Origin: Campylobacteraceae bacterium
Lineage (GTDB): Bacteria > Campylobacterota > Campylobacteria > Campylobacterales > Sulfurovaceae
Assembly: GCA_027036015.1 (NCBI GenBank)
Contig: JALVTH010000021.1
Location: 1 to 44,856, forward strand
Length of the DNA: 44,856 bases
Direction of reading: 5' to 3'
Shown: positions 1 to 44,856 of the stretch, one piece after another
How the letters are laid out: every line of letters starts with the position of its first letter
Numbering within the stretch: the first letter of the stretch is position 1
The notes under the pieces: model-generated
The model's input: the letters and a program-made list of their open reading frames with translations, nothing else
Database searches by the model: none
What the model was told of the DNA's origin: nothing
Position numbers and translations under genes: made by a program

Positions 1-53
1 TTTTCAATTGGTTTAAATTTCCATTAAAACAGCTTTTGACTTTGTAAGCAAAA

Positions 54-88
54 AACTCAACACTTAAAGCTCAAAGCTCTTAGCTTCT
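54..88. repeat. Heptamer array, 5 units
   Basis: Five consecutive 7-nt units in exact register: AACTCAA, CACTTAA, AGCTCAA, AGCTCTT, AGCTTCT. On the minus strand they read as G-rich words such as GTGTTGA-like units ending in GA, the same style as the arrays in the glycan operon. The array abuts the small repeat element starting at 92. Confidence 0.6.
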
Positions 89-91
89 CAT

Positions 92-271
92 AGTTGGGGC
101 TCTACATGTCAAAAGTAGCAACAGTTATTGAAAAATGGATTGGTCTCGAAATGACTGCCCCTGCCGTCTGCTATGCAAAGCTTACGCTTTGCATAAACGC
201 AGCGTCGTGCGGAGCTACAAACAACAAGCAGTTGTTGTTTGTTTAACGCTCCTCCAGTTGGGGCTCTACAT
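92..271. repeat. Small hairpin element with 16-nt direct repeats
   Basis: The 16-mer AGTTGGGGCTCTACAT occurs at 92-107 and again, identically, at 256-271. Between the copies are two perfect hairpins: a 10-bp stem at 172-181/186-195 with loop TTAC, and an 11-bp stem at 217-227/232-242 with loop GCAG. The interior is richer in G and C than its surroundings. This is consistent with a REP- or MITE-like element, but no transposase or known family end is recognised, so the class is an inference. Confidence 0.45.
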
Positions 272-421
272 AAATAAAAACTATTCTCTTCCCCATAAAA
301 ACTTATCTCCAAAAAATAATAAAATATTATCCCTTATCTTTAATTATAATTATTTATAAAGATATATTCTAAGTATTTAGGAAAAATAACTATTACTTAT
401 AGAAATAAAGCAGTTTTTAGG

Positions 422-506
422 TGGTGCGGATGAGAGGAGTCGAACCTCCACGCCTTGCGGCACCAGATCCTAAGTCTGGCGTGTCTGCCAATTCCACCAC
501 ATCCGC
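422..506 (-). tRNA. tRNA-Leu (anticodon TAG)
   Basis: Class II tRNA of 85 nt including an encoded CCA. The acceptor stem GCGGATG/CATCCGC pairs fully, the anticodon stem CCAGA/TCTGG holds the loop CTTAGGA with anticodon TAG, a long variable arm is present, and the T-loop has the usual GGTTCGACTC core. It is the last gene of the five-tRNA operon. Confidence 0.96.
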
Positions 507-522
507 AAAAAAAGAAAGGGAA

Positions 523-599
523 TGGTACACTCGTCAGGATTCGAACCTGAGACCGTCCGCTTAGAAGGCGGATGCTCTATCCAGCTGAGCTACGAGTGC
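523..599 (-). tRNA. tRNA-Arg (anticodon TCT)
   Basis: 77 nt including an encoded CCA. The anticodon stem TCCGC/GCGGA holds the loop CTTCTAA, anticodon TCT, reading AGA/AGG. The acceptor pair 1-72 is G-T wobble, the other six pairs are Watson-Crick. Fourth gene of the operon. Confidence 0.96.
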
Positions 600-657
600 A
601 TCAAGAAAGCGTGAATATAGCACAAAAGGTTAAATCTTCTCTAGCCTACCAATTACT

Positions 658-734
658 TGGTACGCCAGAGAGGATTTGAACCCCTAACCCTCTGATCCGA
701 AGTCAGATGCTCTATCCAATTGAGCTACTGGCGC
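658..734 (-). tRNA. tRNA-Arg (anticodon TCG)
   Basis: 77 nt including an encoded CCA. The anticodon stem TCTGA/TCAGA holds the loop CTTCGGA, anticodon TCG. An unmodified U34 here would serve CGN codons, whereas many bacteria use ACG (inosine) for the CGY box. Third gene of the operon. Confidence 0.95.
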
Positions 735-748
735 TTGTTAAGCTCTTA

Positions 749-826
749 TGGGGTGGATAATGGGACTCGAACCCATGGCCCCCAGAGCCACAATCTGGTG
801 CTCTAACCAACTGAGCTATACCCACC
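749..826 (-). tRNA. tRNA-His (anticodon GTG)
   Basis: The anticodon stem CCAGA/TCTGG holds the loop TTGTGGC, anticodon GTG. The extra 5' G(-1) opposite C73, the identity element for histidyl-tRNA synthetase, is encoded, and the 3' CCA is encoded. Second gene of the operon. Confidence 0.96.
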
Positions 827-838
827 ACCTAAAATAAA

Positions 839-915
839 TGGTCGGAGTGAAAGGACTCGAACCTTCGACCCCCTGGTCCCAAACCAGGTGCGCTACCAGA
901 CTGCGCTACACTCCG
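839..915 (-). tRNA. tRNA-Pro (anticodon TGG)
   Basis: 77 nt including an encoded CCA. The anticodon stem CCTGG/CCAGG holds the loop TTTGGGA, anticodon TGG. It starts the tRNA operon, with its 5' end about 11 nt downstream of the predicted transcription start. Confidence 0.96.
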
Positions 916-932
916 TTTATTGTTGGAGTGCA

Positions 933-961
933 ATTATATACAAAAAATTTTAAAATGTCAA
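933..961 (-). promoter_or_regulatory. Consensus sigma-70 promoter of the tRNA operon
   Basis: On the minus strand TTGACA (956-961) and TATAAT (933-938) are separated by exactly 17 nt, a perfect match to the housekeeping consensus. This is rare for Campylobacterota, whose promoters usually lack a -35 box. The start would lie near 926, just before tRNA-Pro at 915. It sits after the stop codon of the cca gene, so the tRNAs do not depend on read-through from it. Confidence 0.88.
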
Positions 962-978
962 TAGTTTCTTTGTAATTT

Positions 979-2349
979 TTATAAAAAATTTTTTTGAACC
1001 CATAAAAGTGCTTCTTCTTTGCTCTTTAGTTCCTCTTCAAGTTGCAACTCATATACTTTGTCTAAAATCTTTTTAAATTGTGGCGAAGGCTTAAGCCCTA
1101 ATGCAATTAAATCTTTTCCGCTCAAAAAAGGTTTTGGTGCACTATCTTTTAGATTGAGTTCATCAATTTTTTGCAAAAACCAATCCCCTGCTTCAAAATG
1201 CTTCTTTTTCTCTTTTGAAATTCTTCCAAAATAATCAGCTCGGCTTAAGCGCTCAAGCAAAATCAAATCTACTTTTAATCTCAATTTTTTTATTGCTGCA
1301 TTTTTTGCTTTGCCTTCAAAAAGTTGGCGCACTCTTAAATGATATTTGACTAACTTTGCAACCTCATCTATAAGCTTTTTATATGTTGTTAAACGCTCTA
1401 AACACTCTTTACTTAATTCTTCTCCAATATCTTCATGTCTTAAAGCTCTTATTCTTCCTTCAATCTTTTGAGTCGTTTGTGGCTTGCCAATATCATGAAG
1501 TAATGCTGCAAACATCAAAATTAAGTCTTTTTCTTCATCATTAAATCGCAATTTTGCCGCTTCATCAAGAACCATCATTGTATGTATCCAAACATCACCT
1601 TCGCTATGATAATATTCATCTTGCGGTGTATGAATTAGTTTTTGCAAATTTGGAAAGTATTGTAAAATTCCAAGCTCTCGCATCAATTCAAAACCAATTG
1701 AGGGCTTACTTGATTTTAGCAAAAGCTTTTTTATCTCTTCAAAAATACGCTCTTTTGGAAGCTCTTGAAGCATTCCATCTTGAACCATATTTTTTAAAAG
1801 CTCTTTTGTCTTTGGCTCAATGCTTAAATGAAATCTTGCTGCAAATTGAATTGCTCGATAAACTCTTAGTGGATCTTCTAAAAAGGTTTTTTCATCAACC
1901 ACACGCAAAATTTTATTTTCTAAATCACTCTTACCATTATATGGGTCTAAAAGTTTATTTTCTACAATATCCCAACCCATTGCATTTATTGTAAAATCGC
2001 GCCGCTTAGCCGCCTCTTTAAAATCTAAATTACTTTTTGTCTCTACCAAAAAGCCTTTATGCCCTTTGGCTATCTTTTTTTCAAGACGCGGCAAGGAAAA
2101 ATCAACTTCTAAATCTTTTGTTGTTAATTTTGCAACCCCAAAGTGTTTGCCAACAATATTTACTTTGCCATATTTGCTTAAAAACTTTGCCAAATCATCA
2201 TAAGAGCCAATGTTATACACTTCAATATCTAAATCTTTTTGCTCCTTGCCAAGCAAAAAATCGCGTACTGCACCACCAACAACAACAGCTCGCGCTCTTT
2301 TTTTTTCTAAATCTTTTGCAATTATTTGAATAAGTGGCGGTAATTTCAT
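979..2349 (-). CDS. cca: CCA tRNA nucleotidyltransferase with HD domain
   Basis: 456 residues. It adds or repairs the 3' CCA of tRNAs using CTP and ATP. The N-terminal nucleotidyltransferase head shows GGAVRD at 25-30 and the catalytic DLD at 39-41, followed by RRDFTINAM at 116-124 and the neck DPLRVYRAIQFAARF at 159-173, the class II poly(A) polymerase/CCA-enzyme layout. The C-terminal half has an HD phosphohydrolase motif, ALLHDIGKP, at 282-290. In enzymes of this kind the HD domain is linked to phosphatase or phosphodiesterase activity on tRNA ends. The gene lies directly upstream of five tRNAs that all encode their own CCA, so repair rather than first synthesis is the likely duty there. 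It starts with ATG and is divergent from the YqaA-like gene. Confidence 0.95.
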   Translation of the reverse strand: MKLPPLIQIIAKDLEKKRARAVVVGGAVRDFLLGKEQKDLDIEVYNIGSYDDLAKFLSKYGKVNIVGKHFGVAKLTTKDLEVDFSLPRLEKKIAKGHKGFLVETKSNLDFKEAAKRRDFTINAMGWDIVENKLLDPYNGKSDLENKILRVVDEKTFLEDPLRVYRAIQFAARFHLSIEPKTKELLKNMVQDGMLQELPKERIFEEIKKLLLKSSKPSIGFELMRELGILQYFPNLQKLIHTPQDEYYHSEGDVWIHTMMVLDEAAKLRFNDEEKDLILMFAALLHDIGKPQTTQKIEGRIRALRHEDIGEELSKECLERLTTYKKLIDEVAKLVKYHLRVRQLFEGKAKNAAIKKLRLKVDLILLERLSRADYFGRISKEKKKHFEAGDWFLQKIDELNLKDSAPKPFLSGKDLIALGLKPSPQFKKILDKVYELQLEEELKSKEEALLWVQKNFL

Positions 2350-2393
2350 TAAGACCTTTCATAAAATTTAAGAAATTATTATACAATAATTTT

Positions 2394-3172
<779 letters not shown>

Positions 3173-3207
3173 TTTTTATAAGTAATACTTTGGTAATGCT
3201 TCTTTGC

Positions 3208-3298
3208 TATAATTTGAATGCTTACAAAAGTAAGCAGCAGATATAAAAATCCCCCTACGGCTAATTATTGTCTCTTGGTGCCTCTTTAAAAGAGGCAC
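3208..3298 (+). ncRNA. Candidate small RNA downstream of glnB
   Basis: A TATAAT box at 3208-3213 is followed after 5 nt by a perfect 7-bp hairpin (3219-3225/3230-3236, loop AAAA), a pyrimidine-rich segment, and an 8-bp hairpin (3278-3285/3291-3298). The last hairpin overlaps the stop codon of the convergent MgtC-like gene. No U-tract follows it on either strand, so both the RNA and the terminator role are tentative. It could simply be structured 3' sequence. Confidence 0.25.
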
Positions 3299-4548
3299 TA
3301 AATAAATAATCCTGCAATTAATGCAGATAAAGTAATAAGGAAAAAGGATGCTACTTTATTGCCAAGTTTTACGCCACCCAAATAATAAACAATTAAAAGC
3401 TTTACTATCGAATTTGTAACACTTGCAATCACAATTCCAGCCGCACTCACTTTCAAAGCTAATTTACCATCACTAAAGAGTTGGCTAAGTGAAAGTGTTA
3501 TTGCATCTACATCAGTAAGTCCAGAAAAAAATGAAACTGCATAAACTCCCAAATTACCATATTTTCCTTGCACAAAAGCAATTGCACCATAAATAATGCC
3601 AAAAAGTAGTCCAAATTTAAGAGCTTCACTCAGTTGCAAGGGGTTTTTGCTAAGCTCTTCGTTTTGAAATTCAACGTTTTGTTCGCTTGAGTGCTTATAC
3701 ATGTAATAACTATAAATTAGCCCTAAAATAGCTGCACTAAGGTATGAAGGCAAAAGAAAAAGAGCCAAATGATAATTAATTACTAATGTTTCAAAAAGTA
3801 CTCTTACATACATAAAGGTGCAAGCAATTGCAATGCCTCCGGCATAGGCGTTAATGAGAGGATACTGCTTTTTAAACATTTTTGAAAGTGAAATGGAGAC
3901 TGCCGTAGAAGAGATAAGCCCTCCTGCAGCTCCTGTTAAAAATACTCCATGCTTTTGACCTAAAATTTTAATTGCAAGGTATCCTACAAAAGAGATAGCA
4001 GCAATAATTACTGCCATTGCCCATGTTTTATATGGATTAAAAAGATGCCATGGATCAATCATTTTATCTGGTAAAATTGGCAAAATTACAAAAGTCATTA
4101 ATAAAAGCAAAATTGTAGCTTTAATATCTTGCTCTCCTATATGGCGCTCTAAGAGTAAAAGTGTTGGCTTTAATTCTAAAAGAGTAATTACAAAAACACC
4201 AATAAAAATTGCAAAATTTACTTTTCCAAGCGCTACCATTGCCCCAAGCAAAAAGCTAATAAGTGCAGCAACTTGCGTTGTTGCGCCAATATCTTTTAAC
4301 GTTGTCCCTTTAAAATAATAACTCAAAGCAACAATGATTCCAACCACCAAAAAAGAGCTTATAAAAAAATAGCTAAACTCTTTTTGTAAATAAATGCTTA
4401 AAAATCCTACAAGACTAAGCAAAGCAAAGGTGCGGCTTCCAAAATAACTTATTTTATTCTCTTTTAATTCACTAAGGCTTCGTTGCATTCCAATTAAAAA
4501 GCCAATAAGTAGCGCAATCAAAAAAAGTTTAATAGTTTCAATGTTCAT
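3298..4548 (-). CDS. MgtC/SapB-type and DUF4010 membrane protein
   Basis: 416 residues with about a dozen predicted membrane helices. The N-terminal half carries the MgtC/SapB look (LIGFLIGMQRSLSE at about 14-27, with the conserved charged pair inside a helix, then GSRTFALLSLVGFL). The C-terminal half matches DUF4010, with GAAGGLISSTAVSISLS and FFSGLTDVDAITLSLSQL, a conserved acidic patch in a membrane segment. Members are inner-membrane proteins of unsettled function, often linked to Mg2+ or stress. Its start overlaps the upstream CPA2 antiporter gene by 11 nt, so the two are probably translated together as an ion-homeostasis pair. Confidence 0.85.
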   Translation of the reverse strand: MNIETIKLFLIALLIGFLIGMQRSLSELKENKISYFGSRTFALLSLVGFLSIYLQKEFSYFFISSFLVVGIIVALSYYFKGTTLKDIGATTQVAALISFLLGAMVALGKVNFAIFIGVFVITLLELKPTLLLLERHIGEQDIKATILLLLMTFVILPILPDKMIDPWHLFNPYKTWAMAVIIAAISFVGYLAIKILGQKHGVFLTGAAGGLISSTAVSISLSKMFKKQYPLINAYAGGIAIACTFMYVRVLFETLVINYHLALFLLPSYLSAAILGLIYSYYMYKHSSEQNVEFQNEELSKNPLQLSEALKFGLLFGIIYGAIAFVQGKYGNLGVYAVSFFSGLTDVDAITLSLSQLFSDGKLALKVSAAGIVIASVTNSIVKLLIVYYLGGVKLGNKVASFFLITLSALIAGLFI

Positions 4549-5734
4549 AGGAAACTCCTTTTAGCTCACTATGCCAAAGTTTAAGCAAAATAGTAAAAAC
4601 AATGGAAACTAAAACAGTAGATATTGAAGCAAATGCAACAAATGCGCTAAAAAGTTTTGTATCAATTAAATTAGCATCAAGCAATAATTTAGCAACGATA
4701 ATTTCAGTCGTTAATCTTGCATTCAATCCTACTCCAATTAAAATGGCTTCTTTAAGCGTTAACTTTTTTAAAGGAACAAGCAATAAAATTCCTACTATTT
4801 TGCCAAAAAAGGCTGCCATAAATATTGCCAACGTTAGAAGTGGAGCCTTGAAAATTCCTTCAATATTTACACTTAATCCAATCCATAAAAAAAAGAGTAT
4901 TCCAAAAAAGCCATAAGCAAAATCTTTAACATTTTCTAAAATTTTTTCTTTTTTTATAATATGAGCAAAAATAACTCCAGCAGTAATTGCACCAATAATT
5001 AGTCCAAGATGCGCCTTTGAAGCCACTCCACCAAGAAAAAAAAGCAGCGTTACTAAAAACCACAATGCTTTTTTGGATAAAAGTTGAGCAATCTTTGGTA
5101 AAATTTTAACAAGAAGCCACGCCAACGCAATAAATAAAAATAAATGCAAAGCAATCTCAAGTAATTCTTGGCTATGGAAAGCCTCTTTACTCAACTTCAT
5201 TCCAATAATAATTGAAACAAAACTAACTAAAAAAACTTCTATAACATCATCTAACACACCTGCACCTACCACAAAAGAGCCAACTTTGCTTTTAATAAGA
5301 TTAAATTCATCTAAAATTGGCACAACGACTGCTTCAGCAGTTGGCATTAGAGCAAGCCCCACTATAAAAGAAATTACTAAACCATATCCAAAAAGCTGCA
5401 TTACTAAAAAACCAAAAATAAATGGAAAAATGGTATTAAGAAATGTTGCTTGAATAATTGCTTTGCTTTGTTTTTGCATCTGCTTTATATCAAGTTCACT
5501 TCCAATAAAAAAGAGTAAAAAAAGCACGCCTAAATTGGCTAAAAAATCAAAAGGAACTTTAAAAGTGCTTTGCAAAATCTTGGCAAAATGCGAGTTAGCA
5601 AACAAAATTCCAACAAAAAGCGCTCCAAGAATTGCAGGAATTTTAAATCGCTCCAAAAAAAGCCCTAAAATGAGTGATGCAGCAAAGAAAAAAGCTAATA
5701 ACAATAAAAACTCTCCAACCATTCCCTCATTCAT
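4538..5734 (-). CDS. CPA2-family cation:proton antiporter
   Basis: 398 residues, about 12 membrane helices, the pore module of a Kef/CPA2 Na+/H+ or K+/H+ exchanger. Typical features are FLLFFIGSELDIKQM (about 71-85), LMPTAEAVVVPIL and the following GAGVLDDVIEVFLVSF, whose aspartate pair is the expected ion-binding site. No RCK/TrkA-N nucleotide-binding domain follows, so it is the short form without the regulatory C-terminus. The start at 5734 is supported by GGAGG five bases upstream. It is followed by the MgtC/DUF4010 gene with an 11-nt overlap. Confidence 0.9.
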   Translation of the reverse strand: MNEGMVGEFLLLLAFFFAASLILGLFLERFKIPAILGALFVGILFANSHFAKILQSTFKVPFDFLANLGVLFLLFFIGSELDIKQMQKQSKAIIQATFLNTIFPFIFGFLVMQLFGYGLVISFIVGLALMPTAEAVVVPILDEFNLIKSKVGSFVVGAGVLDDVIEVFLVSFVSIIIGMKLSKEAFHSQELLEIALHLFLFIALAWLLVKILPKIAQLLSKKALWFLVTLLFFLGGVASKAHLGLIIGAITAGVIFAHIIKKEKILENVKDFAYGFFGILFFLWIGLSVNIEGIFKAPLLTLAIFMAAFFGKIVGILLLVPLKKLTLKEAILIGVGLNARLTTEIIVAKLLLDANLIDTKLFSAFVAFASISTVLVSIVFTILLKLWHSELKGVSYEH

Positions 5735-5752
5735 TGTAGCCTCCTTTGTTTT

Positions 5753-5758
5753 ATTATA
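5753..5758 (-). promoter_or_regulatory. -10 box upstream of the CPA2 antiporter
   Basis: TATAAT on the minus strand about 19 nt before the start codon. No -35 match lies at the expected distance, which is usual for this phylum. Confidence 0.4.
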
Positions 5759-5795
5759 ACGTTTAAAAATACTTTTTTTTGATACTTAAGTTTCA

Positions 5796-5817
5796 TTTGT
5801 AACTAATTTGTAACTAA
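5796..5817 (+). promoter_or_regulatory. Tandem 11-bp direct repeat upstream of the porin
   Basis: TTTGTAACTAA occurs twice head to tail (5796-5806, 5807-5817), giving GTAAC-N6-GTAAC. An 11-bp period places both half-sites on one DNA face, the format used by OmpR/PhoB-family response regulators. It ends 44 bp before the porin start. The binding protein is not known. Confidence 0.45.
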
Positions 5818-5861
5818 ATGATGATAAAGTTTTATTATCAAAACAAAACAAGGAAAATAAA

Positions 5862-7046
5862 ATGAAAAAAACACTTTTACTTTCAGTAGTAGCTTCTGGA
5901 ATAATCTATGCTGGTGGGAATATTGCTCCTGCTCAGCCAGTTGCTCCCCAAGCTGCTCCAGCTGCATGCGATTTTTGGGGTGTAAGTTCATTTGCCTATC
6001 GAGCACAAAAGCTTAGCACAAAAGGCGATAGCTGGGGAGCAAAAGATAACTATGCAATGTTTAAAATGGCTCTTGGTGTAGAAAAAAAGCTTGGTTATGG
6101 TTTTGGAATTGGTGCAGAGCTTGATCACATTACCTATTTTGATGGCAAATTAAACAAAGATAAAAGCATCTCAAAATTAGCACAACTTTATGCAACATAT
6201 ACTTTTGGAAATACTACAATTAAAGCTGGACGCCAAACATTACCAAAAGCATTAAGCCCTTGGGCATGGTCTTATAGAGATGCTGGATATTTAAAACAAA
6301 CATTTAATGCAATTACAATCGTAAATAACAATTTACAAGATACAACATTAGTTGCTGCATGGGTTCCAAGTGTTTTTACAGACAAAGGCAACACAAAAAT
6401 CAATGGCTCTAATAAGGGTCTTTTTATGATTGGAGCGCTTAATAAGTCGCTTCCAAATACAACAAATGCAACAAGTATTTATTATATGCCAAAAAATGGA
6501 AACAAAGGCAAAGCATTTTCTATCTGGAATACAACTGAAACAAAAATGAACGATATTGAACTTGGATTGCAGCTTGTTTATACAAAAGCTGATAAAAACT
6601 CTATGGCACTTATTAAAGGTGCAACAGGTACGAAAGCCAGCTACTCAATTGCAGGATATATTGGCACAAATTTTGGTGCACTCAATGCACGAATTTATCT
6701 TGATTATATCAATGATGGAGATGCAACACTCAACCTTGGTGGAACAAGTGCACTTTGGGGACGCTCTTTGGATAAATCATTTAGTAACGACGTTGTAGCT
6801 GGAACAAAACAAAAAGTTGCAAAACTTGCTCTTAAATATAAATTTCAAAACAATACAAGTGCATATTTTGATGTAGCTCTTGATAAACCAGATAGCGGTA
6901 AAAAAACAGCATATGGTTTAATTACTGGATATAAATTTATGGTGAAAGATGTGCATGTAAAAGTTGAATATCGCTATGTAAAAAATAAAGATTTTACAAA
7001 AAGAAAAGATCAACGCTTTAGAGTTCAAGCACTCTATAAATTCTAA
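5862..7046 (+). CDS. Outer-membrane porin (Campylobacterota major OMP type)
   Basis: 394 residues with a clear signal peptide (MKKTLLLSVVASGIIYAGG) and then a Pro/Ala/Gln-rich linker at about 21-34. Beta-strand-rich sequence with alternating hydrophobic residues follows, ending in a C-terminal aromatic (VQALYKF), the usual signal for BAM insertion. KAGRQTLPKALSPWAWSYRD at about 121-140 resembles the OprD/Campylobacterota porin constriction region. It probably forms a general or anion-selective diffusion channel. It is monocistronic, with its own direct-repeat site upstream and a strong terminator behind. Substrate is unknown. Confidence 0.88.
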   Translation: MKKTLLLSVVASGIIYAGGNIAPAQPVAPQAAPAACDFWGVSSFAYRAQKLSTKGDSWGAKDNYAMFKMALGVEKKLGYGFGIGAELDHITYFDGKLNKDKSISKLAQLYATYTFGNTTIKAGRQTLPKALSPWAWSYRDAGYLKQTFNAITIVNNNLQDTTLVAAWVPSVFTDKGNTKINGSNKGLFMIGALNKSLPNTTNATSIYYMPKNGNKGKAFSIWNTTETKMNDIELGLQLVYTKADKNSMALIKGATGTKASYSIAGYIGTNFGALNARIYLDYINDGDATLNLGGTSALWGRSLDKSFSNDVVAGTKQKVAKLALKYKFQNNTSAYFDVALDKPDSGKKTAYGLITGYKFMVKDVHVKVEYRYVKNKDFTKRKDQRFRVQALYKF

Positions 7047-7050
7047 TGTT

Positions 7051-7075
7051 AGTCCTCTTTTGAGGGCTTTTTTTT
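7051..7075 (+). terminator. Rho-independent terminator of the porin gene
   Basis: A 7-bp stem AGTCCTC/GAGGGCT with loop TTTT is followed by a run of T. It begins 4 nt after the stop codon. Confidence 0.85.
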
Positions 7076-7148
7076 AAGCTAATCCTTAATGCTTTTTTCA
7101 CTTTTGCTCCTAGTTTTCACATTGCAAAGTAGCTTTAAAAAGTAGCTC

Positions 7149-8807
7149 TTAGAGTTTCCCTTTTTTATAGATTGAATGAATCAAAATAATTCCCATAATT
7201 GCTGCAAGCAAAAATCCAATAAGCCCAAGCACTGGAATGTTAAAAAGAAGTGGTGGAATTTGCACTAAAAGCAACAACGATGAACCAATAAGTAAAGCTG
7301 CAATTATAATAGCAATTGAGAGGCGATTGGCTGATTTTTCGATACTCTCTTCTAAATCGCTTAAGCCAATATGCTCTAACTCTATCTTAAAGGTGCCCTC
7401 TTTCATTTTATCAATGATTGTTTTTATATCGCTTGGAAATTGCACAAGAAATTCACTAAGCTCTTTTGGCATTTGAGAAGCTCTTAAAAGATATGCACCC
7501 AAAGAAAAATTTTCTTTATAAAAACGCAAAATAAAAGGTTTAATATTTAAAGCGGCATTAAAGTCTGGATCAAGCGCTTTTCCAACCCCTTCTATTGTAA
7601 TTAAAGACTTGATTAAAAGATAGTTGTTTTCTTTAAAATAGACCTTATAGCGACTCATAAGGCTGATGATATCATGAAACATCTTTTTAATGTTAAGCTC
7701 TTTAAGGGAGCCATAAAAATAGGTTCGAATAACATCGCCCATATCTTTTGCAAATGCATCTTTATCAATTTTTTCATTTTTAATTTTTGCTAAATGAAGC
7801 ATTGCAAGAGCTGCTTTTTCTTCTTCTTGCTTAACAATATAATAAATCACTTCAAGAAAATGTTTACGATCTTTTTGGCTAATGCTTCCCATCATTCCAA
7901 AATCAATAAAAGCAATACGTCCATCTAAAAGCACAAAAATATTGCCAGGATGTGGATCGGCATGAAAAAAGCGATAAAGAAAAATTTGTTTTGCTATTAA
8001 ATTAAAGCCTCTTTTTGCAATTTTTTTAGGATCTAAACCTGCATTTTTCAACTCTTTAATATTAGAAACTTTAATTCCTTGAATATATTCCATCGTTAAA
8101 ACTAAACTGCTTGAGAGCTCTTCAAAAAGTTTTGGAACAAAAATTGTAGTATCATTTTCAAAATTTTTTGCAAAACGCTTAAGATTGAGTGCTTCTATAC
8201 TAAAATCAAGCTCTTTTTTAATGGTTCGCTCAAACTCTTCTATAATTGCCAAAGGAGAATCAATCCCATAATTTTGAAGTTTATTTTCTAAAAGAGTGGC
8301 AATTTTTCTCATAATTGCAATATCTAATTCAATCATCTTTGTAACACCTGGCTTTAAAACCTTAATAGCCACCTCTTGATTATTTTTTAAACGCCCCTTA
8401 TATACTTGCCCCAAAGAAGCAGAAGCCAAAAGAGTTAGCTCTCCTTCAAAAAGCTCATCAACGCTTTTCCCAAACTCTTGTATAAAAATTGGCTCTATTT
8501 GCTCAAAAGGGAGTGGTTCTACTTGATCTTGCAGTTTGGAAAACTCTTCAGCTAAATCAAGCGGAATTAAATCAGGACGGGTTGAGAGAATTTGAGCCAA
8601 TTTTATAAAAGTTGGCCCAAGTTCTTCAACTGTTTTTCGAATACGCTCACTTCTTGAGAGCATCTTAGCTTTAGCACTGCTTTTTGGTAAAGCCAAAGCT
8701 AAATAGCGCTCAATCCCAAGCTCACTAATAATATCATCAAATCCATTTTTTGCTAAAATAAAAAGAATTGTTTTAAAGCGCTCAAGCTGTTTTATGCTTT
8801 GAAACAT
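7149..8807 (-). CDS. ABC1/UbiB-family protein kinase-like ATPase
   Basis: 552 residues, full length. Conserved marks of the UbiB/AarF/COQ8 family are the KxGQ-type motif, here KLAQ (69-72) followed by STRPDLIP, the alanine-rich loop ASASLGQVYKG (128-138) replacing the P-loop, the VAIK lysine near 149, the catalytic HADPHPGN (282-289) and DFG (302-304). Two hydrophobic helices lie at the C-terminus (about 500-545), as in UbiB. The family supports quinone biosynthesis or lipid handling in the inner membrane. The substitution of Ala for Gly in KxGQ deserves a note but I cannot say how common it is. Its ATG directly follows the stop codon of the phasin-like gene (TAGATG), so the two are coupled. 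Confidence 0.93.
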   Translation of the reverse strand: MFQSIKQLERFKTILFILAKNGFDDIISELGIERYLALALPKSSAKAKMLSRSERIRKTVEELGPTFIKLAQILSTRPDLIPLDLAEEFSKLQDQVEPLPFEQIEPIFIQEFGKSVDELFEGELTLLASASLGQVYKGRLKNNQEVAIKVLKPGVTKMIELDIAIMRKIATLLENKLQNYGIDSPLAIIEEFERTIKKELDFSIEALNLKRFAKNFENDTTIFVPKLFEELSSSLVLTMEYIQGIKVSNIKELKNAGLDPKKIAKRGFNLIAKQIFLYRFFHADPHPGNIFVLLDGRIAFIDFGMMGSISQKDRKHFLEVIYYIVKQEEEKAALAMLHLAKIKNEKIDKDAFAKDMGDVIRTYFYGSLKELNIKKMFHDIISLMSRYKVYFKENNYLLIKSLITIEGVGKALDPDFNAALNIKPFILRFYKENFSLGAYLLRASQMPKELSEFLVQFPSDIKTIIDKMKEGTFKIELEHIGLSDLEESIEKSANRLSIAIIIAALLIGSSLLLLVQIPPLLFNIPVLGLIGFLLAAIMGIILIHSIYKKGKL

Positions 8808-9116
8808 CTAAGCTTTTTTCTCTTCTAAAAGCTTTTTTAGCTCTCTTAATTCTCTTTTTAGAGCAGTAATATCCTCTTTAGTTGCTAAACCAAGCTCTTT
8901 TAAAGCTTCATGAAGTTCTTTTTTTATACTCTCTTGCGCTTCTTGTGTGCTTTGTTTTGCTTCTTCTTTGAGTTGGGCTAAAAACTTATCAGCCTCTTCT
9001 TTGCTCACTTGCCCTTGTTTGAGCGCTTCTTGCACAAGTTCTTCAGCCTTTTCTTTAGCAATAATCATTGCTCCAAGCCCCATTTTTATAAAATCCATTG
9101 GTGTAATCTTTTCCAT
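8808..9116 (-). CDS. Phasin-related (PhaF/PhaI-like) small coiled-coil protein
   Basis: 102 residues, no membrane segment. It begins with a short hydrophobic patch (FIKMGLGAMIIAKEKAEELV) and then continues as a charged, heptad-rich helix rich in Lys, Glu and Ala, ending in KRELRELKKLLEEKKA. This matches phasin-related proteins, whose members in other bacteria coat polyhydroxyalkanoate granules. No PHA synthase is in the window, and small proteins of this type are often found beside UbiB-type kinases, so a lipid or quinone accessory role is at least as likely. GGAGAG lies upstream of the ATG. Confidence 0.65.
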   Translation of the reverse strand: MEKITPMDFIKMGLGAMIIAKEKAEELVQEALKQGQVSKEEADKFLAQLKEEAKQSTQEAQESIKKELHEALKELGLATKEDITALKRELRELKKLLEEKKA

Positions 9117-9199
9117 TTCTCTCCTCCTTTATTAAAATCATTACATCATAATGAAAGATAGCTTAAAAAAAAATTTAAGAAGTAAATTTAAAGTTTTTC

Positions 9200-9790
9200 C
9201 TATTTTTTTGTATATAGTGATTTATTTTGATGCGCATAAATGACAATGGCTACAAAAACTCCACCTTGCACAACACCCAGAATGACCTCAGATACAACTG
9301 CAATCATTGCTGGCATTGTTTGTGGAATCCAATCTCCAGAGCCTAAAGTTGTAAAAGTTACAGTAGAAATATATAAAGATAAAACAAAATCGTGTTTTTT
9401 AATTAAAGCTAAGGTTTGAGGGCTAAAATCTGAATTTAAATGAAACAAAGTAAATGGATCAAACAAATAAAACACTGCCGCAAAATAAAATATGGTAATG
9501 AGTGTTACTTCTAAATATAAAAGCACAATTTGAATAAGAGCTAAATGAACATGGTGTTTAGAGCGGCTAAAGATATAAACTGCACTATCCAGCATTAGAA
9601 ATCTTGCAATAACAATATATGCAACATTTACTAAAACAATAGCATCTTTATGAGCATTAAAATAATTTTTATAATCATTATGAAAATAATATTCAAAAAG
9701 TAAAGGCAAAAGTACCAAAGGCATAAGAAAAAAAGCGCTACCCTCACTTACAATATAGCGCTTTTTTCGCTCAACAAACCTTTTTAACAT
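9200..9790 (-). CDS. Potassium-channel-like protein (Ion_trans_2)
   Basis: 196 residues. Hydrophobic segments are visible at about 18-36, 51-67, 86-108 and 162-186, with a pore loop before the last. The selectivity-filter region reads TTLGSGD (147-153), against the common T-V-G-Y-G-D, so the filter keeps T, G, G and D but has Leu and Ser at the two variable positions. There is no cytoplasmic RCK domain. The ATG overlaps the stop of the upstream thioredoxin-like/CMD gene by one base (TAATG), implying coupling. Ion selectivity cannot be inferred with certainty. Confidence 0.8.
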   Translation of the reverse strand: MLKRFVERKKRYIVSEGSAFFLMPLVLLPLLFEYYFHNDYKNYFNAHKDAIVLVNVAYIVIARFLMLDSAVYIFSRSKHHVHLALIQIVLLYLEVTLITIFYFAAVFYLFDPFTLFHLNSDFSPQTLALIKKHDFVLSLYISTVTFTTLGSGDWIPQTMPAMIAVVSEVILGVVQGGVFVAIVIYAHQNKSLYTKK

Positions 9791-10485
9791 TAGCTACCTA
9801 AAAAAGTATCAATTGCTTCTTTTGCATCAGATACAACAACACTGCTTTTTGCATGTTTGACAATTTTAATTAAATAAGCCAATTCTTCTTTGCTTAATCC
9901 CATTTTTTTAAGCATTTTAACTTGCTCTTTCATACACTCACTACTACCAAGAGCTATTGAAGTTGCTAAAGCTATAAGCATAGAAGTTTTTGGATCAAAA
10001 GGATTTTTTTCATCTTGCATACTAAATTTTGAACTCATTGCTTGCTCAACCAAAAATCTTGAATCAAGCTCTTTTGCGCTTTTTAGCGATGCTGGCAATT
10101 CACCCATCTTTTCAATCATCATTTGTTCTACTTGCTCAGGTGTTGGTGCTTGCATTTTTGTCTCCTTTTTTTGAGCATATTCTAACAAAAACTTTTTAAA
10201 TTTAGCTTCAATCCCTTCAGCTTGCATCAAACCTTCAATAAAAATCTCTCCTTCTAACACAAATGTTGGATCTTTGCTAATGCCAGCTTCAAGCGCTTTT
10301 ATAACATCTTCTTCATAAAAAAATTGTAATCTCAAAGGCAAATGTTTAATAGAGCACGCAATTCTTTTAGAAAGCTTAGCACTTAAAATCTTATCTCCAT
10401 ATAAAATGCCTTTAAAAAGGGGAAATTCTTTTTTCTTTTCATTTAAAATCTCACCATCTTTCATTATATGACAAGCTTCTTGCAT
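9790..10485 (-). CDS. Fusion of thioredoxin-fold-like and carboxymuconolactone-decarboxylase-like domains
   Basis: 231 residues. The N-terminal part (about 22-105) looks like a small thioredoxin-fold module: DPTFVLEGEIFIEGLMQAEG at 72-91 mirrors the cis-Pro and beta-hairpin end of redox-active-disulfide proteins, but no CxxC is visible. The C-terminal part (about 115-228) has the AhpD/CMD pattern ALATSIALGSSECMKEQVKM (172-191) then LKKMGLSKEELAYL. The second catalytic Cys and the His of the usual CxxC-x3-H are missing (ECMKEQ), so peroxidase-partner activity is doubtful. AAGGG precedes the ATG. It is tightly linked to the ion channel downstream and the CDF exporter upstream. Confidence 0.55.
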   Translation of the reverse strand: MQEACHIMKDGEILNEKKKEFPLFKGILYGDKILSAKLSKRIACSIKHLPLRLQFFYEEDVIKALEAGISKDPTFVLEGEIFIEGLMQAEGIEAKFKKFLLEYAQKKETKMQAPTPEQVEQMMIEKMGELPASLKSAKELDSRFLVEQAMSSKFSMQDEKNPFDPKTSMLIALATSIALGSSECMKEQVKMLKKMGLSKEELAYLIKIVKHAKSSVVVSDAKEAIDTFLGS

Positions 10486-10495
10486 CTTATTCCCT

Positions 10496-11383
10496 TTATA
10501 CCACTAAATCTTTTTTATCGTCACGGTTGTATTCTGGCTGCAAGGTCACATGCGAAATATGGAATTTGCTCTTTAGCATCTGCTCAATTTGCTCTAACTT
10601 TTTTGTAACAGTATCTAATTTTAAATTGTTTGTAAAATCGATATGGGCTTCTAAAAATATATCGTGGTCGTTTAATCGCCAAATATGGATATGATGGATA
10701 TTTTCTATCTCTTCAATTTGTGCAACGCTTTTTGCCAACTCTTCTAAATTAATCTGGGGTGCAAACTGCATTAAAATTGCAACCGACTCTTTTATTATAT
10801 CGTAAGATGCAAAGATAAGATAAATCGCAATCAAAATTGTTATAACACTATCTACCCAATAGATATGTAGATACTTCATTAATAAACCGCCAATAACTAC
10901 AGCCACAGATGTTGCAACATCTGTCATTAAGTGTAGATAGGCAGCCTTTACATTCATATTATCGTGTGTATCATCTTTTATAAGCAGCACACTTGCACTG
11001 TTTAGCACAATACTTAAAACTCCTAGCCAAATAACCCAATTAGATTCAATCGGCTCAGGGTGCAAAAATTTATGAACAGCCTCAAAAATTAAAAATATTG
11101 CAATCGCTAAAAGCAGCGATGCATTAAAAAGTGCAGCGATTATTTCGGCTCTTTTAAAACCAAAAGTTTTACTCTCTTCGCTTGGTTTTAAAGAGAGTCT
11201 GTTTGCACCCCAAGCAATCAAAAGGGCTAAAACATCGCTAAAGTTATGCATTGCATCGCTAAGCAGTGCCAAAGAACCGGAAATCACTCCGCCAATAATT
11301 TGTGCAACAGTTATAATTACATTTAAAACTACCGTTAAAAAGAGTTTAGTGCCGCTTACTTCGTGGTGATGATGATGCCCCAT
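10496..11383 (-). CDS. CDF-family zinc/divalent-cation exporter
   Basis: 295 residues, six membrane helices and a cytoplasmic C-terminal domain. The metal site is clear: SDAMHNFSD at 42-50 in helix 2 and HLMTDVATS in helix 5, the H/D-x3-D pairs of Zn2+-exporting CDF proteins such as ZitB and CzcD. A natural run of five His follows the first two residues (MGHHHHHE), a likely metal-sensing or delivery site. The C-terminal domain (HIHIWRLNDHDIFLEAHIDF) has the ferredoxin-like fold typical of dimeric CDFs. It starts 2 nt after the stop of the 78-residue gene, with AAAGGG as ribosome-binding site. Confidence 0.92.
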   Translation of the reverse strand: MGHHHHHEVSGTKLFLTVVLNVIITVAQIIGGVISGSLALLSDAMHNFSDVLALLIAWGANRLSLKPSEESKTFGFKRAEIIAALFNASLLLAIAIFLIFEAVHKFLHPEPIESNWVIWLGVLSIVLNSASVLLIKDDTHDNMNVKAAYLHLMTDVATSVAVVIGGLLMKYLHIYWVDSVITILIAIYLIFASYDIIKESVAILMQFAPQINLEELAKSVAQIEEIENIHHIHIWRLNDHDIFLEAHIDFTNNLKLDTVTKKLEQIEQMLKSKFHISHVTLQPEYNRDDKKDLVV

Positions 11384-11385
11384 AA

Positions 11386-11622
11386 TTACCCTTTACATCT
11401 ATTTTGTCGGACATTTATAATATGTTCAATCTTCTTTTTTAAATCTTGCAGCATTAAGTAGTGTTCGCTACTTGTTTTACCCTGTTCTTGCATATGTTTA
11501 ATATGCTCTTTTACAGTCTCTAACCACTCTTGCACCACCTCATCAGGCACAGTGCAATCTCTAGCATCTTTTTCCTCTTTTTCTATAATCCAATCAGCTA
11601 TCTTTTGCAAAATATGAACCAT
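11386..11622 (-). CDS. Small acidic helical protein of unknown function
   Basis: 78 residues that I do not recognise. It is predicted to be all helical and charged, with Cys in DARDCTVPDE (about 20-29) and near the C-terminus (RQNRCKG), and several His (EHIKHMQ, SSEHYLM). No membrane segment or signal peptide. GAGGAG lies 6 nt before the ATG, so it is surely translated. It is 2 nt from the CDF exporter gene. A cytoplasmic metal-handling partner of that exporter is a reasonable guess only. Confidence 0.7.
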   Translation of the reverse strand: MVHILQKIADWIIEKEEKDARDCTVPDEVVQEWLETVKEHIKHMQEQGKTSSEHYLMLQDLKKKIEHIINVRQNRCKG

Positions 11623-11635
11623 ATTTTCTCCTCTC

Positions 11636-11706
11636 TTGGAACTGAGACTTCAGTCTCACAATATTAACAGCTATATTGAGGTGAGGCTAAAGCCTCACTT
11701 CCAACA
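11636..11706. repeat. Pair of short palindromes
   Basis: Intergenic DNA between the TauE-like gene and the 78-residue gene. It holds GAGACTTCAGTCTC (6-bp arms) and GTGAGGCTAAAGCCTCAC (8-bp arms, loop AA), each bordered by GGAA/TTCC-type ends and separated by about 30 nt of AT-rich sequence. Together they look like one REP-like unit. A heptamer array follows immediately. Confidence 0.5.
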
Positions 11707-11707
11707 C

Positions 11708-11756
11708 AACCTTCAACCTTCAACCTTCTACCTTCACCCTCAAACTTCAAACTTAA
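11708..11756. repeat. Heptamer array, 7 units
   Basis: AACCTTC three times, then TACCTTC, ACCCTCA, AACTTCA, AACTTAA, in register. The minus strand reads as GAAGGTT-type words, the same subfamily as the arrays around the four-helix gene. Its last unit contains the stop codon of the TauE-like gene (11753-11755). Confidence 0.7.
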
Positions 11757-12490
11757 CCAACAAGCGAATAAATCATCTTCGCCGCCAATAGAAGCAACAA
11801 TACCGCAATCAGCTTTTTAACTTGTGCTGGAGTTAAGCGGTAATGCATTATTTTATCGCCCAAATAACCGCCAATAATTGCAGCAACTGTTACTGTGCCA
11901 AGTAAGAGCCAATCCATCTTTACAAAGCTTAAATATGTAAAAAAAGCCCCTAAAGATGAAAAAGGTATAACAAAACTTACTGCATAAGCAGCTTTTTTGG
12001 CATCAAATCCTAAAAGTATTAAAAGCGGCATAATTAAGGTCCCGCCGCCTACTCCTACCATACCGGATATTATACCGACAACAAAGCCTATTAAAAACAA
12101 AATCCACGCCTTATCGTAAACCACTTTTGTTTCGCGTTTTGTGTATAAAAGCAGGCTAGCAGCAATTATTAAAAAGGTAACCAAAATCCACTTTACCACA
12201 ACAACGCTCACATATTGCGAACTCCATGCACCAATTGGTGTAGCAATTAATATTGCGATAATTAACGGCAGTGCAAATTTTACATCCAAAACACCTCTAA
12301 AAAAGTTCATAATAGAAGCGGTAATTGTAGAAGAGCTGTTTATAAAAAGCCCGATTGCTTTTGATAAATTAAGAAGGAGTCCTAGCATATTAAAAATTGG
12401 CACAAGCACAATAGCTGAGCCCACCCCGCCCATTGCAAAAAGGGTAGAAAGCCCCAAAGTCAGAGCAATATAGAGCAGGTAGTGCATCAT
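11753..12490 (-). CDS. TauE/SafE-family permease (sulfite/organosulfonate export type)
   Basis: 245 residues with about eight membrane helices in two similar halves. The first half has FAMGGVGSAIVLVPI (18-32) and the second GMVGVGGGTLIMPLLILLG, the paired glycine-rich signatures of the TauE/SafE family. Members are proposed to move sulfite, sulfoacetate or related anions. Two rhodanese-like genes directly upstream strengthen a link with sulfur metabolism. The ATG overlaps the stop of the first rhodanese gene by 4 nt (ATGA), so they are coupled. Confidence 0.88.
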   Translation of the reverse strand: MMHYLLYIALTLGLSTLFAMGGVGSAIVLVPIFNMLGLLLNLSKAIGLFINSSSTITASIMNFFRGVLDVKFALPLIIAILIATPIGAWSSQYVSVVVVKWILVTFLIIAASLLLYTKRETKVVYDKAWILFLIGFVVGIISGMVGVGGGTLIMPLLILLGFDAKKAAYAVSFVIPFSSLGAFFTYLSFVKMDWLLLGTVTVAAIIGGYLGDKIMHYRLTPAQVKKLIAVLLLLLAAKMIYSLVG

Positions 12491-12849
12491 ATGTTAATAT
12501 CCTTTGCCATACCGCCTTTAAGCCGCTCCATTAAACCTAAAAGTCCGCCAACAAGATATTTTACCTTAAAGCCTTGCTCTGCTAAATAGACTCTTGCCAT
12601 ATTTGAGCGGTCACTGTGTGGACATGCTACTACAATTAATTTATCTTTTGAAAGCTCATCCAATCTTTTTGGCAACTCATTTGCAGGAATTTTAAGCCCG
12701 AAATTAACTTGCCAAACCTTTGTCTCCATTGGCACCCTAATATCTACAAGCTCCGCCTCGCCTTTATTGTAAGCTTCTATAAATTCATCAATTGTAATTC
12801 TAAAATTTTTCATTTCACTTGGAACAATGTTCTCTGGAAAATTTGCCAT
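12487..12849 (-). CDS. Rhodanese-like domain protein
   Basis: 120 residues from the ATG at 12849 (MANFPENIV). An upstream GTG in frame is less likely because its codons would cross a palindrome. It is a single rhodanese domain: AELVDIRVPMETKVWQ early, and the active-site loop CPHSDR with the presumed catalytic Cys, then SNMARVYLAEQGF. The loop spans C-x4-R as in sulfurtransferases but has Asp before Arg instead of the usual Gly-x-Arg pattern. It may carry persulfide sulfur. It overlaps the TauE-like gene by 4 nt and is a paralogue of the gene at 12925-13317. Confidence 0.85.
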   Translation of the reverse strand: MANFPENIVPSEMKNFRITIDEFIEAYNKGEAELVDIRVPMETKVWQVNFGLKIPANELPKRLDELSKDKLIVVACPHSDRSNMARVYLAEQGFKVKYLVGGLLGLMERLKGGMAKDINI

Positions 12850-12875
12850 TTTTGCTCTCTTTTTAAATAATTTTT

Positions 12876-12896
12876 TTGTGCGGCAAGGATACCGCA
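12876..12896. repeat. Short palindrome between the two rhodanese genes
   Basis: GTGCGG and CCGCAC form 6-bp arms around an 8-nt loop, next to a run of seven T on the plus strand. GC-rich in an AT-rich setting and adjacent to a heptamer array, as at 11636-11706. It resembles a REP-type unit rather than a terminator, since no U-tract follows on the minus strand. Confidence 0.4.
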
Positions 12897-12902
12897 CCCT
12901 AC

Positions 12903-12944
12903 ATTATCCTTCTTCCTTCAACCTTCAACCTTCTCCCTTAATTT
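12903..12944. repeat. Heptamer array, 6 units
   Basis: ATTATCC, TTCTTCC, TTCAACC, TTCAACC, TTCTCCC, TTAATTT, in exact 7-nt register. It overlaps the stop codon and last few codons (KGEG) of the second rhodanese gene, so the array has set that protein's C-terminus. Confidence 0.7.
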
Positions 12945-13317
12945 TAGCCATATAATCCCTAGCTTTATCTCCGCGCAAATAATCAACAACTCTTAATAAA
13001 CCATCAGTCAAATATCTTGCATTAAAACCCTTCAACTTTAAAAAGAGTCTTGCAATTTCGGCTCTATCATAGTGCGGGCAAACTGTAACAATAGTTTTGT
13101 TTTTATCTAACTCATTTAATCTATTTGGCAATTCATTTAATGGAATATTTTTGCCAAAACCCAAATGCCACGCTTCATATTCATCCCTAAAGCGAATATC
13201 AATAATTTCAGCTTTCTCCTCTTGATAGAGCTTTAGCATCTCATCAAGCTTAATTTTCATCGCTTTTCGTTCATTATAATCAAAGCATTTTAAATATTCA
13301 TCAAAAGAAATTTCCAT
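12925..13317 (-). CDS. Rhodanese-like domain protein (second copy)
   Basis: 130 residues from the ATG at 13317 (MEISFDEY), chosen because AAAGGA lies 7 nt upstream; a longer frame from 13407 would overlap the ABC ATPase gene. Single rhodanese domain with AEIIDIRFRDEYEAWHLGFG and the active-site loop CPHYDR, the same unusual CPHxDR form as the neighbour at 12487. The last residues are encoded by a heptamer array. It follows the ABC ATPase by 43 nt. Likely cytoplasmic, sulfur transfer or sensing. Confidence 0.85.
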   Translation of the reverse strand: MEISFDEYLKCFDYNERKAMKIKLDEMLKLYQEEKAEIIDIRFRDEYEAWHLGFGKNIPLNELPNRLNELDKNKTIVTVCPHYDRAEIARLFLKLKGFNARYLTDGLLRVVDYLRGDKARDYMAKIKGEG

Positions 13318-13360
13318 TGCCTTTTCCTTTAAAAAAATCCTTCCCACCCACCCAACAAAA

Positions 13361-14065
13361 TTAAACAATAAATCCTTTTTCTTTAAACAAAACCTTTTTA
13401 TTCTCAATCGTTAAAATCCGATCACAAAAAGGAAGCATCCTCTCATCATGCGTTACCATAACAACTGCAACATTTTGCTCTTGAGCTATTTTTTTTAGCA
13501 TTTTAACAACTGCAACACTTCTTTTACTATCAAGTGCTGCTGTCGGTTCATCTGCCAAAACAATTTGCGGTTTATTAATAAGTGCTCTTGCAATTGCAGC
13601 TCTTTGATTTTGTCCGCCAGAGAGTTCAAAAGGATAGGCATTGGCTTTATCTTTGATATCAAAATATTCAAGTAAGCGAAGAGCATTTGCTTTAGCCTCT
13701 TCTTTTGGCACTCCATTATTAAGCGGCAATAAAATAATATTTTCTAAGATAGTTAAAAAAGCAATTAAATAGTGTGCTTGAAAAATAAAACCTATCTTTT
13801 TTCTTCGCAACTCCTCTTTATTTTTAATAAGCCATCCATTATCATAAACTTTTTCTTTACCCAAAATAATTTTGCCTCCACTTGGCTCTTCGACACATCC
13901 AAGCATGAGCAAAAGTGTCGTTTTGCCCGCTCCACTTGGTGCAACAAGTGCTACAAGCTCACCTTTATAAATTTCAAATGAAGCATCTTCAATAACTGTG
14001 AGTGTATAATTTTTTCCTTGAAAAGTTTTGCTTAAATGCTTAACTTTAATAGCTATCTTCCTCAT
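13361..14065 (-). CDS. ABC transporter ATPase (MacB/LolD/DevA type)
   Basis: 234 residues from the ATG at 14065, which has AGGAAGAG upstream; an in-frame start at 14134 would overlap the permease gene. Walker A APSGAGKT (42-49), signature LSGGQNQR and Walker B IVLADEP are all present, followed by a D-loop and switch His (VMVTHDE). This subgroup energises FtsX-like permeases that extrude lipids, peptides or drugs via a periplasmic adaptor. It lies 7 nt after its permease gene. Confidence 0.93.
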   Translation of the reverse strand: MRKIAIKVKHLSKTFQGKNYTLTVIEDASFEIYKGELVALVAPSGAGKTTLLLMLGCVEEPSGGKIILGKEKVYDNGWLIKNKEELRRKKIGFIFQAHYLIAFLTILENIILLPLNNGVPKEEAKANALRLLEYFDIKDKANAYPFELSGGQNQRAAIARALINKPQIVLADEPTAALDSKRSVAVVKMLKKIAQEQNVAVVMVTHDERMLPFCDRILTIENKKVLFKEKGFIV

Positions 14066-14072
14066 TCTCTTC

Positions 14073-15206
14073 CTATGCCAATGCAGATTGCGCTTTGGTT
14101 GATAAAACCTTTTTAATAGCAGCCAACGAAGCAAAAAATGAAGCTATCAAAACAATGATAAAAAGCGCTATTGCATCATAATTTTGTAAAACAACCCTTT
14201 TTGGAAACTTATCATAAATAAGGTGCGAAAACAAAAGGGCAAAACAAAAAGCTAAGATACCAAGAATAAGTGTCTCTTGCACAATCATTTTTATAATCTC
14301 TTTTTTATCAATACCAATTAGTTTTAAAATGGCAATCTCTTTTTGCTTTTCAAGCGTCATTGTATAAATAATTAAAGCAATAATAATTGTTGAGACAATA
14401 ATTAAAATAATTGTAAACATTCCAATTTGCTTTGATGCCATTTTGATAAGATTTTTAGTAAGAATATTTTTTTCTTCTTCATTTAAAAAAACATTGACTC
14501 GAAGCTGATTTTTGATTGCATTTGCTACCTTCTTGCAAGAAAATCCCTTTTTTACGCGAACTACAACAGCATTAATAAAATGGGTATCAAAATCTTTTTT
14601 TCCACGCAAAAGCTCTTTTCTTATTCGATTATTAGAAAAAGAAAATTGCACTCTTTGTGCATCTTGCAAACTCAAATAAATAAGCGGTTCACCTCCACTT
14701 GAGACACCATTTTTAACAATACCAACAACTTTATATTCATCTCTTCCAATTTTTATGGTCTCATTCAAATCTAAATGCAACTTACTATCAGCTACCAATT
14801 CAAAATGACTCTTTAATATTTCTCTTCCCCTTAGTGGCTTTATAAAATGAAAATTACTATAAATATCATACCCAATTGCTACAACTTTATTTAATCCTTG
14901 TTTTGTTTTTAGTTGCATACTCTCAACACTTAAAGGTAAAACATCTTTTACACCTTCAATTGCTAAAATTTTATCTTTGAGATCCTCATGCAAAATCGAA
15001 GGCTGTGCAAAGGGTCCTAAAGTATTTTCTTGCACCACCCAAATATCACCATCAATATCTCTTAATAAACTTTGCGCATCTATAATCATACCTCGATAAA
15101 CTCCAACCATAATCAAAACAATTCCAAGCAGAGTTCCAACTCCAATTGCTGTTATAATAAATTTACTTAAATTAAATCGAATCTCTTTAAAGGCTAAATT
15201 AATCAT
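14073..15206 (-). CDS. FtsX-type ABC permease (MacB/DevC-like)
   Basis: 377 residues: one N-terminal membrane helix (about 17-40), a periplasmic MacB-core domain of about 220 residues, then three C-terminal helices (about 265-370). The sequence KEIRFNLSKFIITAIGVGTL at the N-terminus and KEIAILKLIGIDKKEI between helices are typical of DevC/FtsX permeases. Start and end overlap or abut its partners: a 4-nt ATGA overlap with the adaptor upstream, 7 nt to the ATPase downstream. The three form a DevBCA/MacAB-like exporter. Confidence 0.9.
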   Translation of the reverse strand: MINLAFKEIRFNLSKFIITAIGVGTLLGIVLIMVGVYRGMIIDAQSLLRDIDGDIWVVQENTLGPFAQPSILHEDLKDKILAIEGVKDVLPLSVESMQLKTKQGLNKVVAIGYDIYSNFHFIKPLRGREILKSHFELVADSKLHLDLNETIKIGRDEYKVVGIVKNGVSSGGEPLIYLSLQDAQRVQFSFSNNRIRKELLRGKKDFDTHFINAVVVRVKKGFSCKKVANAIKNQLRVNVFLNEEEKNILTKNLIKMASKQIGMFTIILIIVSTIIIALIIYTMTLEKQKEIAILKLIGIDKKEIIKMIVQETLILGILAFCFALLFSHLIYDKFPKRVVLQNYDAIALFIIVLIASFFASLAAIKKVLSTKAQSALA

Positions 15207-16291
15207 TTATCCAAAAGAATCTTGCTATTTTTATTTAATTTTTCTGAGCTAAGAGCTGCTTTGTTATTATTGATTGCTAAAACTTTCACTTTTATAAACT
15301 CTTTTTTCCAGCCATTTTGAACAATTACTCCAGCCTCTTCTCTTTTATATCTAAGAGCTAAAGCATCAACAATCCACGCATCTTTTATGGTTTTTAGAGC
15401 AATTTTAACTCTTGCTTGTTCATATAAAAAAAACTCTTTTGGTATCTTTTGAAATGCTACATCAAAGATTCGCTCTTGCGTAATTGGATTGCATGCTTTT
15501 TCTATCCTTGCAACAAAGCCTTTATAATGCTTGCCGCTTCGTAAATAAATTTGTGCTCTCATTTGAGGGATTATATCTTTAGCGACTTTATCATCCAAAT
15601 AAGCCTCTACCCAAAGCTCTTTTGGATTTACTATATGAAAAAGACTCTTTTGAGGTAAAAAAAGCTGTCCCCTTGTTGCAAATCTTTTCACAATAACGCC
15701 ATCTACTGGAGATTTAATAATAAAATCGTGATACTTTTTTTCTAAAATTTTGCCTTGAAGTGTAAGCTTATTCATCCTTTTTTCAAGCGCTTTTAACTCA
15801 AGCTTTTTCGCTTGTAAACGCGCCTTTGTGGCTTTAAAAAGCGCTTCTTTTTGTTCAAAAAGCTCTTTTGAGGCTACTTTATGCAAAAATAACGCTTTAT
15901 AGCGCAAAAACTCTTTTTTCTTTTGATTATAAGAAATTTGTAAAGCTTCTATCTCTTTTTTTGTTGCGTTTATCTCTAAATTAAGCTCTTTTCTTGCAAC
16001 GTTATTTTTTTGAATTTCAAGAGCAACACTTTTATTATCACCAATGGCTAAGATATCTCCTTTTTTAACAAAATCACCCTCATCTTTAAAAACTTTTATA
16101 ATTTTTGCAGGATAGGTAGGAGTGATTTTATAAATATTTGTTGCACTCACCCTCCCAATTGCTTCAACAACTTTTGTTAAATTTCCTTTTTTTGGATAAA
16201 TATAAGTTTTATTATGAGATTTTTGCCAAAAGAAAAAAATAAAAGCTAAGGCGCCAACGAAAGCGCCAAGGAAGAAAAGTTTATTTTTCAT
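15203..16291 (-). CDS. HlyD/DevB-type periplasmic adaptor of the ABC exporter
   Basis: 362 residues. An N-terminal membrane anchor (about 5-22) is followed by a biotinyl-lipoyl-like half (KVFKDEGDFVKKGDILAIGD), a long coiled-coil hairpin rich in Lys/Glu/Leu (about 95-190), the second lipoyl half (SPVDGVIVKRFATRGQLFLP) and beta-barrel domains. It would bridge the ABC permease to an outer-membrane channel, probably the TolC-like protein encoded 4 kb upstream in the same run. It overlaps the RND gene by 11 nt. Confidence 0.9.
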   Translation of the reverse strand: MKNKLFFLGAFVGALAFIFFFWQKSHNKTYIYPKKGNLTKVVEAIGRVSATNIYKITPTYPAKIIKVFKDEGDFVKKGDILAIGDNKSVALEIQKNNVARKELNLEINATKKEIEALQISYNQKKKEFLRYKALFLHKVASKELFEQKEALFKATKARLQAKKLELKALEKRMNKLTLQGKILEKKYHDFIIKSPVDGVIVKRFATRGQLFLPQKSLFHIVNPKELWVEAYLDDKVAKDIIPQMRAQIYLRSGKHYKGFVARIEKACNPITQERIFDVAFQKIPKEFFLYEQARVKIALKTIKDAWIVDALALRYKREEAGVIVQNGWKKEFIKVKVLAINNNKAALSSEKLNKNSKILLDK

Positions 16292-19200
16292 CTTTTGCTA
16301 AAGGATTTTCTTTATCAAAAATATAAGCATAAATTGGAACATACACAAGTGTTAAAAGTGTTCCAATCAAAAGTCCTCCAATTGCAACATCTGCTAATGG
16401 ACTAAGGCGCTCAAGCCCTACTGCTTGCTCAAGTGCAATTGGAATCATTCCAGCAATTGTAGCAAAAGCTGTCATCATAACAGGGCGAAAACGCACACTT
16501 ACACTATCAAGCGCACTTTGAAAGTTGCTCTCACCTTTTGCTTTATTTGCTTGGTAAAAATCAATAAGTAAAATCGCATTTTTAATAATAATTCCAAATA
16601 AAAGTAAAACTCCAAGTAAGCTTGGCATACAGCTTGGCTTATGAAACAAAAGCATTCCCCACGCAGCTCCAATTAAAGAAAGCGGCAATACAACAATCAT
16701 AATAAATGCCAAGCGAACAGAGCGATAAATTGCAATCAAAGCCATTATTAAAAGCACTACTCCAAGCCCTATTGCTTTAATCATACGTTTGAAGCTTTCT
16801 TTAAGCTGGGCAATATCTCCCCTTTGAGTTAATTTTACTCCATTTGTATCGATATTTTTCAAACTATTTACTGTATCATCGGTTAGGTGTGTTACTGGGC
16901 GTTTTGCACGATATCCATTAATATCGATGCTATAGAGCATCTGATCTCGCTCAATTTTTGCATAGGTTAAGTGTTTATGAATCGTTGCAATCTCAGACAG
17001 AGGTATCTCTCCAAATTTTGTGCTAATTGGCAAAAGTTTGAGTGTTTCTAAATTTTGGGTATATTTTGTTTTGATATAAAATCTTACATATTGTGTATTC
17101 ATTGATTCTAAATTTCCAAGAAGTGAGACAACTTGCCCTTTAATTGGAAGCTGAGCGGCAACTTGAAGCGGGGTTATACCATAGCTTAGCGCTTTATTTT
17201 GATCAATTTTTATCTCATACTCACTAAAGTCTTTATCCCAACTAATAGAAGTTGAGGTAAAGCCTTTCACCTGATTCATTACTTCTTGCACTTTATGTGC
17301 AATTGGCACTAAATTTTCAATATAAGGCGAAAAGGCTCTGGTATCTACTGTTGCTTTAATAGATGAAAGTGGTGTTGCTCCAAAATCAAAAACATCATTT
17401 CTTTTAATTCCTTCAATTTGAGCAAGTTTATCGCGAATCATATCTTCTAATTGCCAAATTGTTGCATTGCGCTCAAAGCGATTGACTGTATCAATGGTAA
17501 TTGTAGCTTCTGTTGGCAAATTTCCACTGCCAAGACTCAAAACCCCCATTTCACTTCCAAAAGCAACTGAGCTTCTTACAACCCAAGGCTGGCTATGGAG
17601 CCATTTTAAAAATGGCTTTAATTTTTCTTGGGCTTGCTTGGTTGTTTCATTGGCACTAAAAGCAATTTGTGCTTTAATAATTCCTGTATCCATTGGAGGC
17701 ATTGTATCTTTACCAATAGTTGGCATAATGTTTTTAAGCGAAATAAGCAAAACTGCAATAGCAATCATTGTAAGCATAAAGCGTTTTGGTATCTTAAAGC
17801 CATAGTTTGTAAATTTGATAATATTTTCATAAGGAATAACAAGTTTTCCAATAGTGTGTTGATAAAACCACTCAAAACCCTTTTCTATTTTTGTTTTTTG
17901 CGTTCCATTTCTATAAAGCCAGCGTGAAAGTTGTGGAATAAAAGTAATAGATAAAAAGTAACTAACAAGCAATGCAATAATAAGTGTCATAATAAGTGGT
18001 CTAAAAATTTTTTGAGGATAGCCTCCAACAAACATTAATGGAAACAAAATAGCAATAGTTGCCGCAGTCCCGGCAAATACCGCCAAAACCACCTCTTTTG
18101 TTCCATTTACAATTGCATCTTGTAAATTCTCTTTCTCTTCATTTAAGTGGCGCTCAATATTTTCAAGCACAACAACTGCATCATCTGTAAGCATTCCAAG
18201 AGCTAAAATAATTGCTGTATAAATTACAATATTAAGTTCCCCTCCCATAAGCCAAATAATTGCAATTGTTGCAAAAAATACCATTGGAATCGAAAGCCCA
18301 GCCGCAATAATAGCTCGAAAATTTCCAAGAAAAAGCATTATTACTAAAAGCGTATAAATAATTGCATCTCTTAGAGCTTCAAGCATATTGGTATTTGCTT
18401 GTTCAATCAAATCTCTTTGCGTATCGCTAATTTCAAACTTAATTCTTGGATATTTTTTTTCAAGCTCTTTCATAGCAGCTCGTGCAGCTTTACTTACATC
18501 TAAAACACTTCCGCCTGGCGCTCTTTGAATTGAGAGTGCAATTGCTTCTTTTCCATTACCCAAATAGCCGCTTGTTCTTTTTTTATAATCCCATTTAATT
18601 GTAGCAATATCTTTAAGTCTTACATTTGGCTTGATAGTTAAATTCTCAAGCGCTAAAACATTATCTTTTTCACCATACATTGTAACAGTAAAAAAGCCAT
18701 CTTTACTCTTGATAAATCCAACAGGAACATCTTTGTTTTGCGATTTTATAACTTTAATAATTGTAGCAAAATCAATTTCATACTTTTTTGCTTTGAAAGG
18801 ATCAATATTTATTGTTATTGCACTCTCATATCCGCCAAAAACCTCAACATTTCCAATCTCAGGATTGCTTAAAAGATATGGTTTTATAAAAGAAGTTGCA
18901 ATTTTTCTAATTTGAGATAATGTAATATTTTCATCTTTTGGACTAAGTGCAATTACATCAACAGGCAGGGTAAAATCACCTGTTGTATAAATTGCTGGAT
19001 TAAGATTTGCAGGAAGTTTTGCTTTTGCAATATTGAGTGCATTTGCAACATCAACTGCCGCTTCATTAAGTGTCTTTTTATAAGTAAATTCAGCCTTTAC
19101 AATAGAAAAGTTTGCCAAATTAATGGAGCTTACATCTTTAATATGTCCAAGCCGCAAAAGTTCCGCTTCAATTGGTTTAGAAACTGTGCTTGCGGCAACT

Positions 19201-19364
19201 TTTGCTGTAGCTCCTGGAACTTGCGTTACAACTACAACAGTTGGAGGATTGGCATCTGGAAAGAGATTTTTTGGCAACTTAATAAGCCCAACAACCCCCA
19301 TAATAAAAAAAGCGGCAATTAAAGAATAGAGCAAATATGGGCGTTTATAGAAAAAATCAAACAT
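16281..19364 (-). CDS. RND-family efflux pump (HAE-1/AcrB type)
   Basis: 1027 residues, the full length of an inner-membrane RND trimer subunit with 12 helices and two large periplasmic loops. The proton-relay aspartates appear in ALGMLTDDAVVVLENIERHL and the partner Lys in GIIIKNAILLIDF, as in AcrB. The usual V before DD is T here. The DD-A pattern favours organic-substrate pumps over metal (CusA) pumps. It lies 3 nt after its adaptor gene and overlaps the next adaptor by 11 nt. The substrate is unknown. Confidence 0.93.
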   Translation of the reverse strand: MFDFFYKRPYLLYSLIAAFFIMGVVGLIKLPKNLFPDANPPTVVVVTQVPGATAKVAASTVSKPIEAELLRLGHIKDVSSINLANFSIVKAEFTYKKTLNEAAVDVANALNIAKAKLPANLNPAIYTTGDFTLPVDVIALSPKDENITLSQIRKIATSFIKPYLLSNPEIGNVEVFGGYESAITINIDPFKAKKYEIDFATIIKVIKSQNKDVPVGFIKSKDGFFTVTMYGEKDNVLALENLTIKPNVRLKDIATIKWDYKKRTSGYLGNGKEAIALSIQRAPGGSVLDVSKAARAAMKELEKKYPRIKFEISDTQRDLIEQANTNMLEALRDAIIYTLLVIMLFLGNFRAIIAAGLSIPMVFFATIAIIWLMGGELNIVIYTAIILALGMLTDDAVVVLENIERHLNEEKENLQDAIVNGTKEVVLAVFAGTAATIAILFPLMFVGGYPQKIFRPLIMTLIIALLVSYFLSITFIPQLSRWLYRNGTQKTKIEKGFEWFYQHTIGKLVIPYENIIKFTNYGFKIPKRFMLTMIAIAVLLISLKNIMPTIGKDTMPPMDTGIIKAQIAFSANETTKQAQEKLKPFLKWLHSQPWVVRSSVAFGSEMGVLSLGSGNLPTEATITIDTVNRFERNATIWQLEDMIRDKLAQIEGIKRNDVFDFGATPLSSIKATVDTRAFSPYIENLVPIAHKVQEVMNQVKGFTSTSISWDKDFSEYEIKIDQNKALSYGITPLQVAAQLPIKGQVVSLLGNLESMNTQYVRFYIKTKYTQNLETLKLLPISTKFGEIPLSEIATIHKHLTYAKIERDQMLYSIDINGYRAKRPVTHLTDDTVNSLKNIDTNGVKLTQRGDIAQLKESFKRMIKAIGLGVVLLIMALIAIYRSVRLAFIMIVVLPLSLIGAAWGMLLFHKPSCMPSLLGVLLLFGIIIKNAILLIDFYQANKAKGESNFQSALDSVSVRFRPVMMTAFATIAGMIPIALEQAVGLERLSPLADVAIGGLLIGTLLTLVYVPIYAYIFDKENPLAKDEK

Positions 19365-19367
19365 CTC

Positions 19368-20378
19368 TTAGCCTTTTATACGAATTTTTGCACCGCTAAC
19401 AAGTCTAAGCAAAATATCTGGTTTAGCAACAATTACTTTTTTGCCAACTAAATTCTCTTTAACCACAACTCCTTCTTGCCCTTTTTTTACAATATGCACC
19501 TGCAAAGGTGTAGCTTGATTGTTTTTGGCAATTAAAACATAATTTTTGCCTTCACTATTTAAAATGGCATCAAATGGGAGTTTAATAGCTTTGCCCCTAA
19601 AAGTTACTACTTTTATTTCAACTTTTTCGCCAAGATTTAATGAACTATCATCTACTTTTGCTTTAAATTCACTAAGTCCATGAAATGTTGAATGCAAAGG
19701 AGTGAGTTTAAGATGTTTACCTTTAAAAATAATCTCATTTGCTGTTTCTTCTTGAGGCAAGCGAACAAGTAGATAATAACCACTATTTGCAATAATTTTT
19801 AAAAGCGGCTTCCCTGGCATTGCAATTGAGCCTTCGCTTTCAAAGCTTTTTGCAATCACCCCATCAACTGGACTTTTAACAATTGCATAAGTAAGATTAT
19901 CTTTTAATGAAGCAATTTTGGCTTTTAAAGTAGCAATCTTGGTTTCAATTTGTTCAAGCTGATCTAATGAAGCACTTTTTGCTTTAAAAAGCGTTAATAT
20001 TCGCTTATGGGTAGATTTAGCATTTTTTAGGGTAATTTCAAGCGCTTTAATATTTGCTTCAATTTGTGTTGTATCTATTTTTGCAACAATTTCACCCTTT
20101 TGAACCTGCTTACCACTTTTTTTAATCATTTCAATTCTTCCGCCAACTTTTGAAGCAAGTGTTACACTTTTTTCATTTTCAACAATTGCTAAATAAGGCA
20201 ATGTAAGTTCACTCTCTTTTATTTGAGGAGTAATAGTTTTTACAACCATTGGATAGCTTTTTGGCGGTGGCATTTTTGCCTCTTTTGCTCGTCGTATTTT
20301 AACTATTTTTAAACCAATTGCTAAAATTACTAAAATCGTTAATAATACAAGTACTCTTTTTAAAATTGTTTTTATCAT
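19368..20378 (-). CDS. RND efflux periplasmic adaptor (MFP)
   Basis: 336 residues. An N-terminal membrane segment (about 8-25) is followed by the first lipoyl half (LASKVGGRIEMIKKSGKQVQ), a short coiled-coil hairpin (about 108-145), the second half (SPVDGVIAKSFESEGSIAMP) and beta-barrel and membrane-proximal domains. This is the AcrA-like partner of the RND pump 3 nt downstream. Its start overlaps the TolC-like gene's stop by 4 nt (ATGA). Confidence 0.92.
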   Translation of the reverse strand: MIKTILKRVLVLLTILVILAIGLKIVKIRRAKEAKMPPPKSYPMVVKTITPQIKESELTLPYLAIVENEKSVTLASKVGGRIEMIKKSGKQVQKGEIVAKIDTTQIEANIKALEITLKNAKSTHKRILTLFKAKSASLDQLEQIETKIATLKAKIASLKDNLTYAIVKSPVDGVIAKSFESEGSIAMPGKPLLKIIANSGYYLLVRLPQEETANEIIFKGKHLKLTPLHSTFHGLSEFKAKVDDSSLNLGEKVEIKVVTFRGKAIKLPFDAILNSEGKNYVLIAKNNQATPLQVHIVKKGQEGVVVKENLVGKKVIVAKPDILLRLVSGAKIRIKG

Positions 20379-21649
20379 CGAACTACTCCTTTTAAGTCAT
20401 CTCCATAAATTACAGCAAGTTGGGCTCTATTTTGCCAAATTTGAGCAATAATTTTTGCAAAATCTGCCTTTGCGCTAAAAAGCGCATCTTCATAGCGTAA
20501 ATACTCTTCTTGCGTGATTGAACCTTGCAAAAAGGCAACTTTTGCCATTTTTAAAAGCTCTTGCTGCTGTTTAATACTTTTTTTAGCTAAGCGGGCTGAT
20601 TGTTGCAAAAGGGCTATATTGTTTTTGATTTTTTTTGCTTCTACTTTTAAGCTATGGCGCATTTTCTTAATAAATAGTGCATTTTTTAAATAGTTTATCT
20701 TGGCTATTTGCACATCAACTTGCTTTTCTTTATCAAATAGCGGCATTGTGGCACTTAATTTAATTTGGGCTAAATTTTTGTGCATAAAGGTATCGGTATT
20801 GATTGAGTTTCCATGCTCTCTTGCAACAATACCGCTTACAACTACTTTTGGATAAAAAGCCCCCTTAGCAGCTTCTATTGCTTTTTGGCTTGCTCTTAAG
20901 GTGCTTTGCAACGGTTTAAGAGCAAAAAATTCACCCTTTTTTATGTGTCTTTTTAATCTAAGAGAAATTTTGCCTTTTACCTTTATCCCTGTTAAATCTT
21001 GCAACTTAGCAAGCAATGCAAGGCGATTTGTTTTTAAAAAAGCTTGATTGATTGTAATTTCATTTAATTTTGTATTAATTAAAAGCAATTTACTATAAGG
21101 CATTTGCCCAATTTTAACCCCTAAGGCAGTTTTCTTTTTGGTCTCTTTGATAGAGCGCTCTTTTGCACTTAAAGCCCTTAGCATTGCATCAATATAATTT
21201 AATTGAGCCACTGCTCCAACAACTATTGCTTCATTTTGTAACAAATTTAATTTTCTTTTTTGTTTTGCACTAAGCTCTAAATATTTTGCTCTTTGCTTTA
21301 AGGTAAAAAGCGATTTCACAAACACTGGCCAAGTTACCTTAATACCCTCTTGAATGATGGTTTTGCTAAAGGGTTGGGAGAGGTTTTTGTTTTTGAGTAG
21401 TTTTGCACTCTGGCTTGGTAGCAACACGCCAAGTGGTTTGTAGATGCTATTTTGCTCAACACTTCCAAAAAGTGTAACCTTGGGCCAAAATTTGGCACCT
21501 ATTTTTTTGCCCCCTAAGCTTGCTTGCTCTATACTTAGAGTATCCATTTTAAATTGAGGCTGATTTTTTAAAGCACTAAGTAGCGTTGAAATCGAGGTTG
21601 CTTCAAGGCTACACAACAATGCTATAGATAAGAAAAACGATTTTTTCAT
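20375..21649 (-). CDS. TolC-like outer-membrane efflux protein
   Basis: 424 residues with a signal peptide (MKKSFFLSIALLCSLEATS). The remainder is mostly long amphipathic helices with two repeated halves, as in TolC/OprM; the tail AKIIAQIWQNRAQLAVIYGD is typical. It would serve as the exit duct for the RND pump and perhaps also for the ABC exporter of the same run. The ribosome-binding site GAGGGTGG sits in one arm of a 10-bp inverted repeat (see 21650-21737). It is the first gene of the operon. Confidence 0.9.
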   Translation of the reverse strand: MKKSFFLSIALLCSLEATSISTLLSALKNQPQFKMDTLSIEQASLGGKKIGAKFWPKVTLFGSVEQNSIYKPLGVLLPSQSAKLLKNKNLSQPFSKTIIQEGIKVTWPVFVKSLFTLKQRAKYLELSAKQKRKLNLLQNEAIVVGAVAQLNYIDAMLRALSAKERSIKETKKKTALGVKIGQMPYSKLLLINTKLNEITINQAFLKTNRLALLAKLQDLTGIKVKGKISLRLKRHIKKGEFFALKPLQSTLRASQKAIEAAKGAFYPKVVVSGIVAREHGNSINTDTFMHKNLAQIKLSATMPLFDKEKQVDVQIAKINYLKNALFIKKMRHSLKVEAKKIKNNIALLQQSARLAKKSIKQQQELLKMAKVAFLQGSITQEEYLRYEDALFSAKADFAKIIAQIWQNRAQLAVIYGDDLKGVVR

Positions 21650-21737
21650 AAAGCCACCCTCTTTTTTTAATAATTATAACATAACTTTTTATGAACATAT
21701 GCTAAAAATTTTTAAAATTTTGATTTTGGGTGGCTTT
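21650..21737 (-). promoter_or_regulatory. Inverted repeat masking the tolC ribosome-binding site, with internal promoter
   Basis: AAAGCCACCC (plus strand 21650-21659) and GGGTGGCTTT (21728-21737) are exact complements. On the minus-strand RNA the downstream arm is the tolC Shine-Dalgarno sequence. An extended -10, TGTTATAAT, lies between the arms on the minus strand (core 21673-21678). Read-through RNA from the YjbH-like gene could hide the site, whereas RNA started inside would leave it open. Inferred from sequence only. Confidence 0.5.
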
Positions 21738-21742
21738 TTTTA

Positions 21743-23632
21743 TTAATAATTTTTAATATAGTCTAAATTGTTGCGCCCCTTTTTTAAAAAATAGTTTTCT
21801 AATGTAAAATCATTGTCAACTTCTTTTAAATGCATCGGTTGTGCATAACTTGCCCCGCCTTTTGCAACTAAAGTCTTTTTGCGCTCATAGGTAAAGCTTC
21901 CTAAACTAAAATTGGCATAGCGGAAATCTTTATTGCTCTTTCCAAGAGGAATAACAATTTGAAGTCTCCCAAGCTTATTAGTTCCTCTTAATGGATGTTT
22001 CGTATAAGCAAAATCAGCCTTTATAATAATATCACCAAAATATCGTTTAAATCCTACATCAATTCCTTTATCTCCATAAAGATATTTTCCAAGCGTTAAA
22101 GAGATCTCACTATTAAATTTATCTAAATAATAACTATATCGAAGCAATGCTTCTTTTCTATATTTGCTGTTATCATATTTATACATCATATCATAAAGAT
22201 TATCTTTTAAATAAGCAAGTTTTAATTCAATCATATGTTTGTAATCTTGGCTTAAAAATGCACTTTGCCATGCAACTCCACTCAATTTATAATCAAAAAG
22301 TCCAGCTTGAAAGCTATTTAACCAATGAAACTTTTTGCCATGATAGATAAAATATTTATTTAAAAGTGCCAAATCAATGACTGCTTTATCTTTATTTCTA
22401 TTTCGATAACTAAAAACATTACCCTTTTTAAAATTGTATGTAACTCTTAGAGGCAAATAAAAATTCAAAGCTCCTATAAACCCGCCTCCAAAACGACTAA
22501 AAAGTGTTGTATTTAGCGCAAAAACTTCATCTAAACTACCATACTCTGAGCCATCAATTAAAATTAAAGATGGTGTAAATTTAAGATAAGGTTTAAGCCA
22601 ATCACTCTTTTTTATAGTTGTTTCTTTTTGTAAATTTGCTAATTGAATCGGGTTTGTGCCACCTTGCTCTAAATATTGAAGATATTTTTTTGGATTTGCT
22701 TTTAGAGTCATAAAAGGCAAATTAGCTTTTTTTAATGTTACAAAAATTCTCTTTTTGTTTAAATATTGTTTGGATAAAGAGGCAAATACTTGCTTGATAG
22801 CATAAGCATCACTATTACTATAAAGATTATTTTCAAAACTATAATAGATACTATCATGCTCTTCTTTTAAAAAATGGTTAGCAAACTTTTTATAAATAAA
22901 GGGTTTGATTTTAAATTTAGCTTTATGTTTAAAATCAAATCGAACATAACTTGCAAAATAGCCTTTATGATAACTAAAAGAGTTTTTATACATAAATCCA
23001 AAAGTTGTTGGTATATTTAAAATATTTGTTTTAAGTGCACTTTTTGCAACCCAGTTATACTCTCTGCCATCATATTCAGCTCCAAGCTCCAACCAATCAA
23101 AGGGTTTAAAAGCAGTATTTGCAAAAAATCCATCAAGGGAACCTTCATTATATCCTTTTGCATACCCTAAAGATGCATAAAAGTTTTTAAATTCTTTTGT
23201 TGCAACTACATAAAAACTTTTTATATGCTGAGCTCCACCTGCAATATCTTGACCGCCAACTGCAATTTTTACAATATTTTGCATAAATGGTAATTGATAT
23301 TTAAAATTCAAACTTCTATCAGATAAATAACCATTATCACTATTTCCATTTTTATAAGCATAAGAATATTGAGCGCTTATTTCCAAATTTGGTAAAAAAC
23401 CAAAAGCAAGGTTATAATTTTGCTCTTTTGCTATCTCTCTTAAGTTAGGTTCACTATGTGGGCGAAGATTAATAACTTGATTATTATAAAGATATTGAAT
23501 TTCTCCTTCTTTTAAAACGAAAGCATTTGGTGTATTAACAACACCTAAAAAACCATAAAACGAAGGAAAATTAAAATTACTTGCTCCTGCTAAAGAGCTT
23601 AAAACTAAAAAAAAACTTACTTTTTTAAACAT
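21743..23632 (-). CDS. YjbH-like outer-membrane beta-barrel protein
   Basis: 629 residues with a signal peptide (MFKKVSFFLVLSSLAGAS). FPSFYGFLGVVNTPNAFVLK (about 22-41) then EGEIQYLYNN matches the start of YjbH-family proteins, and the rest is dense beta-strand sequence (YKYDNSKYRKEALLRYSYYL and similar) consistent with one or two large barrels. In enterobacteria YjbH belongs to an exopolysaccharide export locus, yjbEFGH; no yjbE, F or G partner is seen here. The gene follows a lipoprotein gene by 35 nt, probably one operon. Confidence 0.75.
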   Translation of the reverse strand: MFKKVSFFLVLSSLAGASNFNFPSFYGFLGVVNTPNAFVLKEGEIQYLYNNQVINLRPHSEPNLREIAKEQNYNLAFGFLPNLEISAQYSYAYKNGNSDNGYLSDRSLNFKYQLPFMQNIVKIAVGGQDIAGGAQHIKSFYVVATKEFKNFYASLGYAKGYNEGSLDGFFANTAFKPFDWLELGAEYDGREYNWVAKSALKTNILNIPTTFGFMYKNSFSYHKGYFASYVRFDFKHKAKFKIKPFIYKKFANHFLKEEHDSIYYSFENNLYSNSDAYAIKQVFASLSKQYLNKKRIFVTLKKANLPFMTLKANPKKYLQYLEQGGTNPIQLANLQKETTIKKSDWLKPYLKFTPSLILIDGSEYGSLDEVFALNTTLFSRFGGGFIGALNFYLPLRVTYNFKKGNVFSYRNRNKDKAVIDLALLNKYFIYHGKKFHWLNSFQAGLFDYKLSGVAWQSAFLSQDYKHMIELKLAYLKDNLYDMMYKYDNSKYRKEALLRYSYYLDKFNSEISLTLGKYLYGDKGIDVGFKRYFGDIIIKADFAYTKHPLRGTNKLGRLQIVIPLGKSNKDFRYANFSLGSFTYERKKTLVAKGGASYAQPMHLKEVDNDFTLENYFLKKGRNNLDYIKNY

Positions 23633-23667
23633 AAGAAAGCCTTTAAAAGAGGCAAAAGCCCCTTTTA

Positions 23668-24384
23668 TTAATCTGTAGCATTATCTGATGGTGGAGGTGG
23701 AGGAGTAATTTCTCCTTTTTTAATTTTATTTTCTACTTCTTGCAAGTGTGAAACTACATCATCTGGAGTTTTGGTGGTTAAATTAATATCATTAACACTA
23801 ATCCCCTCTTTTGATAATTCAGATTTAATTTGATTTTTTAATGTATCATTATTTTCTATTTCATTTTTTACATCAGTTATAACATCTACAACTACACTTT
23901 CGTTTAATTGAGTCAAATCAATAGTTCCACTTTTTCCTGTGTTTTCTTTTACTTTCTCTTCTAAAACTTTTTTTAATGTTGGAGAAATTGCAATTCCGTT
24001 ACTTGGATCTCCATCTGGATCAAGCGATAATACAACAGCTGCAAGTTTTTTTACTCTTGAATCACTAACATTATCTCTTGGTACACCAACCAAATCTTGT
24101 GGAGTAAAGAGCCCATCATGAGTCTCTTTGGATTTACCTAATACAACTCCCCCTAAAGAAATTGTTGCTTCACTTCCTTTTGGGCATGGTCCAAATACTC
24201 CATTTTTATCTGTTACACCTTTTTTGTCACCACAGCTAAAATCTGCTCCTGCAACTACATTATCCACAAATTTACCATTAAATGCTTTTAGTTTCGTATG
24301 ATCACTACACCCACTAAACCCAAGCACAATAGCTGCACTTATTGCACCTAAAAATAACCCTTTTTTTAAAAAAACATCCTTCAT
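23668..24384 (-). CDS. Secreted lipoprotein with a TDxNGxF-type beta domain
   Basis: 238 residues from the ATG at 24384, selected because AAGGA lies 7 nt upstream. It has a lipoprotein signal peptide with lipobox FSGC (Cys about 25). After this, VVAGADFSCGDKKGVTDKNG then FGPCPKGSEATISLGGVVLG forms a small beta domain that recurs in surface lipoproteins of other bacteria. It holds two Cys that could form a disulfide. A helical, charged middle follows, and the tail is proline-rich (ITPPPPPSDNATD). It lies upstream of the YjbH-like barrel and probably works with it at the outer membrane. Confidence 0.75.
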   Translation of the reverse strand: MKDVFLKKGLFLGAISAAIVLGFSGCSDHTKLKAFNGKFVDNVVAGADFSCGDKKGVTDKNGVFGPCPKGSEATISLGGVVLGKSKETHDGLFTPQDLVGVPRDNVSDSRVKKLAAVVLSLDPDGDPSNGIAISPTLKKVLEEKVKENTGKSGTIDLTQLNESVVVDVITDVKNEIENNDTLKNQIKSELSKEGISVNDINLTTKTPDDVVSHLQEVENKIKKGEITPPPPPSDNATD

Positions 24385-24535
24385 GCTGTTTCCTTCTCCG
24401 TAATATATAAACATATTTTATATAATTAAACTTAAATAAATATGAAGTCTATAATCAATTTAGCAAAAATTATTCTCATTAGATTAACTTTTTGTTACAT
24501 AATTCATACATATTATAAAACTAATAAATTTATGT

Positions 24536-24541
24536 TATAAT
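24536..24541 (+). promoter_or_regulatory. Extended -10 box of the DUF134 gene (possible leaderless start)
   Basis: TGTTATAAT with core 24536-24541, then six T, then the ATG at 24548. A start site 7 nt after the box would coincide with the ATG. No Shine-Dalgarno sequence could lie on the RNA. Confidence 0.55.
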
Positions 24542-24547
24542 TTTTTT

Positions 24548-25132
24548 ATGGGAAGAGAGAAGTTAGAAAGAAAGCTTTTTTTTAAACCACGATGCAAAGA
24601 GTTTGGTTCATTTGATTGCAAAGAAAAAAATAGCATCATTTTATTGCATGAAGAGATAGAGGCAATCTATCTGAGTGATATTTTAAATTTATATCAAAAT
24701 GATGCGGCAAAAGAGATGGGTGTTTCGCGCGCAACGTTTGCAAGAATTTTAAAAAATGCGCGCTCAAAAGTTGCTATGAGCTTAATTAGCGGAGCAAAAC
24801 TCTCAATTCAAGATGAAAAAGATGATTTTATTGTAGCAATTGCAAGCAATTCTAAAAATTCTCTTGCTCCTTCAAGCCTTGAAGCCCCCTATATACTTGT
24901 TTACCATATTAAAGAAGAAAAAATTCTTGAAAAAAAGCTATTTGATAACCCCGTTATCCTAACAAAAAAACGTCCCGGAATGGTTTTGCCAGAGTTTTTA
25001 AATAGTTTAAAAGTTAACTTTTTTATTATTAATGAAATAAAAACTGGAATTAAAGGAGCTCTCTTAGCAAAAGGTATCTTTATTTTAGAAAAGAAAAAGC
25101 TTAAAGAAGAAGATCTATTTACCTTGCTTTGA
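24548..25132 (+). CDS. DUF134 DNA-binding domain fused to a NifX/NafY-like domain
   Basis: 194 residues. The N-terminal half (1-95) is a DUF134 protein: MGREKLERKLFFKPRCKEFG then a helix-turn-helix like sigma-70 region 4 (LNLYQNDAAKEMGVSRATFA, about 47-66; next residues RILKNARSKV). The C-terminal part (about 100-190) resembles the dinitrogenase iron-molybdenum cofactor biosynthesis fold (FIVAIASNS at its start, LLAKGIFIL at its end). It could be a regulator that senses a metal cluster or redox state. It is convergent with mscS and overlaps its end by 18 nt. No nif genes are in the window. Confidence 0.8.
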   Translation: MGREKLERKLFFKPRCKEFGSFDCKEKNSIILLHEEIEAIYLSDILNLYQNDAAKEMGVSRATFARILKNARSKVAMSLISGAKLSIQDEKDDFIVAIASNSKNSLAPSSLEAPYILVYHIKEEKILEKKLFDNPVILTKKRPGMVLPEFLNSLKVNFFIINEIKTGIKGALLAKGIFILEKKKLKEEDLFTLL

Positions 25133-26932
25133 GTCTTCTTTAATTTGAAGCACTCCATTAATCGTTTTAATATGAATATCGCGCTGAGGAAATGGAATTT
25201 CAATATTATGTTTGCGCAGTGTTTCATAAATAAGCACTAAAAAAAGCGATTTTGTGCGCTTTGGTCTATCGATTTTATCAGCTCCTTTAACCCACACTAA
25301 AAGTTCAAAATTCACGCTGCTCTCTCCCATTTCTGTCATTATAACTTTTGTTTCATATAATGCATTATCAATAATAAACTTTCTATATTCACTATGCATG
25401 AGGGCTTCTTTGATAACTTTTATTACTTTTCTTGCATCAGTGCCATACTCAACACCAAAAGGTATTGCAAAGCGTTTTATTCTATCATTCATTGTCCAGT
25501 TAATTACATTATTTTTAATAAAGTTTTGATTTGGAATAACTATATCAATATTATCATTGGTTTTGATGGTAGTTGAGCGCATTCTAATATCGGTTACATA
25601 ACCTTGATACTCTCCAATTTCAATATAATCTCCAACTTTAATGCTTCGCTCAAACATCAAAATAAGACCTGAGACAAAATTTGCCACCACATTTTGCAAA
25701 CCAAAACCAATCCCAACCGATAAAGCCCCAGCAACTAACGCTAAAGAAGAAAGCTCAACCCCAAGCACATGAAGCGCTACAAAAAACGCAACAATAACTA
25801 TAATATAATACCCCAAATTTGCAAGCAATGTTTTCGTTGCTTGTGTAAAAGCAGTTTTTGACGTTGCTAATTTGGTCACTTTTCGTTTATAAAAAGAACC
25901 AAGAAAAAATCCAAGAGCAAAAACAAAAAGAGAAAAAATGATTTTAAAAATAGATATTGGACTATCATTTATATGAAAAAGCGGTCGATTTAAAAAATTC
26001 CAAATATTGCCAACAAACTCTTCAAACTCTTGCTTGCTAGAACCTGCAAATGTTTTTATTTGTCCCATATACTCTTTTTCAAGTTTAAGTAAGAAAGGAA
26101 GCATATAATTTTTTATTTGCAAAGGCGTTAAAATTTGATATTTTTGGGCAATTTTACTTAAATTCTTCTCTTCTTTAAAAGCATGAATGTCTTTGTGAAT
26201 AATTTTTTCTAAGAAAAGTTCAAACTGCAAGGCAAAAAGTTTATAAGTTAAGTTTTCAAAACGCTTTTTTTCTTTTTTAAGTTTTTTTTGTAAAATCTGC
26301 ACAGCAATCTTATTATTTGTTAATTCTGCTTGTTCAATATTAATTTTTATTTTTTCTAAAAGCTCTGCTTTTTTGGCAATTTTTGCTTGAAGCATTTTGA
26401 ATTCTTTTTTAATAGTACTCTCATTAAAAGAAACTTTTTTAATTGAGAGAGTAATTGTTTTTTTTAGTTTTTCAAGTTGCTCTTTTTCTTTGGCTACTAA
26501 ATCTTTATAAAAACTTAGTTGTCGATGATAAAAAGCATCTTGCAACTCAAATCCAAGCAGTTTGGAGCTATTTTTTTCAAGCAAAAGTATCTCTTCTTCT
26601 ATTGTTTTAATCTTTTTAGAAAAACTTTTTACTTTTTGCTCATAAATTGATAGTTTATGCATATTTTTAATAGCATCGATTATAAGGGCTTCAAATTCTT
26701 CTTTGCTTTGAGCCACTTTATATTTTTTTTCATAAAAGTGCTGTTTTGGTTCAAAATAGATAAGCTCATTAAGTAAACTTTTTTCTAACGAAAAGCCTTG
26801 GGTATTATTTGACTCATTTAATTTTTGTAATAAATTTTTATAAATAGTTGTATTACCCTCAACAATCGTTTTATCTATAACAGCACCAAAAAGTGTTTGA
26901 ATTATCAAAAAAAGTAAAACTATCTTTTTCAT
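25115..26932 (-). CDS. MscS-family mechanosensitive channel with long periplasmic N-terminus
   Basis: 605 residues from the ATG at 26932, which opens a signal-peptide-like sequence (MKKIVLLFLIIQTLFGA). An in-frame TTG six codons earlier has nothing in its favour. Residues about 20-325 are charged and coiled-coil-rich. Helices follow at about 340-365, 380-400 and the pore helix ALVAGALSVGIGFGLQNVVA, then the MscS beta domain (VGDYIEIGEYQGYVTDIRMR) and the alpha/beta C-terminus. This layout is shared by the larger MscS proteins that gate on turgor change. There is no clear ribosome-binding site. Confidence 0.92.
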   Translation of the reverse strand: MKKIVLLFLIIQTLFGAVIDKTIVEGNTTIYKNLLQKLNESNNTQGFSLEKSLLNELIYFEPKQHFYEKKYKVAQSKEEFEALIIDAIKNMHKLSIYEQKVKSFSKKIKTIEEEILLLEKNSSKLLGFELQDAFYHRQLSFYKDLVAKEKEQLEKLKKTITLSIKKVSFNESTIKKEFKMLQAKIAKKAELLEKIKINIEQAELTNNKIAVQILQKKLKKEKKRFENLTYKLFALQFELFLEKIIHKDIHAFKEEKNLSKIAQKYQILTPLQIKNYMLPFLLKLEKEYMGQIKTFAGSSKQEFEEFVGNIWNFLNRPLFHINDSPISIFKIIFSLFVFALGFFLGSFYKRKVTKLATSKTAFTQATKTLLANLGYYIIVIVAFFVALHVLGVELSSLALVAGALSVGIGFGLQNVVANFVSGLILMFERSIKVGDYIEIGEYQGYVTDIRMRSTTIKTNDNIDIVIPNQNFIKNNVINWTMNDRIKRFAIPFGVEYGTDARKVIKVIKEALMHSEYRKFIIDNALYETKVIMTEMGESSVNFELLVWVKGADKIDRPKRTKSLFLVLIYETLRKHNIEIPFPQRDIHIKTINGVLQIKEDSKQGK

Positions 26933-26988
26933 ATTATAAATTATACTCAATGTTACTTAGATACCATTTTTAAAGCAAACAAATTTGT

Positions 26989-26994
26989 TATAAT
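26989..26994 (+). promoter_or_regulatory. Extended -10 box before the small membrane protein gene
   Basis: TGTTATAAT with core 26989-26994 and an AAAGGAG ribosome-binding site starting 7 nt later. It would drive the 59-residue gene, the EI24 gene and msrB. Same extended form as at 24536, 39671 and, on the minus strand, 21673. Confidence 0.55.
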
Positions 26995-27013
26995 CAAAAA
27001 AAAGGAGTAAAAA

Positions 27014-27193
27014 ATGCAAGAAAAGCAAGATGTTATTATTAAAGGAATTGATATTCCCTTTCTTGATTTGGTTATTTTACTGGTAAAATTAGCTCTTGCT
27101 TCAATTCCAGCTCTTTTTATTTTATATTTTGTATTTGCTTTTTTGGCTTTTATTTTTAATGGTTTTTTTGATATCTTCTTATTTCATTCATAG
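27014..27193 (+). CDS. Small membrane protein (59 residues), unknown
   Basis: 59 residues starting MQEKQDVIIKGIDIPFLDLV, with one long hydrophobic segment (about 16-52). A strong ribosome-binding site AAAGGAG lies 6 nt before the ATG. It is followed 9 nt later by the EI24-like gene, so co-translation with it is likely. The polar N-terminal head and single helix suggest an inner-membrane subunit or regulator. I do not recognise the family. Confidence 0.75.
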   Translation: MQEKQDVIIKGIDIPFLDLVILLVKLALASIPALFILYFVFAFLAFIFNGFFDIFLFHS

Positions 27194-27202
27194 GAGCTGA
27201 AA

Positions 27203-28132
27203 ATGAATAAAGTTAATAGAGCAATTCTTTTTGCCTTTGGACAAATTACAAAATGGCAAAATTTAAAAATTATTTTATTAAGTGGTATATTAGTTACTAT
27301 CTTTTGGCTTATTATTGGACTATTGTTTCAAAATGCTTTAATTGCGCTTGGAGCAAAGATTTTAGAATTTGTTCCATTTTCGATGGTTCGAAGTAATGGA
27401 GCTTTTATGCTTGAAGGCTTTTTATGGTTTATTTTAGTCTTAATTACCTTTGCTATTATTCAAGCCTTTTTTGGATCACTTTATCTCAAAGAACACCCAA
27501 GCACCAACAAAAGCAATACTTTTACCTTTTATACCCTTTTATTAAGCGCAATTATTTGGGGTATAGTTTTTTTTATAAGCCATCATTACATTTATGCAAA
27601 TTTTCTTCGACTCTTAACATGGCTTCCATTTGAAACAGTAGAAAAATCACTTGCTTTTATTATTGCCTTTTATATCATATATAATGCCATTATTATTACT
27701 CTTTTATTTGTAGCAAGTTTTTATAGCGAAGCATTTATTTCAACAATTGCACAAAATAGCCTCAATAAAGAGATTGTAAGAACTCATATTCTTTCATCTA
27801 TTAAATATACCATTAAAGATACGCTCATTTATATGCTTTTGAGTATCATCCTTTTCCCTTTGCTTTTTATTCCAATTTTCAATTTTTTTGTACAAATTAT
27901 TCTTTGGATTTGGCTTTATAAAGATACATTAAGCTTTGATGCTCTCTCTTTAGTATATGAAAAGGTCGATACTGCTTTAAGAAAGGAGCATAAAGTTGCA
28001 ATCTATCTTTTAAGCTTTGTATCTATTCTTTTTAATTTTGTTCCGATTTTACACATTTTTGGAGCATACTTTGGTGAAATTGCCTTTTTTTACTACTTTC
28101 ATCTTTTAAAGGAAGAAGATGGCTCTAAGTGA
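27203..28132 (+). CDS. EI24-domain (CysZ-like) membrane protein
   Basis: 309 residues with about seven hydrophobic segments. The arrangement of paired long helices and the C-terminal stretch FVSILFNFVPILHIFGAYFG then EIAFFYYFH fit the EI24/CysZ superfamily, inner-membrane proteins that in gamma-proteobacteria carry sulfate. The ribosome-binding site AGGAG is 6 nt upstream. Its end overlaps msrB by 14 nt. The family call is moderate and the substrate is unknown. Confidence 0.72.
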   Translation: MNKVNRAILFAFGQITKWQNLKIILLSGILVTIFWLIIGLLFQNALIALGAKILEFVPFSMVRSNGAFMLEGFLWFILVLITFAIIQAFFGSLYLKEHPSTNKSNTFTFYTLLLSAIIWGIVFFISHHYIYANFLRLLTWLPFETVEKSLAFIIAFYIIYNAIIITLLFVASFYSEAFISTIAQNSLNKEIVRTHILSSIKYTIKDTLIYMLLSIILFPLLFIPIFNFFVQIILWIWLYKDTLSFDALSLVYEKVDTALRKEHKVAIYLLSFVSILFNFVPILHIFGAYFGEIAFFYYFHLLKEEDGSK

Positions 28133-28520
28133 CATTAACCCAAAATATCATAAAAATATCGAAAAATTAAACGATATCGAGAAAGCAATAATTGTTAATA
28201 AAGCAACTGAGCCTCCTTTGAGTGGAGCTTTATTAAAGGTTAAAGAAGATGGAGTCTTTCATTGCAAATTGTGTGACGCACCACTTTTTAAAAGCAAAGA
28301 TAAATTTGAATCCCACTCTGGATGGCCAAGTTTTGATGATGAGATTGAAGGGGCTATTAAAAAGCTTGTAGATAGTGATGGAGTAAGAGTTGAAATTGTT
28401 TGTGCTAATTGTGGTGCACATCTTGGGCACATTTTTTATAACGAAGGATTTACTCCTAAGAATAAACGATACTGCGTTAACTCACTTTCACTCACTTTTA
28501 AAAAAACTAAAGCTTTTTAG
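28119..28520 (+). CDS. msrB: Peptide-methionine (R)-S-oxide reductase
   Basis: 133 residues, a complete MsrB. The zinc-binding pairs are C49/C52 (HCKLCD) and C95/C98 (CANC). The catalytic Cys is C119 in RYCVNS, and the substrate pocket SHSGWPSF (65-72) and GAHLGHIF (99-106) is intact. It reduces the R epimer of methionine sulfoxide in proteins, using thioredoxin. No MsrA fusion and no signal peptide, so it is cytoplasmic. It overlaps the EI24 gene by 14 nt. Confidence 0.96.
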   Translation: MALSDINPKYHKNIEKLNDIEKAIIVNKATEPPLSGALLKVKEDGVFHCKLCDAPLFKSKDKFESHSGWPSFDDEIEGAIKKLVDSDGVRVEIVCANCGAHLGHIFYNEGFTPKNKRYCVNSLSLTFKKTKAF

Positions 28521-28574
28521 CTTTTTTAACCTTTAATTATCTATACCATCAATTTAAATTATACTCTATTCTTT

Positions 28575-28591
28575 TGTATAAAAATTATACA
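28575..28591. promoter_or_regulatory. 7-3-7 dyad upstream of amt
   Basis: TGTATAA-AAA-TTATACA, a perfect inverted repeat 70-86 bp before the amt start. It does not match NtrC or sigma-54 sites. A dyad this regular could bind a dimeric regulator, but AT-rich DNA makes chance plausible. Confidence 0.35.
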
Positions 28592-28660
28592 ATCTTACTA
28601 TACATATTTTTTTACAAAATTGATATACTTTGCTTATAACTTAAAATAAGGAGAAATGGT

Positions 28661-29980
28661 ATGAAAAAATATTTGTGGCTTTTGGCAGCCTTATTATTGC
28701 CAACTCTTAGTTTTGGTGCCGATAAACTTGATACAGGTGATACAGCTTGGATGATGGTTTCAACTGCATTTGTTTTATTAATGACTCCAGCTGGACTTGC
28801 ACTTTTTTATGGTGGAATGACAAGAGCAAAAAATGCACTCAATACTTATGCTATGGTTACAGGTGCATTTATTGTAGCAATTATTGTATGGATTCTTGCT
28901 GGATATTCACTTGCTTTTGGAGAAAATGCTAATGCTACACTTCAAAAATTTATTGGTGGGCTAAGCAATGTAATGTTAAATGGCATTAAATGGGATGATT
29001 TAAGTGGAACATACCCAACGTATGTTTTTGTAGCTTTTCAAGCAACATTTGCTGCAATTACTGTTGCAATTGCAAGTGGTTCTGTGATTGAGAGAATGAA
29101 ATTTTCTACATGGATGGTAATTGTAATTCTTTGGGGACTTATTGTTTATGCACCTATTGCACATATGATTTGGGGTGGTGGTATGCTAATGAGTGATGGA
29201 GCACTTGATTTTGCTGGTGGAACAGTTGTTCATATGAATGGTGGACTTGCTGGTTTAGTACTTGCTCTTTTAGTTGGAAAAAGAAAAGGATATCCAAAAG
29301 TAGCTCTTAAACCATTTAGCATTATTTTAACAGCACTTGGAGCAGCTTTACTTTGGTTTGGATGGTATGGATTTAACGCTGGTAGTGCCTTTGGAGCAAA
29401 TGCAATTGCTGGCTTAGCTCTTATGACTACAACAGTAGCAACTGCAGCTGCAGGAGTTACTTGGATGCTTTTAGAGTGGCTCATTTATAAAAAGCCTACA
29501 CTTCTTGGTATTGCATCAGGAATTGTAGCTGGACTTGTTGCAATTACGCCAGCAGCTGGATTTGTAAGTGTTGGTGGTTCAATTATCGTAGGAATTGTTG
29601 GATCAATCATAGCATTTTTTGGTGTAGTAAAACTTAAAAAGATTTTTGGTTATGACGATAGTTTAGATGCTTTTGGAGTTCATTTTTTAGCAGGTCTTTG
29701 GGGTGCATTAGCAACTGGTCTGCTTGCAGTACCAAACAAAGATCTTTTATGGGATGGTCCACTAAAAGCATCAATTGAAAAAGGTTTAGCGCCAGATTAT
29801 ATAGGACAATTTATGGTTCAATTAAAATCAGTTGTAATTGTTGGAGCTTGGACACTTATTGGAACAGCAATCGTTTACTTTGTTGCAAGCTTATTAACTG
29901 GTGGTGCAAGAGTTGATGAAGAGAGTGAAGAGATAGGTCTTGATGAAGCAGTTCATGGAGAAAAAGGCATTAACCTCTAA
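28661..29980 (+). CDS. amt: Ammonium transporter
   Basis: 439 residues. After a signal-peptide-like first helix (MKKYLWLLAALLLPTLSFGA) there are 11 helices of an Amt/MEP/Rh trimer subunit. The early segment AGLALFYGGMTRAKNALNT is diagnostic. The twin pore histidines are present in VVHMNGGLAGL and GVHFLAGLWG. AAGGAG precedes the ATG. glnK follows at 30015, 34 nt after the stop, the classic pairing in which GlnK plugs the pore when nitrogen is plentiful. Confidence 0.96.
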   Translation: MKKYLWLLAALLLPTLSFGADKLDTGDTAWMMVSTAFVLLMTPAGLALFYGGMTRAKNALNTYAMVTGAFIVAIIVWILAGYSLAFGENANATLQKFIGGLSNVMLNGIKWDDLSGTYPTYVFVAFQATFAAITVAIASGSVIERMKFSTWMVIVILWGLIVYAPIAHMIWGGGMLMSDGALDFAGGTVVHMNGGLAGLVLALLVGKRKGYPKVALKPFSIILTALGAALLWFGWYGFNAGSAFGANAIAGLALMTTTVATAAAGVTWMLLEWLIYKKPTLLGIASGIVAGLVAITPAAGFVSVGGSIIVGIVGSIIAFFGVVKLKKIFGYDDSLDAFGVHFLAGLWGALATGLLAVPNKDLLWDGPLKASIEKGLAPDYIGQFMVQLKSVVIVGAWTLIGTAIVYFVASLLTGGARVDEESEEIGLDEAVHGEKGINL

Positions 29981-30002
29981 TGAGGTTTATCAAAATTTTT
30001 AA

Positions 30003-30356
<354 letters not shown>

Positions 30357-30373
30357 GAGCTTCTTTGTTATTA

Positions 30374-30436
30374 GTGATGAGGGATGAGTTTTGAGTTATG
30401 AGTAATTAGTAATTTGGGATTAGTAATTGGTAATTT
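30374..30436. repeat. Heptamer array, 9 units
   Basis: Nine units in unbroken register: GTGATGA, GGGATGA, GTTTTGA, GTTATGA, GTAATTA, GTAATTT, GGGATTA, GTAATTG, GTAATTT. It is the longest array here and is non-coding, in the gap between glnK and the convergent gspI-like gene. Every unit starts with G and none contains C on the plus strand. Confidence 0.75.
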
Positions 30437-30512
30437 ACAAATAGATTAGCTGCTTTTTCTTCATAGTATTTTTTTATTTTTTCAAGTGGAATTAAATCAA
30501 CAAAATAAATCT

Positions 30513-30893
30513 TTATGGATTGAAGCGGTAATATTTTGAAGCATATTTACTTTTTAACATTATAGCTTTAACTTGCAAAGGAATAAGCATTTTTTTGAGA
30601 GGAATATCATCATCAATATAAATTTTTCGCTCTATCTTTTTTAAATAGGCTCTAGTTTTCATATTACTAATTTTCATACCATGCAAAAGGGTATAAGCAT
30701 CTTTTTTAGAGTTATCGTATCTAAAAGCTTCTTTGGTTAAAAAAAGAGAATTGCTAAGCTCCGTTTTATTACGCAAACTAACGTATTCGCTCATATGTAC
30801 GTTTTGCTTATTGATTTTACTAAGCCCTAAAACAACAATTGCAATAATAATAACTGAGACAATAATTTCTATAATGGTAAAAGCCTTTTTCAA
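30513..30893 (-). CDS. Type II secretion minor pseudopilin (GspI-like)
   Basis: 126 residues. I place the start at the TTG at 30893, which overlaps the stop of the upstream gene and has GGGAG 6 nt before it. A class III signal opens the protein (KKA then FTIIEIIVSVIIIAIV), with Glu at +5 and cleavage expected after Ala. The C-terminal part is short and unremarkable. Its position after GspG- and GspH-like genes suggests GspI. A pilus-tip role in the pseudopilus is known for the family. Confidence 0.7.
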   Translation of the reverse strand: MKKAFTIIEIIVSVIIIAIVVLGLSKINKQNVHMSEYVSLRNKTELSNSLFLTKEAFRYDNSKKDAYTLLHGMKISNMKTRAYLKKIERKIYIDDDIPLKKMLIPLQVKAIMLKSKYASKYYRFNP

Positions 30894-31432
30894 TACCAAC
30901 TCCCTCGGCTATCTAAACCTTTATAATTATTTCTTAGCCACCAACTAACTGCATCATTAAGTGTAAAGAACTCTTTACCTTCCCCAAAGTATGCTGGAAG
31001 AAACAAAAAACTACTGCCACCATTGAGCTCTAAAATAACTTGTGAAATTGCACCATTTTTGTAATGGCGAATGCGAAGGCATACTTTTTTATCTTTAAAT
31101 CTACCTAGTTCTATCTTTTGAGCGTTATCGTTTTTATCTAAAATATATTCGCTACTAACATGTAAAGAAAGAGGCAAAACAAACTCTTTTTTACTTGCAC
31201 CGCTTAAATAATAACACTTTGAACATTTGTTCACACAAACAAGTTCCCCATTTCCATAGAGATTTTTTCGAAGAAACTCTGGCAGAGTTGTTGCATTTAC
31301 TTCGATTTTTTCATCTCTTGGACCCATCGGAGTGCTAAAAATAAAATAAGCCATTAAAGAAGCCAAAAAGATAACGATTAAAAGCTCAAAAAGCGTAAAA
31401 GCTCTTGAGCTGTTATTCATATTTTTTAACAT
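30890..31432 (-). CDS. Type II secretion minor pseudopilin (GspH-like)
   Basis: 180 residues with a class III signal (SSRA then FTLFELLIVIFLASLM), Glu at +5, cleavage expected after Ala. The globular part contains a Cys triad (VCVNKCSKCYYL, about 60-71). It starts 3 nt after gspG stops. Second of three leftward pseudopilin genes. The exact H/I/J letter is inferred from order and size. Confidence 0.72.
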   Translation of the reverse strand: MLKNMNNSSRAFTLFELLIVIFLASLMAYFIFSTPMGPRDEKIEVNATTLPEFLRKNLYGNGELVCVNKCSKCYYLSGASKKEFVLPLSLHVSSEYILDKNDNAQKIELGRFKDKKVCLRIRHYKNGAISQVILELNGGSSFLFLPAYFGEGKEFFTLNDAVSWWLRNNYKGLDSRGSWY

Positions 31433-31435
31433 AAA

Positions 31436-31879
31436 CTATTTACATTGCGAATATTTAATATCGGCTGCATCCCCGCTACCGCCTTCTTTTCTATCAGCTC
31501 CAAAACTAATTAATTCAAATTTATCACCCATTTTAACGTATTGAAATGGTTGTCCCCATGAATCTTTTGGAAGACGTTTAAGGTAAGGCTTGCTTGAATA
31601 GGTTGGATATTTATCTGGATCTGGATTGCTAATGAGTGCTTTTAGTCCTTCTTCGGTATCTGGGTAAGTTCCATTATCCATTTTAAACATATCAAGCGCA
31701 TTGGCAATTGAGTGCATTTGGGTACAGACTAAATCTCTTTTTGCCTTGTCTCCAGCTCCAACAATATTTGGTACAACAAAAGCCGCAAGTAATCCCAAAA
31801 TAAGAATAACTACCAAAAGTTCGAGTAAGGTAAATGCACTTTTGACTCTTTTTTGCCCAATTTTTAAATTTTTTTGCAT
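31436..31879 (-). CDS. gspG: Type II secretion major pseudopilin GspG
   Basis: 147 residues. Class III signal SAFTLLELLVVILILGLLAA with Glu at +5 and cleavage after Ala rather than the common Gly. The body has the strongly conserved GspG pattern DNGTYPDTEEGLKAL, then YLKRLPKDSWGQPFQY and a C-terminal calcium-site-like LISFGADRKEGGSGDAADI. It assembles the periplasmic pseudopilus that drives export. AAGGA is 6-7 nt upstream of the ATG. Confidence 0.95.
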   Translation of the reverse strand: MQKNLKIGQKRVKSAFTLLELLVVILILGLLAAFVVPNIVGAGDKAKRDLVCTQMHSIANALDMFKMDNGTYPDTEEGLKALISNPDPDKYPTYSSKPYLKRLPKDSWGQPFQYVKMGDKFELISFGADRKEGGSGDAADIKYSQCK

Positions 31880-31889
31880 TTTTTATCCT

Positions 31890-31967
31890 TTTTAAAGTAA
31901 ATCTATTATAATATTAGTTCATATGAACTTTTGTGTTGCATAAAGTTTATAACATTTTACTTTAAAA
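31890..31967. promoter_or_regulatory. Divergent gspG/gspK promoter region with a palindrome
   Basis: AGTTCATATGAACT (31916-31929) is a perfect 14-nt palindrome. A 12-bp inverted repeat lies outside it (31890-31901 TTTTAAAGTAAA and 31956-31967 TTTACTTTAAAA). A plus-strand TATAAT is at 31907-31912 and a minus-strand TATAAA at about 31945-31950. One regulator bound at the palindrome could control both halves of the secretion locus. Confidence 0.45.
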
Positions 31968-31977
31968 GAGCTTGAAA

Positions 31978-32865
31978 ATGGGTAAAAGCAAACCAGCAAT
32001 TACGCTTTTTATCACTTTAGCTGTTATTGCTGCAATGCTTGCATTAGTTGGAGTTGTCTTTAAATATCTAACCGATGCAAGAGCTAAAGCCCAAGATAAA
32101 TCAGCTCTTATTGAAGCTAATTTAATCTATACTGATGCAAGAAGCACCTTAGAAAAATTTCTTGGCAAAAAGCCATCTGTTGGAACATTAAAAAATATCT
32201 ATAAAATTCCTTTGAATGTGCAAACCAAAAAAGGGGATTTTAACCTTTTGGTTGCATGTGCACCAACGCATGCAGCTATTCCAATAACGTGGTTTAAAAA
32301 CAAAGGAAGCAAAAATCAGGATAGATTTAATTTGGCAAACTATGTCTTAGATGACATTGCACTCAAATTTCAATTAAAAGATGGCTCCAAGCTATCGCAA
32401 ATGTTAACGCAAGCGTTAAATAGTGCGCAAAGTTTTGAGTTTGGCAAATTTGCAAGATTACAAAGAGCCAAAAACTTTTTTAGTTATGGCCAGTTTCTTA
32501 AAATTTTGCGCCAATATAGCCTTGAAGAAGATGATAGCAATGTTTTCAAGGTAAATTGGAAAAGCTATTTTAGCTTTGGGCAAGATTATAAAGCCATTGA
32601 TGGCGAATTTTTAAGTGCCAAACTTATTTCAATTATTTTTAATATTGATGAGCAAATTGTGCAAGAAGATTTTAAAAGTGGGGAACTTGAGCGATTTTTA
32701 TATAGAAATGGTGCAGATTTAGCACTTTATAAATCGCCTCTTTTTGCAAAAGGGGCAGTTGCAGCTATGCGATGCAGTGCAAGTTATACTTTTGGCTCTC
32801 GAAGCTATAGTATAAGTTTTGAATACAACGAAGGAAAGGTGGGCAATTTTGAATTTCTTTACTAA
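31978..32865 (+). CDS. gspK: Type II secretion minor pseudopilin GspK-like
   Basis: 295 residues from the ATG at 31978; an in-frame TTG two codons earlier is possible. The N-terminal helix ITLFITLAVIAAMLALVGVV follows Pro-Ala and lacks Glu at +5, as is usual for GspK. The protein is about twice the size of the other pseudopilins, also typical. GspK caps the pseudopilus tip with GspI and GspJ. It opens the rightward half of the locus. Confidence 0.78.
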   Translation: MGKSKPAITLFITLAVIAAMLALVGVVFKYLTDARAKAQDKSALIEANLIYTDARSTLEKFLGKKPSVGTLKNIYKIPLNVQTKKGDFNLLVACAPTHAAIPITWFKNKGSKNQDRFNLANYVLDDIALKFQLKDGSKLSQMLTQALNSAQSFEFGKFARLQRAKNFFSYGQFLKILRQYSLEEDDSNVFKVNWKSYFSFGQDYKAIDGEFLSAKLISIIFNIDEQIVQEDFKSGELERFLYRNGADLALYKSPLFAKGAVAAMRCSASYTFGSRSYSISFEYNEGKVGNFEFLY

Positions 32866-33790
32866 AGATAACTTTCTTATTTTGCTTTATAAAAATATGC
32901 CGCAACCCAAAGCGGCAAAAAAATATGACATTGTCCTTTCACCACAATTTTACGTGGTAAAAAAAGAAGAGCTTCCAATTAAGTGGGCTTTTCAAGCAAA
33001 AAAACTTGCCCCTTCCATTTTAGAAGATTATTTAGATATTAATAAAGATTATAAATTTATCGTTTTAAAAGAAGATAATATTTGGAGCTTTTATGCTTAT
33101 GCTCCAAAAGAGATAGAAGAGTATTTAGAAGAAAATTATGGCATAAAACCGCATCAAATTGGAAAAATCTATTTTGCCGATCAATTAAAGCACATTCTCT
33201 CCCGCCTTCCAATTGGTTTAGATAAAAAGTATGGCTTAACACTTTTAGACAATCTTGCTACAATTGCTCCAAGAGAAGTAATTAAAGCTAAAAAATATGT
33301 TCGCTTTACGCAAAATTTACGTCCTAAAAAAGGCTTTAATTACCACACCATTAAAAAAGAAAAAAGCGCTCAATCAAGCCTTAATAAGAGTGCTTTGGTT
33401 TTGGCTTTTCTTTTGTTTTTACTTGGAGGGCTTTATATTTTTGATGGAATTAGCTATAAAAAAACTCTCAATCAAAAAAAAGCACAACTAAATGCCATTT
33501 TAAAACGCAACCCTGCTCTAAATAGCTCTTATAGTAGAGAAGCAATCAAGAAAAAATATGAAGCTATCGAGAAGAAGCAGCGAAAAATAAGAGAATATAT
33601 TAATACTTTTAGCAAATTAAGTAGTAAAAAAACAATTTTACAAAACTTGCAACTACAAAAGAATAAAATAGTTGCTACTTTTAAGGTTGATTCTAAAGAG
33701 CTTAATAAAATTAAAGCGCTTTTAAAAACATTGCATCTTAACCATAATTTTCATAACAATTTAGTCACCCTTGAAGGGAAGTTGCCATGA
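32849..33790 (+). CDS. Type II secretion inner-membrane protein GspL-like
   Basis: 313 residues from the TTG at 32849, chosen since AGGTGGG lies just upstream and no ATG is available; the gene overlaps gspK by 17 nt. It has a cytoplasmic N-terminal part (about 1-185), one membrane helix (about 190-207, SALVLAFLLFLLGGLYIFDG) and a periplasmic coiled-coil then ferredoxin-like end. This is the GspL/PilN layout that anchors the secretion ATPase. Identity by topology and position; sequence similarity is weak. Confidence 0.6.
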   Translation: MNFFTKDNFLILLYKNMPQPKAAKKYDIVLSPQFYVVKKEELPIKWAFQAKKLAPSILEDYLDINKDYKFIVLKEDNIWSFYAYAPKEIEEYLEENYGIKPHQIGKIYFADQLKHILSRLPIGLDKKYGLTLLDNLATIAPREVIKAKKYVRFTQNLRPKKGFNYHTIKKEKSAQSSLNKSALVLAFLLFLLGGLYIFDGISYKKTLNQKKAQLNAILKRNPALNSSYSREAIKKKYEAIEKKQRKIREYINTFSKLSSKKTILQNLQLQKNKIVATFKVDSKELNKIKALLKTLHLNHNFHNNLVTLEGKLP

Positions 33791-34176
33791 ACAAAAATAT
33801 TTTAATCGTTTTAATTGCAGCTCTTTTTGCAATCTTTGCAATTGCTTTTAGCTATTATCAAAAACATCAATTTAATCAAGAGTTGCACCAAATCAATACG
33901 ACAAAAAAAGAGATACTCTATATTAAAGATTTGGAGCGAATATGGAGTGCAAAAGGCATAAAAAGAAAAATTCAAAGAGCCTTAAGTCAAATTAATTCAC
34001 GCAAAAAAACGATTGAAATAAAAAGAAAAAAGGTTACAATCAATCTTAATGATTTAACAGATAAAGAGATAAACAAAGCTCTAAGCAAATTAGCATCACT
34101 GCCTTTGCAATTTAAAGAGTTAAAACTTAATAAAAGTGGCGAGAACTTTAATATGGAGTGTAAATGCGTTTGGTAA
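33787..34176 (+). CDS. Type II secretion GspM-like protein
   Basis: 129 residues with one N-terminal membrane helix (ILIVLIAALFAIFAIAFSYY), a Lys/Glu coiled-coil stretch, and a small C-terminal domain ending in LKLNKSGENFNMECKCVW. That size and topology fit GspM, partner of GspL in the inner-membrane platform. It overlaps gspL by 4 nt (ATGA) and the next gene by 13 nt. Confidence 0.55.
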   Translation: MNKNILIVLIAALFAIFAIAFSYYQKHQFNQELHQINTTKKEILYIKDLERIWSAKGIKRKIQRALSQINSRKKTIEIKRKKVTINLNDLTDKEINKALSKLASLPLQFKELKLNKSGENFNMECKCVW

Positions 34177-34682
34177 AATATATAGCACTATTTCTTTTTA
34201 CTTTTCTTTTAGCGCTCTTTTTCCTCACACCAAAAGAAAATCTTTATTATTTGCTTGAAAAAGAGCTTTTATTAAAACAAGACATTATTATTGATAAAGA
34301 AAAGTTTAGCTCAACACCAATTTCAGCAAGAATAGAACATGCTACTATAATTGTACACGATATTCCAGTTGCAACGATTACTGAGGCTAAATTTTTGAGT
34401 TTAATTTTTTATAATCAAGCCAATATTTATGATGTAGAGTTTAACGATTTAGCCAAAAATTATCTCCAAAGCAATATCGATACAATCATCTTAAAACAAA
34501 ATATCTTAAAACCATTTTTTATAAGTGTAAGCGCGCAAGGAGATTTTGGAAACGCCAAAGGATACATTGATCTTAAAAAGCGCCTTTTGCACTTAGATGT
34601 TAGCTTAGATAAAGATATCCCGACCATAAAGCGCTATTTGCAAAAGGGGAATAAAGGATGGTATTATGAATACAGATTCTAA
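34164..34682 (+). CDS. Putative GspN-like type II secretion protein
   Basis: 172 residues. One membrane helix at the N-terminus (YIALFLFTFLLALFFL), then a periplasmic beta-rich domain with the AsmA-like pattern typical of GspN (ISARIEHATIIVHDIPVATI). Overlaps gspM by 13 nt and gspC by 17 nt. Call rests mainly on position and topology. Confidence 0.5.
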   Translation: MRLVKYIALFLFTFLLALFFLTPKENLYYLLEKELLLKQDIIIDKEKFSSTPISARIEHATIIVHDIPVATITEAKFLSLIFYNQANIYDVEFNDLAKNYLQSNIDTIILKQNILKPFFISVSAQGDFGNAKGYIDLKKRLLHLDVSLDKDIPTIKRYLQKGNKGWYYEYRF

Positions 34683-35520
34683 AAGCAATGCTTTTTTGCT
34701 TCTTAGCATCATTTTATCGGCTATTGTTTTGGCAAAACTCTTTTGGAGTGCAATAGATTATAAATATCTTCCAAAAGTTGGAGTAAATAAAGAAGAAAGC
34801 ACCCATATAAAACCCCTTTATTATCGCTATAACATCGCATCAAAAAAAGAAAAACCAAAAATTATTGCACCAAAACCTAAAAAGCATATTGTTAAAAAGG
34901 CATTGCCAAAACCAGAGCTCATCACTAAATTTAGCCTCAAAGGTATTATCTATTCTAAAACGACTCAAATTGTAACCGTTACTTATCAAAACAAAGATGC
35001 CATTTTAAGCCCAGGCGATCAATTTGAAGGCTACACGCTCAAAAAAGTTTATCCAACATATGCAATTTTTACAAAAGATGGTAAAGAGTATCAATTAAAT
35101 CTTTACAAAAATAATAAAAATGAAAACCAAACCCCTTCTATTTCGCACCCTACTCCAATAGCACCAAAACCGCAAACTAAGAAGGCTATTTATAAAGAAG
35201 GTGATACAACCATCATTTCTAAAAGCGTTTTTAATAAATATAAAAAGAATTTGCGTCTTATTCAACAAAACATCGGTGTTGTGCCGCTTTATAGTGGCAA
35301 AAAACTTACTGGCTTTAGAGTAAGCTACATTAAAAAAGGGAGCGATTTTGACAAACTTGGCCTAAAAAGAGGCGATATTATCAAAGCAGTAAATGGAGAA
35401 GAGCTCAATAGCTTTGAGGTACCTTTAAGAATTTTTAATAATATCGATTCAATGACTGCTGCAACGATTACGATTCAAAGAGGAAGCGAAACAAAGGAGT
35501 TAGAATATGAAGTTCACTAA
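34666..35520 (+). CDS. gspC: Type II secretion GspC-like protein with PDZ domain
   Basis: 284 residues. N-terminal membrane helix (about 8-28), a Lys/Pro-rich linker, a homology-region domain at about 85-145 (FSLKGIIYSKTTQIVTVTY), a second linker, and a C-terminal PDZ domain (SYIKKGSDFDKLGLKRGDII then KAVNGEEL). GspC links the inner-membrane platform to the secretin and helps choose substrates. Overlaps gspD by 14 nt, so the coupling of C and D is preserved as in other T2SS loci. Confidence 0.85.
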   Translation: MNTDSKSNAFLLLSIILSAIVLAKLFWSAIDYKYLPKVGVNKEESTHIKPLYYRYNIASKKEKPKIIAPKPKKHIVKKALPKPELITKFSLKGIIYSKTTQIVTVTYQNKDAILSPGDQFEGYTLKKVYPTYAIFTKDGKEYQLNLYKNNKNENQTPSISHPTPIAPKPQTKKAIYKEGDTTIISKSVFNKYKKNLRLIQQNIGVVPLYSGKKLTGFRVSYIKKGSDFDKLGLKRGDIIKAVNGEELNSFEVPLRIFNNIDSMTAATITIQRGSETKELEYEVH

Positions 35521-37513
35521 AATTTTATCAATTATGGTTACTGTGGCTGCGCTAATTAATACCCCAGTTTTAGCAGAGCAAACGCAAAATAAAACAAATG
35601 ATGAATATGTTGAAGTTAACTTTAATAATATGAATTTAACTCAATTTATCAAAAATATTGCTAAATTAACGGGGAAAAACGTTTTAATTAATGGGCAACT
35701 TAGTGGAAAAGTAGAATTTATTGGTCATAGAAAAATCAAAAAAAGCGACCTTTTTGCTCTTGCTAACTCTATTTTGGCAAGTAAAGGGTATGCACTCATT
35801 GATCATGGCTCATTTTTAGAAGTTGTAAGATCTTCTGAAGCGGCTGGACAAGGTTTGAAAGTAAGCAAAGAAATAGGCAACGAAACGATGCAAACTGTGC
35901 TTTTCCCGTTAAAATATTCAAACGCAGCCGTAATTAGAGCTAAAATTAGACCACTTTTACATAGAAACGCAAAGGTAATCTCATTTCGAGCCAACAATAT
36001 GTTAGCAGTTACTGCCTATCCAAAAACACTAAAAGCCATTAAAAAACTTATTGAATCAATTGAAAACGAAGGAAGACGCGGCGCTACGATTATAAAATTA
36101 AAACATGCCGATGTAAAAGATATCTATCAAGACGTTTCTAATTTGGCAAAACTCCTGTTTCCTCAAACTGTGCAAAGCGAAAAAGTAGGTGTGCTTAAAG
36201 ATGAAGCAAGAAATGCTCTTATTTTAGTTGGAAAAAAGAAAAACGTTGATAAATTATTAGCCTATGTTAAACGAATGGACGTAGAAGGTCAAGCCGTTGA
36301 GCAAAAAATGTATGTCATTCCACTAAAAAACTCAAACGTTGAAGATATGGAAAAGATTTTATCTAAGCTTGTTGCTCAAATGAATAATATGCCAACACGT
36401 ATTAAAGGCAAAAATGCAAAAAATCAAAAAGCAATGGTTGTGGGTGATAAAGAGCGCAATGCTCTAATCGTGCTTGCAACGCCAGATCAAATTAAAAACA
36501 TTAGAGAAGTTATTAAAAAAATCGATGTTGAAAAACCACAAGTATATGTAAAAGCTAAAATTATTGAAATCAACGTTGCAAAAGCAAGAGAAGTTGGACT
36601 TAAATATGGATTTGAAGGTGGTAAAATTACCACCAAAGGGCTCTTTAGTATGGCTGGTAATATGGGAGCGCCTTCTTTGATGGTAAGCCGCAATATCTTA
36701 AGCTTTTTAAGCACCGAAAGCCGCGATAGTAATGGAAATATCATTACATCAAATCCCTTTAGTTTTGGAAGCAATATTAAAGAGCTTTTTGCTCTTGGAA
36801 TTAAAACCGATTTACTCCAGCAAGAAGGTGCAGCTCATACTTTGAGTGAGCCTTCCGTGCTTTGTACTAACAATCAAGAAGCAGAAATTTATGTGGGTGA
36901 GACAAGATCAATTTTGGTTAGCTCTGCAAGTGGTGATAGCAAAGAAGCAATTGTTAGAAACAAATATAGCCGCGAAGATATAGGAATTACGCTCAAAGTT
37001 AAACCACGACTTTCAAGCAATAACCGCGTGGCACTCAAAGTTGAAGCAACCATTGAAGATGTGGTTCCAGGCTCTGGTGCAAACAGCGATAGACCAACGA
37101 CTACCAAAAGAAAAGTAGTAACAAATGCCATTATTAATAATGGTGAGACTATCATTCTTGGTGGACTTATGAAAAGCAGTGGTGGAAAAACTGTTACAAA
37201 AATCCCACTTCTTGGGGATATTCCGATTTTAGGAGCTCTTTTTACTTCGACTGCTTATAGCGAGAGTAAAATTAATGTTGTTGTTTACATTACTCCTTAT
37301 ATCGTAAAAAAAGCAGCCGATTTAGCAAAATTACGCGAATTTTTAGAAGAGTTAAACAGCATCGAAGCTAAATATAGTGCTTATGTTCGAAAAAAATTAG
37401 CTGAGCGAGCCGGATTAAGCTATGTTGAAACAAGCAAAGATGTTGCACCAGCAAGAAGCAAAAGTATTAGCACCCATCCAGATCCGCTTGAAGTGTTGCG
37501 CATGCACCCATAA
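35507..37513 (+). CDS. gspD: Type II secretion secretin GspD
   Basis: 668 residues. Signal peptide (MKFTKILSIMVTVAALINTP, cleavage near 24), N0 domain (NFNNMNLTQFIKNIAKLTGK), two or three N1-N3 repeats (KYSNAAVIRAKIRPLL; KLKHADVKDIYQDV; PLKNSNVEDMEKIL) and the secretin core with GETIILGGLMKSSGGKTVTK and IPLLGDIPILGALF. It forms the outer-membrane gate of the secretion machine. Its C-terminal tail (about 640-668) has no clear pilotin-binding S domain. Confidence 0.95.
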   Translation: MKFTKILSIMVTVAALINTPVLAEQTQNKTNDEYVEVNFNNMNLTQFIKNIAKLTGKNVLINGQLSGKVEFIGHRKIKKSDLFALANSILASKGYALIDHGSFLEVVRSSEAAGQGLKVSKEIGNETMQTVLFPLKYSNAAVIRAKIRPLLHRNAKVISFRANNMLAVTAYPKTLKAIKKLIESIENEGRRGATIIKLKHADVKDIYQDVSNLAKLLFPQTVQSEKVGVLKDEARNALILVGKKKNVDKLLAYVKRMDVEGQAVEQKMYVIPLKNSNVEDMEKILSKLVAQMNNMPTRIKGKNAKNQKAMVVGDKERNALIVLATPDQIKNIREVIKKIDVEKPQVYVKAKIIEINVAKAREVGLKYGFEGGKITTKGLFSMAGNMGAPSLMVSRNILSFLSTESRDSNGNIITSNPFSFGSNIKELFALGIKTDLLQQEGAAHTLSEPSVLCTNNQEAEIYVGETRSILVSSASGDSKEAIVRNKYSREDIGITLKVKPRLSSNNRVALKVEATIEDVVPGSGANSDRPTTTKRKVVTNAIINNGETIILGGLMKSSGGKTVTKIPLLGDIPILGALFTSTAYSESKINVVVYITPYIVKKAADLAKLREFLEELNSIEAKYSAYVRKKLAERAGLSYVETSKDVAPARSKSISTHPDPLEVLRMHP

Positions 37514-37522
37514 GGAGAGAAG

Positions 37523-39037
37523 ATGCAACTACCCATTTTAGAAGATGTTAATTTAGAACCACTTATTGAAGATGATATCGACTTTCGTCAGGCTCTAAAA
37601 CACAATTTGCTTTTTGCAAAAATTGGACGCGACAAAATTGCTACAACAAATCGCGAAAATCTTGCTATGGCGCTAAATTATAAAGCCAGAATTGGCAACG
37701 AATATAAACTCTATTTGCTTGATGATGAGAGTTTTGAACGCCTACGCACAAAATATTTAGAGATTCAAACTTCAAGCGAATTTGAACAGATGCAAAGCTC
37801 AGCTTCAGAAGAGCTTATTGAAGCTGAGAATGAATTGCTTGAATTTATTCAAAACTCGCAAAATCTTTTAAATAGCGAAGAATCGGCCCCAATTATTAAA
37901 CTGGTAAATTCACTCTTTTTTCAAGCAATTAAAAAAGGAGCTAGTGATATCCACATTGAAATTCATGAGCGAAAAGGTGAAGTGCGCTTTAGAATTGATG
38001 GGGCACTCAAAAAGCATCTTGATTTGGATAAAAGTGTTATTAATTTGGTTATTAACCGGATCAAAGTTATTTCAAATTTGGATATTTCAGAAAAAAGAAT
38101 TCCACAAGATGGAAGAACGCAAGTGAGTATCTCTGGTAAAACGCTTGATGTAAGGGTATCAGTTTTACCAACGTATTATGGTGAGCGCGTTGTTATGCGG
38201 ATTTTGATGCAAAGCGAATCAATTCCTACCTTAGAAGAGCTTGGCTTTAGTAAAGAGTTAACCCAGCAATTTTATAAACTTTTAAACCACTCACATGGAA
38301 TGATTTTGGTTACTGGACCAACAGGGTCTGGAAAATCAACCACCTTGCACTCTTTCTTGCAACATATCGCCTCGCCCGATAAAAACATTATTACCGTTGA
38401 AGATCCAGTAGAATATAATGCCGATCATGTTAATCAAATTCAAGTAAATGAAAAGGTTGGGCTCACCTTTGCAGCTGGGCTACGCTCTATTTTGCGCCAA
38501 GACCCAGATGTTGTTATGGTTGGAGAAATTCGCGATAAAGAAACAGCTCAAATTGCTATTCAAGCAGCTCTTACTGGGCACTTGCTTTTATCAACATTGC
38601 ATACAAATGATGCAACCTCTTCACTTACGCGTTTAATGGATATGGGAGTTGAGAGTTACTTAATTAGCTCAACGCTTATTGGAGTATTGGCTCAGCGCCT
38701 CGTTCGAAAACTCTGCCCTCATTGTAAAGCACCAACAATGCTTGATAAAAGTATCATTGAAGAATTGGAGCTTGATGAGAGACGCGTCTATTATAAAGCC
38801 ATTGGTTGCAAACATTGTGATTTTACAGGCTATAGCGGACGCCAAGCTGTTGGTGAACTTTTTGTTATGAGCCCAGAAGTAAAAGAGCTTATGAAACAAG
38901 GACTCAATGACCATGAAATTAGAGTTATTATGAAAAAACAGGGAATGAAAACAATTGCTGATAGATTAAAAGATATGCTCATTGAGGGCATTACAAGTTA
39001 TGAAGAGGCTCTAAGAATAGGCATTATGGATGAGTAG
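37523..39037 (+). CDS. gspE: Type II secretion ATPase GspE
   Basis: 504 residues. N-terminal N1E region, then the ATPase core: SDIHIEIHER (141-150), Walker A GPTGSGKS (265-272), the Asp box, Walker B with LRQDPDVVMVGEIRD and His box. A tetracysteine zinc module, CPHC and CKHC, lies in the C-terminal third, as in GspE/PilB. It powers pseudopilus assembly through GspL and GspF. gspF does not follow; the next gene is a pseudopilin. Confidence 0.95.
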   Translation: MQLPILEDVNLEPLIEDDIDFRQALKHNLLFAKIGRDKIATTNRENLAMALNYKARIGNEYKLYLLDDESFERLRTKYLEIQTSSEFEQMQSSASEELIEAENELLEFIQNSQNLLNSEESAPIIKLVNSLFFQAIKKGASDIHIEIHERKGEVRFRIDGALKKHLDLDKSVINLVINRIKVISNLDISEKRIPQDGRTQVSISGKTLDVRVSVLPTYYGERVVMRILMQSESIPTLEELGFSKELTQQFYKLLNHSHGMILVTGPTGSGKSTTLHSFLQHIASPDKNIITVEDPVEYNADHVNQIQVNEKVGLTFAAGLRSILRQDPDVVMVGEIRDKETAQIAIQAALTGHLLLSTLHTNDATSSLTRLMDMGVESYLISSTLIGVLAQRLVRKLCPHCKAPTMLDKSIIEELELDERRVYYKAIGCKHCDFTGYSGRQAVGELFVMSPEVKELMKQGLNDHEIRVIMKKQGMKTIADRLKDMLIEGITSYEEALRIGIMDE

Positions 39038-39617
39038 TAAAAGAGCTTTTACGCTAATTGAGATTTTAATTTCGATTGCTCTTTTATCAATCGTTTTAGT
39101 AGGGCTTTATAGTGTTTTAGATACACAAAGAAGATCAGTTTCAACCATAAAGCGCTACTTAGATAAAAGTATTAAACAAGATAAAGTAATCATGACGCTT
39201 TATAACGACATCGTAAAAAGTGATGGTAATATCACCATAAAAAAGAGTGAGCGCGATACTATCTGTATTAATGAAACAAGAAACTCACTTTATGGCTTAG
39301 GTTTAGCTAAAGTTTGCTGGCTTGTTTTAAAAGATCAAGATTCTCTTGCAAGAATTGAAGGCAATAACTATTCACTTCCTCTTGGTTTAGAAGATAAAGT
39401 TGCTGTTGATATCGTTGCAAAAGGCGTAAGCCTTTTTGATATCTATCGCAATAAAGATGGAAATATTTTAGTGGTTATGCAAGTGTTAAAAAATGAACCC
39501 TTTAGCTTCTTGGTTCAAGGAATAAAACAACCCCCGAAACCAAAACCCAAAAAGAGTAAAAAGAAACCTTCAAAAGAAAACAACACCTCTAAAAGCGAAA
39601 ATAATATAACTGGATAA
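39030..39617 (+). CDS. Type II secretion minor pseudopilin (GspJ-like)
   Basis: 195 residues. Class III signal KRA then FTLIEILISIALLSIVLVGL with Glu at +5. Globular domain with one Cys pair (C-I-N-E and K-V-C-W) and a basic, proline- and asparagine-rich tail (KPKPKKSKKKPSKEN) that is unusual for a pseudopilin. It overlaps gspE by 8 nt. GspJ is the best fit by position and size. Confidence 0.7.
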   Translation: MSSKRAFTLIEILISIALLSIVLVGLYSVLDTQRRSVSTIKRYLDKSIKQDKVIMTLYNDIVKSDGNITIKKSERDTICINETRNSLYGLGLAKVCWLVLKDQDSLARIEGNNYSLPLGLEDKVAVDIVAKGVSLFDIYRNKDGNILVVMQVLKNEPFSFLVQGIKQPPKPKPKKSKKKPSKENNTSKSENNITG

Positions 39618-39644
39618 ACATTATTTTTAAAAAATTTGACATAT

Positions 39645-39695
39645 TATAATGAAAGCACTCTCTTTTGTGTTATAATTTTCTCAATCAGTTATAAT
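39645..39695 (+). promoter_or_regulatory. Promoter region of the wbp operon
   Basis: Three TATAAT hexamers on the plus strand at 39645-39650, 39671-39676 (extended, TGTTATAAT) and 39690-39695. TTGACA at 39636-39641 is too close to the first and too far from the second for normal spacing. Start of the operon is at 39727 with TAAGGA as ribosome-binding site. Confidence 0.5.
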
Positions 39696-39726
39696 ATTAT
39701 TTTATCGATATGAAATAAGGATTTTA

Positions 39727-42439
<2,713 letters not shown>

Positions 42440-42460
<21 letters not shown>

Positions 42461-42488
42461 GGTGGAAGGGAGAAGGTTGAAGGTTAAA
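42440..42488 (+). repeat. Heptamer array at the four-helix gene end and wbpD start, 7 units
   Basis: GGTGGAA, GAAATGG, GAAGTAA, GGTGGAA, GGGAGAA, GGTTGAA, GGTTAAA. It contains the four-helix stop (TAA at 42458-42460) and the wbpD ATG (42450). Confidence 0.8.
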
Positions 42489-43091
42489 GAAAAAGATAAA
42501 AAAAATTCTTCATCCTTCTACCTTCATCCTTCATCCTTTATTGACAACAATGTCCAAATAGGAGAAGGTACTAAAATATGGCATTTTTGTCATGTACTAC
42601 CTAATACTAAAATAGGTAAAAATTGCTCTTTTGGACAAAATTGTGTCATAGGACCAAAAGTTAAAATAGGAAATGGCGTCAAAGCTCAAAATAATATCTC
42701 TATTTATGAAGGGGTAGAGATAGAAGATGATGTCTTTTTAGGTCCTTCTATGGTGTTTACCAATGTAATCAATCCAAGAGCTTTTATTCAAAGAAAACAT
42801 GAATTTAAAAAAACTCTACTTAAAAAAGGATGCTCAATTGGAGCCAATGCTACAATTGTTTGTGGAGTAACAATTGGAAGATATGCTTTAATTGGAGCTG
42901 GAGCTGTTGTAACAAAAGATGTACCGGATTTTGCACTTATGGTAGGAGTTCCTGCGCGTCAAATTGGATGGGTGGATAAAGCTGGAAATAGGATGGAATT
43001 TAATGAAGAAGGAATTGCAGTAGATAGTTTTGATGGGAGTATATATAAATTAGATAATGGCATTGTAAAGGAAATAAAAGATGAAGATTGA
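42450..43091 (+). CDS. wbpD: UDP-2-acetamido-3-amino-glucuronate N-acetyltransferase (WbpD/WlbB type)
   Basis: 213 residues from the ATG at 42450 (MGSKVEGR); a GTG three codons earlier is an alternative. Left-handed beta-helix acetyltransferase with repeated hexapeptides ([48 protein letters not shown]) and the acetyl-CoA site ([20 protein letters not shown]). It would acetylate the 3-amino group added by WbpE. The first 30 or so residues are encoded by two heptamer arrays of opposite orientation, while the fold starts near IDNN. The ATG overlaps the four-helix gene. Confidence 0.85.
42509..42543 (+). repeat. Heptamer array in the wbpD N-terminus, inverted orientation
   Basis: TTCATCC, TTCTACC, TTCATCC, TTCATCC, TTTATTG. 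Opposite orientation to the array at 42440. It encodes [12 protein letters not shown], which matches the start of the acetyltransferase fold. Confidence 0.75.
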
Positions 43092-44235
43092 TTTTGCAAA
43101 ATTAACTACTCAATATCAAAGATATAAAGAAGAAATAGATAATGCAATTGCTACAGTTTTAAATCATGGCAAATTCATAATGGGACCAGAGATTGCTCAG
43201 CTTGAAGAAAACTTATGCCAATTTACTGGTGCAAAAAATGCCATAACTTGTTCATCTGGAACAGATGCACTTTTACTTGCTATGATGGCTCTTGATATAA
43301 AACCAGGTGACGAAGTAATTACAACTCCTTTTACTTTTATAGCAACCGCTGAGACAATTGCGCTTTTAAAAGCAAAACCTGTATTTGTAGATATAGATGA
43401 AAAAACTTATAATATTGATGCTTCTAAAATTGAAGAGAAAATAACTCCAAAAACAAAAGGAATAATTTCTGTAAGTCTTTATGGTCAACCAAGTGATTTG
43501 GATGAAATAAATGAAATTGCAAAAAAATATAATCTTTTTCATATAATTGATGGAGCTCAAAGCTTTGGTGCTACATACAAAAATAAAGCAGAAGTTCATC
43601 ATTGTGATATATATACTACAAGTTTTTTTCCTGCAAAACCTCTGGGGTGTTTTGGAGATGGAGGAGCGGTTTTAACAAATAATGATGAATTAGCCCAGAA
43701 GATAAGAATGTTAAGAGTTCATGGACAAAATAAAAGATATCATCATAAATTCATAGGTCTTGGAGCAAGACTTGATACTATTCAAGCAGCAGTTCTTAAT
43801 GTGAAACTCAAATATTATAAGGAAGATTTAGCTAAAAGGCAAGAAGTGGCTAAAAAATATAATGAGAGGTTGAAGGATGAAGGTAGAAGGGAGAAGGAAG
43901 ATGGATGGTTAGAAATTAATCCTTCAACCTTCATCCTTCTACCTTCTACCTTATCTGATAGAACAAGTGCCTGGGCTCAATATTCTATAAGGGTGAAGGA
44001 TGAAGGTAGAAGGGAGAAGGTGCAAGCAAAACTAAAAGAAGCAGGAATTCCAACAGCCATCCATTATCCAATGCCACTACATTTACAAGAGTATTTTTCT
44101 TATCTTGGTTATAAAGAGGGTGATTTTCCAGTAGCTGAAAAAGTGAGTAAAGAGATAATGAGCCTTCCGATGAATCCTGATTTAAATAATAATGAAATAG
44201 AGTATGTGATTCAAAAGGTGAGAGAAAATCTATGA
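43081..44235 (+). CDS. wbpE: PLP-dependent UDP-sugar 3-aminotransferase (WbpE/WlbC type, DegT family)
   Basis: 384 residues. Fold type I aminotransferase: [14 protein letters not shown] early, a substrate-binding [16 protein letters not shown], the PLP Lys in FFPAKPLG then CFGDGGAV, and the family tail [18 protein letters not shown]. It transfers an amino group from Glu to the 3-keto sugar from WbpB. Three heptamer arrays are in frame, at about residues 263-276, 279-292 and 304-315, between the helix ending [12 protein letters not shown] and the strand AWAQYSIRV. Its stop overlaps the acyltransferase start by 4 nt. Confidence 0.88.
43868..43909 (+). repeat. Heptamer array inside wbpE, 6 units
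   Basis: GGTTGAA, GGATGAA, GGTAGAA, GGGAGAA, GGAAGAT, GGATGGT. Shares a 27-nt exact stretch (43871-43897) with the array at 43994-44020. Confidence 0.82.
43916..43957 (+). repeat. Heptamer array inside wbpE, 6 units, inverted
   Basis: TTAATCC, TTCAACC, TTCATCC, TTCTACC, TTCTACC, TTATCTG; opposite orientation to the arrays on either side, 42 nt long. Confidence 0.78.
43991..44025 (+). repeat. Heptamer array inside wbpE, 5 units
   Basis: GGGTGAA, GGATGAA, GGTAGAA, GGGAGAA, GGTGCAA (last is weak). Translated as KDEGRREK within WbpE. Confidence 0.78.
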
Positions 44236-44856
44236 AAATACCTATTGTTCCACACTCTTTAAAATATAATCCAGCATTAGATGGAATACGTGGAATAGCA
44301 ATATTATTAGTACTCTTTTTCCATCTTTTTCCACAATATTTTTCTTTTGGGTACATAGGTGTTGATATTTTTTTTGTTCTTTCAGGTTTTTTAATTACGC
44401 AAATAATATATACTAAGCTTCAACAAAAAAAATTTTCTTATTTAGAGTTTTATCGTAATAGAATACGAAGAATATTTCCATCTTTAATTATTGTGTTATT
44501 ATTTATTTTAATTGTTGGTTATTTGTTTTTTTTTCCTACTGAATTAAAACAACTGGGAAAACATATAGAAGCTTCTGCTTTTTTTTATCAAAATTTCAAT
44601 TTGCTCAATGAAGTAGGTTATTGGGATAAAGCTTCTATTTTAAAACCTTTATTACATTTTTGGTCTTTAGCAGTAGAAGAACATTTTTATTTATTTTTTC
44701 CTTTTATTTTATTTTTTATTTATAAAAGTAATTTTTTAAAAAAAAATCTACTCTTTGTTTTATTTTTATTCATGTTTTTATTTGTTTTTTTTGAATTTTA
44801 TTTTCATTTAAATAAATTTTACAATTCTTTAAGTAGATTTTGGGAATTTGTAATAG
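44232..44856 (+). CDS. Membrane acyltransferase family 3 (OafA-like), truncated by the window end
   Basis: The first 208 residues are visible and open to the last base. The ATG at 44232 overlaps the wbpE stop (ATGA). Features of acyltransferase 3 are LDGIRGIAILLVLFFHLFP with the catalytic His, GVDIFFVLSGFLI, FYRNRIRRIFP and HFWSLAVEEHFYLFFP. Such integral membrane enzymes O-acetylate surface polysaccharides or O-antigen. As the fifth gene of the operon it probably decorates the glycan made from the WbpA-E sugar. No heptamer array is seen in the visible part. Confidence 0.88.
   Translation, partial: MKIPIVPHSLKYNPALDGIRGIAILLVLFFHLFPQYFSFGYIGVDIFFVLSGFLITQIIYTKLQQKKFSYLEFYRNRIRRIFPSLIIVLLFILIVGYLFFFPTELKQLGKHIEASAFFYQNFNLLNEVGYWDKASILKPLLHFWSLAVEEHFYLFFPFILFFIYKSNFLKKNLLFVLFLFMFLFVFFEFYFHLNKFYNSLSRFWEFVI

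Follow-up and report, generated by a model that had tools for sequence, protein, structure and literature searches.

In translational coupling, ribosomes translating an upstream gene melt a stem that lies over the Shine-Dalgarno (SD) sequence of the gene downstream. A related form of control is the fold-back of the IS10 type, in which an additional arm, present on the read-through RNA of an insertion sequence, base-pairs with the transposase start region and guards the element against external promoters. In phage T4, gene e (lysozyme) and also soc, 49 and I-TevI give rise to long, upstream-initiated RNAs that hide the SD sequence and the AUG in a helix, as described in the passages of PMC3014915 drawn on here. 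For gene e, the same passages set the long early RNA, whose SD sequence is hidden, against the late-promoter RNA, which lacks the 5' strand of the helix and is translatable; the structure and the 5' ends are reported there, as is a 100-fold effect, and related phages are predicted to have similar leaders (PMC3014915). Fold-back transposase inhibition is not mentioned in the searched passages of PMC5006887, and a literature search by title and abstract found no paper on the YjbH-tolC efflux junction that is the subject of this work.

The junction belongs to a Campylobacteraceae genome of 1.69 Mb in 79 contigs, one of which, 44,856 nt long, was analysed in full and is referred to below as the window. 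On its minus strand, the genes follow one another in the order lipoprotein-like (23668-24414), YjbH-like, TolC-like, fusion protein, RND permease, second fusion protein, FtsX/MacB permease and ABC ATPase. The YjbH-like protein of 629 aa (21743-23632) matches YjbH PF06082 with an E-value of 2.5e-21. The TolC-like outer membrane efflux protein of 424 aa (20375-21649), whose gene is the first of the efflux operon, matches OEP PF02321 (E 6.4e-34) and matches TIGR01844 only under the family cut-off. It is followed on the same strand by the membrane fusion protein (19368-20378, HlyD_D23) and the RND permease (16281-19364, ACR_tran, E 2.9e-166). Between the lipoprotein-like and YjbH-like genes (window 23632-23668), right ahead of the YjbH start, there is a AAAAGGGGC-TTTT-GCCTCTTTT hairpin, which may attenuate transcription or affect the YjbH start. 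Elsewhere, the window encodes two closely alike P-II proteins of 113 aa each (2831-3172 and 30015-30356), and one of their genes directly follows an ammonium transporter gene (28661-29980).

The YjbH-like and TolC-like genes are separated by 93 nt of the minus strand. An earlier note on this DNA had described an inverted repeat at 21650-21737, with an exact complement of its downstream arm sitting just past the YjbH-like gene, and both statements are borne out. The two 10-nt arms are exact: arm 1 (AAAGCCACCC, 21728-21737, minus strand) starts 5 nt past the YjbH-like stop codon TAA (21745-21743), and its exact complement, arm 2 (GGGTGGCTTT, 21650-21659, minus strand), abuts the TolC-like ATG (21649-21647). 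Read along the minus strand, the junction runs from the YjbH-like stop TAA through 5 nt, arm 1, TGTTATAAT and arm 2 to the ATG, with 68 nt between the arms and 88 bp in the whole arm-to-arm unit. The downstream arm had also been equated with the SD sequence of tolC, which is true of half of it. Recognised from the sequence, the SD core GAGG (21658-21661, minus strand) stands 8 nt ahead of the TolC-like ATG; arm 2 takes in its GG and the entire SD-to-AUG spacer, but the GA falls outside the arm, and in the predicted fold it pairs with an inner UC. Over the window, Rfam 15 at gathering score matches five tRNAs alone and nothing at the arms. A simple terminator scan of the minus strand between the two genes gave no terminator-like site, and an intrinsic terminator of the YjbH-like gene was considered and rejected, there being no compact G+C stem with a U run on this strand; the last letters of the 3' arm are UUU, and AUGAAAAAA comes next.

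Between the arms, 32 nt ahead of the ATG, lies a perfect extended -10 element, TGTTATAAT (21673-21681, minus strand). In 330,238 bases of the same genome, TGNTATAAT occurs 51 times; 24 of the 51 copies lie outside ORFs, and 20 of the 51 precede a start on their own strand by 150 nt or less, many of these by 26-40 nt. A scrambled-motif control over the same bases gave 45 copies, of which 5 lie outside ORFs and 6 precede a start within this distance on their own strand. As a consensus match at the usual spacing, TGTTATAAT is very probably the efflux operon's own promoter. Judged by the position of the -10 element, transcription would start near 21666 and produce a leader of about 17 nt (21650-21666, minus strand). 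The earlier suggestion that a promoter between the arms yields RNA lacking the first arm agrees with this consensus and spacing, and with a start site that is itself predicted from them.

RNA carrying both arms is predicted to fold as a single rod at -23.2 kcal/mol (z -4.77), a stability equalled by 0 of 200 shuffles; over a longer stretch of 174 nt, the fold does not stand out (z -1.58, 17 of 200 shuffles equally stable). The 68-nt loop alone folds no better than many of its shuffles (212 of 2000 fold as well), and the same applies when the arms are held fixed (143 of 1000). Since the loop is unstructured, the signal is carried by the 10-bp arms only. Access to the SD sequence was expressed as the energy needed, over the ensemble of folds, to open the 9-nt SD region. 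With arm 1 present, this predicted cost is 11.8-16.2 kcal/mol in RNAs of 126-536 nt; in RNAs beginning after arm 1, it is 2.9-3.3 kcal/mol, and for the promoter RNA about 3.2 kcal/mol. In the model, arm 1 also lies within the footprint of a ribosome terminating at the YjbH-like stop codon. Because it begins only 5 nt past that codon, arm 1 would be occluded by the terminating ribosome and the SD sequence set free again: with a footprint placed from 21757 to 21729, its size being an assumption, the cost on read-through RNA is 2.8-3.3 kcal/mol. Silence of read-through RNA would therefore be confined to times when ribosomes do not reach the end of YjbH. The earlier note held that the SD sequence can be hidden on read-through RNA only and that efflux translation could depend on the promoter used. 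The predicted fold and costs favour such hiding, and in silico the SD sequence is freed on promoter RNA, but the ribosome at the YjbH stop reopens it in the model, and the idea had omitted YjbH translation. Once corrected for this, it is physically plausible as judged from the modelled costs.

In the mechanism that we propose, the efflux operon would be run from its own extended -10 promoter, with its leader of some 17 nt. Arm 1, situated between the YjbH-like gene and the promoter, would be present only on RNA entering from upstream, and the YjbH-like gene would be the source of any such predicted read-through into tolC. On read-through RNA, arm 1 would pair with the TolC-like SD sequence and spacer and block initiation, so that stray read-through would give no pump protein, while promoter RNA without arm 1 would be translated. 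The stem would open briefly whenever a ribosome completed YjbH, and read-through RNA, instead of being silent at all times, would in this way become tied to YjbH translation. Read-through transcription, the start site, the effect of the ribosome and the benefit to the cell are the parts of the model that we infer. We advance silencing of read-through by arm pairing, lifted on promoter RNA and by YjbH-terminating ribosomes, as a tentative reading whose chances we put a little short of even.

How unusual the junction is was assessed in several ways. The arm pair is the window's sole perfect 10-bp inverted repeat when 6 or more G/C and a loop of 3-80 nt are required; by the same definition, a 287-kb sample of the genome contains three repeats, two of them with a loop of at least 30 nt, and first-order Markov simulation leads one to expect 0.15 per window. 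When the spacer was shuffled with dinucleotides kept, 1 of 2000 shuffles attained the observed SD-opening cost and 16 of 2000 attained 12 kcal/mol. Ranked by upstream-dependent SD hiding in samples of genes from its own genome, the TolC-like gene came first of 284 (stretch L072, which has N runs, being left out) and then first of 565, with control gene starts set by a simple rule (ATG plus best SD) and some of them wrong. Across 2044 genes from five family genomes, one stands above it, trpS of G063 (17.1 vs 12.8 for the TolC-like gene, 352 G063 genes), and none is higher among 1127 genes of G065, G062 and G035; these larger samples leave out any gene that has N close to its start or fewer than 150 nt of sequence ahead of it. 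A rate of 1 in 2000 shuffles over about 1700 genes nevertheless implies about one such case per genome by chance. The arm pair is improbable for one given gene, yet the feature was picked post hoc for being striking.

Comparison with relatives covered 175 family genomes, and the 88-bp arm pair is present in one of them, the window's own. TolC homologues occur in 62 of the 175 and matches to the YjbH-like gene in 12; besides the window's genome, two of these 12 match the TolC query too, on separate contigs. Apart from the window's own genome, none of the 175 has a YjbH-like gene beside a TolC homologue, and a scan of named genomes with the TolC-like protein gave no match. A TetR homologue lies directly upstream on the same strand at 32 of 36 loci, a set that leaves out L012 and L013 and to which the remaining matching genomes contributed no locus; three loci are without one (the window, L011 and L035) and one ends too early. 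A further 49 loci, found with the RND protein in named genomes, come mostly from Sulfurovum, Sulfurimonas and other Campylobacterales MAGs, so that the window probably stems from a Sulfurovum-like bacterium; these loci served solely to count tetR and to look for the arms: TetR is upstream in 33 and absent in 5, while 6 end too early and 5 have no TolC match. Over both sets, which overlap in content, tetR precedes the TolC-like gene in 65 of 85 loci, and TetR_N was confirmed for four of the upstream proteins. In nearly all tetR loci, the TolC-like gene starts within tetR or right at its end, which leaves no spacer to set beside that of the window, and no relative with the same junction was found. 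The clear orthologue in L035, which is without tetR, has an ordinary SD-opening cost of 3-5 kcal/mol and no SD hiding.

In the window, tetR is absent directly upstream of the TolC-like gene, and the one clear TetR_N match of this genome is on another contig. An EI24-family gene is found just upstream of tetR-tolC in L018 (L018:3551-4261), and another member of this family lies at window 27203-28132, 5.5 kb upstream of the TolC-like gene with other genes between; it is possible that these positions are a trace of the rearrangement that removed tetR. A fuller history, in which the lineage lost the adjacent tetR, the efflux operon came to lie behind the YjbH-like gene and the promoter within the stem was adopted as a switch, with promoter RNA translatable at all times and read-through RNA only as long as ribosomes complete YjbH, so that pump output would report translation of an envelope gene, strikes us as improbable.

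Other genes show features reminiscent of this layout. In the same genome, L077 (14640-14710, minus strand) repeats the layout, with TAACTTAGC 6 nt past an upstream stop codon, TGATATAAT in the middle and GCTAAGTTA at the next start, between an AIR synthase C-terminal domain gene upstream and a Peptidase_M30 lipoprotein-like gene downstream. The trpS-like gene of G063 (L157:13479-14438, minus strand) has a palindrome 5 nt ahead of its start, present in 8 of 175 family genomes, all 8 of them from genus g9 (L233-L242), with TGCTATAAT in the 5' arm, the SD-bearing ATTATAGCAGGAG in the 3' arm and loops that vary; the arms were set by the search pattern, and the TIGR00233 match was checked for G063 alone. 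On a longer RNA, this palindrome would be expected to hide the SD sequence, or the presence of TGCTATAAT on both strands could instead make it a symmetric, two-way promoter. At L139 (12030-12110, plus strand), CCTTTGACAT and ATGTCAAAGG surround TGTAAAAT upstream of a small lipoprotein-like gene; the 5' arm includes a -35-like TTGACA, the 3' arm includes the SD sequence, and SD hiding amounts to 7.8 kcal/mol.

L077 and the trpS gene of G063 prompted a general rule that promoters lie within such stems, which was abandoned after it failed a prospective test on three other family genomes. In the discovery sets, SD hiding of at least 8 kcal/mol was seen for 2 of 19 (G000) and 1 of 12 (G063) genes with an extended -10 element and a co-directional neighbour, and for none of the 30 (G000) and 14 (G063) with a divergent neighbour. 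The prospective test applied the same thresholds to unseen stretches. At 8 kcal/mol or more it gave 0 of 17 co-directional extended -10 genes, a number that affords low power, together with 0 of 25 divergent genes and 8 of 1085 others; at 5 kcal/mol, 3 of the 17 passed, as did 3 of the 25 and 56 of the 1085 (p 0.06 by Fisher's test for the 17 versus the rest). A rank test gave p 0.04 vs all others and p 0.36 vs divergent genes.

The most serious rival to the proposed silencing is neutral coincidence: the operon would be driven by its own promoter, a complement to the SD sequence would have arisen by chance in an AT-rich spacer, and the stem would be unselected and of little effect on a rare read-through RNA. 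The shuffling rate of about one case per genome of some 1700 genes is what this reading would lead one to expect, and it also accommodates the restriction of the arm pair to a single family genome, the failed general rule, the unstructured loop and the ordinary cost of the tetR-less orthologue in L035. It sits less easily with the TolC-like gene being the most extreme of 565 in its genome, with the position of a credible promoter right between the arms and with arm 1 directly after a stop codon. We regard coincidence as a substantial possibility, though one that we would not bet on; most likely the arm pair is an insulator, effective though perhaps of minor importance, and coincidence is nearly as likely.

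Three readings that place the function in DNA or on the other strand have far lower probabilities. On the plus strand, the arm GGGTGGC is followed by TTTTTTT, and the fold (-19.7 kcal/mol, z -3.84) might serve to terminate antisense RNA coming from the efflux operon side. The loops of usual terminators are, however, far shorter than the 68 nt found here, the minus-strand fold is stabler, and the plus strand to the left offers no obvious RNA to stop, its closest ORF having its end at 7046 once a short ORF that runs antisense to the RND gene is set aside; we consider a plus-strand terminator very unlikely. There is similarly little to commend an operator in which the arms, as two inverted 10-bp half-sites around the promoter, bind a regulator, for instance to form a loop. 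The arms do flank the promoter on the DNA, and related efflux operons adjoin tetR genes, but the 10-mer has just two other copies in the genome, both in coding ORFs, one half-site overlies the SD sequence and the start, and the single clear TetR_N match of the genome lies elsewhere and was found by one of four operon TetR queries, at 26.5% identity. Least probable of all, to the point of being hardly credible, is the remnant of a small mobile element with the arms as terminal inverted repeats. The 88-bp unit has perfect 10-bp ends and its junction is unique to this genome; against this, it is a single copy, absent from the 174 other family genomes, its flanks show no evident target duplication, and the promoter inside it is of a working type and normally spaced. 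A miniature mobile element or IS fold-back proper was rejected, given the single copy and the lack of a transposase.

Should read-through silencing at tolC be real, it would constitute a chromosomal bacterial case of the phage T4 trick, where the promoter used determines whether the mRNA is translatable at all. It would also offer a cheap curb on unwanted pump synthesis in an efflux operon without the usual neighbouring repressor, and RNA abundance over such genes would mislead wherever the read-through RNA is translationally silent.

Set beside the described systems, the junction resembles translational coupling in that a ribosome ending its translation of the YjbH-like gene would reach arm 1, and differs from plain coupling in that the putative internal promoter would also yield RNA needing no coupling. 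By analogy with the IS10 fold-back, the extra arm on read-through RNA would pair with a start region; unlike that system, the tolC junction is a single copy with neither a mobile element nor a transposase. The likeness to T4 gene e is closer, comprising a predicted SD/AUG helix on RNA that includes the upstream arm and a promoter that, going by its consensus and predicted start, is placed so that its RNA would lack the 5' arm. Unlike gene e, the gene here is a bacterial efflux gene, its hiding stem is a predicted one, the arm pair is found in just one of 175 family genomes, its own, and arm 1 follows a stop codon, which would allow coupling to the upstream gene. The mechanism itself is already known from T4 gene e, as set out in those passages of PMC3014915, and the tolC junction is either a new example of it or a chance match.
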